From Streptomyces sp. NRRL S-337 (GTDB taxonomy: Bacteria > Actinomycetota > Actinomycetes > Streptomycetales > Streptomycetaceae): 64,000 nt of DNA. A program made the translations under genes and the position numbers. Of this stretch, positions 1 through 64,000 are shown piece after piece (the stretch's first letter is position 1; every line of letters begins with the position of its first letter). The notes beneath the pieces were generated by a model. The model ran no database searches. It was given only the letters and a program-made list of their open reading frames with translations, and was not told the DNA's origin. The stretch lies in contig NZ_JOIX01000004.1 of assembly GCF_000720175.1 (NCBI RefSeq), positions 143,409 to 207,408 on the forward strand, read 5' to 3'.

Positions 1-1
1 C

Positions 2-340
2 CGCGACCGCGACATGGGCGAGGACAACGTCCACATCGGCCCGTCGGACTACGTGGCCTGGCTGGACGACCGCAAGTGGGCCTACGTCCGCCTCGAAGGC
101 CGCGCCTTCGGCGACGTTCCGCTCAACCTGGAGTACAAGCTCGAGGTCTGGGACTCCCCGAACTCCGCGGGCGTCATCATCGACGCGCTGCGTGCCGCGA
201 AGATCGCCAAGGACCGCGGCATCGGCGGCCCGATCCTCTCCGCCTCCTCGTACTTCATGAAGTCCCCGCCGGTCCAGTACTTCGACGACGAGGCCCGCGA
301 GAACGTCGAGAAGTTCATCAAGGGTGAGGTCGAGCGCTGA
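2..340 (+). CDS. ino1: Inositol-3-phosphate synthase, C-terminal fragment (5' end outside window)
   Basis: The open frame enters from the left edge and ends with TGA at 338-340, leaving about 112 residues. The end of the protein ([14 protein letters not shown], then [18 protein letters not shown]) is the C-terminal catalytic/tetramerisation part of actinobacterial myo-inositol-1-phosphate synthase, the NAD-dependent enzyme that turns glucose 6-phosphate into inositol 3-phosphate for mycothiol and phosphatidylinositol. The ATG at 14 is internal, not the true start. The cofactor domain cannot be assessed. A strong terminator follows directly. Confidence 0.9.
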
Positions 341-363
341 GGCGCCGGTCGCAACCGCCGTTC

Positions 364-396
364 GCAGGCCCCCGGGTATTCCACCCGGGGGCCTGC
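364..396 (+). terminator. Intrinsic terminator after ino1
   Basis: A perfect 14-bp inverted repeat (364-377 paired with 383-396, five-base loop) begins 24 bp after the ino1 stop. It is very GC-rich and has no U tract, as is common in Streptomyces. It ends only 8 bp before the candidate start of the next gene, so that gene's promoter must lie in or upstream of the hairpin. Confidence 0.75.
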
Positions 397-403
397 GGGC
401 TGT

Positions 404-1678
404 GTGAGGCTGTGCCTCATGCATGCTGTGCGCGCCCTCCGCGTATTACTCCGGCTACGCGACTTCCGCTCGCTGCTCGCCGCACGGCTGCTCTCCCAAG
501 CGGCCGACGGCGTGTACCAGGTCGCGCTCGCCACCTACGTCGTCTTCTCACCGGAGAAGCAGGCCTCGCCCGCGGCCATCGCCTCCGCCATGGCCATCCT
601 GCTGCTCCCGTACTCACTCCTCGGGCCGTTCACCGGTGTGCTGCTCGACCGCTGGCGACGCCGTCAGGTCCTGCTGTACGGGAACCTGCTGCGGACGCTG
701 CTCGCCATGGCCACCGCGGCGCTGATCGTGTCGAAGGTCCCCGACTGGCTCTTCTACGCCTCGGCCCTGTCGGTGACGGCGGTGAACCGCTTCGTCCTGG
801 CCGGGCTCTCGGCCGCGCTGCCCCGCGTGGTCGACGGTGAACAGCAACTGGTCATGGCCAACTCGCTCGCCCCCACGGCCGGGACGCTCGCCGCGACGGC
901 CGGCGGCGGGCTCGCCTTCGCGGTCCGGCTGGCCGGCCCCGACGTGGATGCGTTCGTCGTGCTGCTCGCCGCGGCCTTCTACTTCCTTTCGGCGCTCACC
1001 GCCCTGCGCATGACGCCGCAGTTGCTGGGCCCCGACCCGGTGCAGCTCCAACCCGGCTTGGGCGAAGCCCTGTTGAGCACTGTGCGCGGCCTTGCGGCGG
1101 GGCTGCGCCATCTCGCCCAGCGGCGTGTGCCGGCCCGGGCCCTGGCCGCGATGACCCTGATCCGCTTCTGCTACGGGGCACTGACGGTCATGGTGCTGAT
1201 GCTGTGCCGGTATTCCTGGTCGGACACCGAATCCGAGGGACTGGCGCTGCTCGGCATCGCCGTCGTGGTGTCGGGGGCGGGATTCTTCACCGCTGCCCTT
1301 GTCACTCCCTGGGCGGTGGGACGGCTCACCGCGTTCGGCTGGATCGCCTGCTGTGCCCTCGGCGGCGCGGTGCTGGTGCCGGCGCTGGGCCTCTTCTTCA
1401 CCCCGGGCCCGATGCTGGCCGCCGCGTTCGTGCTCGGTCTCGGCACCCAGGGCACCAAGATTTCCACCGACACGGTCGTCCAGTCCTCGGTCGACGACGC
1501 CTTCCGGGGACGCATCTTCGCCCTGTACGACGTGCTCTTCAACGTCGCCTTCGTCGGCGCCGCCGCGGTCGCGGCCCTCATGCTGCCGCCGGACGGCAGA
1601 TCGGCCGCACTCATTGGGATGGTGACGGTCCTCTACGCCCTGGTAGCCGCGGCGATGGCCCGCTTTCGGCGCAGTTGA
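404..1678 (+). CDS. MFS transporter with a TTA codon
   Basis: A 424-residue polytopic membrane protein with about 12 hydrophobic segments and MFS features: the loop after the second helix reads LLDRWRRRQVLLYGN, and a central loop of about 30 residues lies near 210-240. The DRWRRR motif and overall pattern fit drug- or metabolite-exporting MFS proteins; the substrate is unknown. The GTG at 404 is the longest start; ATG at 419 is an alternative, and neither has a clear Shine-Dalgarno site. Codon 15 (446-448) is TTA, read only by the bldA tRNA in Streptomyces, so translation is probably limited to later growth. It is the only in-frame TTA I found in the recognised genes. Confidence 0.8.
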   Translation: MRLCLMHAVRALRVLLRLRDFRSLLAARLLSQAADGVYQVALATYVVFSPEKQASPAAIASAMAILLLPYSLLGPFTGVLLDRWRRRQVLLYGNLLRTLLAMATAALIVSKVPDWLFYASALSVTAVNRFVLAGLSAALPRVVDGEQQLVMANSLAPTAGTLAATAGGGLAFAVRLAGPDVDAFVVLLAAAFYFLSALTALRMTPQLLGPDPVQLQPGLGEALLSTVRGLAAGLRHLAQRRVPARALAAMTLIRFCYGALTVMVLMLCRYSWSDTESEGLALLGIAVVVSGAGFFTAALVTPWAVGRLTAFGWIACCALGGAVLVPALGLFFTPGPMLAAAFVLGLGTQGTKISTDTVVQSSVDDAFRGRIFALYDVLFNVAFVGAAAVAALMLPPDGRSAALIGMVTVLYALVAAAMARFRRS

Positions 1679-1789
1679 CCAGCGCCCTCCCCGGTCCGCA
1701 GGGAGCCGTCCCTGCGGTGGTGCGCCGGGACCCGGTACCTTACGGGCGTCCCACAACGAGCCTGTACACAACAAAATCGGGGGAGCTCC

Positions 1790-2362
1790 ATGACCATGCC
1801 GCCGCCGGGGCCCAATCCATACGGCCAGGCGCCGTACGGCCAGCAGCCTTACGGCCAGAACCCGTATCCGCAGGCGCCACCGGCTCCCCAAGCACCGTAC
1901 GGCCAGCCCCAGGGCGGGTACGCCTATCCCCAGCAGCCGCAGGCGCCCTACGGACAGCCCCAGCCCGGGTACCCGGCACAGCCGCAGCAGTCCTACGTCC
2001 AGCCCGGCGCTCCCATACCGCCGCCCCGCCCCGGCAAGACCCGTTCCGCCAAGTCGATTCTGCGGGGCATCGGGATCGTCTTCGTCCTGGCCGCCTTCGC
2101 GTTCTTCTGGTTCACCAGCCGGGACGACGCCAGCAACGCCGAGGCCGGTGACTGCGTGAAGAAGTCCAGCAGCTCACTCGACGACGGGCTCGCCGTGGTC
2201 GACTGCAACAGCGGGGAAGCCCAGTACAAGGTGTCCAAGGTGCACGATGGCACCTCGGACCCGACCGTGTGCTCCGCCGGTGAGGACGCCTACATCAAGA
2301 CGGTGCACCGCCGTCGACGGGCCGACACGGCCATGGTGCTCTGCCTGACCCCCACGAAGTAG
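1790..2362 (+). CDS. LppU/SCO3897-family membrane protein with PYGQ-rich N-terminus
   Basis: A 190-residue protein. Residues 1-80 are a cytoplasmic low-complexity tract of Pro, Tyr, Gly and Gln with repeated PYGQ motifs. A single membrane helix near 88-106 (RGIGIVFVLAAFAFFWF) is followed by a small extracytoplasmic domain with three or four cysteines (AGDCVKK, VVDCNSG, PTVCSAG, MVLCLTP), probably disulfide-bonded. This layout matches the LppU/SCO3897 group conserved beside this locus in Streptomyces; its function is unknown. ATG at 1790 is preceded by GGGGGAG. The gene converges with cca, and the space between holds four parS sites. Confidence 0.7.
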   Translation: MTMPPPGPNPYGQAPYGQQPYGQNPYPQAPPAPQAPYGQPQGGYAYPQQPQAPYGQPQPGYPAQPQQSYVQPGAPIPPPRPGKTRSAKSILRGIGIVFVLAAFAFFWFTSRDDASNAEAGDCVKKSSSSLDDGLAVVDCNSGEAQYKVSKVHDGTSDPTVCSAGEDAYIKTVHRRRRADTAMVLCLTPTK

Positions 2363-2397
2363 CGCACTCCGTCTCCTGAAGACGCCTCTGGGGCGGT

Positions 2398-2526
2398 GTT
2401 TCACGTGAAACACCGCCCCAGTCGTCTGCGCCACGTTTCACGTGAAACATGGCAGCGGGCCACCGTCCCCGCTCGTTTCACGTGAAACATCGCATCGGCC
2501 GGCCGCCGGGCCGTTTCACGTGAAAC
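2398..2526. other. parS: Cluster of four parS sites
   Basis: Four exact copies of GTTTCACGTGAAAC lie at 2398-2411, 2435-2448, 2475-2488 and 2513-2526, centres 37-40 bp apart, filling the gap between two convergent genes. This is the ParB-binding centromere site of Streptomyces. The first copy is the core of a perfect 34-bp palindrome (2388-2421), which could also act as a terminator for both converging genes. The last copy ends 1 bp before the cca stop codon. Confidence 0.95.
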
Positions 2527-2527
2527 A

Positions 2528-4006
2528 TCAGCCCTGCTGCGTGGCCCACCAGTCCTTCAGCGCGGCGATCGCCGCATCGCGCTCCATGGGGCCGTGCTCC
2601 AGCCGGAACTCCAGCATCTGCTTGTACGCCCTGCCGACCTCGGGCCCCGGCTGCAGTCCCAGAATCTCCATGATGTCGTTGCCGTCCAGGTCCGGACGGA
2701 TCGCATCGAGCTCTTCCTGCTCCTGCAGCCGAGCGATGCGCTCCTCCAGCCCGTCGTAGGCGCGGGACAGCGCACCGGCCTTGCGCTTGTTACGGGTCGT
2801 GCAGTCCGAACGCGTCAGCTTGTGCAGCCGCTCCAGCTGCGGCCCGGCGTCACGGACATAGCGGCGGACCGCCGAGTCGGTCCATTCTCCCGTCCCGTAG
2901 CCGTGGAAGCGCAGATGCAGCTCCACCAGCCGCGAGACGTCCTTGATCATGTCATTGGAGTACTTCAGCGCGGCCATGCGCTTCTTGGTCATCTTTGCGC
3001 CCACCACCTCGTGGTGGTGGAAGGAGACCCGGCCGTCCTTCTCGAAGCGGCGCGTCCGCGGCTTTCCGATGTCGTGCAGCAGAGCCGACAGGCGCAGCAC
3101 CAGATCGGGACCGTCCTCTTCGAGGTCGATCGCCTGCTCCAGCACCGTGAGCGAGTGCTCGTAGACGTCCTTGTGGCGGTGATGCTCGTCACTTTCCAGG
3201 CGCAGCGCGGGCAGCTCGGGCAGCACCCGGTCCGCCAGGCCGGAGTCGACGAGCAGCCGCAGTCCCTTACGCGGGTGTGGCGCGAGGATCAGCTTGTTCA
3301 GCTCGTCCCGGACCCGCTCCGCGGAGACGATGTCGATGCGGTCGGACATCGCCTTCATCGCGGCGACGACCTCGGGCGCGACCTCGAAGTCCAGCTGGGC
3401 GGCGAACCGGGCCGCCCGCATCATCCGCAGCGGATCGTCCGAGAACGAGTCCTCCGGCGCACCCGGCGTCCGCAGCACACGGGCGGCCAGGTCTTCCAGG
3501 CCGTTGTGCGGGTCGACGAACTCCTTCTGGGGCAGGAAGACCGCCATCGCGTTCACCGTGAAGTCCCGGCGCACCAGGTCGTCCTCGATGGAGTCGCCGT
3601 AGGACACCTCGGGCTTGCGGGAGGTGCGGTCGTACGCCTCGGAGCGGTAGGTCGTGACCTCGATGTCGAACGAGTCCTTCTTGCAGCCGACCGTGCCGAA
3701 GGCGATCCCGACCTCCCAGAGTGCGTCCGCCCACGGCCGGACGATCTTCAGGACGTCCTCGGGGCGTGCATCGGTGGTGAAGTCCAGGTCGTTGCCGAGC
3801 CGGCCGAGCAGTGCATCCCGGACCGAGCCGCCGACCAGGGCAAGTGTGAACCCGGCCTCCTGGAATCGACGGGCCAGGTCGTCCGCTACAGGGGACACCC
3901 GGAGCAGCTCGCTCACGGCGCGGCGCTGCACGTGGTTCAACGCATTCGTCGACTGCGGGGTCCGCTCGGCGTGCGGGGCAGGGAGGTCATTGTTGGCGTT
4001 CGGCAC
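2528..4006 (-). CDS. cca: CCA tRNA nucleotidyltransferase
   Basis: A 492-residue enzyme that adds or repairs the 3' CCA end of tRNAs using CTP and ATP. The class II nucleotidyltransferase head shows GGSVRDALLG (59-68) and the metal-binding DLD (73-75). A downstream HD domain (LLHDIGKP near 310, then HHHEVVG) follows, as in the actinobacterial fusion form also known as PcnA. The start is GTG at 4006, with a weak ribosome site. It is transcribed divergently from the DUF6049 gene. In mycobacteria a Nudix gene sits beside pcnA; none is present here. Confidence 0.93.
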   Translation of the reverse strand: MPNANNDLPAPHAERTPQSTNALNHVQRRAVSELLRVSPVADDLARRFQEAGFTLALVGGSVRDALLGRLGNDLDFTTDARPEDVLKIVRPWADALWEVGIAFGTVGCKKDSFDIEVTTYRSEAYDRTSRKPEVSYGDSIEDDLVRRDFTVNAMAVFLPQKEFVDPHNGLEDLAARVLRTPGAPEDSFSDDPLRMMRAARFAAQLDFEVAPEVVAAMKAMSDRIDIVSAERVRDELNKLILAPHPRKGLRLLVDSGLADRVLPELPALRLESDEHHRHKDVYEHSLTVLEQAIDLEEDGPDLVLRLSALLHDIGKPRTRRFEKDGRVSFHHHEVVGAKMTKKRMAALKYSNDMIKDVSRLVELHLRFHGYGTGEWTDSAVRRYVRDAGPQLERLHKLTRSDCTTRNKRKAGALSRAYDGLEERIARLQEQEELDAIRPDLDGNDIMEILGLQPGPEVGRAYKQMLEFRLEHGPMERDAAIAALKDWWATQQG

Positions 4007-4046
4007 AACAGAACAGGGTACGTGGCCGGACCGCGCGAAGCGTCAC

Positions 4047-4071
4047 GTAATAAAGGCGCAGGTAATAAAGG
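4047..4071. repeat. Direct repeat of an AT-rich decamer in the cca/DUF6049 divergent region
   Basis: GTAATAAAGG occurs at 4047-4056 and again at 4062-4071, 15 bp apart, in an otherwise very GC-rich 200-bp gap between divergent genes. On the minus strand each copy contains TTATTAC, so the repeat could be part of the cca promoter or a binding site for a regulator. No other site was recognised in 4007-4207. Confidence 0.45.
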
Positions 4072-4207
4072 GGACAGGCCGGTCGGGCGGCCGTCCGCTC
4101 CGCGATCATGTGGAGCAGTCCGCGGCACTCCCGCGCGGCGGGTCTCGTTACCATTCGTGGACGCACATTCCGACGACCACTGACGACGACGAGGGACGGG
4201 CGAGCGC

Positions 4208-6523
4208 GTGGCCGAGGCGGCAGGGTTCCAGGGGACTGAACGGCCGCGTGGTCGATGGCTGCGCAGGACCGTGACACTCGTCACTGGAGTGCCCCTGCTC
4301 GTGGGCCTGCTCCAGGCCCCGGGCGCCCCTTCCGCCCATGCCGCCCAGGCGGGGTCGCACACGGTCGACGTGTCCATCGACTCCATGTCGCCGTCCGCCC
4401 CTGGCAAGGGCGACACCGTCACCGTCTCCGGCACCCTGACCAACGACAGCAGCAGCACGATCACCGACGCGCACGTCGGCATGCACCGCGGCGATGCGCT
4501 GGGCAACCGCAGTTCGATCGAGGCGGCCTCCCGTCGCACCGGCTATCTGCCCAGCGTGGACGGCGAGGAGATCAAGGGCCACACGGAGAAGATCGCCAAG
4601 CTGGAGGCCGGTGCCAGCCGCCCCTTCAGCCTCAGCGTCCCGGTCAAGGACCTCGATCTCAACGATGACGGCGTGTACCAGATCGGTGTCTCTCTGTCGG
4701 GGCACTCCCAGGCCTCGCCGTACGACCAGCTCCTGGGCATCGACCGGACCTTCCTGCCCTGGCAGTCCGCGGACGCCGACAAGAAGACGCAGCTCACCTA
4801 CATGTGGCCGCTGATCTCCTCCACGCACCTCACCGCGGAGACCGACGCCGACACCCAGCAGACCCCGGTCTTCCGCAATGACGACCTCGCCGCCGAGCTC
4901 GCCCCCGGCGGCCGGCTGCAGCAGATGGTCGCCCTCGGCAAGAACCTCCCGGTGACCTTCGTCATCGACCCCGACCTGCTCGCGACCGTCGACGCGATGA
5001 CCAAGTCGTACCGCGTGAACGGCCCCGACGGCCCCCTGGGGAAGAACCAGGCGGTCGCCAAGCAGTGGCTGCACGAGCTCGAAGAGGCGGTCAAGTCGCA
5101 CCAGGTGGTCGCGCTGCCCTTCGCCGACCCCGACCTGGCCTCGCTGGCCCACCACGGCAAGGGCGTGCCGAGTGCGCTCAGCCACCTCGGGCCGGCCACC
5201 GACCTCGCCGACAAGACCGTGGACACGATCCTCGGGGTCAAGCCGCGTACGGACTTCGCCTGGCCCGTCGACGGCGCCCTCGACCGCTCGATCGTCGATG
5301 TCGCGACCTCGGCCGGCGCACACAACGTGATCACCCGCAGCGACAGCCTCCGGGACGCCGGCCGGCTGTCCTACACCCCGACTGCGGCCCGTCCCATCGG
5401 CGGCGGCAACACCGCCATCGTGGCGGACGCACAGCTCTCCCGGGCCTTCGAGGGCGACATGTCGAAGGCGGCGAACGCGACGCACGCGGTCCAGGAATTC
5501 CTCGCCCAGACGCAGATGATCGGCCTCCAGGACCCGGAGCGGCAGCGCAGTGTCGTCGTCGCGCCGCAGCGGATGCCGTCGGCCAGCCAGGCGCACGCCA
5601 TGGCCACCGCCCTGCGTGAGCTGGACGAGTCCGGCCGCTGGACCCAGGCAGAGAACCTGGGCGCCGCGACCAAGGCCAAGCCCGACCCCGCGGCCACCCG
5701 CCAGGTGCCGAGCGGCGCCTCCTACCCGTCCTCGCTGCGCCGGCAGGAGCTCCCTACCGACGCGTTCCGGCAGATCCAGGGCACGCAGTCGGCGCTGGAG
5801 GACTTCCAGCCGATCCTGGCCCAGCCGGAGCGGGTGGTGACCCCGTTCGGCAACGCGATAATGCGGGAGATGTCGACGCAGTGGCGCGGCGACCGCTCCG
5901 GTGCCGCCGGCTTCCGTCACTCCGTGCGTAACTACCTCGACGGCCTGACCACAAAGGTGCACCTGATCCAGAAGTCGGGGGCCACGCTTTCCGGGCGCAG
6001 CGCCACGATTCCGGTGACGGTCCAGAACAACCTCTTCCAGGGCGTCAAGGACATGACGCTGCGGCTCACGTCCTCCCAGCCCAACCGGCTCGACGTGGGC
6101 AAATCGCAGCAGATCTCGGTGGACGGCGGGCACAGCCAGTCGTTCAAGTTCGACACCACCGCCAACGCCAACGGCCGGGCCTGGGTGACCGCCCAGCTCT
6201 ACACCTCGGACGGCAAGCCCTACGGTGAGCCCATGACGTTCCAGGTGAACGTCACGGAGATCACCGCCACGGTGATGCTCGTCATCGCGGGCGGCGTGCT
6301 GCTGCTCGTGCTCGCCGGCGTACGGATCTACCTCCAGCGCAAGCGGGCGGGCAGCCGGCCCGAGGAGGACGGCCCCGATGACGGCTCCGAAGGCACGGCG
6401 GGCACGGACGGCAACGACGGCGGCACGGACGGGGACGAGCCCGAGCAGCCGAGTGACCCCGCGCCGGACACCGGTTCGGAAAAGTCCGAGCCATCCGGCT
6501 CAGGTGAGAAAGTGGACCGTTGA
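4208..6523 (+). CDS. DUF6049-family secreted, C-terminally anchored protein
   Basis: A 771-residue protein with a Sec signal peptide (arginine-rich start, hydrophobic VTLVTGVPLLVGLL, cleavage near AHA-AQA at about 45), a long extracytoplasmic region, one membrane helix near 690-715 (VMLVIAGGVLLLVLAGV) and an acidic, glycine-rich cytoplasmic tail. The ectodomain starts and ends with beta-sandwich-like segments, suggesting an envelope role. It occupies the place of Rv3909 in the mycobacterial order pcnA-Rv3909-mviN-sigM; its function is unknown. GTG at 4208 is chosen because the signal peptide begins there. It is 46 bp before murJ and probably cotranscribed. Confidence 0.75.
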   Translation: MAEAAGFQGTERPRGRWLRRTVTLVTGVPLLVGLLQAPGAPSAHAAQAGSHTVDVSIDSMSPSAPGKGDTVTVSGTLTNDSSSTITDAHVGMHRGDALGNRSSIEAASRRTGYLPSVDGEEIKGHTEKIAKLEAGASRPFSLSVPVKDLDLNDDGVYQIGVSLSGHSQASPYDQLLGIDRTFLPWQSADADKKTQLTYMWPLISSTHLTAETDADTQQTPVFRNDDLAAELAPGGRLQQMVALGKNLPVTFVIDPDLLATVDAMTKSYRVNGPDGPLGKNQAVAKQWLHELEEAVKSHQVVALPFADPDLASLAHHGKGVPSALSHLGPATDLADKTVDTILGVKPRTDFAWPVDGALDRSIVDVATSAGAHNVITRSDSLRDAGRLSYTPTAARPIGGGNTAIVADAQLSRAFEGDMSKAANATHAVQEFLAQTQMIGLQDPERQRSVVVAPQRMPSASQAHAMATALRELDESGRWTQAENLGAATKAKPDPAATRQVPSGASYPSSLRRQELPTDAFRQIQGTQSALEDFQPILAQPERVVTPFGNAIMREMSTQWRGDRSGAAGFRHSVRNYLDGLTTKVHLIQKSGATLSGRSATIPVTVQNNLFQGVKDMTLRLTSSQPNRLDVGKSQQISVDGGHSQSFKFDTTANANGRAWVTAQLYTSDGKPYGEPMTFQVNVTEITATVMLVIAGGVLLLVLAGVRIYLQRKRAGSRPEEDGPDDGSEGTAGTDGNDGGTDGDEPEQPSDPAPDTGSEKSEPSGSGEKVDR

Positions 6524-6569
6524 TAGATGGCGGGGCCGGATGGCCGGCGACTGATGAGGTGGGGCAGCG

Positions 6570-8789
6570 ATGAATGCGCCGTACGACGGTGACCGGGGCC
6601 GGGGCGCCAATGGCGACCCCATGGGGCCGGTCCCTCCGACGCCCCCGTTCCCCGCGGATCAGGACCCGTACGTCCGGGACGCCTACCGCAACGACCCGCA
6701 CCACGCCCAGGACCCGATGGCCCAGGATCCCGTGAGCGACGCGCGCTACGACCGCGCCGCGCACCCGCCGCCGTCCCCGGGGCAGCCCACCCAGCCGTTC
6801 TACCCGCAGCCCGCGCCCGGGCGGCAGGCGCCCGACCCGCAGGCCTGGGCCGCGCCCCGGACGCCCGCCCCGCAGCGCCCGGACCGGGCCGCTCCGTACG
6901 GTGACGACGCCGCGACGACGCAGTTCATGGGCGTCGATCCCCTGGTCAACGAGGCCGGAAGCGAGCGTCCGGAGCCCGACGCCTTTGCGCACCTCTACCG
7001 GGACCAGCATCCCTACGATCCCCAGCGCTCCGCCCCGGCCGGCCCGCCCGTCGGGGCGCCGGTGACCGGGGCGGTACCCGGGCCTGAGGCCGTTCCGCAG
7101 CAGACCGCGCCGGAGCCGGAGCCCGCTCCCGTGCCGGCGGCCGGCAAGCCCTCCGGCGGCCGGGCCTCCGGCCTGCTCAAATCCAGCGCGGTGATGGCCG
7201 CCGGCACGATGGTGTCCCGCCTGACCGGCTTCGTCCGCTCGGCGCTGATCGTCGCCGCGCTCGGCGGTGCGGTGCTCGGTGACTCCTGGCAGGTCGCCTA
7301 CCAGCTCCCGACGATGATCTTCATCCTGACCATCGGCGGCGGTCTGAACTCCGTCTTCGTGCCGCAGCTGGTGCGCGCGATGAAGGAGGACGACGACGGT
7401 GGCGAGGCCTACGCCAACCGGCTGCTGACCCTGGTCATCGTGGTGCTCGGGGTGCTGACGGTGCTGGCGGTGGTCGCGGCGCCCCTCCTGGTGAAACTGG
7501 TCTCGTTCGACATCTCCCGGGACCCGGCGGCCAACGAGGTCGCGGTGGCGTTCACCCGCTACTGCGTCCCCACGATCTTCTTCATGGGCCTGCACGTGGT
7601 CATGGGGCAGATCCTCAACGCCCGCGGCCGCTTCGGCGCGATGATGTGGACCCCGGTCCTCAACAACATCGTCATGATCGCCACCTTCGGCCTCTTCATC
7701 TGGGTCTACGGCACGGCGAAGACCTCGCACATCGGTGTCACCACCATCCCCGACGAGGGCATCCGCCTGCTCGGCCTCGGTACCCTCCTCGGGCTCGTCG
7801 TGCAGGCGCTGGCGATGATCCCGTACCTGCGCGACGCCGACTTCAAGCTCCGGCTGCGGTTCGACTGGCGCGGTCACGGCCTGGGCAAGGCCGCCAAGCT
7901 CGCCAAGTGGACCGTGCTCTTCGTGCTCGCCAACCAGGCCGGCGTGCTCGTCGTCACCCAGCTCTCCACCTGGGCCGGCAACACCGCCGACCAGCAGGGA
8001 CACCCGGGCACCGGCTTCATCTCCTACGCCAGCGCCCAGCTGATCTGGAACATGCCGCAGGCGATCATCACCGTCTCCGTCATGGCGGCGCTGCTGCCGC
8101 GGCTGGCCCGGTCCGCGCACGACGGCGACACCGGCGCCGTCCGGGACGACATGTCACAGGGCCTGCGCACCTCCGCCGTCGCCATCGTCCCGATCGCGTT
8201 CGGCTTCCTGTCCCTCGGCGTCCCGCTGTGCACCCTGGTCTACGGTTCCTCCGGCGCCGGCGTCCCCATGGGCTACATGCTGATGGGCTTCGGTATCGGC
8301 CTGATCCCGTTCTCGGTGCAGTACGTCGTCCTGCGCGCCTTCTACGCGTACGAGGACACCCGGACCCCCTTCTACAACACGGTGATCGTCGCTGCCGTCA
8401 ACGCCGCCGCCTCCGGGCTCTGCTTCCTGGTCCTGCCGGCCCGCTGGGCCGTGGTGGGTATGGCGGCCTCCTACGGCCTGGCGTACATCATCGGCGTCGG
8501 GGTCGCCTGGCAGCGGCTGAGCAGGCGGATGGACGGTGACCTCGACACGGCGCACGTCGTCCGGACCTACGCGCGGCTGGCCGGCGCCAGCATCCCGGCC
8601 ACGATCGTCTCCGGCGTCCTGGTGTACGCGATCATGCAGACGCTGGGCAGCGGGTTCATCGGCTCCCTGGCCGCGCTGATCGCCGGCGCCGCCGCCCTTC
8701 TGGCCGTGTTCTACGTCGCCGCACGCAAAATGCGCATCGAGGAAATGAACGCCCTGGTCGGCATGGTCCGGTCAAAGCTTGGGCGCTGA
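6570..8789 (+). CDS. murJ: Lipid II flippase MurJ (MviN) with long disordered N-terminus
   Basis: A 739-residue protein. Residues 1-200 are proline-rich and disordered; the rest is a MurJ core of about 14 helices beginning at SSAVMAAGTMVSRLTGFVRS. MurJ moves the peptidoglycan precursor lipid II across the membrane. The family-typical stretches NARGRFGAMMWTPVLNN and ASAQLIWNMPQAIITVS are present. Mycobacterial MviN carries a C-terminal pseudokinase; here the core ends after the last helix and a pseudokinase is encoded separately just downstream. ATG 6570 has GGTGGGGC upstream. Confidence 0.9.
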   Translation: MNAPYDGDRGRGANGDPMGPVPPTPPFPADQDPYVRDAYRNDPHHAQDPMAQDPVSDARYDRAAHPPPSPGQPTQPFYPQPAPGRQAPDPQAWAAPRTPAPQRPDRAAPYGDDAATTQFMGVDPLVNEAGSERPEPDAFAHLYRDQHPYDPQRSAPAGPPVGAPVTGAVPGPEAVPQQTAPEPEPAPVPAAGKPSGGRASGLLKSSAVMAAGTMVSRLTGFVRSALIVAALGGAVLGDSWQVAYQLPTMIFILTIGGGLNSVFVPQLVRAMKEDDDGGEAYANRLLTLVIVVLGVLTVLAVVAAPLLVKLVSFDISRDPAANEVAVAFTRYCVPTIFFMGLHVVMGQILNARGRFGAMMWTPVLNNIVMIATFGLFIWVYGTAKTSHIGVTTIPDEGIRLLGLGTLLGLVVQALAMIPYLRDADFKLRLRFDWRGHGLGKAAKLAKWTVLFVLANQAGVLVVTQLSTWAGNTADQQGHPGTGFISYASAQLIWNMPQAIITVSVMAALLPRLARSAHDGDTGAVRDDMSQGLRTSAVAIVPIAFGFLSLGVPLCTLVYGSSGAGVPMGYMLMGFGIGLIPFSVQYVVLRAFYAYEDTRTPFYNTVIVAAVNAAASGLCFLVLPARWAVVGMAASYGLAYIIGVGVAWQRLSRRMDGDLDTAHVVRTYARLAGASIPATIVSGVLVYAIMQTLGSGFIGSLAALIAGAAALLAVFYVAARKMRIEEMNALVGMVRSKLGR

Positions 8790-8896
8790 TTGAGCACAAC
8801 CATCGACTGCCACCGTGTGTCGTGCATAGTGGCGGACTGTGGGCACAATTGTCTTGGCTCATTGAGCCTGCAACGGATGGGGAGGCAGGAACGACG

Positions 8897-10609
8897 GTGG
8901 CGGAACGGAGCACGGCTGCCGTCGACGTGGCCGACACGAGCGGCGAAGAGCCGCTGACCGCCAAGGCGGGCAAGGCCACGGACGACGGTGCTAAGGCCGA
9001 GAAGGTATCCGGCAGGGACACGGACGTCGCACGCACCGACGAGACGCGTGCGGCGGACGAGGCCCAGCCACCGGAACTGCACAGCGGCCACAAGCTCGCC
9101 AGACGCTACCGCCTCGAAGAGTGCGTCACCCGTCTGGACGGATTCAGCAGCTGGCGTGCGGTCGACGAAAAGCTGCGCCGCGCCGTCGGCGTACACATCC
9201 TGCCCGCCGACCATCCGAGGGCCCGGCCGGTGCTCTCCGCGGCCCGTTCCTCGGCGCTGCTCGGCGACCCCCGATTCGTCCAGGTCCTGGACGCCGTCGA
9301 GGAGAACGACCTCGTCTACGTCGTCCATGAGTGGCTTCCCGACGCCACCGAGCTGGCCACCCACCTCGCCAACGGCCCCCTGGAGCCGCACGAGGCGTAC
9401 CAGCTCGTCAGCCAGGTCTCCCAGGCCATGGCCGCCGCACACCGCGAGGGCCTGGCCCACCTCCGCATCACCCCCAGCTCGGTGCTGCGGACGGAATCCG
9501 GGCAGTACCGCATCCGCGGCCTGGCCGTCATGGCCGCGCTCCGCGGCATCACCTGCGAGCACCCGCAGCGCACGGACACCGAGGCGATCGGGGCACTGCT
9601 GTACGCCGCACTCACCCAGCGCTGGCCGTACGAGAACGACGCGCACGGCCTGACCGGGCTGCCGAAGGGCGTCGGGCTGATCGCGCCCGACCAGGTGCGC
9701 GCCGGTGTCCACCGCGGCCTCTCCGAGCTCGCCATGCGCGCGCTGATCAACGACGGCGCCACGGCCTCCCGCCAGGAGCAGCCGTGCACCACGCCTGAGG
9801 AGCTGGCCAAGGCGGTCGCGGCGATGCCCCGTATCCGGCCCCCGGAGACCGCGTTCACCACACCCCCGCCGTACCAGCGCACGGGCTACCAGCAGGGCAG
9901 CTACCGGCAGACGGCATCCCACAACGCCCAGCCGGGCCGGCCGACCCAAGCGGTCCCCACGCCACCGCCCCCGCTCCAGAGCCGTACCGGTCGGGCCCTG
10001 AAGTGGTCCGTCTCCGCGCTGCTCATCGCGGCGCTGGGCCTGGGCAGCTGGCAGCTCGCGGACACCCTGCTCAAGCGCGAGAAGGACCAGGAGGATCCGG
10101 GGAACTCGCAGTCGCAGGGCGGCAGCAAGAAGAAGAAGCCTTCGGAGCCCCTGGCGATCCAAAGTGCCACGGAGTTCTCTCCGCTGGCCTCTGCTTTTTC
10201 CGGCAACGAGGCGTCGAACGTGACGGACGGCAATCCCTCGACGGCCTGGGTGACCGGCCGTTTCCAGGGCTGGCCGAACTTCGGGAACCTGCCGGCCCGC
10301 AAGGACGGCAGCGGCATCGTCATAGACCTCGGAAGCGCCAAGGACGTCTCCGGTGTAGAGGTCACCATGTACCGTCCGGGCCAGACGGTGGAGGTTCTGG
10401 CAGCGGCACCGTCCGCGTCGAACCCGACGGCGCTCAGTGACTTCTCGCGGCGGCTCTCCAAGCCGGCGAAGGCCGGTGAGAAGCTGACGGTGAAGCTGGA
10501 CAAGGCCGTCAAGGCACGCTACGTGCTGGTGCACATCACGGAGCTGCCGAGCGACGGCGTCTCGGACTGGTTCCGCGGCGGGATCTCCGAGATCAAGATG
10601 ACGGGCTGA
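8897..10609 (+). CDS. Membrane-anchored pseudokinase with discoidin-like ectodomain
   Basis: About 570 residues from GTG 8897, chosen for the strong GGGGAGGCAGGA site before it (the frame is open from 8822). Residues 50-280 have a Ser/Thr-kinase fold but lack the catalytic residues: the HRD loop reads HLRITPSSVL, no DFG follows, and no VAIK lysine is apparent. A proline-rich linker, one membrane helix near 375-395 (VSALLIAALGLGSWQL) and an outer domain with ASNVTDGNPSTAW, typical of discoidin/NPCBM-type carbohydrate-binding folds, complete it. This matches the C-terminal half of mycobacterial MviN, whose pseudokinase is phosphorylated by PknB and bound by FhaA; both partners are encoded 40 kb away. 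Confidence 0.8.
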   Translation: MAERSTAAVDVADTSGEEPLTAKAGKATDDGAKAEKVSGRDTDVARTDETRAADEAQPPELHSGHKLARRYRLEECVTRLDGFSSWRAVDEKLRRAVGVHILPADHPRARPVLSAARSSALLGDPRFVQVLDAVEENDLVYVVHEWLPDATELATHLANGPLEPHEAYQLVSQVSQAMAAAHREGLAHLRITPSSVLRTESGQYRIRGLAVMAALRGITCEHPQRTDTEAIGALLYAALTQRWPYENDAHGLTGLPKGVGLIAPDQVRAGVHRGLSELAMRALINDGATASRQEQPCTTPEELAKAVAAMPRIRPPETAFTTPPPYQRTGYQQGSYRQTASHNAQPGRPTQAVPTPPPPLQSRTGRALKWSVSALLIAALGLGSWQLADTLLKREKDQEDPGNSQSQGGSKKKKPSEPLAIQSATEFSPLASAFSGNEASNVTDGNPSTAWVTGRFQGWPNFGNLPARKDGSGIVIDLGSAKDVSGVEVTMYRPGQTVEVLAAAPSASNPTALSDFSRRLSKPAKAGEKLTVKLDKAVKARYVLVHITELPSDGVSDWFRGGISEIKMTG

Positions 10610-10613
10610 GCAG

Positions 10614-10651
10614 CAGCGGGCGAGCGGCCGAAACGGGGCGCTCGCCCGCTG
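10614..10651 (+). terminator. Terminator between the pseudokinase gene and sigM
   Basis: A 12-bp perfect stem (10614-10625 with 10640-10651) starts 5 bp after the pseudokinase stop. It separates the DUF6049-murJ-pseudokinase unit from sigM, which therefore needs its own promoter in 10652-10734. Confidence 0.7.
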
Positions 10652-10734
10652 ATCAACGCCCCTCGGCACATTTACTTTCCCCACCCGGCGGGCTTCAATG
10701 GGACCGAGATCAGGCAGCTACGGCCGGGGGGCCC

Positions 10735-11430
10735 GTGTCCACCGACAGCGACAAGGCTTCGACACCAACCGACGCCGATCTCCTTGCGCTGCATGTGAAA
10801 GGCGACCCCGAGGCATTCGGGGAGATCGTCCGACGCCATCGCGACCGGCTCTGGGCCGTGGCGCTGCGCACTCTCGGTGATCGTGAGGAAGCCGCGGACG
10901 CCGTACAGGACGCCTTGGTCTCCGCCTACCGCGCGGCTCACACCTTCCGAGGGCAGTCCGCAGTGACGACCTGGCTGCACCGCATCACGGTCAATGCCTG
11001 CCTGGACCGGGCCCGCAAAGCCGCCTCCCGGCGCACCTCGCCCGTTGCCGACACCGAGCGGCTGGAGCAACTCCTCGAACCCGAGGAGTCCGCCGCGATC
11101 CCCGCCGAGCGCCAGGACCTGCACCGCGAGCTGCTCCGTGCCCTGCGCACCCTCCCCGAGGAACAGCGCGCCGCTCTGGTCCTCGTCGACATGCAGGGCT
11201 ACCCCGTCGCCGAGGCAGCCGCGATCCTCGACATCCCGACCGGAACGGTGAAGAGCCGCTGCGCACGCGGCCGTGCCCGCCTCCTCCCCTTGGTCACCCA
11301 TCTGCGGGCTGACGGCGGGGGTAGCAACCCGGCGAGCGGGGGAAGGAACCGGGCGCAGGGGACATCCGTCCCACCGACGGCAGGACCGAAGGACACAGGT
11401 GCCGTGAAGGGCGGAGGTGGGCGAGCGTGA
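10735..11430 (+). CDS. sigM: ECF RNA polymerase sigma factor SigM
   Basis: A 231-residue ECF sigma factor. Region 2 (DLLALHVKGDPEAFGEIV through TTWLHRITVNACLDRAR, about 14-95) binds core and the -10 element; region 4 (LPEEQRAALVLVDMQGYPV and a helix-turn-helix ending IPTGTVKSRCARGRARL, about 140-185) reads the -35 element. The C-terminal 45 residues are a Gly/Pro-rich extension. It overlaps rsmA by 4 bp (GTGA), so sigma and anti-sigma factor are translationally coupled. In mycobacteria and S. coelicolor the orthologue is SigM, linked to envelope and redox stress and to osmotic response. Confidence 0.9.
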   Translation: MSTDSDKASTPTDADLLALHVKGDPEAFGEIVRRHRDRLWAVALRTLGDREEAADAVQDALVSAYRAAHTFRGQSAVTTWLHRITVNACLDRARKAASRRTSPVADTERLEQLLEPEESAAIPAERQDLHRELLRALRTLPEEQRAALVLVDMQGYPVAEAAAILDIPTGTVKSRCARGRARLLPLVTHLRADGGGSNPASGGRNRAQGTSVPPTAGPKDTGAVKGGGGRA

Positions 11431-12404
11431 CGTCGACGACCGGCACAGGTGAGCACCCGGAGGTCTCCGAGATCTCCGACCTCACGGACGGGCTGCTCTC
11501 CCCCTCGCGCAGCGCGGATGTGCGCGCCCACCTTGCCGGCTGCGCGCTGTGCGCGGACGTCTACGCCTCCCTGGAGGAGATCCGCCGGATGCTCGGCAGG
11601 CTCCCCGGTCCGACGCGCATGCCGACTGAGGTGGCGGGGCGTATCGATGCCGCCCTCGCGGCCGAGGCACTTCTCAATGCCACCGTTCCGGGCTCCGCGA
11701 CGCATGTTTCACGTGAAACAGCGACCCGTGAAACGGCGGCTCGTGCCACGACGACCCGTGAAACGACCGCCCGCCCCGTTTCTGTTTCACGTGAAACCGA
11801 GCCCGAGGTACCTACCCGCAGCACACCGATCACCCGCCCCGCCGGGCGTCCCACTGCTGGTTCCGCCGGGCCGGGCCGACACACACGCGGCGGCCGGGCC
11901 TCCCGCGCACGCCGCTGGCCGCGGGTGCTGCTCGGCACCGCAGCGGCAGCGGCCGTCCTCAGCGTCGGCGGCCTGCTCCTGCAGAACGCCGCCATGGACG
12001 GTACGCAGGCCGGGCCCAGCCGGACCACGGCGACCCACGAGAAGGGGTCAGGCAATGCTGCCGGCCTGACCGCCGCCAATCTCGGTTCCCACGTCCACGC
12101 CCTGCTGGCCACCAAGGGCTCACACAAATCGCCGGGCATCGGTGCCCGCAGCTCTCCCGAGACCCCGCTGCGGGGCAACGCCGACACCATTCCGTCCTGC
12201 GTCCGCCACGGCATCGGCCGCCCTGAGGCCCCGATCGCCTCCAGCCACACCCGCTATCAGGGCAAGGACGCCTTTCTGGTCGTGCTGCCGGACCCGGCGG
12301 ACGTCAAGCGTGTCTCGGCGTACGTGGTCTCGTCCTCCTGTGTCTCCGCCACGCCGCCGGCACCCGGAAAGGTTCTGCTGGCGCACTCGTACCCGCGAGA
12401 TTGA
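11427..12404 (+). CDS. rsmA: Anti-sigma-M factor RsmA
   Basis: A 325-residue membrane anti-sigma factor. The N-terminal zinc-finger-like domain has HLAGCALCADV (HxxxCxxC) near 34-44, and a helix near 172-192 (RVLLGTAAAAAVLSVGGLLL) anchors it. The S. coelicolor RsmA is reported to bind a 2Fe-2S cluster; here the cytoplasmic cysteines CALC and two late cysteines (PSCVRHG, SSSCVSA) are present. The linker around 90-130 is built of TRET/SRET repeats because it encodes two full parS sites and two half-sites. The start is GTG overlapping the sigM stop. Downstream is the SigR-type promoter for trxBA. Confidence 0.85.
   Translation: MTSTTGTGEHPEVSEISDLTDGLLSPSRSADVRAHLAGCALCADVYASLEEIRRMLGRLPGPTRMPTEVAGRIDAALAAEALLNATVPGSATHVSRETATRETAARATTTRETTARPVSVSRETEPEVPTRSTPITRPAGRPTAGSAGPGRHTRGGRASRARRWPRVLLGTAAAAAVLSVGGLLLQNAAMDGTQAGPSRTTATHEKGSGNAAGLTAANLGSHVHALLATKGSHKSPGIGARSSPETPLRGNADTIPSCVRHGIGRPEAPIASSHTRYQGKDAFLVVLPDPADVKRVSAYVVSSSCVSATPPAPGKVLLAHSYPRD
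11706..11797. other. parS: Two parS sites and two half-sites inside rsmA
   Basis: Exact GTTTCACGTGAAAC copies lie at 11706-11719 and 11784-11797. Between them the right half CGTGAAAC recurs at 11727-11734 and 11757-11764, so half-sites are spaced by 15, 30 and 33 bp. All are read in the same frame and give the repeated residues RET in the disordered linker of RsmA. Confidence 0.9.
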
Positions 12405-12432
12405 AACGACGAGTAGTGCGCTGTGACACTCC

Positions 12433-12459
12433 GGGAATGCACGCCCCGTAGGATCCGTT
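12433..12459 (+). promoter_or_regulatory. SigR-type promoter of trxBA
   Basis: GGGAAT at 12433-12438 and GTT at 12457-12459 are separated by exactly 18 bp. This is the GGAAT-N18-GTT consensus of the disulfide-stress sigma factor SigR, which in S. coelicolor drives trxBA. It lies 61 bp before the trxB start and 29 bp after the rsmA stop. Confidence 0.8.
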
Positions 12460-12519
12460 GGGTGGGGTGAGAGTTCCGAGAGCCCCAGCAAGCAGTCGGC
12501 AGAGACAAGGAAGACACCC

Positions 12520-13494
12520 GTGAGCGACGTCCGCAACGTGATCATCATCGGCTCCGGGCCCGCGGGCTACACCGCAGCGCTCTACACCGCCCGCGCGTCC
12601 CTGAAGCCGCTGGTCTTCGAAGGTGCCGTCACCGCCGGAGGCGCGCTGATGAACACCACCGACGTGGAGAACTTCCCCGGATTCCGCGACGGCATCATGG
12701 GGCCGGACCTCATGGACAACATGCGCGCCCAGGCCGAGCGCTTCGGCGCCGAGCTGGTGCCCGACGACATCGTCTCGGTCGACCTCAGCGAGGACATCAA
12801 GACGGTCACCGACACCGCCGGCAATGTGCACCGCGCGAAGGCGGTCATCGTCAGCACCGGCTCGCAGCACCGCAAGCTCGGTCTGCCCCGTGAGGACGAG
12901 CTCTCCGGTCGTGGCGTGTCCTGGTGCGCCACCTGCGACGGGTTCTTCTTCAAGGACCAGGACATCGCCGTCATCGGTGGCGGCGACACCGCGATGGAGG
13001 AGGCCACCTTCCTCTCGCGGTTCGCCAAGTCGGTCACGGTCGTCCACCGCCGCGACACCCTCCGTGCCAGCAAGGCGATGCAGGAGCGCGCCTTCGCCGA
13101 CCCGAAGATCAAGTTCGTCTGGGACAGCGAGGTCGCCGAGATCCACGGCGAGAGCAAGCTCTCCGGACTGACCCTGCGCAACCTCAGGAGCGGAGAGCCC
13201 TCGGAGCTCCCCGTCACCGGTCTCTTCATCGCGATCGGCCACGACCCGCGCACCGAGCTCTTCAAGGGCCAGCTCAACCTCGACGACGAGGGCTACCTCA
13301 AGGTCGACGCGCCCAGCACCCGCACCAACCTGACGGGCGTCTTCGCGGCCGGCGACGTGGTCGACCACACCTACCGCCAGGCGATCACCGCGGCCGGCAC
13401 GGGCTGCTCCGCCGCCCTCGACGCCGAGCGGTACCTCGCGGCGCTGGCGGACGGCGAGTCGACCCCCGAGCCCGAGAAGACTCCCGCCGCCTGA
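12520..13494 (+). CDS. trxB: Thioredoxin-disulfide reductase
   Basis: A 324-residue FAD- and NADPH-dependent reductase that reduces thioredoxin in the cytoplasm. The FAD-binding [12 protein letters not shown] starts at residue 11, the redox-active WCATCDGFF is near 135-143, and the NADPH-binding [10 protein letters not shown] follows; the C-terminal FAD motif FAAGDVVD is near 273. Length and order are normal for the low-molecular-weight bacterial enzyme. The start is GTG 12520 after ACAAGGAAG. trxA follows after 45 bp, and a SigR-type promoter precedes. Confidence 0.95.
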
Positions 13495-13539
13495 CCCGCG
13501 GCCCAGCTTTCCCACCACCCACCCAATAAGGAGATTGCC

Positions 13540-13866
13540 ATGGCCGGCGCCACGGTGACCGTCACGGACGCCAACTTCGAAGAGGTCGTCCTCAAGAGCG
13601 ACAAGCCCGTCCTCGTGGACTTCTGGGCCACCTGGTGCGGCCCGTGCCGCCAGGTCGCCCCGTCCCTGGAGGCCATTGCCGCGGAGCACGACGAGATCGT
13701 CATCGCCAAGCTGAACACCGACGAGAACCCGGCGACCACCGCCAAGTACGGCGTCATGTCGATCCCGACGATGAACGTCTACAAGGACGGCGAGGTCGTG
13801 AAGACCATTGTCGGCGCCAAGCCGAAGGCTGCGATCGAGCGCGACCTGAAGGACTTCCTCGCCTGA
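13540..13866 (+). CDS. trxA: Thioredoxin
   Basis: A 108-residue single-domain thioredoxin with the active site WCGPC near 32-36 and the cis-proline loop MSIPTMNVYKDG near 73-84. It receives electrons from TrxB and reduces cytoplasmic disulfides. ATG 13540 has a strong AAGGAG site. It is second in the trxBA operon, followed by a hairpin and three parS sites. Confidence 0.95.
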   Translation: MAGATVTVTDANFEEVVLKSDKPVLVDFWATWCGPCRQVAPSLEAIAAEHDEIVIAKLNTDENPATTAKYGVMSIPTMNVYKDGEVVKTIVGAKPKAAIERDLKDFLA

Positions 13867-13881
13867 GTCACCTCCTCGTCT

Positions 13882-13966
13882 GTTTCACGTGAAACGGGCC
13901 CGTTCCTCACCGAGGACGGGCCCGTTCTCCGTTTCACGTGAAACAGAGCTCGGTTTCACGTGAAAC
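13882..13966. other. parS: Three parS sites with an embedded terminator after trxA
   Basis: Exact parS sites lie at 13882-13895, 13931-13944 and 13953-13966, filling the gap between the convergent trxA and GNAT genes. A hairpin with a 10-bp stem (13894-13903 with 13916-13925) lies between the first and second sites and probably terminates trxBA. The last two sites are only 22 bp apart centre to centre. The final site ends 8 bp before the GNAT stop codon. Confidence 0.95.
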
Positions 13967-13974
13967 ATCGTGCG

Positions 13975-14592
13975 CTACAACGGCCGCAGGGCAGGCTCCT
14001 TCTGGACGGCGCCCAGCAGACGGTCGAGCGCCATCTCCACATCTTCCTTCCACGAGATCGTGGTCCTCAGCTCAAGGCGCAGCCGCGGGAAGCGGGGATG
14101 GGGGCGTACGGTCTTGAAGCCCACCGCGAGGAGATGGTTGGCGGGGAGCACACAGGCCGGCTCGGTCCAGCGGGCATCGCCGAACGCCTCGATCGCCTTG
14201 AACCCTCGCTGGGTGAGGTCCTTGGCGACCGTCTGGACCATGACCCGCCCCAGCCCCTGGCCCTGGTATCCGGGCGTCAGCCATGCGGTGAGCAGCTGCA
14301 CCGCGTCCGGCGATACGGGACTGGTCGAGAAGGCGGTCGAGCGCGGCACATAGGCCGGCGGGGCGTACATCACGAATCCCACCGGCACCTCATCGACATA
14401 GACCACCCGCCCGCAGGATCCCCACTCCAGCAGGACCGCCGAGATCCAGGCTTCCTTCTCCAGCTCGGGACGTCCCGCCTTTACCGCGGCCTCGCCGCTG
14501 ACGGGGTCGAGCTCCCAGAAGACACAGGAGCGGCAGCGCTTGGGGAGATCCGGAAGGTTGTCCAGCGTGAGCGGTACGAGCCGACGGCCCAT
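13975..14592 (-). CDS. GNAT-family N-acetyltransferase
   Basis: A 205-residue protein with a GNAT fold: the acetyl-CoA loop is in LTPGYQGQGLGRVMVQ (about 107-122), preceded by the strand WGSCGRVVYVDEVPVGFVMY. The N-terminal CRSCVFWELD is typical of the actinobacterial relatives found beside parB. The substrate is unknown. It is transcribed in the same direction as parAB but is separated from them by about 300 bp and a strong terminator, so it is probably expressed independently. The stop TAG lies 8 bp from a parS site. Confidence 0.8.
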   Translation of the reverse strand: MGRRLVPLTLDNLPDLPKRCRSCVFWELDPVSGEAAVKAGRPELEKEAWISAVLLEWGSCGRVVYVDEVPVGFVMYAPPAYVPRSTAFSTSPVSPDAVQLLTAWLTPGYQGQGLGRVMVQTVAKDLTQRGFKAIEAFGDARWTEPACVLPANHLLAVGFKTVRPHPRFPRLRLELRTTISWKEDVEMALDRLLGAVQKEPALRPL

Positions 14593-14836
14593 GGAACCAG
14601 GTCCTCACTTCTCTCGCCTGCCGCACCACGCAGTGCCGTCCGCACGGCGGGCTCCCTGAGCAGACCACCAACGAACCCTCCGACGGCTGCCAGGCCGAAG
14701 CCCGCTGCCAGCATTCCGGTGCGGCTCACCGATCGCATGGCCCTCTCCTCGATGTGAGGTGTCTCCACGTGGATGCGTGCCATACCCGAACGCATCGTAT
14801 CCACCCTTTACGGGCACGGGTAGCGCGAGAGAGCAA

Positions 14837-14882
14837 AGGGCGGACCGTGTTCCGGTATGGACTCCGGAACACGGCCCGCCCT
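14837..14882 (-). terminator. Terminator of the parAB operon, in the 14593-14900 gap
   Basis: An almost perfect 19-bp stem (14837-14855 with 14864-14882, one mismatch, eight-base loop) lies just past the parB stop. The rest of the 308-bp gap between parB and the GNAT gene holds presumably the GNAT promoter and a doubtful small frame encoding a Gly/Ala-rich hydrophobic stretch that runs into the GNAT gene; I see no other feature. Confidence 0.8.
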
Positions 14883-14900
14883 GGAGCCGTAGGCGTCAGC

Positions 14901-16013
14901 TCACTGCTCTTCGCCGGTCTCCTCATCGCTCTCCTCGGCCAGCGACTGGCCCAGGACCGGACCCTCGCCCGGGGCGAGGGTGCCGAGGATGCGCTCCAGA
15001 TCGTCCATCGAGGCGAACTCGACGACGATCTTTCCCTTCTTCTGGCCCAGGTCGACCTTCACGCGGGTTTCGAAGCGGTCGGAGAGCCGGGAGGCCAGTC
15101 CGGTGAGCGCGGGGGAGACCCGAGCTCCCGCGCGGGGGCCCTTCGCCTTGCTCGGGCTCGTGGGGGTCGACCCCATGAGCGTCACGATCTCCTCGACCGA
15201 ACGCACCGACAGCCCCTCGGCGACGATCCGGCGCGCAAGATGGTCCTGCTCCTCCGAGTCCTCCACAGAGAGCAGCGCCCGGGCATGCCCCGCCGAGAGC
15301 ACCCCTGCGGCCAGCCGCTTCTGCACGGACGGCGAGAGCTTCAGCAGACGCAGCGTGTTGGAGACCTGCGGACGCGAGCGCCCGATCCGGTCGGCCAGCT
15401 CGTCATGCGTGCACTGGAAGTCCTTGAGCAGCTGGTCATAGGCGGCTGCCTCTTCCAGCGGGTTGAGCTGGGCTCGGTGCAGGTTCTCCAGCAGCGCGTC
15501 GAGGAGGAGCTTCTCGTCCTCCGTCGCCCGCACGATCGCCGGAATCTTCTCCAGCCCCGCCGCACGGCAGGCCCGCCAACGGCGCTCCCCCATGATGAGC
15601 TCGTACCGTCCGGGCTCGGTCTGACGGACCACCACCGGCTGGAGCAGACCCACCTCCTTGATGGAGGTGATCAGTTCGGCGAGGGCGTCCTCGTCGAAGA
15701 CCTCTCTCGGCTGGCGTGGGTTCGGAGTGATGGCATCGAGCGGCACCTCGGCGAAGTGCGCACCCGCCACTTCCGATACGCCGTCCGCCGACGGCTCCAC
15801 CGCTGCCGGTGCTTGCGTTTCACGTGAAACACCGTGCGTCGGCAGCGAGGTCACCTTGGCGGCAGCTACCCCTCGCTCCGGCGCCAGGACCGGTACGGAC
15901 GTGGGTGATGTCGCTCCCTGCCCCACCGCGGGCCCGGCATGGTCCGTGCTCTGCGGTGCCGCGGGGATCAGCGCCCCGAGCCCACGGCCCAGGCCTCTAC
16001 GTCGTTCGCTCAC
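14901..16013 (-). CDS. parB: Chromosome-partitioning protein ParB
   Basis: A 370-residue CTP-dependent DNA clamp that loads at parS and spreads to organise the origin region. It has the ParB/Srx domain with IRPNPxQPR-like [20 protein letters not shown] (about 96-115), the GERRWRA motif (141-147), the nucleotide-box [14 protein letters not shown] (179-192), the helix-turn-helix around [23 protein letters not shown] (about 203-225) and a dimerisation C-terminus. The N-terminal 85 residues are disordered and contain SRET from a parS site. The start ATG overlaps the parA stop by 4 bp. Confidence 0.96.
15817..15830. other. parS: parS inside parB
   Basis: An exact GTTTCACGTGAAAC in the region encoding the disordered N-terminus of ParB (residues VSRET, about 62-66). 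ParB therefore binds within its own gene. Confidence 0.93.
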
Positions 16014-17080
16014 TGAGTCCCCTCCGAGATGCTGTGCTGTCCTTCATAAGTGACGCTGAGGCCCTGGCCCCCGGTCTGCGGGGCCCCACGCAGCGCGATC
16101 TCTCGAGCCGCTTCGAGATACGAAAGCGAACCACTGGATCCGGGATCATAGGTGAGCACTGTCTGCCCATAGCTGGGTGCCTCGGAGATACGCACGGAGC
16201 GGGGGATGCTGGTACGGAGCACCTCGTGGCCGAAGTGGTTACGGACCTCGTCGGCGACCTGGGAGGCCAGCCGGGTGCGCCCGTCGTACATGGTCAGCAG
16301 AATCGTCGAGACATGGAGCTGCGGGTTGAGATGACCCCGCACCAGGTCGACGTTCCGCAGCAGCTGCCCCAGCCCCTCCAGTGCGTAGTACTCGCACTGA
16401 ATCGGGATCAGCACCTCGGCCCCCGCGACCAACGCATTGACCGTCAGCAGGCCGAGCGAGGGCGGGCAGTCGATGAAGATGTAGTCCAGCGGCTGCTCAT
16501 AGGCCTTGATGGCCCGGTCCAGCCGGCTTTCCCGGGCCACCAGCGAGACCAGCTCGATCTCGGCGCCGGCCAGATCGATCGTGGCGGGCGCACAGAACAG
16601 CCCCTCCACATCCACGACCGGCTGCACCACATCGGAGAGTGGCTTGCTGTCCACCAGCACGTCATAGATGGACGGCACTTCGGCGTGATGGTCGATCCCC
16701 AGCGCCGTCGACGCATTGCCCTGGGGGTCGAGGTCGATGACCAGAACCCGTGCCCCGTGCAGGGCCAGGGAGGCGGCCAGGTTCACGGTGGTCGTGGTCT
16801 TACCGACCCCGCCCTTCTGGTTGGCAACGACCATGACCCGGGTCTGTTCGGGCCGGGGAAGCCCCTCGCCCGCGCGGCCGAGTGCCTCTACCGCCAGCTG
16901 AGCTGCACGACCGATCGGGGTGTCGTCCATCGGGGGCGGCGTTTCACGTGAAACGTCGTCCCCGAACGACTCGCTACGGGGACCGGGGACCGGATCGGTC
17001 ATCGGTCCCGCGATGTTGGCGTCGGACCGCAAGGATTCACTCTCCTCGACATCAGGCTCGCAATGGTCAGAGCCTGCCAT
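16010..17080 (-). CDS. parA: Chromosome-partitioning ATPase ParA
   Basis: A Walker-type ParA ATPase with the deviant Walker [15 protein letters not shown], the switch segment [14 protein letters not shown] and Walker [16 protein letters not shown]. It works with ParB on origin segregation, in Streptomyces mainly in apical and sporogenic hyphae. I prefer ATG 17080 (356 aa). The frame stays open to GTG 17242, but that start has no ribosome site and overlaps a parS; ATG 17002 is a third option. The segment 17081-17242 holds DnaA boxes and parS and may be promoter rather than coding. It overlaps parB by 4 bp. Confidence 0.88.
16941..16954. other. parS: parS inside parA
   Basis: An exact parS in the coding region of parA, about 130 bp inside the preferred start, giving VSRET in the variable N-terminus ahead of the ATPase core. 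Confidence 0.93.
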
Positions 17081-17116
17081 GCTTTCGGCGTCGTGAACCA
17101 GTGAGGTCCGTTCTCC

Positions 17117-17240
17117 TGTGGACAAACCCACGTCTGTGGATACTTCCGTTACCCGTGTGGGTCTACGGTCGCGCGGCGCGGCAGCCGCACGACCACGGCC
17201 GATGATCCCTTGCAGCAGAGAGCGACGTTTCACGTGAAAC
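17117..17240. promoter_or_regulatory. parA upstream region: DnaA boxes and parS
   Basis: A perfect DnaA box (TGTGGACAA, 17117-17125), a second 8/9 box (TGTGGATAC, 17135-17143) and an exact parS (17227-17240) lie immediately upstream of, or at the very start of, parA depending on which start codon is used. The gap to rsmG (17243-17382) lies upstream and shows no recognisable gene. Confidence 0.7.
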
Positions 17241-17382
17241 ACGATGCCAGCGTCGCGACCGAATAAGCCGCGACACTCCGTCTTGTGCCGTTTTGATGGG
17301 GTTTATTGACATACCGCGTCGCCTATTTCGCGGAACGGGATTCCCTCCCCAACTGCCGGTCTCCACGGCTCCGGCTCATGCC

Positions 17383-18108
17383 TCAGCGCCGGTGCCCCCT
17401 CGTCGAACGGCTGGCCCGCGCCGCCTTCGCCCGCTTCGCCGCGAAGCGCACGCCACCAGGACTCTCGCCCACCTCAACCCGCACCACCGTCGTCGGCGGA
17501 TCCACGATGCCCTCACCGACCTGCACCACCGAGGTGTCGACCACACCGAGCTTGCTCAGCGCGGCCCGGGCACCCTTGAGCTCCTCCTCCGCGGCATCGC
17601 CCTTGAGCGCCAGCATCGCGCCGTACGGACGCAGCAGCGGAACGCCCCACCCGGCCAGCCGGTCCAGCGGAGCCACCGCACGCGCGGTCACCACATGCAC
17701 CTGTGGAAGCTTGCCCATGACCTCTTCGGCCCGTCCCCGCACGACCGTCACATGGTCGAGACCGAGCAGCTCGACGACTTCCTGAAGGAAATTCGTCCGC
17801 CGCAGCAGCGGCTCCAGCAGCGTGATCTTCAGATCCGGCCGCACCAGAGCCAGCGGGATGCCGGGCAGCCCGGCCCCCGACCCCACATCACAGACCGTGA
17901 CGCCCTCGGGCACGACCTCCGAGAGCACCGCACAGTTCAGCAGATGCCGCTCCCACAGCCGCGGCACCTCGCGCGGGCCGATCAGCCCGCGCGTCACCCC
18001 TGCGTCGGCGAGCAGTTCGCCGTACCGCACGGCCTCCGGAAAGCGCTCACCGAATACCTCCTGTGCCGCCTTCGGCGCAGGAGGGAGCTCCGCTGCTGCC
18101 TCCGTCAC
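17383..18108 (-). CDS. rsmG: 16S rRNA (guanine-527-N7)-methyltransferase
   Basis: A 241-residue SAM-dependent methyltransferase, formerly GidB, that modifies G527 of 16S rRNA. The SAM-binding motif is [17 protein letters not shown], preceded by [10 protein letters not shown], both family-typical. The frame continues upstream to 18327, but GTG 18108 is chosen because AGGAAGGG precedes it and the family alignment begins there. The C-terminal tail is Arg/Ala-rich. In Streptomyces, loss of this gene gives low-level streptomycin resistance and antibiotic overproduction. Confidence 0.92.
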
Positions 18109-18189
18109 GGGAACCGCCCTTCCTCTGGACTGCTTTTCCTGCCGGGAACCCGGGTCACGCACCCGGAATAACACAGAACGCTGACAACT

Positions 18190-18221
18190 TTTGGCCCCGC
18201 CTGCGAGCAGACGGGGCCAAA
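18190..18221 (-). terminator. Terminator between jag and rsmG
   Basis: A 10-bp perfect stem (18190-18199 with 18212-18221) lies between the jag stop and the rsmG start. It ends with A-rich DNA on the plus strand and T-rich DNA on the minus strand. It separates the rpmH-to-jag operon from rsmG. Confidence 0.7.
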
Positions 18222-18244
18222 GAAAAAACGGATGCGCTGAGCGG

Positions 18245-18751
18245 TCAGGCCGGGAGGACAACCACTCGGCGCTGCGGCTCCTCGCCCTCGGACTCACTGC
18301 GCAGACCGGCCGCCGCCACCGCGTCATGCACGACCTTGCGCTCGAACGGCGTCATCGGGTCCAGCTTCACCGGCTCACCGGTACCGCGGGCCTCCTCGGC
18401 CGCCTTCGCACCGATCGCCGTGAGCTGCTCGCGCTTACGCGCCCGGAAGCCGGCGATGTCCAGCATCAGGCGGCTGCGGTCACCGGTCTCCCGGTGCACG
18501 GCCAGCCGGGTCAGTTCCTGCAGCGCCTCCAGCACCTCACCGTCGCGGCCCACCAGCTTCTGCAGGTCGCGGCTGGTCGAGTCGCTGATGATCGACACCG
18601 CGGCGCGGTCGGCCTCGACATCCATGTCGATGTCACCGTCGAGGTCGGCGATGTCCAGCAGACCCTCGAGGTAGTCGGCCGCGATCTCGCCTTCCTGCTC
18701 CAGGCGGGTCAGGGTGTCGGTGCCCTCGGCGGCAGGGGTCGTGTCCGTCAC
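18245..18751 (-). CDS. jag: Jag/KhpB RNA-binding protein (KH and R3H domains)
   Basis: A 168-residue protein. A KH-like domain runs about 35-85 ([24 protein letters not shown] carries the GRDG loop), followed by an R3H domain whose signature is [15 protein letters not shown] (about 130-145). Jag/KhpB binds single-stranded RNA and is classically encoded next to yidC. The start is GTG 18751, 14 bp after the yidC stop. The acidic N-terminus replaces the Jag-N domain found in Firmicutes. Confidence 0.9.
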
Positions 18752-18765
18752 GAAAGGACTCCTTC

Positions 18766-19917
18766 TTACTTCTTCGACGGGTGCTTGGGGCGCTGCTGGC
18801 CCTTGCGCTGGCCGGACTTCCCGGAGCGGGACCCGGACGAGCCGCTCTGCGCGGTGCCGTCCTGCGCGGCCTTCTTCTCCAGCGACTGCTTCTTCGCTCC
18901 GCCCTGGTCGGAGTCCGCCGAGCCGTCCGCCGAGCCGGCCCGCGTACGGTTCTGCGTCCGGGCCTGGGCACCGCCGACGGGCGCACCGCCGGTCTGCCGC
19001 TTGGCCTTCGTCTGGCGCTTGGGCTGCTGACGGTTCTGGCGCGCTTCCTCGACGGCCTTCTTCGCCGCGACCTCGGCCGGGCTCTCGACCAGCTTGCCCT
19101 GGGCCCGCAGCCGCTCCTGGCGCTCGGCGAACGCCTTGCTGCCCGGGGTCGGGTTACGACGGATGACGAACATCTGCTGGCCCATGGTCCACACGTTGGT
19201 GGTCAGCCAGTAGACGAGGACACCGACGGGGAAGTTGATGCCGAAGACGGCGAACATGACCGGGAAGACGTACATCAGCATTTTCTGCTGCTGCATGAAC
19301 GGCGTCTTCACCGTGAGGTCGACGTTCTTGGTCATCAGCTGGCGCTGCGTGTAGAACTGCGACGCCGACATCAGGACGATCATGATGATCGTGACCACGC
19401 GGACGTTGGTGACCGAGGCGCCGAGGCTCTCGATCTTCGCCGCGCTGTCCATGAACTTCGCCGCCAGCGGGGCACCGAAGATGTGTGCCTTCTGCGCGCT
19501 CTGCAACAGCGTCTGGTCGATGAAACCGACCGTCTTGCCGTTCGCGATGTGGCTGAGGACCTGGTACAGCGAGATGAAGAACGGCGACTGGGCCAGAATC
19601 GGGAGACAGCTCGAGAGCGGGTTGGTGCCCGTCTCCTTGTAGAGCTTCATCATCTCTTCGGACTGGCGCTGCTTGTCGCTCTTGTAGCGCTCCTGGATCG
19701 CCTTCATCTTCGGCTGGAGCGCCTGCATGTTCCGCGTCGACTTGATCTGCTTCACGAAGAGCGGGATCAGGCAGATACGGATCAGCACCACCAGCGAGAC
19801 GATGGACAGACCCCACGCCGCGCCACTGTTCGGATCAAAGATCAGGCTGTAGAACGAGTGGAACTGGACGATGATCCAGGAAACGGCGTAATAGAGAGGA
19901 TTCAGGATCGTGTCCAC
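18766..19917 (-). CDS. yidC: Membrane protein insertase YidC
   Basis: A 383-residue insertase that places membrane proteins into the bilayer alone or with Sec. The five-helix core includes [20 protein letters not shown] with the conserved groove arginine, then [20 protein letters not shown] and [20 protein letters not shown]. It is the short Gram-positive type without a large periplasmic domain. The Lys/Arg-rich C-terminal 110 residues ([12 protein letters not shown], ending KHPSKK) probably contact the ribosome. It starts at ATG 19917, 3 bp after yidD. Confidence 0.94.
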
Positions 19918-19920
19918 GAA

Positions 19921-20238
19921 TCAGGCTCCTTGGGCGTTGGGCTGAGTCTCGGGCTGGGCGGCGGGTTCATGGACGGCAGTCCCGCCCAGACGGCTCCTCA
20001 GCCGCTGATGCCAGACCGGACGCTTCCGGGGAGGGACGTGGTCGACGCCACCGAGCGACCACGGGTTGCAGCGCAGAATGCGCCAAGCTGTCAGCGCAGT
20101 CCCTTTCACCGCGCCGTGCCGGTCGATGGCCGTGTAGCCATAGTGCGAGCACGACGGGTAGTACTTGCAGACCGGCCCCAGCAGGGGGCTGATGGTCCAC
20201 TGGTAGATCTTGATCAAAAGCAGCAGCGGGTACTTCAC
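19921..20238 (-). CDS. yidD: Membrane protein insertion efficiency factor YidD
   Basis: A 105-residue small membrane-associated protein with the invariant cysteines in [14 protein letters not shown] and [12 protein letters not shown], both diagnostic. YidD assists YidC-dependent insertion. Its GTG start overlaps the rnpA stop by 4 bp, and yidC begins 3 bp later, so the group is translationally coupled. Confidence 0.93.
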
Positions 20239-20693
20239 TGTGCGCTCCCTCCCGGGCCCCGGCCGGGGTTCCGGGGGTCCGCGGTGCGACCACTGTCGGT
20301 CGCGGCCCCCGTGGGGTTGGAGCCTCTCGGCGCCCGTCCCAGCAGCCGCTCCAGGGCGGCGTCCAGGTCGCGGGCCAGTTCGTCGTGGTCCGCGGTGCCC
20401 GCGCCGGGCAGGGCCCGTACGACAACCAGGCTACCGGCGGGAAGCCGGTCCAGCCGTTCACGCAGGAGATGGCGAAGCCGCCGCTTGACCTTGTTGCGGA
20501 CGACCGCGTTGCCAACGGCCTTGCTCACGACGAAACCCGCACGCGTCGGGGGAACACATTCCCCCGACGCGTGCGGGTCCGTTGAACCGCTACGACAATG
20601 CACGACAAGGAGCGGGCGCCCGGCCCTGCGTCCCCGGCGTACCGCGGCCGCGAAGTCCTCGCGCCGCCTCAGCCGATTTTCGGTAGGCAGCAC
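20235..20693 (-). CDS. rnpA: Ribonuclease P protein component
   Basis: A 152-residue basic protein subunit of RNase P, which removes 5' leaders from tRNA precursors. The RNR motif region reads [20 protein letters not shown], and the start [20 protein letters not shown] is family-typical. The C-terminal 30 residues are a Gly/Pro-rich extension. GTG start at 20693; rpmH lies 23 bp upstream, the usual rpmH-rnpA arrangement. Confidence 0.93.
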
Positions 20694-20716
20694 GTCATGG
20701 ACCTAGGTCGGGCTGC

Positions 20717-20854
20717 TCAGGCAGACAGGCGGGCGCGACCCTTGCTGCGGCGCGACGCGAGGATCGCGCGGCCGGCACGCGTCCGCATGCGCAGACGGAA
20801 GCCGTGGGTCTTCGCGCGGCGGCGGTTGTTCGGCTGGAAGGTGCGCTTGCTCAC
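20717..20854 (-). CDS. rpmH: 50S ribosomal protein L34
   Basis: A 45-codon gene from GTG 20854 to TGA 20717. The product starts [19 protein letters not shown], the L34 signature, and ends KGRARLSA. It is a highly basic protein of the large subunit. It is the first gene of the minus-strand rpmH-rnpA-yidD-yidC-jag operon and is divergent from dnaA. Confidence 0.96.
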
Positions 20855-21229
20855 TCGGGGGCTCCAGGAATGCTTGTTGTCTCAAGAGAGACAGATGTGG
20901 GGCGTCGCTGGCTGTCACCGTGCGCCCACGAGTAGCTCGCAACGCCTAAGTGCACCGCTACACGATCACCAGAGCGCGATCTTTGCCCATCGGAGGCAGG
21001 CGGCAGCAGCCATCGACAACTCGACCTGGTCACGGTACGCGCGGCTACGCCATCCGGTCAAACCGGCTCCATGTGAGCCCGCGCGGTCCGTCGTCAGGAC
21101 ACACTATGCACAGCCTGTGGACAACAACTTGAATCCCCAGGCCCGCCCTGACTACCGTGGCTGAACTCCGATTCCTTCCCGCCCGTCCTGAGAATCACAC
21201 ATTCGTGGGACTGTGAGAGAGCGTGCCCT
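20855..21229. promoter_or_regulatory. rpmH-dnaA divergent region with DnaA boxes
   Basis: This 375-bp gap carries the rpmH promoter on the left and the dnaA promoter on the right. An exact DnaA box (TGTGGACAA) at 21116-21124 and a weaker facing one (CTATGCACA) at 21104-21112 lie about 105 bp before dnaA, consistent with autoregulation known for Streptomyces dnaA. No gene was found in the gap. Confidence 0.75.
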
Positions 21230-23125
21230 GTGGCTGATGTACCTGCCGATCTTGCCGCAGTGTGGCCGCGCGTGCTCGATCATCTCCTCCGTGCGGAGGC
21301 CGACGGCCTCAAGCCGAAGGACCAGGACTGGCTCAAGCGGACCCAGCCGCTGGCGCTGGTGGCCGACACCGCGCTGCTCGCCGTGCCCAACGAATTCGCC
21401 AAGGGCGTGCTCGAAGGCCGGCTGGCGCCGCTGATCGGTGAGGCCCTCAGTCATGAGTGCGGCCGGCCGATCCGGATCGCGATCACCGTCGACGACTCCT
21501 CCGACGAGCCGCCGGCGCCCTCCGCGCCCGTACAGCACCAGTCGCCCCAGCAGCAGCCGCACCACCAGCAGCACCCGGCGCCGCAGCAGCACGAGGCGTA
21601 CGACTACGAGCCCCGGCACGACAGCCGCCAGGGGTATGGGCACCAGGGCGACGACCTGCCCGGTGTCCGCCCCGCCTACCCGGACTACCAGCAGCAGCGG
21701 CACGAACCCGGCGCCTGGCCCCAGCACCTTGCCCCCGGCGGCCCCGGCCCGCGCGAGGACTACGGCTGGCAGCAGCAGCACCTCGGCGGCTTCCCCGAGC
21801 GCGAGACGTCCGCGGAGCAGTGGCGCGAGCCGTACCCCTCGGCGCCCCACGTACCGCAGCACCAGCAGGCGCAGCCCGACTACCGCGGCCAGGACCGCGG
21901 TCTCCCCCCTCAGCACTCCGACGGTGCGCGCTCCCCGTACGACGCGCAGCGCCGCGATCTTCCCGAGCACCAGCCCGGTGGCCACAACGGCCACAACGGC
22001 CGCTCCGGCCCCGGTGCCGCGCTGCCGGCGCCCAGCGGCGCCCCCGGCCCGCTCGCCGCGCAGCCCGCGCCGGCCACCGGTCCGGGTGAGCCGACCGCCC
22101 GGCTGAACCCGAAGTACCTCTTCGACACCTTCGTCATCGGTGCCTCCAACCGCTTCGCGCACGCCGCCGCGGTCGCCGTCGCCGAGGCCCCGGCCAAGGC
22201 GTACAACCCGCTGTTCATCTACGGGGAGTCGGGTCTGGGAAAGACCCACCTGCTGCACGCGATCGGGCACTACGCGCGCAGCCTCTACCCCGGCACCCGC
22301 GTGCGGTACGTGAGCTCGGAGGAGTTCACCAACGAGTTCATCAACTCCATCCGCGACGGCAAGGCGGACGCGTTCCGCAAGCGCTACCGCGACATGGACA
22401 TCCTGTTGGTCGACGACATCCAGTTCCTGGCGAGCAAGGAGTCGACGCAGGAGGAGTTCTTCCACACCTTCAACACGCTGCACAACGCCAACAAGCAGAT
22501 CGTGCTCTCCAGTGACCGGCCGCCCAAGCAGCTGGTCACCCTGGAGGACCGGCTGCGCAACCGCTTCGAGTGGGGCCTGATCACCGACGTCCAACCGCCC
22601 GAGCTGGAAACCCGGATCGCGATCCTCCGTAAGAAGGCGGTGCAGGAGCAGCTGAACGCCCCGCCGGAGGTGCTGGAGTTCATCGCGTCCCGGATCTCGC
22701 GCAACATCCGCGAGCTGGAGGGCGCCCTGATCCGGGTCACCGCGTTCGCCTCGCTCAACCGGCAGCCGGTGGACCTGGGGCTCACCGAGATCGTGTTGAA
22801 GGACCTGATCCCCGGCGGTGAGGACGCCGCTCCGGAGATCACCGCCACCGCGATCATGGCCTCGACCGCCGACTACTTCGGCCTGACCATCGACGATCTC
22901 TGCGGCTCGTCCCGCAGCCGGGTGCTGGTCACCGCCCGCCAGATCGCCATGTATCTGTGCCGCGAGCTGACGGACCTGTCGCTGCCGAAGATCGGCGCGC
23001 AGTTCGGCGGCCGGGACCACACGACCGTGATGCACGCCGACCGCAAGATCCGCGCGCTGATGGCCGAGCGGCGGTCGATCTACAACCAGGTCACCGAGCT
23101 GACCAACCGCATCAAGAACGGCTGA
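21230..23125 (+). CDS. dnaA: Chromosomal replication initiator DnaA
   Basis: A 631-residue initiator. Domain I is about 1-90; domain II (about 90-285) is unusually long and rich in Gln, His, Pro and Gly, as in Streptomyces; domain III is the AAA+ ATPase ([20 protein letters not shown]alker [12 protein letters not shown]alker B); domain IV ends with [16 protein letters not shown], the DNA-binding signature. The GTG at 21230 is preceded by GAGAGAG. It binds the 9-bp boxes of oriC, its own promoter and other sites in this window. Confidence 0.97.
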
Positions 23126-24034
23126 GACCGCGTCCGACGCGCCGCCTCGGACCGACCGCGCCCAGGGCGCCCGGGACCCGCTCCTGGGCGCCCTTCGCCG
23201 TTTCGGGGCCGCCCGGCGCGGTGAACGACGCGGTGTACGACGCACCGCGCCGCCGTCCCTGGGCTGTGGAGCGCCGCCGGCCGTGTTCGATTCCGTGCCT
23301 GGTCACGGCCTCTCTCCACAGATTGGGCAAGAATCTTCCGTCCACACCCTGGGGAGAGGAAAGTTATCCCTGTGGGATCCACAGGCGGGCTCTCCGAAGG
23401 GAGATCGTAGGAGGTCAGCCGGGTGTGGATTTGTGGCCAACCTCTCTCCACAGGCTGTGGACAGAGATTTCGTCCACAGGGGAGTGGATCACTTGTCCAC
23501 CGCCCGCCCACAGCAAAAGCGCCGTTGTCCCCAGCGATCACCGGCTTCTCCACACCGCTGTCCACTGTTCGGCAACGCAACACCCCCTCTCACCGGGCTG
23601 AGTGAAAGCCGTCACACCAAGGTGATGGGTTGGGCTGTGGGGAACGTGGGTAAAGCTGGGGATGGCACTGGGGAGAACTGCCCGTCCCCTGTGCATCGGG
23701 TGTGCAGAACTTTCCGCGGTCCACAGCGCAGGCGGTTTATCCACGGGCCCCGCCCACAGCCGCGGTGGACAAAAAACCGAAGCTGACCTGCGCAGACGCA
23801 GTTGTCCACGGTTTCCACAGGGCCTACTACTACGACCACGGATATCTACCGGGGAACTCGTTCGGAAACGGGGCCTGTGCACAACTCGGCGGCCCGGCGT
23901 CCGGCGTCGCCCGAGTCGACTTGACCCCGAGCCGCACCGACTGTCGGTGGCGTGCGTCAGACTGGTCTCCGGCAACTGAGCCGACGACGAAGGCCAGCAG
24001 GGCGTAAGCCAGCAACAGCAGGAGGCGGTTTCCG
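23126..24034. other. oriC: Chromosomal replication origin oriC
   Basis: The 909 bp between dnaA and dnaN hold about 22 candidate DnaA boxes in both orientations. A left group spans 23265-23566 (for example 23312-23320, 23338-23346, 23456-23464, 23470-23478, 23493-23501, 23546-23554) and a right group 23636-23884 (for example 23717-23725, 23737-23745, 23764-23772, 23802-23810, 23876-23884). The best matches are 8/9; none is an exact TTGTCCACA or TTATCCACA. Spurious frames cross it, but none resembles a protein. The layout matches the described Streptomyces oriC. Confidence 0.95.
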
Positions 24035-25165
24035 GTGAAGATCCGGGTGGAGCGCGATGTACTCGCGGAGGCAGTGGCCTGGGCGGCCAAGAGCCTCCCG
24101 GCCCGTCCGCCGGTGCCCGTCCTCGCGGGCCTGCTGCTGAAGGCCGAGGACGGCGCACTGAGCCTCTCCGGCTTCGACTACGAAGTCTCCGCACGCGTCT
24201 CGGTGGAGGCCGAGGTCGAGGAGGAGGGCACGGTCCTCGTCTCCGGCCGGCTGCTCGCCGACATCTGCCGCGCCCTCCCCAACCGCCCGGTGGAGATTTC
24301 CACCGACGGTGTACGGGTGATCGTGGTCTGCGGCTCCTCGCGGTTCACCCTCCACACCCTTCCTGTGGAGGAGTACCCGTCCCTGCCGGCGATGCCCACC
24401 GCCACCGGCACGGTCCCCGCCGAGGTCTTCGCCGCGGCCGCCGCCCAGGTGGCCATCGCCGCCGGCCGTGACGACACCCTCCCGGTGCTCACCGGCGTCC
24501 GCATCGAGATCGAGGGCGACACGGTCACCCTGGCCTCCACCGACCGCTACCGCTTCGCGGTCCGCGAGTTCCTGTGGAAGCCGGAGAGCCCGGACGCCTC
24601 CGCGGTCGCGCTGGTCCCGGCCAAGACGCTGCTGGACACCGCCAAGTCGCTGAGCAGCGGCGACACGGTCACGCTCGCGCTGTCCGGCTCCGGCCAGGGC
24701 GAGGGCCTGATCGGCTTCGAGGGCGCCGGGCGGCGGACGACGACCCGTCTGCTGGAAGGCGACCTGCCCAAGTACCGCACGCTCTTCCCGACCGAGTTCA
24801 ATTCGGTCGCGGTGATCGAGACCGCTCCGTTCGTCGAGGCCGTCAAGCGCGTGGCGCTGGTGGCCGAGCGCAACACCCCGGTCCGGCTGAGCTTCGAGCA
24901 GGGCGTGCTGATCCTGGAGGCGGGCTCCAGCGACGATGCACAGGCTGTGGAGAGGGTCGACGCCGATCTGGACGGCGACGACATCTCGATCGCGTTCAAC
25001 CCGGGCTTCCTGCTGGAGGGCCTGTCCGCGATCGACTCCCCCGTGGCGCAGCTGTCGTTCACGACGTCCACCAAGCCGGCGCTGCTGAGCGGTCGCCCCG
25101 CCAAGGACGCCGAGGCGGACGAGGCCTACAAGTACCTGATCATGCCGGTGCGGCTGTCGGGCTGA
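24035..25165 (+). CDS. dnaN: DNA polymerase III sliding clamp (beta subunit)
   Basis: A 376-residue clamp with the three-domain beta fold, starting MKIRVERDVLAEAVAWAAKS and ending YKYLIMPVRLSG, the conserved C-terminus that contributes to the hydrophobic client-binding pocket. It encircles DNA and tethers polymerases. GTG 24035 follows AGGAGG at a good distance. It is the first gene to the right of oriC. Confidence 0.97.
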   Translation: MKIRVERDVLAEAVAWAAKSLPARPPVPVLAGLLLKAEDGALSLSGFDYEVSARVSVEAEVEEEGTVLVSGRLLADICRALPNRPVEISTDGVRVIVVCGSSRFTLHTLPVEEYPSLPAMPTATGTVPAEVFAAAAAQVAIAAGRDDTLPVLTGVRIEIEGDTVTLASTDRYRFAVREFLWKPESPDASAVALVPAKTLLDTAKSLSSGDTVTLALSGSGQGEGLIGFEGAGRRTTTRLLEGDLPKYRTLFPTEFNSVAVIETAPFVEAVKRVALVAERNTPVRLSFEQGVLILEAGSSDDAQAVERVDADLDGDDISIAFNPGFLLEGLSAIDSPVAQLSFTTSTKPALLSGRPAKDAEADEAYKYLIMPVRLSG

Positions 25166-25314
25166 CGGCCGGCAGCGCGCCCGTGGCGGGGGCCCTTGCG
25201 GCGACCGGCTGAAGGGCCCTGATGAGCGGCTGAGTCCACAGGTGTGCACGGACCTGCGGGCGTAGGCTCGGACCCGGGTACTACAGCAACGACTACGTGC
25301 AAAGAGGGTCTCTG

Positions 25315-26193
25315 ATGGAGCTCGGTCTCGTCGGTCTCGGCAAGATGGGCGGCAACATGCGCGAGCGCATCCGCCGCGCCGGCCACACCGTCGTCGGATA
25401 CGACCGCAACCCGGACCTGGCGGATGTGAACAGCCTCCAGGAGCTTGTGGACAAGCTGAAGGGTCCGCGGGTGGTCTGGGTCATGGTGCCGGCCGGCGCC
25501 GCCACCCAGTCCACGATCGACGAGCTGGCCGAGCTGCTCTCGCCCGGCGACATCGTCGTGGACGGCGGCAACTCCCGCTGGACCGACGACGAGAAGCACG
25601 CCGAGGAGCTGAAGGCCAAGGGCATCGGCTTCGTCGACTGCGGCGTCTCGGGCGGCGTCTGGGGCCTGGAGAACGGCTACGCGCTGATGTACGGCGGCGA
25701 GAAGGACGACGTCGCCAAGGTGCAGCCGATCTTCGACGCCCTCAAGCCGGAGGGCGAGTTCGGCTCGGTGCACGCCGGCAAGGTCGGCGCCGGCCACTTC
25801 GCGAAGATGGTCCACAACGGCATCGAGTACGCGATGATGCAGGCCTTCGCCGAGGGCTGGGAGCTGCTGGAGAAGGTCGACTCCGTCACGGACGTGCGCG
25901 AGGTCTTCCGCTCCTGGCAGGAGGGCACGGTCATCCGCTCCTGGTTGCTCGACCTGGCCGTCAACGCCCTCGACGACGATGAGCACCTGGACAAGCTGCG
26001 CGGTTATGCACAGGACTCCGGCGAGGGCCGCTGGACTGTGGAAGCCGCCATCGACAACGCCGTGCCGCTGCCCGCGATCACGGCCTCGCTCTTCGCCCGC
26101 TTCGCGTCCCGCCAGGACGACTCCCCGCAGATGAAGATGATCGCCGCGCTGCGCAACCAGTTCGGTGGCCACGCGGTCGAGAACAAGAAGTAA
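25315..26193 (+). CDS. gnd: 6-phosphogluconate dehydrogenase, short (YqeC/GntZ-like) type
   Basis: A 292-residue NAD(P)-dependent dehydrogenase that oxidatively decarboxylates 6-phosphogluconate to ribulose 5-phosphate. The Rossmann motif [12 protein letters not shown] starts at residue 4, and the catalytic segment [17 protein letters not shown] holds the lysine. It is much shorter than the 470-residue enteric enzyme. ATG 25315 is preferred over an upstream GTG at 25297 because AGAGGG precedes it. Two consensus DnaA boxes lie within the gene. Confidence 0.88.
25446..26012. other. Two consensus DnaA boxes inside gnd
   Basis: TGTGGACAA at 25446-25454 (exact Streptomyces consensus) and TTATGCACA at 26004-26012 (exact match to the general TTATNCACA consensus). 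They are 550 bp apart and both in coding sequence, 1.6-2.1 kb from the right edge of oriC. Confidence 0.6.
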
Positions 26194-26245
26194 CCACCAG
26201 CAGTACTGGCACCACCACGCAGCCGGGGGAGGTCGGCGCACCGCC

Positions 26246-27382
26246 ATGCACGTGACGCATCTGTCGCTCGCCGACTTCCGCTCGTACGCCCGGGCCGAGG
26301 TCCCGCTCGATCCGGGCGTCACGGCGTTCGTGGGCCCCAACGGGCAGGGCAAGACCAACCTCGTCGAGGCGATCGGCTATCTGGCCACCCTCGGCAGCCA
26401 CCGGGTCTCCTCGGACGCGCCGCTGGTGCGGATGGGCGCCGAGCGGGCGGTCGTCCGGGCCGCCGTCACCCAGGGCGAGCGGCAGCAGCTGATCGAGCTG
26501 GAGCTGAATCCCGGCAAGGCCAATCGCGCCCGTATCAACAGGTCCTCGCAGGTCAAACCGCGTGATGTGCTGGGCATCGTGCGGACGGTGCTGTTCGCGC
26601 CGGAGGACCTGGCGCTGGTCAAGGGCGACCCCGGCGAGCGCCGGCGGTTCCTGGACGAGCTGATCACCGCGCGCTCGCCCCGGATGGCCGGGGTCCGCGC
26701 CGACTACGACCGCGTCCTCAAGCAGCGCAACACCCTGCTCAAGACCGCGGCGCTGGCCCGGCGTCACGGTGGCCGCCAGATGGACCTGTCGACGCTGGAC
26801 GTCTGGGACCAGCATCTGGCCCGGGCCGGCGCCGAACTGCTGGCGCAGCGTCTCGACCTGATCGCCGCGCTGCAGCCGCTCGCCGACAAGGCGTACGAGC
26901 AACTCGCCCCGGGCGGCGGCCCGTTGGCGCTGGAGTACCGCCCCTCGGCGGGCGAGGCGATGGCCGGCGCGACGTCCCGCGAGGAGCTGTACGGCGTGCT
27001 GCTGGCCGCGCTCGGTGAGGCCCGCAAGCAGGAGATCGAGCGCGGGGTGACGCTGGTCGGCCCGCACCGCGACGACCTGGTGCTGAAGCTCGGCCAGCTG
27101 CCGGCCAAGGGCTACGCCAGCCACGGCGAGTCCTGGTCGTACGCGCTGGCGCTGCGGCTGGCCTCGTACGACCTGCTGCGCGCCGAGGGCAACGAACCGG
27201 TGCTGGTCCTGGACGACGTCTTCGCCGAGCTGGACGCCCGGCGCCGGGAGCGGCTGGCGGAACTGGTGGCCCCGGGCGAGCAGGTGCTGGTGACCGCGGC
27301 GGTCGACGACGACGTGCCCGGGGTGCTGGCCGGGGCGCGCTACGCGGTCTTCGACGGCGCGGTCGAGAAGGTGACCCCGTGA
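26246..27382 (+). CDS. recF: DNA replication/repair protein RecF
   Basis: A 378-residue SMC-like ATPase that loads RecA at gaps. Walker A is [14 protein letters not shown] near 31-44, the start [15 protein letters not shown] is family-typical, and Walker B reads [13 protein letters not shown] near the end. ATG 26246 is chosen over the upstream open frame because it begins the family alignment and has GGGGGAGG upstream. It overlaps the next gene by 4 bp. Confidence 0.95.
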
Positions 27383-27912
27383 GCGAGCAGCAGTCCGACC
27401 GGCCCGAGCCCCCGGCGCTGTCCGGCGTGGACCTGGCCCGGCAGGCGCTGGTGGCCGCGAAGGAGCAGGCGCGGGCGCGGGGCGCGGCCGCGCAGCAGAA
27501 GAAGCAGGCCCGGCGCGGGGGCCTGCGCTCCGGCGCGCGGGCGGACGGCCGCGATCCGCTGCCGCTGGGCGCGGCGATCAACCGGCTGATCACGGAGCGC
27601 GGCTGGGAGACCCCGGCGGCGGTCGGCGGGGTGATGGGCCGCTGGCCGCAGCTGGTCGGCCCCGAGGTGGCGCAGCACTGCGAGCCGCAGCGCTACGACG
27701 AGGACGCCCGGGTGCTGACCGTGGCGTGCGATTCCACGGCGTGGGCGACCCAGCTGCGCCTGCTGGCCCCGCAGCTGGTGGCCCGGCTCAACGAGGACCT
27801 GGGCCACGGCACGGTCAAGATGCTCAAGGTGCTGGGTCCGGGCGGCCCCGCCCGCCGGTACGGAGCGCTGCGCGCCCCCGGCAGCAAGGGCCCCGGCGAC
27901 ACCTACGGATAG
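27379..27912 (+). CDS. dciA: DciA-family helicase-loading protein (DUF721)
   Basis: A 177-residue DUF721 protein. The N-terminal 60 residues are Ala/Arg/Gln-rich and disordered. The core, [19 protein letters not shown] followed by [20 protein letters not shown], is the DciA domain that loads DnaB in bacteria without DnaC. It lies between recF and gyrB as in mycobacteria (Rv0004). Its GTG start overlaps the recF stop by 4 bp, so the two are coupled. Confidence 0.88.
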
Positions 27913-30265
<2,353 letters not shown>

Positions 30266-30315
30266 GCCCTGTCGGCCCGATCAACAGCCGCAGCTCGAAA
30301 GGACTTTGAACCACC

Positions 30316-32910
30316 ATGGCCGACGAGAACCCCCCTGTGACCCCGGACGGCGTGACCGCCGAGGGCGCGCCCGCCACCATCGAAGGCGTCGGGATGCGCG
30401 TCGAGCCCGTCGGGCTCGAGACGGAGATGCAGCGCTCCTACCTCGACTACGCGATGTCCGTCATCGTCTCGCGTGCGCTGCCGGACGTCCGGGACGGCCT
30501 CAAGCCCGTCCACCGCCGCGTCCTGTACGCGATGTACGACGGCGGGTACCGCCCCGAGAAGGGCTTCTACAAGTGCGCCCGCGTCGTCGGCGACGTCATG
30601 GGTACGTACCACCCGCACGGCGACACCTCCATCTACGACGCGCTCGTGCGTCTGGCGCAGCCGTGGTCGATGCGGATGCCGCTGGTCGACTCCAACGGCA
30701 ACTTCGGCTCGCCGGGCAACGACCCGGCCGCGGCCATGCGGTACACCGAGTGCAAGATGGCGCCGCTGTCGATGGAGATGCTCCGGGACATCGACGAGGA
30801 GACCGTCGATTTCCAGGACAACTACGACGGCCGCAACCAGGAGCCGACGGTCCTGCCGTCCCGCTTCCCCAACCTGCTGATCAACGGCTCGGCCGGTATC
30901 GCGGTCGGTATGGCCACGAACATCCCGCCGCACAACCTCCGCGAGGTCGCCGCCGGTGCCCAGTGGGCGCTGGAGCACCCGGAGGCCTCCCACGAGGAGC
31001 TGCTGGACGCGCTGATCGAGCGGGTCAAGGGCCCGGACTTCCCCACCGGCGCGCTGGTGGTGGGCCGCAAGGGCATCGAGGAGGCCTACCGCACCGGCCG
31101 TGGCTCGATCACCATGCGCGCGGTCGTCGAGGTCGAGGAGATCCAGAACCGCCAGTGCCTGGTGGTCACCGAGCTGCCGTACCAGGTCAACCCGGACAAC
31201 CTCGCCCAGAAGATCGCCGACCTGGTGAAGGACGGCAAGGTCGGCGGCATCGCCGACGTCCGTGACGAGACCTCCTCGCGCACCGGCCAGCGCCTGGTGA
31301 TCGTCCTCAAGCGGGACGCGGTCGCCAAGGTCGTCCTCAACAACCTCTACAAGCACACCGATCTGCAGACCAACTTCGGTGCGAACATGCTCGCCCTGGT
31401 GGACGGCGTGCCGCGCACGCTCTCCCTGGACGCGTTCATCCGCAACTGGGTCACGCACCAGATCGAGGTCATCGTCCGCCGGACGAAGTTCCGGCTGCGC
31501 AAGGCCGAGGAGCGGGCGCACATCCTGCGCGGTCTGCTCAAGGCCCTGGACGCCATCGACGAGGTCATCGCGCTGATCCGGCGCAGTGACACGGTCGAGG
31601 TCGCGCGCGAGGGCCTGATGGGCCTGCTGGAGATCGACGAGATCCAGGCGAACGCGATCCTGGAGATGCAGCTGCGCCGGCTGGCCGCCCTGGAGCGCCA
31701 GAAGATCACCGCCGAGCACGACGAGCTGCAGCGCAAGATCGGTGAGTACAACGCGATCCTGGCCTCCCCGGAGCGCCAGCGGCAGATCATCAGCGAGGAA
31801 CTCGCCGCGATCGTCGAGAAGTTCGGCGACGACCGGCGCTCCAAGCTGGTGCCCTTCGAGGGCGACATGTCCATCGAGGACCTGATCGCCGAGGAGGACA
31901 TCGTCGTCACGATCACCCGTGGCGGCTATGTGAAGCGCACGAAGACGGACGACTACCGCTCGCAGAAGCGCGGCGGCAAGGGCGTCCGGGGTACGAAGCT
32001 CAAGGAAGACGACATCGTCGACCACTTCTTCGTCTCCACCACCCACCACTGGCTGCTGTTCTTCACGAACAAGGGCCGGGTCTACCGCGCCAAGGCCTAC
32101 GAGCTGCCGGACGCCGGTCGCGACGCCCGCGGCCAGCACGTGGCCAACCTGCTGGCCTTCCAGCCGGACGAGCAGATCGCGCAGATCCTGGCGATCCGCG
32201 ACTACGAGGCCGCGCCGTATCTGGTGCTCGCCACGAAGGCCGGCCTGGTGAAGAAGACGTCGCTCAAGGACTACGACTCGCCGCGGTCCGGTGGTGTCAT
32301 CGCGATCAACCTGCGCGAGCAGGAGGACGGTACGGACGACGAGCTGATCGGCGCCGAGCTGGTCTCGGAGACCGACGACCTGCTGCTGATCAGCAAGAAG
32401 GCCCAGTCGATCCGCTTCACCGCGTCCGACGACGCGCTGCGGCCGATGGGCCGGGCGACCTCCGGCGTGAAGGGCATGAGCTTCCGCGAGGGCGACGAGC
32501 TGCTCTCGATGAACGTGGTCCGCGCGAACACCTACGTTTTCACGGCCACGGACGGCGGGTACGCCAAGCGCACCGCGGTCGACGAGTACCGCGTCCAGGG
32601 CCGCGGCGGTCTGGGCATCAAGGCCGCCAAGATCGTCGAGGACCGGGGTTCGCTGGTCGGCGCGCTGGTCGTCGAGGACACCGATGAGATCCTGGCCATC
32701 ACGCTCGGCGGTGGCGTGATCCGTACGCGGGTCAACGAAGTCCGGGAGACCGGCCGTGACACCATGGGCGTCCAACTGATCAACCTGGGCAAGCGCGATG
32801 CCGTCGTGGGCATCGCACGGAACGCCGAGGCCGGCCGGGAAGCCGAAGAGGTCGACGGGGACGAGCCCGGGACCGAGGCGGCAGAGGTGACCGAGCCCCC
32901 GGCGGAGTAG
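30316..32910 (+). CDS. gyrA: DNA gyrase subunit A
   Basis: An 864-residue subunit that cleaves and rejoins DNA. The core starts with [20 protein letters not shown]. The quinolone-resistance region reads [20 protein letters not shown], with Thr at the position of E. coli Ser83 and Asp at Asp87; the active-site tyrosine is in [11 protein letters not shown]. Six beta-pinwheel repeats fill the C-terminus ([20 protein letters not shown] is the GyrA box). A 50-residue acidic tail ends it. ATG 30316 follows AAAGGA. Confidence 0.97.
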
Positions 32911-32925
32911 CACGAGGAGTAGGTC

Positions 32926-33627
32926 ATGAGTGGAGCCACGGGCGCTGCGGCGGGTGGACGGGGAGTGCGGAAGGACTCCCCGTCGGGACCCGCGACCGTG
33001 AAGGAGGACAGCGCCCGTGGCTCCGCCATTTCTGCCGACGGCCCCCGACACGAGGGCGCGCACCAGGGGGGACCCGTGAGCGACACCCGCCAGCCACAGC
33101 CGCAACCGCAGCCCCGGCCGCAGGATGCTGCCCCGCAGGCCGCAGAGGGCCCGCAAACGCCGTACCAGCCGCCCCAGGCCTATTCCACCGCCGGCGGGCC
33201 GGGCGGCGGCTCCAAAGCGGTCCGCAAGCCCCGTACGGGCGCCGTCACGGCTCCGCGGACGCGCAAGGCCCGGCTCCGGGTCGCGCGCGCCGATCCGTGG
33301 TCGGTGATGAAGGTCAGCTTCCTGCTCTCGATCGCGCTCGGCATCTGCACGGTCGTGGCCGTCTCCGTGCTGTGGATGGTCATGAACGCGATGGGCGTCT
33401 TCTCCACGGTCGGCGGGACGATCAGCGAGGCCACCGGCTCCGGCGACGGCGGTGGCTTTGATCTGCAGTCGTTCCTGTCGCTGCCGCGGGTGCTGCTGTT
33501 CACCGGGATCATCGCGGTGATCGACGTGGTGCTGGCGACCGCGCTGGCCACTCTCGGGGCCTTCATCTACAACCTCTCTGCCGGGTTCGTCGGGGGCGTG
33601 GAGCTGACCCTCGCCGAGGACGAATGA
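32926..33627 (+). CDS. DUF3566 membrane protein downstream of gyrA
   Basis: A 233-residue protein with a proline/glutamine-rich N-terminal half and two membrane helices (SFLLSIALGICTVVAVSVLW and VLLFTGIIAVIDVVLATALA) framing a short outer loop. This is the DUF3566 family, conserved after gyrA in actinobacteria (Rv0007 in mycobacteria); function unknown. ATG 32926 has GAGGAG upstream; GTG 33076 with AGGGGGGACCC before it is a credible shorter start. It is 15 bp from gyrA, so cotranscribed. Confidence 0.8.
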   Translation: MSGATGAAAGGRGVRKDSPSGPATVKEDSARGSAISADGPRHEGAHQGGPVSDTRQPQPQPQPRPQDAAPQAAEGPQTPYQPPQAYSTAGGPGGGSKAVRKPRTGAVTAPRTRKARLRVARADPWSVMKVSFLLSIALGICTVVAVSVLWMVMNAMGVFSTVGGTISEATGSGDGGGFDLQSFLSLPRVLLFTGIIAVIDVVLATALATLGAFIYNLSAGFVGGVELTLAEDE

Positions 33628-33715
33628 GGCGCGGACAGAAGGGCGTCCGGGGGGCTCCCGGAACCGATTTTGGGAACGCCTCTGAAGTGCGCTAATCTTT
33701 CGGTGCAGCGAACGC

Positions 33716-33789
33716 GCGGCTATAGCTCAGACGGTTAGAGCGCTTCCCTGATAAGGAAGAGGCCCCAGGTTCAAGTCCTGGTAGCCGCA
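33716..33789 (+). tRNA. tRNA-Ile (GAT)
   Basis: A 74-nt cloverleaf: acceptor GCGGCTA pairs with TAGCCGC, D-arm TAGCTCAGACGGTTAGAGC, anticodon loop CTGATAA with anticodon GAT at 33750-33752, and T-arm around GGTTCAAGTCC. CCA is not encoded. It is alone between the DUF3566 gene and the DLW-39-type gene. Confidence 0.97.
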
Positions 33790-33978
33790 CTGCACCATCG
33801 GCCCGGCCGGGGAACTCCCCGCCGGGCCGATTCGTTGTTCCGGTGCGGAAGTTGGCTCGCGGCGGGCGCCCGCGAACGAGGTGTTGCCGACTGCGAGCTA
33901 GGTAACCGATCGGTATCGGCCGGTGTGTATCATCGGCCGACATAGGTCCCCTACGTCAACGAAAGACGAGGTCGCGCG

Positions 33979-34113
33979 GTGAAGAAGCTTCTCCTGGTCG
34001 CACTGGCCGCCATCGGCGGGCTCCTCGTGTACCGCCAGATCCAGGCGGATCGCGCCGAGCAGGATCTGTGGACGGAGGCGACCGACTCCGTGCCCGCAGG
34101 TTCGGGTGTCTGA
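33979..34113 (+). CDS. DLW-39-family small protein
   Basis: A 44-residue protein from GTG 33979 with GAGG seven bases upstream. It starts MKKLLLVALAAIGGLLVYRQ, a membrane helix, then IQADRAEQDLWTEATDSV. The DLW motif and size identify the DLW-39 family of short actinobacterial proteins found near this tRNA; function unknown. A strong terminator follows. Confidence 0.82.
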   Translation: MKKLLLVALAAIGGLLVYRQIQADRAEQDLWTEATDSVPAGSGV

Positions 34114-34142
34114 GACCCACCTACGTACAGCAAGTTCGTACG

Positions 34143-34172
34143 AACCCCGATTGCCCGGTGGCAGTCGGGGTT
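34143..34172 (+). terminator. Terminator after the DLW-39 gene
   Basis: A 13-bp stem with one G-T pair (34143-34155 with 34160-34172), four-base loop, followed by TTCGTA. It lies 30 bp after the stop. The remaining gap to 34355 is low in recognisable signals apart from a few AT-rich bases (34270-34320) that probably hold the next promoter. Confidence 0.8.
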
Positions 34173-34355
34173 TCGTATGTCCGGGGACGGGCTGGGCGGT
34201 GTGCGGTGGGGTGCCGGGGAGCGGGCCGGGGTGGCTGATTGTCGTTGCTGGACCGTGACGGTGATCCTCTTGAGTTTGCTATCGCACACCATTAGCTTGC
34301 ATAAGCAAAGTTTCTGTCTGTGATGTGACCAGCAGGACTCTAGGGGGATCAAGGA

Positions 34356-36293
34356 ATGGCACACCGACCACGCAGAGGGGCGGTGGCGTTGCTCGGCGGG
34401 CTGATGCTGGCCCTGGCCGCCGCGGCCGCACCGTTTCAGGCCACCGCCGCGGGCGCGTCAGAGGCGGCGCCGGCCGCGGCCGGCAGCGGCATGGTGATGG
34501 TGCTCGACTCCTCCGGCTCGATGAGCGGGAGCGACGGGGCCGGCAGCACCCGGATCGCCGCCGCCCGTAAGGCCGTGGGCGCCGTCGTGGACGCCCTGCC
34601 CGACGGCTATCCGACCGGTCTGCGGGTCTACGGCGCCGACAAGCCCAAGGGCTGCGACGACACCCGGCTCGTCCAGCCGGTCGCCGCGCTCGACCGGGCG
34701 GGGCTGAAGCGGGCCGTCGCGGGCGTCCGGCCGAAGGGCGACACCCCCATCGGGCTGTCGCTGCGCAAGGCGGCCGGTGACCTTCCCCAGCCGGCCGGCG
34801 GCTCGGGCGGCAAGCGCACGATCCTGCTGATCTCCGACGGTGAGGACAACTGCCAGGCACCGCCGCCGTGCAAGGTCGCGGCCCAACTCGCCGCGTCCGG
34901 CGTCGATCTGCACATCGACGCCATCGGTTTCCAGGTGGCCGGCAAAGCCCGCGCACAGCTGGAATGCATCGCCAAGGCCGGCAACGGCCGGTACTACGAC
35001 GCCCCGGACGCCCGGGCGCTCGCCCGTCAGCTCCAGCGGGCCGGCCAACTCTCCGCGGACGGTTACCGGTTCAAGGGGAAGCAGGCCCGCGGCACGATGA
35101 CGAAGAGCGGTGCACCGCACGTCGTTCCCGGCCAGTACCTGGACTCCATCGGGCCCAACGAGGAGCGCTGGTACGCGGTCGATCTGGACGCCGGTTCGAC
35201 GGCCGACTTCTCGGCGACCGTGGTGCCGCAGTCCGGGGCCACCGTCGGCCTCCTCGACACCCTGAACACCCGGATCGCGTACGGCACCGACAGTGCCTGT
35301 GATTCCAGTACCGCGTTGTTCGGGCAGTCGGAGGGCGCCACGCCGCTGACGTCCGGCGTCAGCCGGGTCCCCGAGCAGACCGGCACCGGTCCCTGCGACG
35401 AGGCGGGCCGGTACTGGCTGGTCGTCCATCGCAAGGCCCCCAAGGGCTCGGACGCGGCGCGCTGGCCGATGGAGCTGACGTTTCACGTGGAACCACCGCT
35501 GACGAAGGGCGTCACCCCCGCGCAGTCGGAGCCCGAATACGGCGCGGGCGGGAAGGAAGCGACCCTGCCCACCACTGCCCCCCGGGACGTCACCGGCGGC
35601 ACCGGCTTCAACGACGCACGCACCCTGCGCACCGGCGTCTGGCGGGACAGGATCCTTCCGGCGCAGACGCTTTGGTACAAGGTGCCGGTCGGCTGGGGCC
35701 AGCAGCTGCGCTACGACGTGGAGTTCGCCAACGAACCGACGGTCAGGGGGCACAGCGCCACCATCTCCTCCGGCGGCACCCAGGTCTACACGCCGTTCCG
35801 TACCCCGGTCGGCAGCGGCACCGGTGAGTTCGACCCCTCGGTCCCGTACGACGGCCGGCCGGCCGCCCTCAAGATGGGCACGGTCCCGGTCGCATGGACC
35901 AACCGCTACGAGAGCCATCCCAACGTCATTCCCGTGCATCAGAAGGGCGACTTCTACATCGCCGTGACGCTGGGCGCCAAGGCCGCCGAGATCGCCCAGA
36001 ACCCGCGTATCGGGGTGGTGCTGAGGGTCGCGGTGCTGGGCAAGGAGAAGGCCGGCCCCGGAGCGGACGCGGCCACGGTCAGCGGTGCTGCCGCCGAGCG
36101 AACTCCCGGGGCCCGGGCGGCCGGTGCGTCACAGGACGATGGAGGATGGTCCCCAGCACGCGTGGTGGCCGTAGCCGTCGGTGCGGTGGGGGTCCTGATG
36201 CTGGCCGGTCTGGCACTGGCCTACGTACGGGCCCGGCGGAAGCCGGCGGTTCGCGGCGGGGATTCGGATCCGATGAGGGGTGGCTCGTGGTGA
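34356..36293 (+). CDS. Secreted VWA-domain protein, membrane-anchored
   Basis: A 645-residue protein: signal peptide (VALLGGLMLALAAAAAP, cleavage near residue 30), a VWA domain (about 45-230) with the MIDAS motif DSSGSMS and later KGDTPIG and ISDGEDN, two beta-rich segments resembling bacterial pre-peptidase domains (VPGQYLDSIGPNEERWYAVD and GTGFNDARTLRTGVWRDRIL), and a C-terminal helix (VVAVAVGAVGVLMLAGLALA) with a basic tail. VWA domains bind protein partners through a metal ion. The C-terminal part is paralogous to the next gene product, which overlaps by 4 bp. It carries a parS-like sequence at 35480-35493. Function unknown. Confidence 0.75.
   Translation: MAHRPRRGAVALLGGLMLALAAAAAPFQATAAGASEAAPAAAGSGMVMVLDSSGSMSGSDGAGSTRIAAARKAVGAVVDALPDGYPTGLRVYGADKPKGCDDTRLVQPVAALDRAGLKRAVAGVRPKGDTPIGLSLRKAAGDLPQPAGGSGGKRTILLISDGEDNCQAPPPCKVAAQLAASGVDLHIDAIGFQVAGKARAQLECIAKAGNGRYYDAPDARALARQLQRAGQLSADGYRFKGKQARGTMTKSGAPHVVPGQYLDSIGPNEERWYAVDLDAGSTADFSATVVPQSGATVGLLDTLNTRIAYGTDSACDSSTALFGQSEGATPLTSGVSRVPEQTGTGPCDEAGRYWLVVHRKAPKGSDAARWPMELTFHVEPPLTKGVTPAQSEPEYGAGGKEATLPTTAPRDVTGGTGFNDARTLRTGVWRDRILPAQTLWYKVPVGWGQQLRYDVEFANEPTVRGHSATISSGGTQVYTPFRTPVGSGTGEFDPSVPYDGRPAALKMGTVPVAWTNRYESHPNVIPVHQKGDFYIAVTLGAKAAEIAQNPRIGVVLRVAVLGKEKAGPGADAATVSGAAAERTPGARAAGASQDDGGWSPARVVAVAVGAVGVLMLAGLALAYVRARRKPAVRGGDSDPMRGGSW
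35480..35493. other. Degenerate parS in the VWA gene
   Basis: GTTTCACGTGGAAC differs from parS by one base (A to G at position 11). It encodes TFHVEP. It may be a decayed or low-affinity ParB site. Confidence 0.45.
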
Positions 36294-37663
36294 CCGGACG
36301 CACGGCGAGGCGGACCGTGTTTCACGTGAAACACGGCGGACGGGCGGTCGCCGCGCTGGCGGCGCTGGCCGCGGTGGCCGTACTTCCCGGGACGGTGGGC
36401 GTGGCCTCGGCCGCGACCCTGCCCGGCTACCGGACGGCGGACGACGCCACGGCGGTCAAGGGCACCGCCAGCCGCGCGGACGCCCCCGCGCTCAAGCCCG
36501 GGCTGCACACCGACACCCTCCGGCGCGGTCAGCAGAAGTACTACGCGGTCACCCTCGACGCCACGACCAACGCCTACTTCTCGGTGGTTGCCGCGCCCCG
36601 GCCGGGCACGAAGATCGAGGACTACAAGGACCAGTTCACCGTCAGTGTCCAGGACAGCAGCGGCCAGCCCTGCGGCACGGATGCGACACCGTCCTTCCAC
36701 GGCGGCGGAATGGCTTATCCGATCGCCGACTACGCCACCCGCCGCATCGGCAGCGACCGCACCCAGTGCCAGGAAGCCGGGCCGTACTTCGTCGTCCTCA
36801 CCCGGGAGGGATCGCAGACCTCCGGGCCCGACGCCTGGCCGGTCGAGCTGGATTACCTGCAGGAGCCTGCGATCAAGGGCAGTGCCCCCGCCCGCCCGGA
36901 GCCGGGCTCCTGGTCCACCGCCACGCCCCCTGCGCGTACCGACTCCACCAAGCGCCGGGCCAAGGGCGGCACCAGCTTCAACGACGCGGGCTCGGTGGCC
37001 ACCGGCGTGTGGACGGACCGCATCCAGCCGGGTGAGACCCGCTTCTACCGCGTTCCGGTGGACTGGGGCCAGCGGCTCAACCTCAGCGCGGAACTGCCCA
37101 ACTCGACCACCGGAGAATCGCGCTTCCTCACCAACGCGCTCGGGCTGAGCGTCTACAACCCGGCCCGTGGTGCGGTCGGCAACGACAGCTTCGTCGCGTA
37201 CGACAACGGGGCTGCCGCGAAGAAGTTCACCGCGCCCGTCGATTACGGCAACCGCTTCAACCCGACCGACGCGGTGAGCGCGATGCGCTTCGCCGGCTGG
37301 TACTACCTGGAAGTGAGCCTCAACCCCAACACCGCCCCGTACTTCTCCAAGGGCGCCGACCTCACGCTCCGGGTGGACGTCCGCCAGAGCCCCAAGCCAG
37401 GCCCCGCATACGCCTCCCCCAGCAAGGACTTCTCCGTCACGCCCGACGACCGCGAGGCGGCACAGAACGGCCGCACCGCAGCGGAGGACTCGGCGCGGAG
37501 CGGCACCCTGATGACGGTCGCGTACGCCGGGATCGGTACGGGCGTGGTGCTGCTGACCGGGCTCGGTGTGTGGACGCTGGTGGCCCGGCGGTCCGCGGCG
37601 GCCGGTCCGCCGGCCCAACGGACGCCGGAGGGCCGGCAGTTCGGGCCGCCGGGGGGCCGGTAG
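36290..37663 (+). CDS. Secreted, membrane-anchored paralog of the VWA protein's C-terminal region
   Basis: A 457-residue protein with a signal peptide (hydrophobic VAALAALAAVAVLPGTVGVA), an outer region and a C-terminal helix (LMTVAYAGIGTGVVLLTGLG). It aligns with the region after the VWA domain of its neighbour: PGLHTDTLRRGQQKYYAVTL matches PGQYLDSIGPNEERWYAVDL, and GTSFNDAGSVATGVWTDRIQ matches GTGFNDARTLRTGVWRDRIL. It has no VWA domain. GTG 36290 overlaps the previous stop (GTGA); GTG 36287 is possible. A parS lies in the signal-peptide codons. The two are probably partners in one complex (inference). Confidence 0.72.
   Translation: MTGRTARRTVFHVKHGGRAVAALAALAAVAVLPGTVGVASAATLPGYRTADDATAVKGTASRADAPALKPGLHTDTLRRGQQKYYAVTLDATTNAYFSVVAAPRPGTKIEDYKDQFTVSVQDSSGQPCGTDATPSFHGGGMAYPIADYATRRIGSDRTQCQEAGPYFVVLTREGSQTSGPDAWPVELDYLQEPAIKGSAPARPEPGSWSTATPPARTDSTKRRAKGGTSFNDAGSVATGVWTDRIQPGETRFYRVPVDWGQRLNLSAELPNSTTGESRFLTNALGLSVYNPARGAVGNDSFVAYDNGAAAKKFTAPVDYGNRFNPTDAVSAMRFAGWYYLEVSLNPNTAPYFSKGADLTLRVDVRQSPKPGPAYASPSKDFSVTPDDREAAQNGRTAAEDSARSGTLMTVAYAGIGTGVVLLTGLGVWTLVARRSAAAGPPAQRTPEGRQFGPPGGR
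36319..36332. other. parS: parS in the signal-peptide codons
   Basis: An exact GTTTCACGTGAAAC read as VFHVKH just before the hydrophobic core of the signal peptide. It is the only exact parS between 17.3 and 46.3 kb. Confidence 0.92.
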
Positions 37664-37682
37664 GCCGGGGCGGGGCCCGGCT

Positions 37683-39095
37683 TCAGGCCGTGAGCAGCGC
37701 CCAGACGCCGACCGCGATGCACAGCAGCGCCACGATCAGCACCGGGACCGCGACCTTCGGGGGCGGTCCCGGCTTGCGGTACGGGACGGGCGGCGCCACG
37801 GCCGGAGCGGCGACCGGCATACCGGCCGGCGGCTGCCCGGGAACCGGGTGCGGGCCCGCCGTGTAGGGACGGGTGGCGGCCGCCTCGGGACGGACCGTGG
37901 CGGTGGGTTCGTACGCCGGCACCGGGGGCGGCGGGGGCGCCGCGGGGACCGGCTGGGGCAGGGGAGCGGGCGTCGGCGGGGTGGACGGCTCCGGCGGGGC
38001 GAGCGGGAAGCTGTCAGTGCCGGTGAACGAGCCGCGCCCGGTCGTCCCGGTGCCGGTGAGGGAGCCGCGTCCGGCCGTCCCGGTGCCGGTGAAGGAGCCG
38101 CGTCCGGCCGTCCCGGTGCCGGTGAAGGAGCCGTGTCCGGTCGTCGTGGAATTGGTCGTCCCCGCGCCGGCCGCCTCGGGTCCGCCGTCCTGCGCGGGCT
38201 CGTCCGGCCCGCCGGTCGCCAGCGGCCCGTCCGGTCCGAACCCGGCCGGGAGCGGCCCGATGTGGTCGAAGACCTCGACGACCTCGTCCTCGACCGTCGC
38301 CTCCGGCAGCAGCTCGACCACCGACAGGATCGCCTTGCGCGCCCCCGTGGCCGTCTTGAACCGGGCGTCCGGGTTCGGGTGCACCAGGGACGCCAGCACC
38401 TGCCACAGCGGCTCCGGTACGCTCTCGGGCGCGCTCGGGATCCCGTCGGCGAAGTGCCCGATCAGCGCCTCGGGATCCGGTTTGACGCCGGTGAGCAGGT
38501 AGATCGCGACCAGCCCGACGGCGAACAGGTCGCCGGGGAAGTCCGGTTCGGCGCCCAGCAGCTGCTCCGGTGCGAAGTAACCGGGCGTCCCCACCACGTA
38601 GTTGGCCTCGGTGAGCCGGGGCTCGCCCTTGCGCATCGCGATGCCGAAGTCCGACAGCCGCAGATGCGGGCGGCCGGTGCCGGTGGCCTCCAGCAGGATG
38701 TTCGCCGGCTTGATGTCGCGGTGCACCACGCCCTCCGCGTGCACCGCGGTCAGCCCGGCCAGCAGCTGGTCCAGCAACGTGCACACGAACCGCGCCGGCA
38801 GGGGCCCGTAATCGCCGGTCAGATGGGCCAGCGAGCCGCCGCTCACCAGGTCCATGGTGAACAGCACCTTGTCGTCGTCCGCCGCCCAGCTCGCCGGGGC
38901 CAGCACGTGCGGATGGTCGATCCGCATGGCCTGTTCGCGGACAAAGCGCAGCAGCGTGTGCGCATCGCTCTGCTGGAGCACCTTCGCCGCCACGTACCGC
39001 CGCCGCCGGTGGTCCCAGGCGCGCCAGACCGCGCCCACCCCGCCGCGCCCGATCGGGTCGATCAGCTCGTACCGGCCGGCGAAGATCTCACCCAT
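37683..39095 (-). CDS. Membrane Ser/Thr protein kinase
   Basis: A 470-residue PknB-type kinase. The glycine loop is IGRGGVGAVWRAWD, the VAIK lysine VAAKVL, the catalytic loop HRDIKPANIL, the DFG motif SDFGIAMR, and the activation segment ends VGTPGYFAPEQL; it looks active. A long Pro/Thr/Gly-rich linker (about 290-440) includes four 11-residue repeats. A C-terminal helix (VAVPVLIVALLCIAVGVWAL) ends inside the membrane with no outer domain, so sensing outside is unlikely. ATG 39095 is chosen because the kinase domain starts there; the frame stays open well upstream. It converges with the secreted paralog gene and lies 41 bp after the HTH regulator gene. Confidence 0.85.
   Translation of the reverse strand: MGEIFAGRYELIDPIGRGGVGAVWRAWDHRRRRYVAAKVLQQSDAHTLLRFVREQAMRIDHPHVLAPASWAADDDKVLFTMDLVSGGSLAHLTGDYGPLPARFVCTLLDQLLAGLTAVHAEGVVHRDIKPANILLEATGTGRPHLRLSDFGIAMRKGEPRLTEANYVVGTPGYFAPEQLLGAEPDFPGDLFAVGLVAIYLLTGVKPDPEALIGHFADGIPSAPESVPEPLWQVLASLVHPNPDARFKTATGARKAILSVVELLPEATVEDEVVEVFDHIGPLPAGFGPDGPLATGGPDEPAQDGGPEAAGAGTTNSTTTGHGSFTGTGTAGRGSFTGTGTAGRGSLTGTGTTGRGSFTGTDSFPLAPPEPSTPPTPAPLPQPVPAAPPPPPVPAYEPTATVRPEAAATRPYTAGPHPVPGQPPAGMPVAAPAVAPPVPYRKPGPPPKVAVPVLIVALLCIAVGVWALLTA
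38017..38148 (-). repeat. Four 33-bp tandem repeats in the kinase linker
   Basis: Units at 38017-38049, 38050-38082, 38083-38115 and 38116-38148 differ by only a few bases and encode 11-residue repeats of the form GTGTAGRGSFT, rich in Ser/Thr. Repeat number may vary between strains. Confidence 0.85.
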
Positions 39096-39136
39096 TACGC
39101 CCCGTCCGCTTCTTGGACCCGCGAAGTCCCCTGTGG

Positions 39137-39685
39137 CTAACTCTGGTGCGCCTCGTAGTGGGCGACCGCGTCCGCGGTGCGACCGGCACCGTAGACCCGG
39201 AGGAACTCTGCCAGTTCGGGGTGAGTGGGGGCGAGGGTGTTCGCCGCATCGATGATGTCCCCGGCGTCGGAGACCGAGCGCAGCAGCGACTGGATCTCGC
39301 GGACCACCCGGCGGACCGTGGTCGCCCCCGTCGACGACGTCTGCTGGGTGGTGTTGTTCAGCACCGAGCCGCCGGCCGTCTTCTTGATCTCTTCCATGCG
39401 GTCGGTGGCCTCGGCGGCGCTGACGCTGCCGTCCGCGACCTGGCCCGACAGCTCCTGCAGCGCCTGGACCCGCTGCACCACGGCCGGGTTGCCTATCTTC
39501 GCCCGCTGCCCGCTCATCAGCTGGGAGAGCATCGGGGCCGAGAGCCCGAGCACGGCGGCGAGCCGGGCCTGGTTGAGACCGAGGTCGTCGATGAGTCGGC
39601 GGAACAGCGCGCCCAGAGGCTCCCCGTACCAACTGCGCTGCAGCTCCCGGGCCCGCGCGCTGGCTTCCTGCTGTGCTGCGTCCAT
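39137..39685 (-). CDS. Helix-turn-helix DNA-binding protein
   Basis: A 182-residue protein with an XRE-like helix-turn-helix (LGLNQARLAAVLGLSAPMLS, about 35-54), then GQRAKIGNP and a long helical C-terminus. It lies directly upstream of the membrane kinase on the same strand and is probably cotranscribed, suggesting that the kinase may act on it or that they share a pathway (inference). Target genes are unknown. Confidence 0.72.
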   Translation of the reverse strand: MDAAQQEASARARELQRSWYGEPLGALFRRLIDDLGLNQARLAAVLGLSAPMLSQLMSGQRAKIGNPAVVQRVQALQELSGQVADGSVSAAEATDRMEEIKKTAGGSVLNNTTQQTSSTGATTVRRVVREIQSLLRSVSDAGDIIDAANTLAPTHPELAEFLRVYGAGRTADAVAHYEAHQS

Positions 39686-39812
39686 ACCGTGTCCCCTGTC
39701 TCCCCGATCGCTTCGCTGCCGCGAATCTCGCGAAGCATCCTACGGAGAGCGACGGTGTGCGGCGATACCCGGTCGGGAAAGCGCCCGGACACCGGGTACC
39801 CTGGTGCGCGAA

Positions 39813-39885
39813 GGGGCCTTAGCTCAGTTGGTAGAGCGCTGTCTTTGCATGGCAGATGTCAGGGGTTCGACTCCCCTAGGCTCCA
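39813..39885 (+). tRNA. tRNA-Ala (TGC)
   Basis: A 73-nt cloverleaf: acceptor GGGGCCT with AGGCTCC, D-arm TAGCTCAGTTGGTAGAGC, anticodon TGC at 39846-39848, T-arm GGTTCGACTCC. CCA is not encoded. A typical terminator follows. Confidence 0.97.
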
Positions 39886-39891
39886 CTCCCC

Positions 39892-39931
39892 AAGCCCTTC
39901 CGGTCGGCGTCACCGCTGGTCAGAAGGGCTT
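39892..39931 (+). terminator. Terminator of tRNA-Ala
   Basis: A 9-bp stem (39892-39900 with 39923-39931) with a 22-base loop and a T-rich end, 7 bp after the tRNA. A second stem (40001-40009 with 40037-40045, nested 40014-40021 with 40026-40033) lies past the DUF5324 stop and probably terminates that minus-strand gene. Confidence 0.8.
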
Positions 39932-40068
39932 TTTGCTGCGCCGGGGACTGACGGGCCATCACCGTGCCCCCGTGCGGGGCTGCGGACAACGGCAGGCGAA
40001 CGGGCCGCGCCCGCCACCCCGCGGACGGGGTGGGGACGCGGCCCGGTGTGCTGTGGCGGTGCCCGGCG

Positions 40069-40794
40069 TCAGGCCGTGCTGCCGCCACCTCGCTCATCGG
40101 CCTCTTCCTGTTTGGCCTGCACCTCTGGATCGAGCGCGGCACCCTCGCTGCCGTCGACCGCGCTCAGCCGGCCGCGGTCGCCGACCTCGGTGGGGGCCGG
40201 CGGCTCGACCAGCCAGTCGGGGTTGGCCTGCTTGTCCCACCACTTCCATGCGGCGACCGCACCGGCGGCCAGGATGCCGAGCACCGCGAAGCGCTTGACG
40301 GCCTTGCCCCGCCGGGCGCGGCGGCGGTGCTTCTTCTGCAGCCTGGCGATCTCCTTGGCGGTCACCTGGCCGCGCAGTGCGGCGAGCGCGGCGGTACCGC
40401 GGTTCACGGCTTCCTCACGTACCGGATCGGTCGCGGCGCGGGCACTGCTCACGGCGTGTTCCAGCCGGGGCGCGGTGTAGTCGGCGGCCTGGCGGGCCGC
40501 CTTGCGGGTCCGGCGCGCCGCCCGGTTCGCCGCCGCGTCCACCTTGGGCGGCAGGGCGCCGCGGGCGTGCTCGATACGCGGATGCAGATGGGCGTCGTAC
40601 TGCACACGGGCCTGATGGGCGGCCTGGTGGGCGGCCTCGGCCACCTTGGGGGCCATGCGTGTACGGGCCTCGTGCGCGTAGTGCACGGCGGCGTCCTTGG
40701 CCGTACCGGCATACGGAGCCACCGCCTCCGCGGCGTGCCGCACGCTGTCCCTGGCCGAACTGGTCGCGGTGCGCACGCTGTCCTTGCGGGTCAC
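40069..40794 (-). CDS. DUF5324-family membrane-associated protein
   Basis: A 241-residue Ala/Arg/His-rich protein starting MTRKDSVRTATSSARDSVRH. It is mostly charged helices that could form coiled coils, with one membrane segment near 170-190 (VKRFAVLGILAAGAVAAWKW) and an acidic tail. It matches the streptomycete DUF5324 family adjacent to the cyclophilin gene; function unknown. It is divergent from ppiA across a 300-bp gap in which no clear signals besides a weak DnaA-box-like TGTGGACGA (40952-40960) are visible. Confidence 0.72.
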   Translation of the reverse strand: MTRKDSVRTATSSARDSVRHAAEAVAPYAGTAKDAAVHYAHEARTRMAPKVAEAAHQAAHQARVQYDAHLHPRIEHARGALPPKVDAAANRAARRTRKAARQAADYTAPRLEHAVSSARAATDPVREEAVNRGTAALAALRGQVTAKEIARLQKKHRRRARRGKAVKRFAVLGILAAGAVAAWKWWDKQANPDWLVEPPAPTEVGDRGRLSAVDGSEGAALDPEVQAKQEEADERGGGSTA

Positions 40795-41093
40795 GGGATC
40801 CTCCTCCTCGGTGGCGTGTCCGGAGCTCGGGGGGTCGGTTCCCCTTGTCTGCTATGTCGCCTGTCCACCCGTTGGAAGATCATGCCCGCTCGCGCGACAT
40901 ACGGCATGCGCGAGGTGGCATACGGGTCAATACCGGACACTTCCGGAGCTCTGTGGACGACGATGCCACGCTTTGCCGCCTGCCGCGCCCGAAATCAGTG
41001 CGAAGCCCGGTAAGGGGTGGTGGTCCGGCGACGGGAGGGGGACTTCGTGCGAGGATCGGGGGCCCGTCAGCAAAGACTCATGGAAGGTTGATC

Positions 41094-41621
41094 GTGGCTG
41101 AGCAGCTGTACGCCACCCTGAAGACGAACCAGGGCGACATCGAGATTCGGCTCCTGCCGAACCACGCACCCAAGACGGTCAAGAACTTCGTCGAGCTCGC
41201 CAAGGGTGAGCGGGAGTGGACGAACCCGGAGACCGGGGAGAAGACCACCGCTCCGCTGTACGACGGCACCGTCTTCCACCGGGTGATCAGCGGCTTCATG
41301 ATCCAGGGCGGCGACCCGCTGGGCAACGGCACCGGCGGTCCGGGCTACGAGTTCGCCGACGAGTTCCACCCCGACCTGGCCTTCGACAAGCCGTACCTGC
41401 TGGCCATGGCCAACGCCGGCCCGGGCACCAACGGCTCCCAGTTCTTCGTCACGGTCTCCCCGACCGCCTGGCTGACCGGCAAGCACACCATCTTCGGTGA
41501 GGTCAGCAACGAGGCGAGCAAGAAGGTGGTGGACGCCATCGCCACCACCCAGACCAACCCGCGCACCGACCGTCCGGTCAAGGACGTGGTGATCGAGTCG
41601 GTGGTCGTCGAGACCCGCTGA
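41094..41621 (+). CDS. ppiA: Peptidyl-prolyl cis-trans isomerase (cyclophilin)
   Basis: A 175-residue cytoplasmic cyclophilin with the catalytic segments VFHRVISGFMIQGGDPLGNG and MANAGPGTNGSQFFVT. It catalyses proline isomerisation in protein folding. GTG 41094 is preceded by GGAAGG; the longer frame upstream is not coding. In mycobacteria ppiA occupies the same place between gyrA and crgA. Confidence 0.93.
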   Translation: MAEQLYATLKTNQGDIEIRLLPNHAPKTVKNFVELAKGEREWTNPETGEKTTAPLYDGTVFHRVISGFMIQGGDPLGNGTGGPGYEFADEFHPDLAFDKPYLLAMANAGPGTNGSQFFVTVSPTAWLTGKHTIFGEVSNEASKKVVDAIATTQTNPRTDRPVKDVVIESVVVETR

Positions 41622-41823
41622 CCCGCGGTGCGCCCGGGCGCGGCCCGGGAACCGTTGCGCCCCGGTGCCGTCCGGGGAACCATTGCGCCCCGCCTGGACG
41701 TAAATCAAGCGGGGCGCGCAGCACGTCCGGGGCGGTGGTCGGGCGACGGGCGGGCGGGGCGCTGTGTGGTGATGCCCGTGTTTCGATGCCGCCCGGCGGA
41801 CGTGGAAGAGGACGAGGGGACCG

Positions 41824-42741
41824 ATGGACCAGGTGCCAGGCAGCCCGCAGGAACCGCAGGACGCGCGGGGAGATGACGGCCTGCCCGGCTGCTACCGCCA
41901 TCCGGACCGCCCGAGCGGCATCCGCTGTACCCGCTGCGACCGCCCGATCTGCCCCGAGTGCATGGTCAGCGCCTCGGTGGGTTTCCAGTGCCCGGACTGC
42001 GTACGCGGCGGCAGCGGCACCGGCCATTCCCCGAAGGCGACGGCCCCGCGCACGCTCGCGGGCGGCGCGGTCGCGGCCGACCGGCGACTGGTCACCAAGA
42101 TCCTTCTGGGACTGAACGCCGCGGTGTTCGTGGCCGTGCTGGCCACCGGCGGCCAGACGAGCCCGCTGCCCGACCGGCTCGACCTGCTGGGTCGGGCCTT
42201 CGACCCGGCCCGCCTCCAGCTCGTCGGGGTCGCCGAGGGCGAGTGGTACCGCCTGCTGACCGCGATGTTCCTGCACCAGCAGGTCGCGCACATCGCGTTC
42301 AACATGCTCTCGCTGTGGTGGCTGGGCCCGCCGCTGGAGGCGGCGCTCGGCCGGCTGCGGTTCACCGCGCTGTACCTGCTCTCCGGTCTGGGCGGCAGCG
42401 CGCTGTCGTACCTCCTCGCCGCCCAGAACCAGCCCTCGCTGGGGGCGTCCGGCGCGATCTTCGGCCTGCTGGGGGCGACCGCGGTGCTGATGCGCCGGCT
42501 GAACTACGACCTGAAGCCGGTACTGATCCTGCTCGCCCTCAACCTGGGCTTCACGTTCCTGTGGCCGCACATCGCGTGGCAGGCGCACGTCGGCGGGCTG
42601 ATCGTGGGCGCCGCGGTGGCGTTCGGGATGGTGCACGCACCGCGCGACCGCCGGAACGCGGTGCATCTGGTGACGTGTGCGGTGGCGGTGCTGGCGATCG
42701 CCGCGGTGGTGTGGGTACGGACCCTCCAGCTGCTGGGCTGA
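41824..42741 (+). CDS. Rhomboid-family intramembrane serine protease with N-terminal zinc ribbon
   Basis: A 305-residue protein. Residues 20-65 hold CYRHPDRPSGIRCTRCDRPI, then CPEC and FQCPDC, a B-box-like zinc-binding module. The rhomboid core has about seven helices, with HIAFNMLSLWWLG, the serine motif GASGAIFGLL and the histidine in AWQAHVGGLIVG. The catalytic Ser/His pair is intact, so it should cleave membrane substrates; none is known. ATG 41824 has GGGGACC upstream. It converges with crgA across the DnaA-box cluster. Confidence 0.88.
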   Translation: MDQVPGSPQEPQDARGDDGLPGCYRHPDRPSGIRCTRCDRPICPECMVSASVGFQCPDCVRGGSGTGHSPKATAPRTLAGGAVAADRRLVTKILLGLNAAVFVAVLATGGQTSPLPDRLDLLGRAFDPARLQLVGVAEGEWYRLLTAMFLHQQVAHIAFNMLSLWWLGPPLEAALGRLRFTALYLLSGLGGSALSYLLAAQNQPSLGASGAIFGLLGATAVLMRRLNYDLKPVLILLALNLGFTFLWPHIAWQAHVGGLIVGAAVAFGMVHAPRDRRNAVHLVTCAVAVLAIAAVVWVRTLQLLG

Positions 42742-42758
42742 GGGGTCGTCCCCACACG

Positions 42759-42959
42759 TTGTCCACAATGCGTGGCCGATCTTGTGCAAGCTGTGCGGAA
42801 CTCTGCTTCCGGATGGCTCTGACCTGTGTTTCCGCAGGAAGAGCCGGGGAGGGAGCGGCCGGACCGGAGGGCCCGGCCGATCACACCGGCGTCAACCACC
42901 GGAGGGTTATCCACAGATCTTCTGAAGTTTTCCCCGGCTGTGGATAACCGTGTGGATGG
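42759..42959. other. Cluster of consensus DnaA boxes between rhomboid and crgA
   Basis: Three exact boxes lie in this 236-bp convergent gap: TTGTCCACA 42759-42767, TTATCCACA 42907-42915 and, inverted, TGTGGATAA 42939-42947; a fourth, TGTGGATGG 42951-42959, has two mismatches. Convergent genes leave no promoter to regulate, so the likely role is DnaA titration. Studies of S. coelicolor described DnaA-box clusters near oriC whose deletion increased initiation; I recall them as H69, H24 and D78, and this may be one of these. Confidence 0.75.
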
Positions 42960-42977
42960 CCTTGGGCAGGGCTTGCG

Positions 42978-43232
42978 CTACTTCCACTGAGTGGATACGC
43001 CGAAGCCCACCGCGATGAAGCCGAAACCACAGACGATGTTCCAGTTGCCCATGGCCGCGATCGGCAGATCGCCCTCGGACACGTAGAACAGCACGATCCA
43101 CACAAGACCGATCAAGAACATCGCCAGCATCACAGGCGCCACCCAACCCCGACCGGAGTTCATCTTCAGGTTGGTGGTCTTCGCCGGCGGCGGCGTGAAA
43201 TCGTCCTTCTTGCGGATCCGTGACTTCGGCAC
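42978..43232 (-). CDS. crgA: Cell division protein CrgA
   Basis: An 84-residue membrane protein from GTG 43232 with AGGAGAG upstream. The basic start [14 protein letters not shown] is followed by two helices ([20 protein letters not shown] and [19 protein letters not shown]). CrgA inhibits FtsZ ring formation during reproductive growth in Streptomyces and recruits divisome proteins in mycobacteria. It is divergent from the DUF881 gene. Confidence 0.94.
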
Positions 43233-43353
43233 GAGGAACTCTCCTGTCGATGCGCTGCGGGGTGCGCCGGGCGCGGACGCGGTGGGGTCGGATTCCTTTC
43301 CCGGGCGTCCGTTAGCGTAGTGCTTCCGCGGCGTCGTAAGGAGTAAGGGTACG

Positions 43354-44124
43354 TTGAGCAATCCCGCCGACCCCTCCGGCCTTCCCCGCCGTGCCCGTCT
43401 GCGGCCCGTCCGGCTGCTGACCCTCGTGGTCTTCGCCCTCGCCGGGCTGCTGTTCTGGCTGAGCTTCGACACCGCGCGGGGCACCAATCTGCGCTCCGAC
43501 GACTCCATGTTGCGCCTCTCCGACCTCATCCAGGAACGCAGCCACAAGAACGGCGTCCAGGACGACCGCAACGCCACCCTGCGCGGGGAGGTCGACGCCC
43601 TCGCCCGTCGCGACAACGGCAGCTCCGCCGCCGAGGACGCCAAGCTCCGGGCGCTGGAGAAGAGCGCCGGCACCAAGCAGGTGTCCGGACAGGGCGTGAC
43701 GGTCACGCTCATGGACGCCCCGCCGAACGCCACCGCCAAGATCCCCGGGGTCCCCGAGCCGCAGCCCAACGACCTGGTCATCCATCAGCAGGACCTGCAG
43801 GCCGTGGTCAACGCCCTGTGGCACGGTGGCGCCAAGGGCATCAAGGTCATGGACCAGCGGCTGATCTCCACCAGCGCGGTGCGCTGCGTGGGCAACACCC
43901 TGATCCTCCAGGGGCGGGTCTACTCCCCGCCGTACAAGATCACCGCGGTCGGCGACCGCGAGGCGCTCAACAACGCGCTGACCGCCTCCCCCGCCATCCA
44001 GAACTACCTGCAGTACGTCAACGCCTACGGCCTGGGCTGGAAGGTCGACCAGCGCGAGGCGGTGACTCTGCCCGGCTACTCCGGCACAGTGGATCTCCAC
44101 TACGCACAGCCTGTGAAGCCGTAA
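43354..44124 (+). CDS. DUF881 envelope protein
   Basis: A 256-residue protein with one membrane helix near 20-40 ([18 protein letters not shown]), a coiled-coil-like outer stretch ([20 protein letters not shown]) and a beta-rich DUF881 domain ([31 protein letters not shown]). The family neighbours crgA across actinobacteria (Rv0012); function unknown. The start is TTG 43354 with AAGGAG upstream, a rare initiator that may limit its expression. Confidence 0.85.
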
Positions 44125-44158
44125 GCCGTGCCCGCGGGCCGGCGGGAGGGCGGGCCGG

Positions 44159-44881
44159 ATGACACTGCGGAGCCGGACGGCGGCGCGATGGATCGTACGG
44201 ACGCTCAGCGAGATCTGCCTCACCGCCGGCGCACTGATCGTCCTCTTCGTGGTCTACCTGCTCTTCTGGACCGGCGTACGGGCCGACAGCGCCATGGACG
44301 GCGAGATCGGCAAGCTCCACGACCGGTGGTCGTCCGGAGCGGCGGCCGCCCCCGACCGCACGCCGCCGCCCGGGAAGAGCCCCACCCCGGCTCCGCCGCC
44401 CCGCCGTTACCGGTCGGGCGACTCCTTCGCCGTGATGTACGTCCCGCGCTTCGGCGCCGACTGGGCCAAGCCGGTCCTGGAAGGCACCGCGACCGGCACC
44501 CTCCAGCGCGGCCTCGGCCACTACGCCCGCACCGCGCGCCTCGGCGGCCTCGGCAACTTCGCCGTCGCCGGCCACCGCCGCACGTACGGCGACCCGTTCA
44601 AGGACTTCCCCGAGCTGCGGCCCGGGGACGCCGTGGTCCTGACCGACGGCACGACCTGGTTCACCTACCGCATCGACAACCGCCCCTACACGACGCTGCC
44701 GGGCGACATCGGCGTGATCGACCCGGTGCCGCGGAAGTCCGGCTTCAACGGCCCGGGCCGCTACCTCACGCTGACCACCTGCGAACCGGAGTGGGGTCAC
44801 AGCCACCGGCTGATCGCCTGGGCCCACCTCGATGCCACCCAACCCGTCGCCCAGGGAAGGCCGTCGGCTTTGACCGGCTGA
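44159..44881 (+). CDS. Class E sortase (third copy)
   Basis: A 240-residue transpeptidase with an N-terminal membrane anchor (TAGALIVLFVVYLLFW), a Pro-rich linker, and a sortase barrel with the histidine in VAGHRRTYGDPF, the cysteine in LTLTTCEPEWGHSHRLIAW and the arginine after it. Class E sortases recognise LAXTG-type signals. It is the shortest of three in this region and the most diverged. ATG 44159 has GGGAGGG upstream. It may be cotranscribed with the DUF881 gene. Confidence 0.85.
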   Translation: MTLRSRTAARWIVRTLSEICLTAGALIVLFVVYLLFWTGVRADSAMDGEIGKLHDRWSSGAAAAPDRTPPPGKSPTPAPPPRRYRSGDSFAVMYVPRFGADWAKPVLEGTATGTLQRGLGHYARTARLGGLGNFAVAGHRRTYGDPFKDFPELRPGDAVVLTDGTTWFTYRIDNRPYTTLPGDIGVIDPVPRKSGFNGPGRYLTLTTCEPEWGHSHRLIAWAHLDATQPVAQGRPSALTG

Positions 44882-44962
44882 CCCACCCGCCCCCGCCCTC
44901 GCCCCTTACTCTGGTGTCGCAATCGACATCGTCATCGGCATCGGCAAGGGGACAGCGACAGC

Positions 44963-45136
44963 ATGTACGGCTGGATCTGGCGGCATCTGCCGGGCAACAC
45001 ATGGGTCAAGGCGCTGATTTCCGTGGTGCTCGTACTGGCGGTCGTCTTCGTACTCTTCCAGTACGTCTTTCCGTGGGCGGAGCCGCTACTGCCCTTCAAT
45101 GACGTCACTGTCGACGAAGGGATGGCTGCCCTCTGA
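44963..45136 (+). CDS. 57-residue membrane protein
   Basis: ATG 44963 to TGA 45136. The protein starts MYGWIWRHLPGNTWVKALI and has one helix (VVLVLAVVFVLFQYVF), then a short acidic outer tail ending TVDEGMAAL. AAGGGGACAG lies upstream. Its TGA overlaps the next ATG by one base (TGATG), so it is translationally coupled to trpG/pabA. It is conserved here in Streptomyces as far as I know; its function is unknown. Confidence 0.75.
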   Translation: MYGWIWRHLPGNTWVKALISVVLVLAVVFVLFQYVFPWAEPLLPFNDVTVDEGMAAL

Positions 45137-45774
45137 TGACCGCACGGATTCTCGTCGTCGACAACTACGACAGCTTCGTCTTCAACCTCGTCCAGTACCT
45201 CTACCAGCTCGGCGCCGAGTGTGAGGTGCTGCGCAACGACGAGGTCGCGCCCCGGCACGCCCAGGACGGCTTCGACGGCGTCCTGCTCTCGCCCGGCCCC
45301 GGTACACCCGAGCAGGCCGGCGTCTGCGTCGACATGGTCCGGCACTGCGCGGACACCGGGGTCCCGGTCTTCGGCGTCTGCCTGGGCATGCAGTCGATGG
45401 CGGTGGCCTACGGCGGAGTGGTGGACCGGGCGCCCGAGCTGCTGCACGGCAAGACCTCCCTCGTCGAGCACGGCGGCAAGGGCGTCTTCGCCGGACTGCC
45501 CTCGCCGTTCACCGCGACCCGCTACCACTCGCTGGCCGCCGAACCCGCCACCGTCCCGGACGCGCTGGAGGTCACGGCCCGCACGCACGACGGCATCATC
45601 ATGGGCCTGCGGCACCGCCAACTCCCGGTGGAGGGGGTGCAGTTCCACCCCGAGTCGGTGCTGACGGAGTGGGGGCACCGGATGCTGGCCAACTGGCTCG
45701 TCGAATGCGGCGACGCAGGAGCAGTGGAGCGCTCGACGGGGCTCGCCCCGGTGGTCGGCAAGGCCGGCGCGTGA
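45136..45774 (+). CDS. trpG: Aminodeoxychorismate/anthranilate synthase, glutamine amidotransferase component
   Basis: A 212-residue class I amidotransferase that supplies ammonia from glutamine for p-aminobenzoate or anthranilate synthesis. The nucleophile is in VFGVCLGMQSMAVAYG, and the His-Glu pair in GVQFHPESVLTEWG; the start LVVDNYDSFVFNLVQYL is typical. Sequence alone does not decide between PabA and TrpG. Its place after DUF881 matches Rv0013. It overlaps the next gene by 4 bp (GTGA). Confidence 0.9.
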   Translation: MTARILVVDNYDSFVFNLVQYLYQLGAECEVLRNDEVAPRHAQDGFDGVLLSPGPGTPEQAGVCVDMVRHCADTGVPVFGVCLGMQSMAVAYGGVVDRAPELLHGKTSLVEHGGKGVFAGLPSPFTATRYHSLAAEPATVPDALEVTARTHDGIIMGLRHRQLPVEGVQFHPESVLTEWGHRMLANWLVECGDAGAVERSTGLAPVVGKAGA

Positions 45775-47267
45775 CCGACCTACGCCCCGAGCGTGAAGGG
45801 AGATCCTACGAGCCGCACGGGCCGGAACAGCCGTACGCGCCGCAGGACCCGTACGGGCCCCCGGACCTGCTCGGGCAGCCCGATGCGTTCGAGGCGGCGG
45901 TGGGCCGGCTCAGTGACCCGCTGAACGACCCCCTGCCGGGCCAGGATGCGCCGCCGCCCGGCACCGGCCGCCGGCGGCGCCATGCGGCCCCACCGGCCGA
46001 CGAGGGGCCGTCCTCGCCCTGGTTCCGCCCCCACCAGCAGCCACAGCCCCCGGCCCCGCCCCGGCCCGACCCGGCGACGCCGCAGTCCTACGGCCCGGAC
46101 CCCGCCGCCTACGGCCAGGCGTACGGCCCCCGCACCCGGTCCGGCGGTCGCGGCCCCGCCCCCGCCGCGCCCGAACCGATACCCGGGCCGCAGACCGTAG
46201 CCCCGCCCCCGGCGGCGCCCGTCCCCGCCCCGGCCCCGGCCGCTCCCGCCGCGATGCCGCGCCGGGACGACGAGACCATGGCCCTGCGCCAGGCGGAAAA
46301 GGCCAGGCCGGCCGGCCGGGACGCCGTTTCACGTGAAACCGACGCCGTTTCACGTGAAACAGGTGCCGGTGTTTCACGTGAAACCACGGCCGCGGCGTCC
46401 GGGTCGGCCGCGGAAGAGACACCCGTGCCCGGCGGTCGCGCGGCCCGCCGTAAGGCCGCTCAGGAGGCCGCCAGGAGAGGCGGCCGGCGCGGCCGTCACA
46501 GCGGCGCTGCCCCCGCCGCCGCTGCCACGGCCTCCGAATCGGCGCGCCCCCTCTCCCGTGTGGAAGCCCGCAAGGCCGCCCGTGCCGCGAAGGACAGCCC
46601 CAGCCTGATCGCCAGCCGCGCCCTGGGCGAGGCGTTCATCACCCTCGGCGTGCTGATGCTGCTCTTCGTCACCTACCAGCTGTGGTGGACGAACGTGCGG
46701 GCCGAGGAGGAAGCCGGCGGTGCCGCCACCAACCTCGAGCACGAGTGGAACAAGGGCGGCGCGGAGAAGAAGAACCTCGCCGTCGGCGAGCGCTTCGGGA
46801 TCATGTACATCCCCAAGCTCGATGTGAAGGCGCCGATAGCGGAGGGCACCGACAAGCACTCCGTGCTGGACCACGGCATGATCGGGCACTACGACAAGAG
46901 CAGCGGGATCAAGACCGCGATGCCCTGGGACAAGAAGGGCAACTTCGCGGTCGCGGCCCACCGCAACACCCACGGCGAGCCGTTCCGCTACATCAACCGG
47001 CTCGTCAAGGGCGACAAGGTCATCGTCGAGACGAAGGCCGCGTACTACACGTACGAGATGGAGAGCGTGCTCCCACAGACGTCGCCCAGCAACACCAGCG
47101 TGATCACGCCCGTACCGCCCGGTTCGGGCTTCACCAAGCCCGGCCGCTACATCACCCTGACGACCTGCACCCCGGAATTCACCAGTACCTTTCGGTTGAT
47201 CGTCTGGGGCAAGATGGTCGACGAGCGGCCGCGGAGCAAGGGCAAACCGGAAGCGCTCGGCGGCTAG
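45771..47267 (+). CDS. srtE1: Class E sortase SrtE1-like, with long disordered N-terminus
   Basis: A 498-residue protein. Residues 1-280 are a cytoplasmic Pro/Ala/Arg-rich region containing three SRET motifs encoded by parS; a membrane helix (ALGEAFITLGVLMLLFVTYQ) lies near 285-305; the sortase domain has FAVAAHRNTHGEPFRY and TLTTCTPEFTSTFRLIVWG. In S. coelicolor two adjacent class E sortases at this locus, SrtE1 and SrtE2, anchor long chaplins through LAXTG signals and are needed for aerial growth. GTG 45771 overlaps the trpG stop. Confidence 0.85.
   Translation: MTDLRPEREGRSYEPHGPEQPYAPQDPYGPPDLLGQPDAFEAAVGRLSDPLNDPLPGQDAPPPGTGRRRRHAAPPADEGPSSPWFRPHQQPQPPAPPRPDPATPQSYGPDPAAYGQAYGPRTRSGGRGPAPAAPEPIPGPQTVAPPPAAPVPAPAPAAPAAMPRRDDETMALRQAEKARPAGRDAVSRETDAVSRETGAGVSRETTAAASGSAAEETPVPGGRAARRKAAQEAARRGGRRGRHSGAAPAAAATASESARPLSRVEARKAARAAKDSPSLIASRALGEAFITLGVLMLLFVTYQLWWTNVRAEEEAGGAATNLEHEWNKGGAEKKNLAVGERFGIMYIPKLDVKAPIAEGTDKHSVLDHGMIGHYDKSSGIKTAMPWDKKGNFAVAAHRNTHGEPFRYINRLVKGDKVIVETKAAYYTYEMESVLPQTSPSNTSVITPVPPGSGFTKPGRYITLTTCTPEFTSTFRLIVWGKMVDERPRSKGKPEALGG
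46326..46384. other. parS: Three closely spaced parS sites inside srtE1
   Basis: Exact parS at 46326-46339, 46347-46360 and 46371-46384, centres 21 and 24 bp apart, in the codons for the disordered N-terminus (VSRETDAVSRETGAGVSRET). The spacing is close to two helical turns, so ParB clamps would load side by side. Confidence 0.95.
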
Positions 47268-47289
47268 AAAACAAGAGGGGTGCTACGCG

Positions 47290-48030
47290 GTGACTGCAAC
47301 CGGAACCGACGAAGAGAGCGACCGGTCCGCGCCGCCCTCGCCACCGCGCCGGGTGCGCCGGACCATCGCGTCCGTCGTCAGCGTCATCGGTGAACTGCTG
47401 ATCACTACCGGCCTGATCCTGGGCCTGTTCGTCGCGTACTCGCTGTGGTGGACCAACGTCCTCGCCGACCGCGAGGCGCACCAGCAGAGCGACCAGGTGC
47501 GCCGGCACTGGGCCAGCAGCGGCCCCAAGGGGCCCGGGGCGCTGGACACCAAGGACGGCATCGGCTTCCTGCACGTCCCCGCGATGGACAACGGCGAGGT
47601 GCTGGTCAAGAAGGGCACCAGCACCGAGGTCCTCAACGAGGGCGTGGCCGGCTACTACACCAAGCCGGTCAAGTCGGCGCTGCCGCAGGACAAGAAGGGC
47701 AATTTCACCCTCGCCGCGCACCGCGACGGCCACGGCGCGAAGTTCCACAACATCGACAAGCTCAAGGACGGCGACCCGGTCGTCTTCGAGACCAAGGACA
47801 CCTGGTTCATCTACAAGGTCTTCGCGGTCCTGCCCGAGACCACGAAGTACAACGTCGACGTCCTCAACAAGGTCCCCAAGGAGTCCGGCAAGCACCAGGC
47901 CGGCCGCTACATCACCCTCACGACCTGCACCCCCGTCTACACCTCGACCTACCGCTACATCGTCTGGGGCGAGCTGGAACGCACGGAAAAGGTCGACGCG
48001 GACCGCACTCCGCCGAAGGAACTGCGCTAG
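47290..48030 (+). CDS. srtE2: Class E sortase SrtE2-like
   Basis: A 246-residue sortase with a membrane anchor (GELLITTGLILGLFVAYSLW) and the catalytic segments LAAHRDGHGAKFHN and TLTTCTPVYTSTYRYIVWGE. It resembles the SrtE1 core without the long N-terminus. GTG 47290 lies 22 bp after srtE1, so the two form an operon. It converges with pknB. Confidence 0.88.
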   Translation: MTATGTDEESDRSAPPSPPRRVRRTIASVVSVIGELLITTGLILGLFVAYSLWWTNVLADREAHQQSDQVRRHWASSGPKGPGALDTKDGIGFLHVPAMDNGEVLVKKGTSTEVLNEGVAGYYTKPVKSALPQDKKGNFTLAAHRDGHGAKFHNIDKLKDGDPVVFETKDTWFIYKVFAVLPETTKYNVDVLNKVPKESGKHQAGRYITLTTCTPVYTSTYRYIVWGELERTEKVDADRTPPKELR

Positions 48031-48078
48031 CCGCACAGGGCCCGTCACGGCCGTGTACCGCCCACCCGGCAACGACGA

Positions 48079-48111
48079 AGCCCCGGCCGCCCTCCAAGGG
48101 CTGCCGGGGCT
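48079..48111. terminator. Bidirectional terminator between srtE2 and pknB
   Basis: A 9-bp stem (48079-48087 with 48103-48111) extended by further pairing of ACGACG and CGTCGT, in the gap of about 100 bp between convergent genes. Confidence 0.7.
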
Positions 48112-48131
48112 CCGTCGTGGTGCTGCTGGGG

Positions 48132-50114
<1,983 letters not shown>

Positions 50115-50261
50115 AAGCTTCTCCAGCCCTCTCCGTCAGTCCCGACCGCACCCGTGTGTGTGGTCCGGCGGTGTGCTGTCCGGGCTACCGTACCCGGCAC
50201 GCCCTACCGGACCGGGCCGGAGCCGCAACCTGATATGCGACCGGTATTGGCATGGCCCGGG

Positions 50262-51731
50262 TCACTTCTCGCCTTCGAGCACCGCTTCCATGACGCGCTT
50301 GGCGATCGGAGCGGCGAGCTTTCCACCCGCGATGTCGTTGCGCAGGGTGTCGGATCCCTCGATGACCACGGCGACCGCGACGGGGGTGCCCTTGTCGGTC
50401 TTCGCGTAGGAGATGAACCAGGCGTACGGGTTGTCCTTGTTGTTCTCGCCGTGCTGGGCGGTACCCGTCTTACCCCCGACTGTGACGTTCGGGATCTGCG
50501 CGTTGGTTCCCGTGCCCTCCTTGACCACGGTCTCCATGATGCTCTGGACCTTCTGGGCGTTCTCCGGGCTCAGCGGCCGGCTCATCTCCTGCGGCGTGTG
50601 CTGCTGGACCACGTTGAGGTTCGGCGCGACCAGCGACTCGACCATGTACGGCTTCATCAGCTTGCCGCCGTTGGCGACCGCCGAGGCGACCATCGCCATC
50701 TGCAGCGGGGTGGCCCGGTTGGAGGCCTGGCCGATGCCCGCCATCGCGTTCTGCGGCCGGTTGTCCTTGGGGAAGATGCTCTCCGCGGCCCGGACCGGGG
50801 TGTCGATCTTGGCGTTGTTGAAGCCGAACTTCTCCGCCTCGGCCTTCATCTTCTTGTTGCCGAGATCAGCGCTGATCTTGCCGAAGACCGTGTTGCACGA
50901 CAGGCGCAGGGCTTCGCGCAGGCTGACGTTCTCACACTGGATGGAGCCCTCGTTCTTCAGCGGGAGACCGGCGGTGTCGGGCAGCGTGTACGGCACCGGC
51001 GAGTCGGTCTTCGCGTCGACGTCGGTGTAGAGCCCGTTCTCCAGCGCCGCCGAGGCCGTGACGACCTTGAAGGTGGAGCCCGGGGGGTAGGTCTGGCGCA
51101 GGGCCCGGTTGAGCATCGGCTCGTCGGGGTTGTTCTTCTTCTGCAGCCCGTTGTACGCCTTGGCGTCCTTGTCGCTCATCCCGGCGAAGGTGGACGGGTC
51201 GTACGACGGGGTGCTGGCCAGCGCCAGGATCGCGCCGGTCTCCGGGTTGATCGCGGCGACCGCGCCCTTGCTGTTGCCGAGCCCGTCGAAGGCGGCCTTC
51301 TGGGCCTTGGCGTCCAGCGTGGTCACCACGTTGCCGCCCTTCTGCTTGCTGCCGGTGAACATGTCCACCGTGCGGCTGAAGAAGAGCCGGTCGTCGGTGC
51401 CGGTGAGGATGCCGTCGTTGAGCTTCTCCAGCTGGTTGGCGTCGAACGCCTGCGAGGCGTAACCGGTGACCGGCGCCCACATCTTGCCGTTCTTGTACGT
51501 GCGCTTGTACTTGAAGTCACCGCTGTCGGTGGTCGTCGAGCCGGTGACCGCCTTGCCGTCGACGATGATGTTGCCGCGCGGCGTGCTGTAGCGCTCGATC
51601 GCGACCCGGCGGTTGTGCGGGTCGTTCTTGAGTTCGTCGCCCTTGACGAACTGCACCCAGTTGACACGGACCAGCAGGGCGAGGACGAGCAGGCCGCAGA
51701 AGATCGCGACCCGGCGCAGGGGCTTGTTCAC
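50262..51731 (-). CDS. pbpA: Penicillin-binding protein A (transpeptidase)
   Basis: A 489-residue class B penicillin-binding protein. An N-terminal membrane anchor (RRVAIFCGLLVLALLVRVNW) is followed by the dimerisation region and a transpeptidase with SxxK in PPGSTFKVVTASAA, SxN in LSCNTVFG and KTG in VGGKTGTAQHG. It crosslinks peptidoglycan during growth or division. The GTG 51731 overlaps the rodA stop by 4 bp (GTGA), indicating coupled synthesis of the SEDS-PBP pair. Confidence 0.94.
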   Translation of the reverse strand: MNKPLRRVAIFCGLLVLALLVRVNWVQFVKGDELKNDPHNRRVAIERYSTPRGNIIVDGKAVTGSTTTDSGDFKYKRTYKNGKMWAPVTGYASQAFDANQLEKLNDGILTGTDDRLFFSRTVDMFTGSKQKGGNVVTTLDAKAQKAAFDGLGNSKGAVAAINPETGAILALASTPSYDPSTFAGMSDKDAKAYNGLQKKNNPDEPMLNRALRQTYPPGSTFKVVTASAALENGLYTDVDAKTDSPVPYTLPDTAGLPLKNEGSIQCENVSLREALRLSCNTVFGKISADLGNKKMKAEAEKFGFNNAKIDTPVRAAESIFPKDNRPQNAMAGIGQASNRATPLQMAMVASAVANGGKLMKPYMVESLVAPNLNVVQQHTPQEMSRPLSPENAQKVQSIMETVVKEGTGTNAQIPNVTVGGKTGTAQHGENNKDNPYAWFISYAKTDKGTPVAVAVVIEGSDTLRNDIAGGKLAAPIAKRVMEAVLEGEK

Positions 51732-53125
51732 GGGCGGACCACCTGGGTCATCTCGGCGTCGGTGGACGGTGCGGGGGTCGGTGCCGGGCGGCGCGCGGTG
51801 TCGCTGATGCGCAGCAGGATGGCCACCAGCGCCCAGTTGGCGATGACGGAGGAACCACCCTGGGCCAGGAACGGCATCGTCATACCGGTCAGCGGGATGA
51901 GGCCGGTCACACCGCCGGCGACGACGAAGACCTGCAGCGCGAAGGCGCCGGACAGGCCGATCGACAGCAGCTTGCCGAAGGGGTCGCGGGCGGCCAGCGC
52001 CGTACGGATACCGCGCTCGATCAGCAGGCCGTACAGCAGCAGGATCGCCATCAGGCCGGCCAGGCCGATCTCCTCGCCGACCGTGGCGAGGATGTAGTCG
52101 CTCTTGGGGGCGATACCGCCGATGAGCCGGGAGTAGCCCTGGCCCAGGCCCGAGCCGAGGATGCCGCCGGAGCCGAAGGAGTACATCGCCTGCGCGGTCT
52201 CGGTGACACCGCCGTTGAGCAGCTCCAGCGGGTTCAGCCAGTTGTGCACGCGCACCTGGACGTGGGACTCGAACGTGGCCACGGCGACCGCGCCGCCCGC
52301 GCTGAGCAGCAGGCCGAAGACGATCCAGCTGGTGCGCTCGGTGGCGACGTACAGCATGATCACGAAGAGGCCGAAGAACAGCAGCGAGGTACCCAGGTCC
52401 GTCTCGAAGACCAGGATCATCAGGCTGAGCGCCCAGATCACGAGGATCGGGCCGAGGTCGCGGCCGCGCGGGAGGTACAGGCCCATGAAGCGGCGGCTGG
52501 CCAGCGCCAGCGCGTCCCGCTTCACCATGAGGTAGCCCGCGAAGAAGATCGCGATGATGATCTTGGCGAACTCCCCCGGCTGCAGTGAACCGACACCGGG
52601 GATGGTGATCCAGATGCGCGCGCCGAAACGGGCCGGGAAGAAGATCGGCGCGATCAGCAGCACCAGCGCGACCACCATCGAGATGTAGGTGTAGCGCTGC
52701 AGGACGCGGTGGTCCTTGAGGAAGATCAGCACGCCGAGGAAGAGCGCGACACCCAGCGTCGACCACATCAGCTGCCCCGGCGCCATCGCACCGCCCAGCT
52801 GCGGGGTGCTGATCTGCGGCTCCTGGTCCAGGCGCCAGATGAACACCAGGCCCAGACCGTTCAGGAGCGTGGCGATCGGCAGCATCAGCGGGTCCGCGTA
52901 CGGCGCCCACTTGCGTACGACGAGGTGGGCGACACCGGCCAGCAGGCCGAGGCCCAGCGTGTAGCCGAGCACGCCGGCGGGCACGGCCTCTTCCTTGGCC
53001 AGCCCGACGTTGATGTACGCGAACACCGGGATGAGCACGGCGAAGACGAGCATCGCCAGCTCGGTGTTGCGGCGGCTCGGGGCTCCGATCGTGCCGATGG
53101 TGGTGGTGTTGGTGGTACTGCTCAT
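51728..53125 (-). CDS. rodA: SEDS peptidoglycan polymerase RodA/FtsW-like
   Basis: A 465-residue polytopic protein with about ten helices. Conserved SEDS segments include the PGEFAKIII loop, LIGGIAPKSDYILATVGEE with the family glutamates, and TGMTMPFLAQGGSSVIANW near the end. SEDS proteins polymerise glycan strands together with a class B PBP, here PbpA. A disordered Pro-rich C-terminus ends in the pbpA overlap. ATG 53125, 22 bp after pstP. Confidence 0.93.
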   Translation of the reverse strand: MSSTTNTTTIGTIGAPSRRNTELAMLVFAVLIPVFAYINVGLAKEEAVPAGVLGYTLGLGLLAGVAHLVVRKWAPYADPLMLPIATLLNGLGLVFIWRLDQEPQISTPQLGGAMAPGQLMWSTLGVALFLGVLIFLKDHRVLQRYTYISMVVALVLLIAPIFFPARFGARIWITIPGVGSLQPGEFAKIIIAIFFAGYLMVKRDALALASRRFMGLYLPRGRDLGPILVIWALSLMILVFETDLGTSLLFFGLFVIMLYVATERTSWIVFGLLLSAGGAVAVATFESHVQVRVHNWLNPLELLNGGVTETAQAMYSFGSGGILGSGLGQGYSRLIGGIAPKSDYILATVGEEIGLAGLMAILLLYGLLIERGIRTALAARDPFGKLLSIGLSGAFALQVFVVAGGVTGLIPLTGMTMPFLAQGGSSVIANWALVAILLRISDTARRPAPTPAPSTDAEMTQVVRP

Positions 53126-53147
53126 GAGATGTACGGCCCCCTACGCC

Positions 53148-54701
53148 CTACTGCTGGGTGCTGCAATTCTTTTCCAGCTTCTGCTGCTCCTCGGAGGGGG
53201 CCTGGCTGGGAGTGGGTGTGGGAGTCGCGGACGCGGGCGCCGACAGCGCCCCCGCCGTACCGGTGCCGGGCTTGGTGGTCGGCGTACCGGGCTTGGTCGG
53301 CGTTCCGGGCTTGGAACCGGGCTTGGCGGGTGTGCCCGCCTGGCCCTTGCCCTTGTTGCGCGCCGCTTCGTGCTCGGCGGCCTCCCGCTGCTCCTTGCTG
53401 CGGCAGGCGTTGGCCTGCTTGCTCAGCTCGGTGACCTTGTCGCCGCCCTGCATGCGGCTGTCGACCGCGATCGTCTGCTTGACCTGGTTGCGCTGGTACA
53501 GCGGCAGGTACTTGAGTTCGATCTCGGGGTGGTCCTCGTCCACGGCATTGAGCTTGAACCAGGCGAGGTCCTGGCTGATGCCGCGGTACAGCGCGACGTG
53601 GTCGTCCTTGGCGCCGACGAAGTACTGGGTCTGCGTCCAGCGGTAGCCCGCGTAGAGCCCGCCGCCGACGACGGCCAGCGCCAGCACGCCGAACAGCGAC
53701 CGCTTGAGCCACCGCCCGCGCTTGGGCTTGACGAAGTCCTCGTCCATGAACGCGCCGAAGGAGCCCTGCGCCGGACCACCGACGTCCAGGTCGCCGCTCC
53801 CGGGCGGCCCGAAGGCACCACCGGGCGCGGACGGCTGCCCGCCCGGGCGGCCGAGCTCGGCGGCGCGGGCGGCCGGCGTCTGGAGCGTGCTGGGGTCGTT
53901 GAGCTGGTTCTGGTTCTCCGCGACGGCACCGACGATCACCGGGGTGTCGTTGAGCTGCCCGGCCATGGTGTCGTTGCCGTCCACGTCCAGGACGTCGGCG
54001 ACGATGCACGTGATGTTGTCCGGGCCGCCGCCGCGCAGCGCGAGCTGGATCAGCTCCTGCACCGTCTCGTGCGGCCCGTGGTAGCCGGCCAGCGTCTCTT
54101 CCAGCGTCTGGTGGCTGACGACGCCGGACAGCCCGTCCGAGCAGATCAGATAGCGGTCGCCGGCCCGCACCTCGCGGATCGACAGGTCGGGCTCGACGTG
54201 ATCACCGCTGCCCAGCGCCCGCATCAGCAGCGACCGCTGCGGATGGGTGGTGGCCTCCTCCTCGGTGATCCGGCCCTCGTCGACCAGCCGCTGCACCCAG
54301 GTGTGGTCCTGCGTGATCTGGGTCAGCACACCGTCCCGCAGCAGATACGCGCGGGAGTCGCCGACGTGCACCAGGCCGAGCCGCTGGCCGGTCCACAGCA
54401 GCGCGGTCAGCGTCGTGCCCATGCCTTCGAGCTGGGGGTCCTCCTCGACCATCACCCGCAGCTGCTCGTTGGCGCGCTGTACGGCACTGCCGAGCGAGGT
54501 CAGGATGTCCGACCCGGGAACGTCGTCGTCGAGCTGGACGAGCGTGGAGATCACCTCGGAGGAGGCGACCTCACCGGCGGCCTGGCCGCCCATGCCGTCC
54601 GCGATGGCGAGCAGCCGCGGCCCGGCGTAGCCGGAGTCCTCGTTGCCCTCGCGGATCATGCCCTTGTGCGATCCGGCGGCGAAGCGCAGTGACAGACTCA
54701 T
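53148..54701 (-). CDS. pstP: Ser/Thr phosphatase PstP (PP2C family)
   Basis: A 517-residue phosphatase. The catalytic domain (1-240) has the metal-binding aspartates in REGNEDSGYAG, LLAIADGMGGQAAGE, VHVGDSRAYLLRDG and LICSDGLSGVV, ending GPDNITCIVADV. A linker, one helix (SLFGVLALAVVGGGLYAGYR) and a Lys/Pro/Thr-rich outer region follow. It dephosphorylates PknB and its targets. ATG 54701 with GAGG upstream is chosen; the frame is open 19 codons further. Confidence 0.93.
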   Translation of the reverse strand: MSLSLRFAAGSHKGMIREGNEDSGYAGPRLLAIADGMGGQAAGEVASSEVISTLVQLDDDVPGSDILTSLGSAVQRANEQLRVMVEEDPQLEGMGTTLTALLWTGQRLGLVHVGDSRAYLLRDGVLTQITQDHTWVQRLVDEGRITEEEATTHPQRSLLMRALGSGDHVEPDLSIREVRAGDRYLICSDGLSGVVSHQTLEETLAGYHGPHETVQELIQLALRGGGPDNITCIVADVLDVDGNDTMAGQLNDTPVIVGAVAENQNQLNDPSTLQTPAARAAELGRPGGQPSAPGGAFGPPGSGDLDVGGPAQGSFGAFMDEDFVKPKRGRWLKRSLFGVLALAVVGGGLYAGYRWTQTQYFVGAKDDHVALYRGISQDLAWFKLNAVDEDHPEIELKYLPLYQRNQVKQTIAVDSRMQGGDKVTELSKQANACRSKEQREAAEHEAARNKGKGQAGTPAKPGSKPGTPTKPGTPTTKPGTGTAGALSAPASATPTPTPSQAPSEEQQKLEKNCSTQQ

Positions 54702-54833
54702 GCGCACCTCACCCGTCGGCTCGGGGTACAGCCGGTCTCGCCTGGCCACACAGCCCACCCTCCGGTCGGGAGCACGCCCGGGTCCGCCGAGTGGACCGCC
54801 GCGGCTCGCTCGCTCCGCTCGCTCATTGTCGTA

Positions 54834-55367
54834 CTACTTCCGCAGCTCGATGACGGTCTTGCCGATGCGGATCGGGGCTCCCAGGGGAATCGGTGTCGGG
54901 GTCGTCAGTCGGGTCCGGTCCAGGTACGTGCCGTTGGTGGAACCGAGGTCCTCGACGATCCACTGGCCGTCACGGTCCGGGTAGATCCTGGCATGCCTGC
55001 TGGACGCGTAGTCGTCGTCCAGCACGATCGTGGAGTCGTGCGCACGGCCCAGGGAGATCGTCTGGCCTTGGAGGGCGACGGTGGTGCCGGTCAGCGAACC
55101 CTCGGAGACCACGAGCTTCGTGGGCGCTCCGCGGCGCTGGCGGTTGCCGCCGCGGCCGCCTTCCTGGCGGCGCTGTTGTTGCTGCTGCTGCGGCGGCGCG
55201 GCCTGGCGCTGCGTACGGGCTTCCTGCCCGCCGCGCCGGGCGGCCCCGCGCTGGGTCACGCGGGTGCCGAACAGATCGCTGCGGATGACCTGAACGGCCA
55301 CGATGACGAACAGCCACAGTACGGCGAGGAAACCCAACCGCATGACCGTGAGGGTCAGCTCTGACAT
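54834..55367 (-). CDS. fhaB: FHA-domain protein FhaB
   Basis: A 177-residue protein. An N-terminal helix (VMRLGFLAVLWLFVIVAVQV) anchors it, a Gln/Arg-rich linker follows, and a C-terminal FHA domain (about 90-175) has ISLGRAHDSTIVLDDDYASS, SRHARI and LGSTNGTYLD. The FHA domain binds phosphothreonine. Mycobacterial FhaB (FipA) interacts with FtsZ and FtsQ. It is 132 bp upstream of pstP; no terminator is obvious in that gap. Confidence 0.92.
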   Translation of the reverse strand: MSELTLTVMRLGFLAVLWLFVIVAVQVIRSDLFGTRVTQRGAARRGGQEARTQRQAAPPQQQQQQRRQEGGRGGNRQRRGAPTKLVVSEGSLTGTTVALQGQTISLGRAHDSTIVLDDDYASSRHARIYPDRDGQWIVEDLGSTNGTYLDRTRLTTPTPIPLGAPIRIGKTVIELRK

Positions 55368-55377
55368 TGCCCCCGCT

Positions 55378-56211
55378 TCACCCTTCGGCTTGCCGGTAAA
55401 CGATGGTGGTACTGCCCACGACGATCCGCGAGCCGTCGCGGAGACTAGCGCGGGTGGTGTGCTGCCCGTCTACCACGATGCCGTTGGTAGAACCCAGATC
55501 CTGGATCGTGGGGGGCGTTCCGACCCGGATCTCACAGTGACGCCGGGAGACACCCGGGTCGTCGATCCGTACGTCAGCGTCGGTGCTGCGGCCCAGCACG
55601 AGCGTGGGGCGCGAGATCTGGTGGCGGGTGCCGTTGATCTCGATCCAGCGCCGGGTCTGCGCGTGCGGCTGCGGTCCTGCACCGGGCGGTGCCGTACGGG
55701 GTACGGGCTGTGCGCCGCCGGGGGGCGGGGACGAAGGCATGGGGGGCGGGCTCACGTGGCCGGCGCCGGGCCGCGGGCCCTGCGGGATCGCCGAGGCGCG
55801 CTGGGCGGCCGCCTGGCCCGGGTTCTCCTGGGACGTGCTGGAGGCGAGGGTGCGGCTGCGCACGCGGTACAGGCCGGTGTCGAGATCGTCGGCCTTCTCC
55901 AGGTGGACCTTGATCGACCCCATGAAGGTGTAGCGCTGCTGCTTCGCGTAGTCGCGGACCATGCTCGACAGCTCGTCGCCGAGCTGCCCGCTGTACGGGC
56001 TCAGCCGCTCGTAGTCGGGGGCGCTCAGTTCGACGATGAAGTCATTGGGGACGACCGTGCGGTCGCGGTTCCAGATGGTGGCGTTGTTGTCGCACTCGCG
56101 CTGCAGCGCACCGGCGATCTCGACGGGCTGCACCTCGGACTTGAACACCTTGGCGAAGGTGCCGTTGACGAGACCTTCGAGACGCTGCTCGAAACGCTTC
56201 AGTACTCCCAC
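55378..56211 (-). CDS. fhaA: FhaA: DUF3662 and FHA domains
   Basis: A 277-residue cytoplasmic protein. The N-terminal domain (1-125, VLKRFEQRLEGLVNGTFAKV) is DUF3662, then a Pro-rich linker, then an FHA domain (about 185-275) with LVLGRSTDADVRIDDPGVSR and LGSTNGIVVDGQ. Mycobacterial FhaA binds the phosphorylated pseudokinase domain of MviN. It is the first gene of the operon; GTG 56211 follows GGAGGTGCCCC, a strong ribosome site. The next gene starts 10 bp later. Confidence 0.93.
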   Translation of the reverse strand: MGVLKRFEQRLEGLVNGTFAKVFKSEVQPVEIAGALQRECDNNATIWNRDRTVVPNDFIVELSAPDYERLSPYSGQLGDELSSMVRDYAKQQRYTFMGSIKVHLEKADDLDTGLYRVRSRTLASSTSQENPGQAAAQRASAIPQGPRPGAGHVSPPPMPSSPPPGGAQPVPRTAPPGAGPQPHAQTRRWIEINGTRHQISRPTLVLGRSTDADVRIDDPGVSRRHCEIRVGTPPTIQDLGSTNGIVVDGQHTTRASLRDGSRIVVGSTTIVYRQAEG

Positions 56212-56507
56212 GGGGCACCTCCTTCCTCAGTCTTCGTCGGTGTCGTCCTGATCGGGTGGTCCTGATACTGCTTACTGATCGTATCCACGCCTTGGGAAAT
56301 CGGCTGGTTCCCCTTTCCCGCCTTGAGGACGAGTGTCGCCTCTCACAGGGTTGCCCGGTGCCTGTCCGCTCCTTGCCCGCTGCTCGTGCACTGCGATCGT
56401 AGATGTGCCCCGATGACAGTGTCCCGCAACCGCCGACCACTCCGGGCGGCCGGGGCCGCGGTCGGACAGGGCCCCGGACACCCTGCCCGGCACGGGGCTC
56501 CGCACGC

Positions 56508-56620
56508 CACCTCGCGGTTCCGTCCGTCACCACACCGCCCCGCACGTCCCCTTTGCGGTGCTGCATGTCACCTCGATGTCACCTCGCGGTGCCGCACGTC
56601 ACCTCGCGGTCCCGTCCGTC
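56508..56620. repeat. Imperfect repeats in the 56212-56867 gap before fhaA
   Basis: Units of the form CACCTCGCGGT-CCG-CCGTC lie at 56508-56528, 56580-56600 and 56600-56620; the last two are in tandem with a 20-bp period. Similar shorter pieces continue to about 56680. Frames through the region are shadows of the repeat. The gap also carries the fhaA promoter near 56220-56330; no promoter sequence was assigned. Confidence 0.6.
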
Positions 56621-56867
56621 GTCCCGTGGTTCCGGCCGTCGTCCTGGTTCCGTCCGTCGTTCCTTGGCACCGCATGCCCTTGTACGGCGCTGCACGGGCC
56701 GGGGACCCCGCCCAGGTCCCAGCAGACCCGGGCGGGGAGGGGCCCGGGGAAAGGCGTGTGAACCCACCCCAGCCAGCGTGCTAATGTTCTGGATGTCGGC
56801 AGGCGCTCGCACAAGACCCGGACAGAACAACCCGGATCGCGTGAGAGAATCAACCGGCAGCACCCAT

Positions 56868-56951
56868 GCGCGGGTGGCGGAATAGGCAGACGCGCTGGAT
56901 TCAGGTTCCAGTGCCCGAAAGGGCGTGGGGGTTCAACTCCCCCCTCGCGCA
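56868..56951 (+). tRNA. tRNA-Leu (CAG)
   Basis: An 84-nt type II tRNA with a long variable arm (TGCCCGAAAGGGCG). Acceptor GCGCGGG pairs with CTCGCGC through one G-T pair; anticodon CAG at 56902-56904 reads the most used leucine codon, CTG. T-arm GGTTCAACTCC. CCA is not encoded. Confidence 0.97.
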
Positions 56952-56957
56952 CAGATG

Positions 56958-56997
56958 AGACCCCCGGTCTCCGGAGAAATCCGGCGGCCGGGGGTCT
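56958..56997 (+). terminator. Terminator after tRNA-Leu
   Basis: A 10-bp stem (56958-56967 with 56988-56997) enclosing a smaller CCGG stem, followed by TTCGTTGTT, 6 bp after the tRNA. Confidence 0.82.
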
Positions 56998-57101
56998 TTC
57001 GTTGTTCCTGTGCACGTTGCCTTCCTCACATTGTTGCCTCGGTCACCTTCCCGGTGAGGACGGGCGCTGGGTGGGGGCTCGGCGAGGGCCGGGGGTGGCT
57101 T

Positions 57102-58196
57102 GTGTGGGCTGCGTCACGGCCGACGGGAGTTCGTACGGCGGGGCTGACGCTGACCGTGACCGGTCTGGTGGCCGCGGTGGCTGCGCCGGTTCTGACGCTG
57201 ATGGTGGGGCGGCGGGACCGGCGGGCAGTGCTGGCCGCCCTGATGGCCACGCTGACGGCGGCGAACCTGCTTGCCGTGTACGCCCCGAACATCGCGGTGC
57301 TGCTGGTGGCCCGGGTGCTGGTGGGGTTGGGGATGGGCGGGGTGTGGGCGATTGCGGCGGGGCTCGCGGTGCGGCTGGTGCCCGCGCACCGCGTCGCGGC
57401 AGCCACGTCCCTGGTCTTCAGCGGGGTCGCGGCAGCCTCGGTACTGGGGGTCCCGGCCGGTACCTCTCTGGGCGAATGGGGCGGCTGGCGCGCGGCGTTC
57501 ATGGGGATGGCCGCGGTGTGCGCGGTGGTGGCGCTCGCGCTGGCCGTCCTGCTGCCACCGCTTCCGGAGCCCGCCGCGGTCCGCCTCGCCGGGGTGCTCG
57601 GGCTGCTGCGCGGTGCGCCCGTACGGACCGGACTGGTGCTGGTGACGCTCCTGGTGACGGGCCATTTCGCGGCGTACACGTATGTGCGGCCGGTGCTGGA
57701 GGACGTGGCCGGTGTGCAGCCGGGGCAGATCAGCACACTGTTGCTGGCCTTCGGCCTCGCCGGGCTGGCCGGGAACTTCGGGGCGGGGGCCGGGGCGGCG
57801 CGGTCCCCGCGCGTGACGTTGGTGGTGATCTGCGGGGTGCTTGCCGGGACGGTCCTGCTGGTGCCGCTGGTGCCGCTGGTGGGGCGGGGCACCGGGGTGT
57901 CCGGGCCGGCGGCGCTGATGGCCGTGGGGGGCCTGTTGGCCGTATGGGGCCTGTCCTACGGGGGTGTCTCGGTCAGCACCCAGACGTGGCTGATGGCGGC
58001 GGCACCCGGGGCGCGGGAGGCCGCCTCCGCGCTGTTCGTGGCGGTGTTCAACGGGGCCATCGCCCTGGGCGCCTTCCTGGGCGGCCGGGCCGCGGACAGT
58101 TGGGGGCCGACCGGCGTGATGTGGCTGGGCGGCGCACTGGCGGCGGGCGCGTTGGTGACGGCGGGGGTGGGGAAGGGGCCGGGAAGGGGACGGTGA
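57102..58196 (+). pseudogene. 5'-truncated MFS transporter (DHA1 type)
   Basis: From GTG 57102 a 364-residue frame reads as an AraJ/DHA1-type MFS exporter (APVLTLMVGRRDRRAVLAAL, LLVARVLVGLGMGGVWAIAA, GVPAGTSLGEWGGWRAAFMG). The protein lacks the first membrane helix and the preceding 40-50 residues found in the family. Upstream of 57102 the frame contains only the terminator and tRNA. It may be a relic or a short functional variant; the GTG does have GGGGG upstream. It lies directly behind tRNA-Leu, a place where insertions and deletions are common. Substrate unknown. Confidence 0.55.
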
Positions 58197-58394
58197 AGGG
58201 CCCAGGAAGGGGCCGGGGTGCCGGGGCGGGAGAGGTGTGGGGTGTAGGGGGGCCGGGGGGCTCCGTAGAGGGGCTCTTTCGTTGGCGAGACCCGCCGCGG
58301 GTTCCGGGCTCTGCGGCTTGCCCGGAGCCCGCGGCTGGGGGTCCCGTCAGGGGTTCTGGGGGCTTGACCCGAGAGTCGGGCCCGGCTCCCGCTC

Positions 58395-59045
58395 TCAGGC
58401 GGCGAGGCGCGCGACGAGGGCCTTGGCCTTGGCCGCGGCGTCTTCGTGGGCCTTGTCGCGGGAGGTCTCGTACAGCGGCACCAGGTCGGCCATCGCCGGG
58501 TTGACGGGTGCCATGGTCAGCTCGGGGACGATGAACTCGACGTCCAGCCCCATGGCGCCGCCCAGCACGGCCTCCAGGTAGTTCTGCACGTACTCCATGC
58601 CCTCACGGGGCGTGCCCGGCGCGTACGAGCCGCCACGGCTGGCGACGACCGTGACGGGCGTCCCCTTGGCGGACGGCGCCTCACCCGCGGTACGGCCCAT
58701 GATGATCACCTGGTCGAGCCACGCCTTGAGCGTGGAGGGGATCGTGAAGTTGTACATCGGCGCGGCAATGACGACCGCGTCGGCCTGCTCCAGCTCCTCG
58801 GCGAGCTTGACCCGCACGGCGAACGCGGCCTGCTGCTCGGGGGTGTGGGAGGCCGGGTCGGAGAACGCGGCGGAGGCGGCGACGCCGTCGAGGTGCGGCA
58901 GCGGGTCGGCGGCCAGGTCGTGGTGGATGACGGTGCCCTCGGGGTGCTGCTCCTCCCAGGTCTTGCGGAAGGTCGCGGTGACCGAGCGGGAGGCGGAGAC
59001 GCCCTCGGGGGAGACGGACGAGTCGATGAGCAGAAGCGTGGCCAT
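58395..59045 (-). CDS. azoR: FMN-dependent NADH-azoreductase
   Basis: A 216-residue flavodoxin-fold oxidoreductase. The FMN-binding loops are LLLIDSSVSPEGVSASRSVT, the family motif PMYNFTIPSTLKAWLDQVI and VVASRGGSYAPGTPREGM. Such enzymes reduce azo dyes and quinones with NADH. ATG 59045 is chosen with AAGGAC upstream, as the frame upstream is not family-like. It is divergent from the HxlR regulator gene, its likely controller. Confidence 0.92.
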   Translation of the reverse strand: MATLLLIDSSVSPEGVSASRSVTATFRKTWEEQHPEGTVIHHDLAADPLPHLDGVAASAAFSDPASHTPEQQAAFAVRVKLAEELEQADAVVIAAPMYNFTIPSTLKAWLDQVIIMGRTAGEAPSAKGTPVTVVASRGGSYAPGTPREGMEYVQNYLEAVLGGAMGLDVEFIVPELTMAPVNPAMADLVPLYETSRDKAHEDAAAKAKALVARLAA

Positions 59046-59267
59046 GGGAATCGGTCCTTCGGTTGGTGCCGTCTGGCGGGTCAGTGGCCTCACAGGGGCT
59101 CGGCCCCGGTTCAGCTCCCCAGGGGGCAGCGGGCACTGCGGTGCTGCGCCTGGTTGAGCACGGAATGACCAACGTTTGGCTAGCTGGTTGAATTCCGTAC
59201 GTCACTATTCATAGCACAGGAGCTTACTTTTCTGCAGTAGCCAACGAGAGGGCGGTACGCTGGGTGT

Positions 59268-59630
59268 ATGGCGGACCACAGCGAGGCGACGTGTAAGCAG
59301 GTCGACGACGGCATGGCGCGCGTCTTCGAGCTGTTCGGGAAGCGCTGGACGGGGCTGATCGTCGCCACCTTGATGTCCGGTCCGGTGCACTTCGCCGACC
59401 TGCGGCGGGCGATCCCCGGCATCAGTGAGCGGATGCTCTCCGACCGCCTGATGGAGCTGGCGGGGGTCGGCCTGATCGTCCGCGAAGTGGACGCGGGTCC
59501 TCCGCTGCGTGTCTCGTACCGGCTCACGGAGGCCGGCCTCGCGATGGACCCCGCCCTCAAGGAGCTGGGACGCTGGGCGGAGACATACCTGGCGGACGGC
59601 GGGCAGTGCCCTGAGCGGTTCCGGAGGTAG
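59268..59630 (+). CDS. HxlR-family transcriptional regulator
   Basis: A 120-residue winged-helix protein with the HxlR layout: CKQVDDGMARVFELFGKRWT, FADLRRAIPGISERMLSDRL and RVSYRLTEAGLAM. One N-terminal cysteine (Cys9) matches the position of redox-sensing cysteines in some HxlR regulators such as HypR. It is divergent from azoR, a pairing common for electrophile-sensing regulators. The 222-bp gap between them includes CCAACGTTTGG (59169-59179) next to GCTAGC, a possible operator. Confidence 0.88.
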   Translation: MADHSEATCKQVDDGMARVFELFGKRWTGLIVATLMSGPVHFADLRRAIPGISERMLSDRLMELAGVGLIVREVDAGPPLRVSYRLTEAGLAMDPALKELGRWAETYLADGGQCPERFRR

Positions 59631-59847
59631 GTGTTCGGGGGCCTTCGTCTCTGGATTCTTTGCCTTGCCTGCCGTGGCCGGTCTTGGCCTGCGATGGCCT
59701 GCCACGACCTGTCTTGGCTCAGTCCTGTCTTGCTGTGTTGTCTTGGCTCCTTGCTCCGGGGTGTGTCCTGGGCCTCTGGCCGGGGCCTCTGACTGGGTCT
59801 CTGACCTTGGGAATCTGCCCCTGGTCTCTGTCCTGGTGGGTCACTCC

Positions 59848-59892
59848 AGTTGCCTCAGTTACCCCAGTTACCCCAGTTACCCCAGTCGCTCC
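59848..59892. repeat. 9-bp tandem repeat across the MarR stop codon
   Basis: AGTTACCCC is repeated exactly at 59857-59865, 59866-59874 and 59875-59883, with degenerate units on both sides. The MarR stop (TAA on the minus strand, 59877-59879) lies inside. The rest of 59631-59847 is a low-complexity run of GCCT/CTTG words with no gene. Confidence 0.8.
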
Positions 59893-60311
59893 TGGGCCGC
59901 GTTGTAGCGCCGTAGGTACGTGGCGAAGCGGTCGAGGTCGGCCTCGTCCCAGTCGGCCAGGCGCTCGTGGAAGGCCTGCCGGCGGCTGGCGGTGACGTTG
60001 GCGAGCACCTGGGCGCCCTTCTCGGTGGGGTGGAGCACCTGGACGCGGTGGTCGTCCGGGTCGACGCGGCGCTCGACGAAACCGAGCTTCTCCAGGGCGG
60101 CGATCTGCCGGCTGACCGTGGACTTGTCCAGGAAGTAGTGCGCCGCGAGGTCCGTCGCGCGGCATCCGCGCTGGTCATCGAGGTGCGCAAGCAGGGTGTA
60201 GGAGACCAGCGACAGCTCGGGATGCATCCGGGCGGCGGTTGCGCGGGCCCGCCGGGCGAAGGCGGTCATCTCCTGCTGGATGGTCTCGACGGAGTCATCG
60301 CGGTGGGGCAC
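59877..60311 (-). CDS. MarR-family transcriptional regulator
   Basis: A 144-residue winged-helix regulator. The recognition helix is YFLDKSTVSRQIAALEKLGF and the wing VERRVDPDDHRVQVLHPTEKG. GTG 60311 is chosen because GAAAGG lies 7 bp upstream; the frame stays open further but that would place the operator in coding sequence. It is divergent from the YhgE-like gene and very probably represses it and itself through the inverted repeat at 60333-60347. Confidence 0.88.
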   Translation of the reverse strand: MPHRDDSVETIQQEMTAFARRARATAARMHPELSLVSYTLLAHLDDQRGCRATDLAAHYFLDKSTVSRQIAALEKLGFVERRVDPDDHRVQVLHPTEKGAQVLANVTASRRQAFHERLADWDEADLDRFATYLRRYNAAQERLG

Positions 60312-60332
60312 GGGTTGCCTTTCGTAGATGTA

Positions 60333-60347
60333 GTTGTAGAGTACAAC
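60333..60347. promoter_or_regulatory. MarR operator
   Basis: A perfect inverted repeat GTTGTA-GAG-TACAAC, 22 bp upstream of the MarR start, in an AT-rich stretch between two divergent genes. Position and symmetry suggest the binding site of the MarR dimer overlapping one or both promoters. Confidence 0.7.
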
Positions 60348-60444
60348 GTAAAGCATGAGTTGTATTTGCCAACCATTGCCGGCTGCCCGCACGCGGTCCG
60401 CCGCGGGCCAGCGACAGAACCCCTCAGCTGAGAAGGCTCGCCCC

Positions 60445-61824
60445 ATGAGTACGGTCCGACGTCCCGACCACCACCGCAGTGCGCCCCAAGGCGGCCACCG
60501 GGCGGCACCCGCCGGCCACCCCGCCGCCCACGTGGCCGGGCTCCGCCATGTCCTGGCGCACCTGGTCACGCCCCTGCTGATGTGCATCGGCATGGGGCTC
60601 GCCTACCTGGGCGCGTTCGCGCATCCCGCACCCCACCACCTGCCGGTCGCGATCGTCGGATCGAGCCGTAGTGCACAGCTGCTCGCCCAGTCGATCAACG
60701 ACAAGTTGGGCGGCGACCTCGAGGCGCGTACGGTCCCCCATCGCGCGAACGCGGTCGAGCAGCTGAAGCACCAGGACATCTTCGGCGCGTACGTGATGAA
60801 CGCGACCGCGAAGCCCCAGCCGCAGGAGCGGCCGCAGGGACAGACGCAGGAGCACACGCAGGCCCAGGCGCAGGAGCGCACGCAAGGTCAGACGCTGGAG
60901 CGCCCGCAAGGACAGACGCGCGGACAGACGCGCGGAGAGGCGCGCGGAGAGGCGGGCGGAGAGGCGGGCGGGCCGGGGGCTCCCGAACTGCTCGTCGCCA
61001 CTGCCGGTTCCGACACCAGCGCCTCCGTCGTGCAGAAGATCTTCACTCCCCTCGCCGCCCGGCAAGGCGCCCCGCTGAAGGTCACGGACGTCGCACCGCC
61101 CGCCGAGGGCGATCCGACCGGGCAGGGCATCTTCTTCCTGCTGGTCGCGATCAGCATCGGTTCGTACGCCTCGGTCGCGGTGATCGGCGGTGCCGGCGCC
61201 GTGCTGCCGCTCCGGTTGCGGGCCGCGTTGGCGATCGGCACGTCCGTCGTGGTCAGCCTCATCGGCACGGCGTTCGCGGGCCCGGTGTTCCACCTCGTCG
61301 ACCACGGGCTGTGGGGCCTTTGGGGCATGGCGTGGCTGTACTCCGCCGGCGTTCTGCTGATCGGTACCGGCCTGCACACCTTCCTCAAGCGGTGGACGAC
61401 GCTGGGTGTGATGGCCCTCTTCGTGATGCTCAACTTCACGTCGTCCGGCGGGATTTTCCGGCCCGAGATGCAGAACGGCTTCTTCGCCGCGCTGCACTCC
61501 TTCTGGAACGGTGCCGGCTTCGTCGAGGGCCTCCGCAGTCACGTCTACTTCGACGGTTACGACCTGTCCGGGCACGTTTGGACGCTGGTCGGCTGGCTGC
61601 TCGTCGGTGCGCTGATGGTGGGTCTGGCGGGGCTGGCCGAGCGACGCCGGCGGGCCGCGGAGGCGGAGACGGCGGCCAATGCGGCGGCGGTGGCGGCGGC
61701 CGCGGTGGCGGCAACGGTGCCGGAGCCGAGGCCGCAGCGGGTGGTGGGGGCGGCGGCACCCGGCACCGCGACCGCGGCGGACGAGACCACGGAGGAAGAA
61801 ATGGAGGAGGCGGTGGGTGTCTAG
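60445..61824 (+). CDS. YhgE/DUF3533-like membrane protein
   Basis: A 459-residue protein with one N-terminal helix (HVLAHLVTPLLMCIGMGLAY), an outer domain (about 60-235) and five or six helices afterwards (GIFFLLVAISIGSYASVAVI and others), as in YhgE/Pip and ABC-2-type membrane proteins. The outer domain contains a 50-residue Gln/Arg/Gly-rich repeat (QGQT, GEAR units). ATG 60445 with AGAAGG upstream. It is divergent from MarR, its likely repressor; such pairs often respond to antimicrobials, but the substrate is unknown. Confidence 0.72.
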   Translation: MSTVRRPDHHRSAPQGGHRAAPAGHPAAHVAGLRHVLAHLVTPLLMCIGMGLAYLGAFAHPAPHHLPVAIVGSSRSAQLLAQSINDKLGGDLEARTVPHRANAVEQLKHQDIFGAYVMNATAKPQPQERPQGQTQEHTQAQAQERTQGQTLERPQGQTRGQTRGEARGEAGGEAGGPGAPELLVATAGSDTSASVVQKIFTPLAARQGAPLKVTDVAPPAEGDPTGQGIFFLLVAISIGSYASVAVIGGAGAVLPLRLRAALAIGTSVVVSLIGTAFAGPVFHLVDHGLWGLWGMAWLYSAGVLLIGTGLHTFLKRWTTLGVMALFVMLNFTSSGGIFRPEMQNGFFAALHSFWNGAGFVEGLRSHVYFDGYDLSGHVWTLVGWLLVGALMVGLAGLAERRRRAAEAETAANAAAVAAAAVAATVPEPRPQRVVGAAAPGTATAADETTEEEMEEAVGV

Positions 61825-61973
61825 CGGGCCGCTGACTTACCACTTCGAGGGCCAGCCCCTAAAGGACCTGGCGCGCTGCGGCTTGACCGCTTGGCAGCTT
61901 GACCGCCTGACCGACTGACCGCTGACCTCTCCTTCCCCCTCCCTCCCCCTCAACGACCAGCGGATACGCAGAG

Positions 61974-61982
61974 TTATCCACA
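61974..61982. other. Isolated consensus DnaA box in the 61825-62162 gap
   Basis: TTATCCACA, an exact consensus box, lies in a 338-bp gap before the DUF2252 gene. The gap is otherwise pyrimidine-rich (61921-61950) without a recognisable gene; the DUF2252 promoter should be to the right of the box. Confidence 0.5.
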
Positions 61983-62162
61983 GGCCCTGCGCGCGATGAC
62001 GCGACGTCGGTAACGTCATTGCACGTCGGCAGGCCGGGAGCAGTCCCGTCCGGCGGCCGGTAAGTAGTGCCCAATGACAGACAATTCGCCGATCCCACCG
62101 ACCTGGTGCATGTCGTCGAAGTCGCCGCAACCGTGAAGGTCCTGAAGGGGGAGGTGGCCCGC

Positions 62163-63623
62163 ATGACGCGTGTGCCGTACGTACCAGGGTTTGCCAAGGT
62201 CGATGCCCAGGGCCCGTCGCCCAAGGCGGCCGGCCGGGCGTTGCGGGAGCGACTGCCCCGTGCCGCGCAGTCCGCACTGTCGAGCGTGGCCGAACGCCCG
62301 GACGCGGTAGCGGCGGTGGAGGAATCCAACGCCGGACGGCTTACCGACCTGACGCCCATACGGGTCGGCCGGATGGCCGCGAGCCCGTTCGCCTTTCTCC
62401 GCGGCTCCGCGGGCCTGATGGCGTACGACCTGACGGCCGACCCGGTGACCGGTATCGGCGCCCAGATCTGCGGTGACGCCCACGCCGCCAACTTCGGGCT
62501 CTACGGCGACGCCCGTGGCGGCCTCGTCATCGACCTCAACGACTTCGACGAGACCCTGTACGGCCCGTGGGAGTGGGACGTGAAGCGGCTCGCCACGTCG
62601 ATGGTCCTGGCGGGCCGGGAAGCGGGTGCGGCTGAGGACGAGTGCCGCAAGGCTGCCCAGGACGCGGCGGGCGCGTACCGACGCACGATGCGGCTGCTGG
62701 CGAAGCTGCCGGTGACCGAGGCGTGGAACGCGATCGCCGATGAGGAGTTGGTCTCGCACACCGACGCCCGGGACCTGCTGGGGACGTTGGAGCGGGTGTC
62801 GGCCAAGGCGCGGAAGAACACCAGCGCGCGGTTCGCGGCGAAGTCGACCGAGCGGACGGAGGACGGAGGCCGTCGGTTCGTGGACGCGCCACCGGTGCTG
62901 CGCCGGGTGCCGGACGCCGAAGCGGCAGCCGTGGCCGCCTCCCTCACCAGCTACCTGGACACCCTCCCCGAGGACCGGCTGCCCCTGCTGGCCCGGTACG
63001 CGGTGCACGACGTGGCCTTCCGAGTGGTCGGCACGGGCAGTGTGGGATTGCGGTCGTACGTGGTGCTGCTGCTGGATCACCGGGGCGAGCCGCTGGTCCT
63101 GCAGGTGAAGGAGGCCCGCAGCTCGGCGCTGGCACGGTATGTGGAGAAGGCCGGCTTCCCCACCCCGGCGGTGACGCACGAAGGCCGTCGGGTGGTGCTC
63201 GGCCAGCGGAGGATGCAGGTCGTCAGCGACATCCTGCTCGGCTGGACGACCGTGCAGGACATACCCCAGGCCGCCGGAGGAGGCACCCGCTCCACTACCC
63301 CCGCCCAGAGGACGGGCGATTCGGCCGCCGGACTTCCCTTCCAAGTCCGCCAGTTCAGAAACCGTAAGGGCAGCGTCGACCCGGCCCAGCTGACCGGCGA
63401 CCAGCTGGACGACTACGCCCGGATGACCGGCGCCCTCCTGGCCCGAGCCCACGCCCACAGCGCGGACCCACGCCTGGTGGCCGGCTACTGCGGCAAGAGC
63501 GAGGAACTTGACGAGGCCATAGCGAAGTTCGCCGTCGCCTACGCAGACCGCACGGAAGCGGACCACACGGGACTGACCACGGCAGTGAAGAACGGCCGCA
63601 TAGCGGCAGAAATGGGGGTATGA
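62163..63623 (+). CDS. DUF2252-family protein
   Basis: A 486-residue protein matching DUF2252: FLRGSAGLMAYDL, GAQICGDAHAANFGLYG, VIDLNDFDETLYGPWEWDVK and PLVLQVKEARSSALARYV. The GDxHxxNF and DxND motifs resemble the catalytic loops of aminoglycoside-phosphotransferase-like kinases, so it may be a small-molecule kinase; no substrate is established. ATG 62163 follows GGGGGAGG, so the upstream open frame from 62067 is judged non-coding. Confidence 0.87.
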   Translation: MTRVPYVPGFAKVDAQGPSPKAAGRALRERLPRAAQSALSSVAERPDAVAAVEESNAGRLTDLTPIRVGRMAASPFAFLRGSAGLMAYDLTADPVTGIGAQICGDAHAANFGLYGDARGGLVIDLNDFDETLYGPWEWDVKRLATSMVLAGREAGAAEDECRKAAQDAAGAYRRTMRLLAKLPVTEAWNAIADEELVSHTDARDLLGTLERVSAKARKNTSARFAAKSTERTEDGGRRFVDAPPVLRRVPDAEAAAVAASLTSYLDTLPEDRLPLLARYAVHDVAFRVVGTGSVGLRSYVVLLLDHRGEPLVLQVKEARSSALARYVEKAGFPTPAVTHEGRRVVLGQRRMQVVSDILLGWTTVQDIPQAAGGGTRSTTPAQRTGDSAAGLPFQVRQFRNRKGSVDPAQLTGDQLDDYARMTGALLARAHAHSADPRLVAGYCGKSEELDEAIAKFAVAYADRTEADHTGLTTAVKNGRIAAEMGV

Positions 63624-64000
63624 GCTCGACCGATCTCGGCCGCACCACAGCGGATCACACCTGGCCGTGACTGTCAGGCCTCGTCGGGGGCTCGCCCCTG
63701 GCGACCGACGAGGGCCTCCCTGATTGAGGGTGGCTATGCCGATCGACGGTGGCCTCTGTCGACGCCCGATGACCTGCGCCGACCGACGGGTGCCGACCGA
63801 CGTGCCGGCCGACGAGTACCGACCGTTGGATGTGGCGCTGGTTGTGGCGCTGGCCGGGAGGCGGCGGTCGGTAGGGGTGGGTGAGGCGGTGGGTGGTCAG
63901 CGGTGGTGGGTGGGTGGTGGCGGTAGCCGGTGAGCGGTGAGCGGGGGTGGTGGGCGGTAGGTGGTGTGGGGTGGGTGAGGCGGTAGGTGGTGGGCGGTGG
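63624..64000. repeat. Non-coding end of window with G/T-rich low-complexity repeats
   Basis: From about 63836 the sequence consists of short words such as GGTGGGTGAGGCGGTAGGTG repeated with variation up to the edge. A frame at 63724-63933 reads through it but is low-complexity and without family resemblance. Nothing else was recognised in 63624-63835. Confidence 0.6.

What the first reader, a model, noticed from the sequence alone, without database searches (positions are those of the whole stretch)
42742..42977. High-consensus DnaA-box cluster in a convergent gap 19 kb from oriC
Three exact consensus boxes (42759-42767, 42907-42915, 42939-42947) and one degenerate box sit in 236 bp with no promoter to regulate, because both flanking genes converge. 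Clusters near oriC in S. coelicolor bind DnaA more tightly than oriC and limit initiation. This looks like such a titration site and may tie crgA, sporulation division and replication by location.
Basis: partly seen in the sequence, partly recalled or inferred. Interest (0 to 1): 0.75.

Follow-up and report, generated by a model that had tools for sequence, protein, structure and literature searches.

The report
Ancient DnaA site near replication origin
The short gap beside the crgA gene holds an ordered set of binding sites for DnaA, the protein that starts DNA replication; the same kind of element sits at the matching spot in most relatives examined across its bacterial class, including a spot where DnaA binding has been measured in mycobacteria, so it is probably an old, shared control site for replication rather than a quirk of one Streptomyces.

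Summary
In detail: three exact DnaA boxes in the convergent rhomboid/crgA gap, about 19 kb from oriC. It is not chance. All 150 distinct Streptomyces gaps examined keep at least two exact boxes and 147 keep three, with box spacings that change in steps of about 11 bp, one DNA turn. Outside the family, boxes (one mismatch allowed) follow crgA within 200 bp in 65 of 72 loci, usually beside a palindrome, TTACACnnnTGTnATT (54 of 72). A sequence model built from 44 of those loci has its best scored hit just 3' of crgA in 66 of 78 genomes not used to build it; in the window's own genome the best hit is this gap. In eight small genomes crgA lies elsewhere but the element stays, about 10 kb from dnaA in the three measured: it is tied to the origin region, not to crgA. 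All 80 mycobacterial-type loci fetched carry it, in the gap where DnaA binding is published (PMC7738170). Most likely it is a DnaA-regulating site of the datA/DARS/titration kind. Titration alone is not proven; the crgA link is not supported. It may be S. coelicolor's 'H69' cluster (recalled).

The parts
42759..42767 (+). Box C, exact DnaA box TTGTCCACA, 146-150 or 154-161 bp from box B in 136 of the 141 Streptomyces gaps where it was measured
42880..42896 (-). Streptomyces form of the partner site, TTGACGCCGGTGTGA(T) read in crgA sense, next to box B; resembles the right half of the class-wide palindrome TTACACnnnTGTnATT
   Evidence: at most 3 mismatches in 138 of 150 gaps (reversed motif 1 of 150); 11-12 bp after box B in 133 of the 136 measured; motif taken from these same sequences
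42907..42915 (+). Box B (box 3 of the element), exact TTATCCACA
42916..42938 (.). Conserved spacer between boxes B and A: GATC next to box B and a TTTTCCCC-type degenerate box
   Evidence: GATC next to box B in 138 of 150; GGGGA-type inner box (loose pattern set) in 135 of 150
42928..42936 (+). Degenerate inner box TTTTCCCCG (box 2 of the element; DnaA binding inferred)
   Evidence: sequence; aligned to model R1
42939..42947 (-). Box A (box 1 of the element), exact TTATCCACA
42951..42959 (-). Degenerate box CCATCCACA
   Evidence: sequence; inside the R1 match 42924-42963
42924..42963 (+). Best match of the element model R1 in the window and, among the candidates scored, in the whole own genome (covers the DnaA-box part only, not the palindrome)
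   Evidence: 19.3 bits, E 4.7e-5 in the window; E 0.0067 genome-wide
41824..42741 (+). Rhomboid-family gene, converging on the gap
   Evidence: PF01694
42978..43232 (-). crgA, converging on the gap
   Evidence: PF06781
23126..24007 (.). oriC region between dnaA and dnaN (approximate limits from open frames), for distance

Best explanation
The gap holds the Streptomyces version of an ancient DnaA-binding control element that lies near oriC (its usual neighbour crgA is 10-95 kb from dnaA in 39 of 41 genomes) across the class and in some other classes of the phylum. Shown: conserved boxes in the order box 1 (+), degenerate box 2 (-), box 3 (-) in crgA sense, spacings that change by whole helical turns, a linked palindromic partner site in most of the class, retention of the element where crgA lies elsewhere, and (published) DnaA binding in the same gap in mycobacteria. 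Inferred: DnaA assembles on it into an ordered oligomer, probably with a second dimeric protein on the palindrome, and this changes how much active DnaA reaches oriC. Because the site duplicates soon after initiation, the simplest effect is to withdraw or inactivate DnaA just after firing and so limit re-initiation. Whether it works by titration or by resetting the bound nucleotide (datA- or DARS-like) is not decided.
For: At least 2 exact boxes in 150 of 150 and at least 3 in 147 of 150 distinct Streptomyces gaps; of the 146 with an exact A-B pair, spacings are 31-35, 42-46 and 52-57 bp except one at 26 and one at 66, none at 36-41 or 47-51; at least 15 (A-B) and 13 (B-C) changes of spacing class on a quick crgA tree. 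Other genera of the family: 34 of 35 regions have boxes within 450 bp. Class: boxes (one mismatch allowed) within 200 bp 3' of crgA in 39 of 42 and 26 of 30 loci; 0-5 of 41-42 in the four neighbouring 200-bp windows tested for the first set, reversed motif 4 of 42. Palindrome with at most 3 mismatches in 54 of 72; 0-4 in neighbouring windows, reversed and scrambled controls. Genomes not used for the model: 66 of 78; other classes 21 of 24 chosen by model score. Own genome: best scored hit is this gap. Persistence away from crgA. Published DnaA IDAP-seq and EMSA (M. tuberculosis) and ChIP-seq (M. smegmatis) at the gap 3' of crgA; mutants of that site resemble dnaA mutants. 80 of 80 mycobacterial-type loci carry the element there.
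Against: No DnaA binding or deletion data for this gap in any Streptomyces could be read here. In Streptomyces the palindrome is degenerate and the model matches only the DnaA-box part; the own-genome E-value is modest (0.0067), and of the four same-genus genomes listed two (G056, G067) had no model match at E 0.01 or less. In other genera of the family the class palindrome is weak (at most 3 mismatches in 8 of 35; Streptomyces form 12 of 35). 7 of 72 class loci lack boxes in the first 200 bp, 18 of 72 lack the palindrome, and 4 of 78 test genomes have no model hit among the best listed. In the phylum draw 64 of 149 genomes had no match at E 0.01 or less, and most weak matches there were not placed. 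The palindrome consensus was read from the same loci on which one search counted it, and the 78 test genomes share families with the 44 training loci. No partner protein was identified. The direction of the effect (negative or positive) is not shown.
Confidence: 0.7

Rival explanations
1. Simple titration: a passive sink of high-affinity boxes that binds DnaA and delays re-initiation; only box number and affinity matter, and no special complex or partner is needed.
For: Exact boxes near oriC; E. coli shows box enrichment near oriC and titration (PMC12371093: abstract and one section read); a review states that B. subtilis and S. [quoted passage not shown]
Against: Box order, orientation and helical phase are conserved, as are the spacer and a palindrome outside the boxes. 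A bag of sinks needs none of these.
Confidence: 0.3
2. DnaA acts here as a regulator of crgA or the rhomboid gene (3' roadblock, antisense control or promoter effect).
For: The element lies within a few hundred bases of crgA 3' ends in most genomes; DnaA is a known transcription factor elsewhere (literature).
Against: Convergent gap here, no promoter-like site found. In 8 genomes of one family the element sits away from crgA, between a rhomboid gene and an iron-sulfur oxidoreductase in the case read closely (L306). Published: Rv0010c and Rv0011c expression unaltered in dnaA mutants. A role for the rhomboid side is less well excluded, since the rhomboid gene still adjoins the element in L306 and L311.
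Confidence: 0.08
3. The inverted boxes form a bidirectional transcription terminator hairpin for the convergent genes.
For: Boxes A and B form a 12-bp inverted repeat; the folded strand reaches -33.3 kcal/mol.
Against: Fold not unusual against shuffles (z -1.33, 22 of 200 at least as stable); no T-tract terminator; boxes 2 and 3 have the same orientation and the class-wide element is not a single hairpin; loop sequence conserved.
Confidence: 0.05
4. Chance or shared ancestry of an unselected intergenic sequence.
For: Close Streptomyces are related, so counts are not independent.
Against: Conserved in genomes whose CrgA is only about 33-59% identical, while neighbouring 200-bp windows have hardly any boxes; 66 of 78 in genomes not used for the model.
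Confidence: 0.01

Closest known systems
DnaA site in the Rv0010c-Rv0011c (crgA) intergenic region of mycobacteria (PMC7738170)
   Same: Same place (3' of crgA, near dnaA); a cluster of DnaA boxes; DnaA binding shown there in vitro and, at the homologous region in M. smegmatis, by ChIP-seq. The element model finds the composite site in this gap in 80 of 80 mycobacterial-type loci.
   Different: In mycobacteria the strong palindrome precedes the boxes; in Streptomyces it is degenerate, lies on the other side of box B, and a third exact box sits about 148 bp away. The authors saw no obvious correspondence in other species.
S. coelicolor DnaA-box clusters H69, H24 and D78 (Smulczyk-Krawczyszyn et al. 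2006)
   Same: DnaA-box clusters near oriC; the window's gap is probably the H69 cluster and the own genome's dnaB and pheA-serS clusters probably H24 and D78 (cluster names and cosmid-to-gene mapping recalled, not checked).
   Different: The paper is not held, so identity and affinities could not be checked; the reported strongest effect was for D78 (recalled).
E. coli datA, DARS1 and DARS2
   Same: Non-coding clusters of DnaA boxes with sites of other proteins that alter DnaA activity (abstract starts in the listing; a passage).
   Different: Those use IHF and Fis; here the palindrome fits neither FtsR nor the direct-repeat MtrA motifs as printed, and nucleotide chemistry is untested.

Membership tests
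Non-oriC DnaA-box cluster controlling initiation (general kind) | Several high-affinity DnaA boxes clustered more than chance | tested here: met
Non-oriC DnaA-box cluster controlling initiation (general kind) | Conserved in relatives | tested here: met
Non-oriC DnaA-box cluster controlling initiation (general kind) | DnaA binds it | not testable with these tools
   Published for the corresponding mycobacterial gap; not for this strain
Non-oriC DnaA-box cluster controlling initiation (general kind) | Removal changes initiation frequency | not testable with these tools
   No data read for this gap
Element shared with the mycobacterial Rv0010c-Rv0011c site | Same gene context (3' of crgA, near dnaA) | tested here: met
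Element shared with the mycobacterial Rv0010c-Rv0011c site | Same model recognises both as best site | tested here: met
   R1 (whose 44 training rows include two loci of the mycobacterial genus code): 80 of 80 mycobacterial-type loci; best scored hit in the own genome, DnaA-box part only
Element shared with the mycobacterial Rv0010c-Rv0011c site | Intact palindrome TTACACnnnTGTnATT beside box 1 | tested here: not met
   Streptomyces has a degenerate form on the other side of box B; so works-like is stronger than is-identical
datA / DARS | DnaA boxes plus binding site of a partner protein at fixed spacing | tested here: inconclusive
   Fixed-spacing palindrome in class; protein unknown
datA / DARS | Promotes DnaA-ATP hydrolysis or nucleotide exchange | not testable with these tools
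   Needs biochemistry
S. coelicolor H69 cluster | Same gap as published H69 | not tested
   Paper not held; mapping recalled
Intrinsic terminator | Stable GC hairpin with T-tract | tested here: not met

The most novel reading that the evidence does not exclude
Actinomycetota share one ancient composite element near oriC (a palindrome for an unidentified dimeric protein plus three DnaA boxes in helical register) that resets DnaA activity in the way datA/DARS do elsewhere; the Streptomyces cluster, the mycobacterial site that is recurrently mutated in clinical isolates, and sites in tiny 1.2-1.5 Mb genomes are all versions of it, and its palindrome-binding partner is a missing replication regulator.
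Probability: 0.4. Interest if true: 0.88.

Novelty: new variant of a known kind. Interest (0 to 1): 0.76.

Why it matters
How actinobacteria keep DnaA in check after initiation is, to my knowledge, poorly understood. If this element is what it looks like, it gives a single, testable control site shared by a whole class and parts of the phylum, explains a mycobacterial DnaA site whose authors saw no correspondence in other species, and points to an unidentified partner protein that could be pulled down with the palindrome.

Tried and rejected
Terminator hairpin and structured RNA (only two sub-threshold miRNA matches, chance) were rejected. Control of crgA was set aside after the relocation cases. 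FtsR and MtrA were tried as owners of the palindrome from printed motifs (searches; passages in 76-78): FtsR's motif differs, MtrA uses direct repeats; neither fits as printed, but no binding test was possible. The listing was half useless because loci are in genome orientation; redid it by alignment.

The 100 Streptomyces regions were picked by me from the about 150 rows that one search listed (best crgA matches first), out of 389 genomes with crgA, so close relatives are over-represented; the whole-genus pattern count (310 of 392 genomes) is free of that choice but needs exact boxes and a spacer of 10-40 bp, so it misses the longest spacing class. Four of the 150 gaps lack an exact TTATCCACA A-B pair and were not in the spacing count. 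In Streptomyces the reversed motif also occurs exactly in the first 200 bp of 9 of 155 loci, against 153 of 155 for the real one. In genome-wide model searches only the 70 or 36 best first-look candidates per genome were scored, with strict filters, so 'best hit' means best of those. The 24 other-class genomes were taken by me from the 30 best-scoring ones (to 24.1 bits); six with mostly partial matches (G866, G834, G858, G780, G879, G786) were left out and not placed. In two of the three failures the crgA-side site was a weaker listed hit (G842, G833); in G868 none was listed. The spacing-change counts rest on a quick tree of a 252-base gene. The crgA-dnaA distance covers 41 of the 44 genomes; three (G508, G428, G588) were left out because I had no contig length. 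The dnaA distance of the element was measured in 3 of the 8 relocation genomes.

Full report
What is there. The gap 42742-42977 lies between a rhomboid-family gene (41824-42741, +) and crgA (42978-43232, -). It holds three exact DnaA boxes and two degenerate ones. The own genome (9.06 Mb, 227 contigs) has 43 TTGTCCACA and 34 TTATCCACA; a Poisson estimate expects about 1e-4 triples within 189 bp. oriC, between dnaA and dnaN, has ten one-mismatch boxes and none exact.

Streptomyces. An inverted exact pair with a 10-40 bp spacer occurs in 310 of 392 genomes of the genus; the pattern read backwards gave none. crgA was found in 389 of 392. I read the region 3' of crgA in 155 loci of the genus, 150 of them distinct: all 150 have at least two exact boxes and 147 at least three within 600 bp. 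In the 146 with an exact A-B pair the distance takes three narrow ranges about 11 bp apart (31-35, 42-46, 52-57 bp; single outliers at 26 and 66; none at 36-41 or 47-51). B-C is 146-150 bp in 111 and 154-161 bp in 25 of 141. On a quick tree of crgA the spacing classes need at least 15 and 13 changes. A site TTGACGCCGGTGTGA follows box B by 11-12 bp in 133 of the 136 gaps measured.

Family and class. In 35 regions from other genera of the family, 34 have boxes within 450 bp (30 of 35 within 200 bp). In 42 loci outside the family, one-mismatch boxes lie in the first 200 bp after crgA in 39, against 0-5 in four neighbouring windows of 41-42 loci and 4 for the reversed motif; in 30 more distant loci, 26. 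A palindrome TTACACnnnTGTnATT with at most three mismatches lies in those 200 bp in 54 of 72 loci, against 1 of 72, 0 of 71, 1 of 72 and 4 of 71 in neighbouring windows, 0 of 72 reversed and 0-4 of 72 for five scrambled motifs. The consensus was read from the same loci, so the fair test is the next paragraph. In the alignment of 44 such elements the palindrome and the last TGTGGA box keep their distance within a few bases.

Genome-wide test. Model R1 (sequence only, 44 rows) was run on 78 genomes of the class not used to build it, though often of the same families. The best scored hit lies within 600 bp 3' of crgA in 66, on the same strand in 65. In eight genomes, all of one family (f25), the best hit is away from crgA; four (G398, G524, G474, G650) gave no hit in the part of the list examined (25.5 bits or more), although the first three still show an exact box just 3' of crgA and G650 shows exact boxes about 700 bp further. 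In the phylum draw 85 of 149 genomes have a match at E 0.01 or less; the own genome's best is this gap (E 0.0067), another same-genus genome (G013) has its hit at its crgA gap too, and two more listed (G056, G067) have none. Of 24 other-class genomes that I took from the 30 best-scoring, 21 have the best hit within 600 bp 3' of CrgA; the weaker matches were not placed. So the class-wide statement is well tested; beyond the class it holds for the strongest hits only.

Relocation cases. In the eight exceptions crgA lies elsewhere. In the one read closely (L306) the order is a gyrA-like end (by eye), cyclophilin, rhomboid, element, iron-sulfur oxidoreductase; L311 shows the same order on the other strand. 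I fetched the crgA regions of seven of these genomes: six show no exact box in the 3.3 kb read and one (L316) a single exact box about 0.8 kb from crgA. In three dnaA was located: the element is 9.6-10.2 kb from it, as in two relatives where crgA still adjoins it (about 10.0 kb), while crgA is about 30 kb away. So position near dnaA, not crgA, is what is kept. crgA itself is within 100 kb of dnaA in 39 of 41 genomes; in the two others (177 and 569 kb) the palindrome is missing, and in the 569-kb one the boxes too. That is weak evidence, since some genomes with crgA nearer to dnaA lack the palindrome as well (for example L293 and L296).

Link to experiment. PMC7738170 (abstract, section 9 and passages of other sections read) reports that M. 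tuberculosis DnaA binds five regions best: oriC, Rv0010c-Rv0011c, upstream of dnaB (Rv0057), Rv3843c-RVnc0040 and rpmH-dnaA; ChIP-seq in M. smegmatis found homologs of the same five. Rv0011c is crgA (recalled gene name). The authors saw no obvious correspondence of Rv0010c-Rv0011c and Rv3843c-RVnc0040 in other species. All 80 loci fetched with mycobacterial CrgA (74 titled as mycobacteria or Mycobacteriaceae, 6 others; two come from one genome) carry the element in that gap, one as a partial match at a contig end (L361). In the own genome, DnaA-box clusters also lie upstream of dnaB (L006) and between pheA and serS (L235), and one exact box lies just before dnaA (21116). This suggests that Streptomyces and mycobacteria share much of a DnaA-site set; the pheA-serS match to Rv3843c rests on recalled gene numbers.

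Interpretation and what is not shown. An ordered DnaA complex with a partner is inferred from order, phase and the palindrome; titration alone would not need them but is not excluded. DnaA binding in Streptomyces, the effect of deletion and the partner are untested here. In the window's family the palindrome is degenerate and the model sees mainly the box part. Literature searches for DnaA-box clusters in Streptomyces, DnaA sites near crgA or Rv0010c, and a conserved element there found no earlier description of the shared element in the held library (listings, with passages read where cited), which lacks most subscription papers and the 2006 S. coelicolor study.

Noticed in passing
L006 (own genome C4:129929-130017): Two exact and two degenerate DnaA boxes between dnaB (Pfam) and a divergent transporter-like ORF (by eye); matches the reported mycobacterial DnaA site upstream of dnaB, possibly the S. 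coelicolor H24 cluster (recalled).
   Followed up: partly
L235:8585-8896 (own genome C4:53584-53895): Four exact DnaA boxes between pheA and serS, about 112 kb from dnaA; possibly the D78 cluster and the counterpart of the mycobacterial Rv3843c site (recalled gene numbers).
   Followed up: partly
window 21116-21124: Exact DnaA box just upstream of dnaA, as expected for autoregulation.
   Followed up: no
window 25446-25454 and 17117-17125: Further single exact DnaA boxes near oriC, context not studied.
   Followed up: no
G393:C12:194223-194278 (beyond locus L258) and L324: In two genomes of family code f3 the model hit (G393) or exact boxes (G650) lie about 1.8 and 0.7 kb 3' of crgA, apparently with another gene in between in G393 (by eye): a second kind of separation from crgA.
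   Followed up: partly
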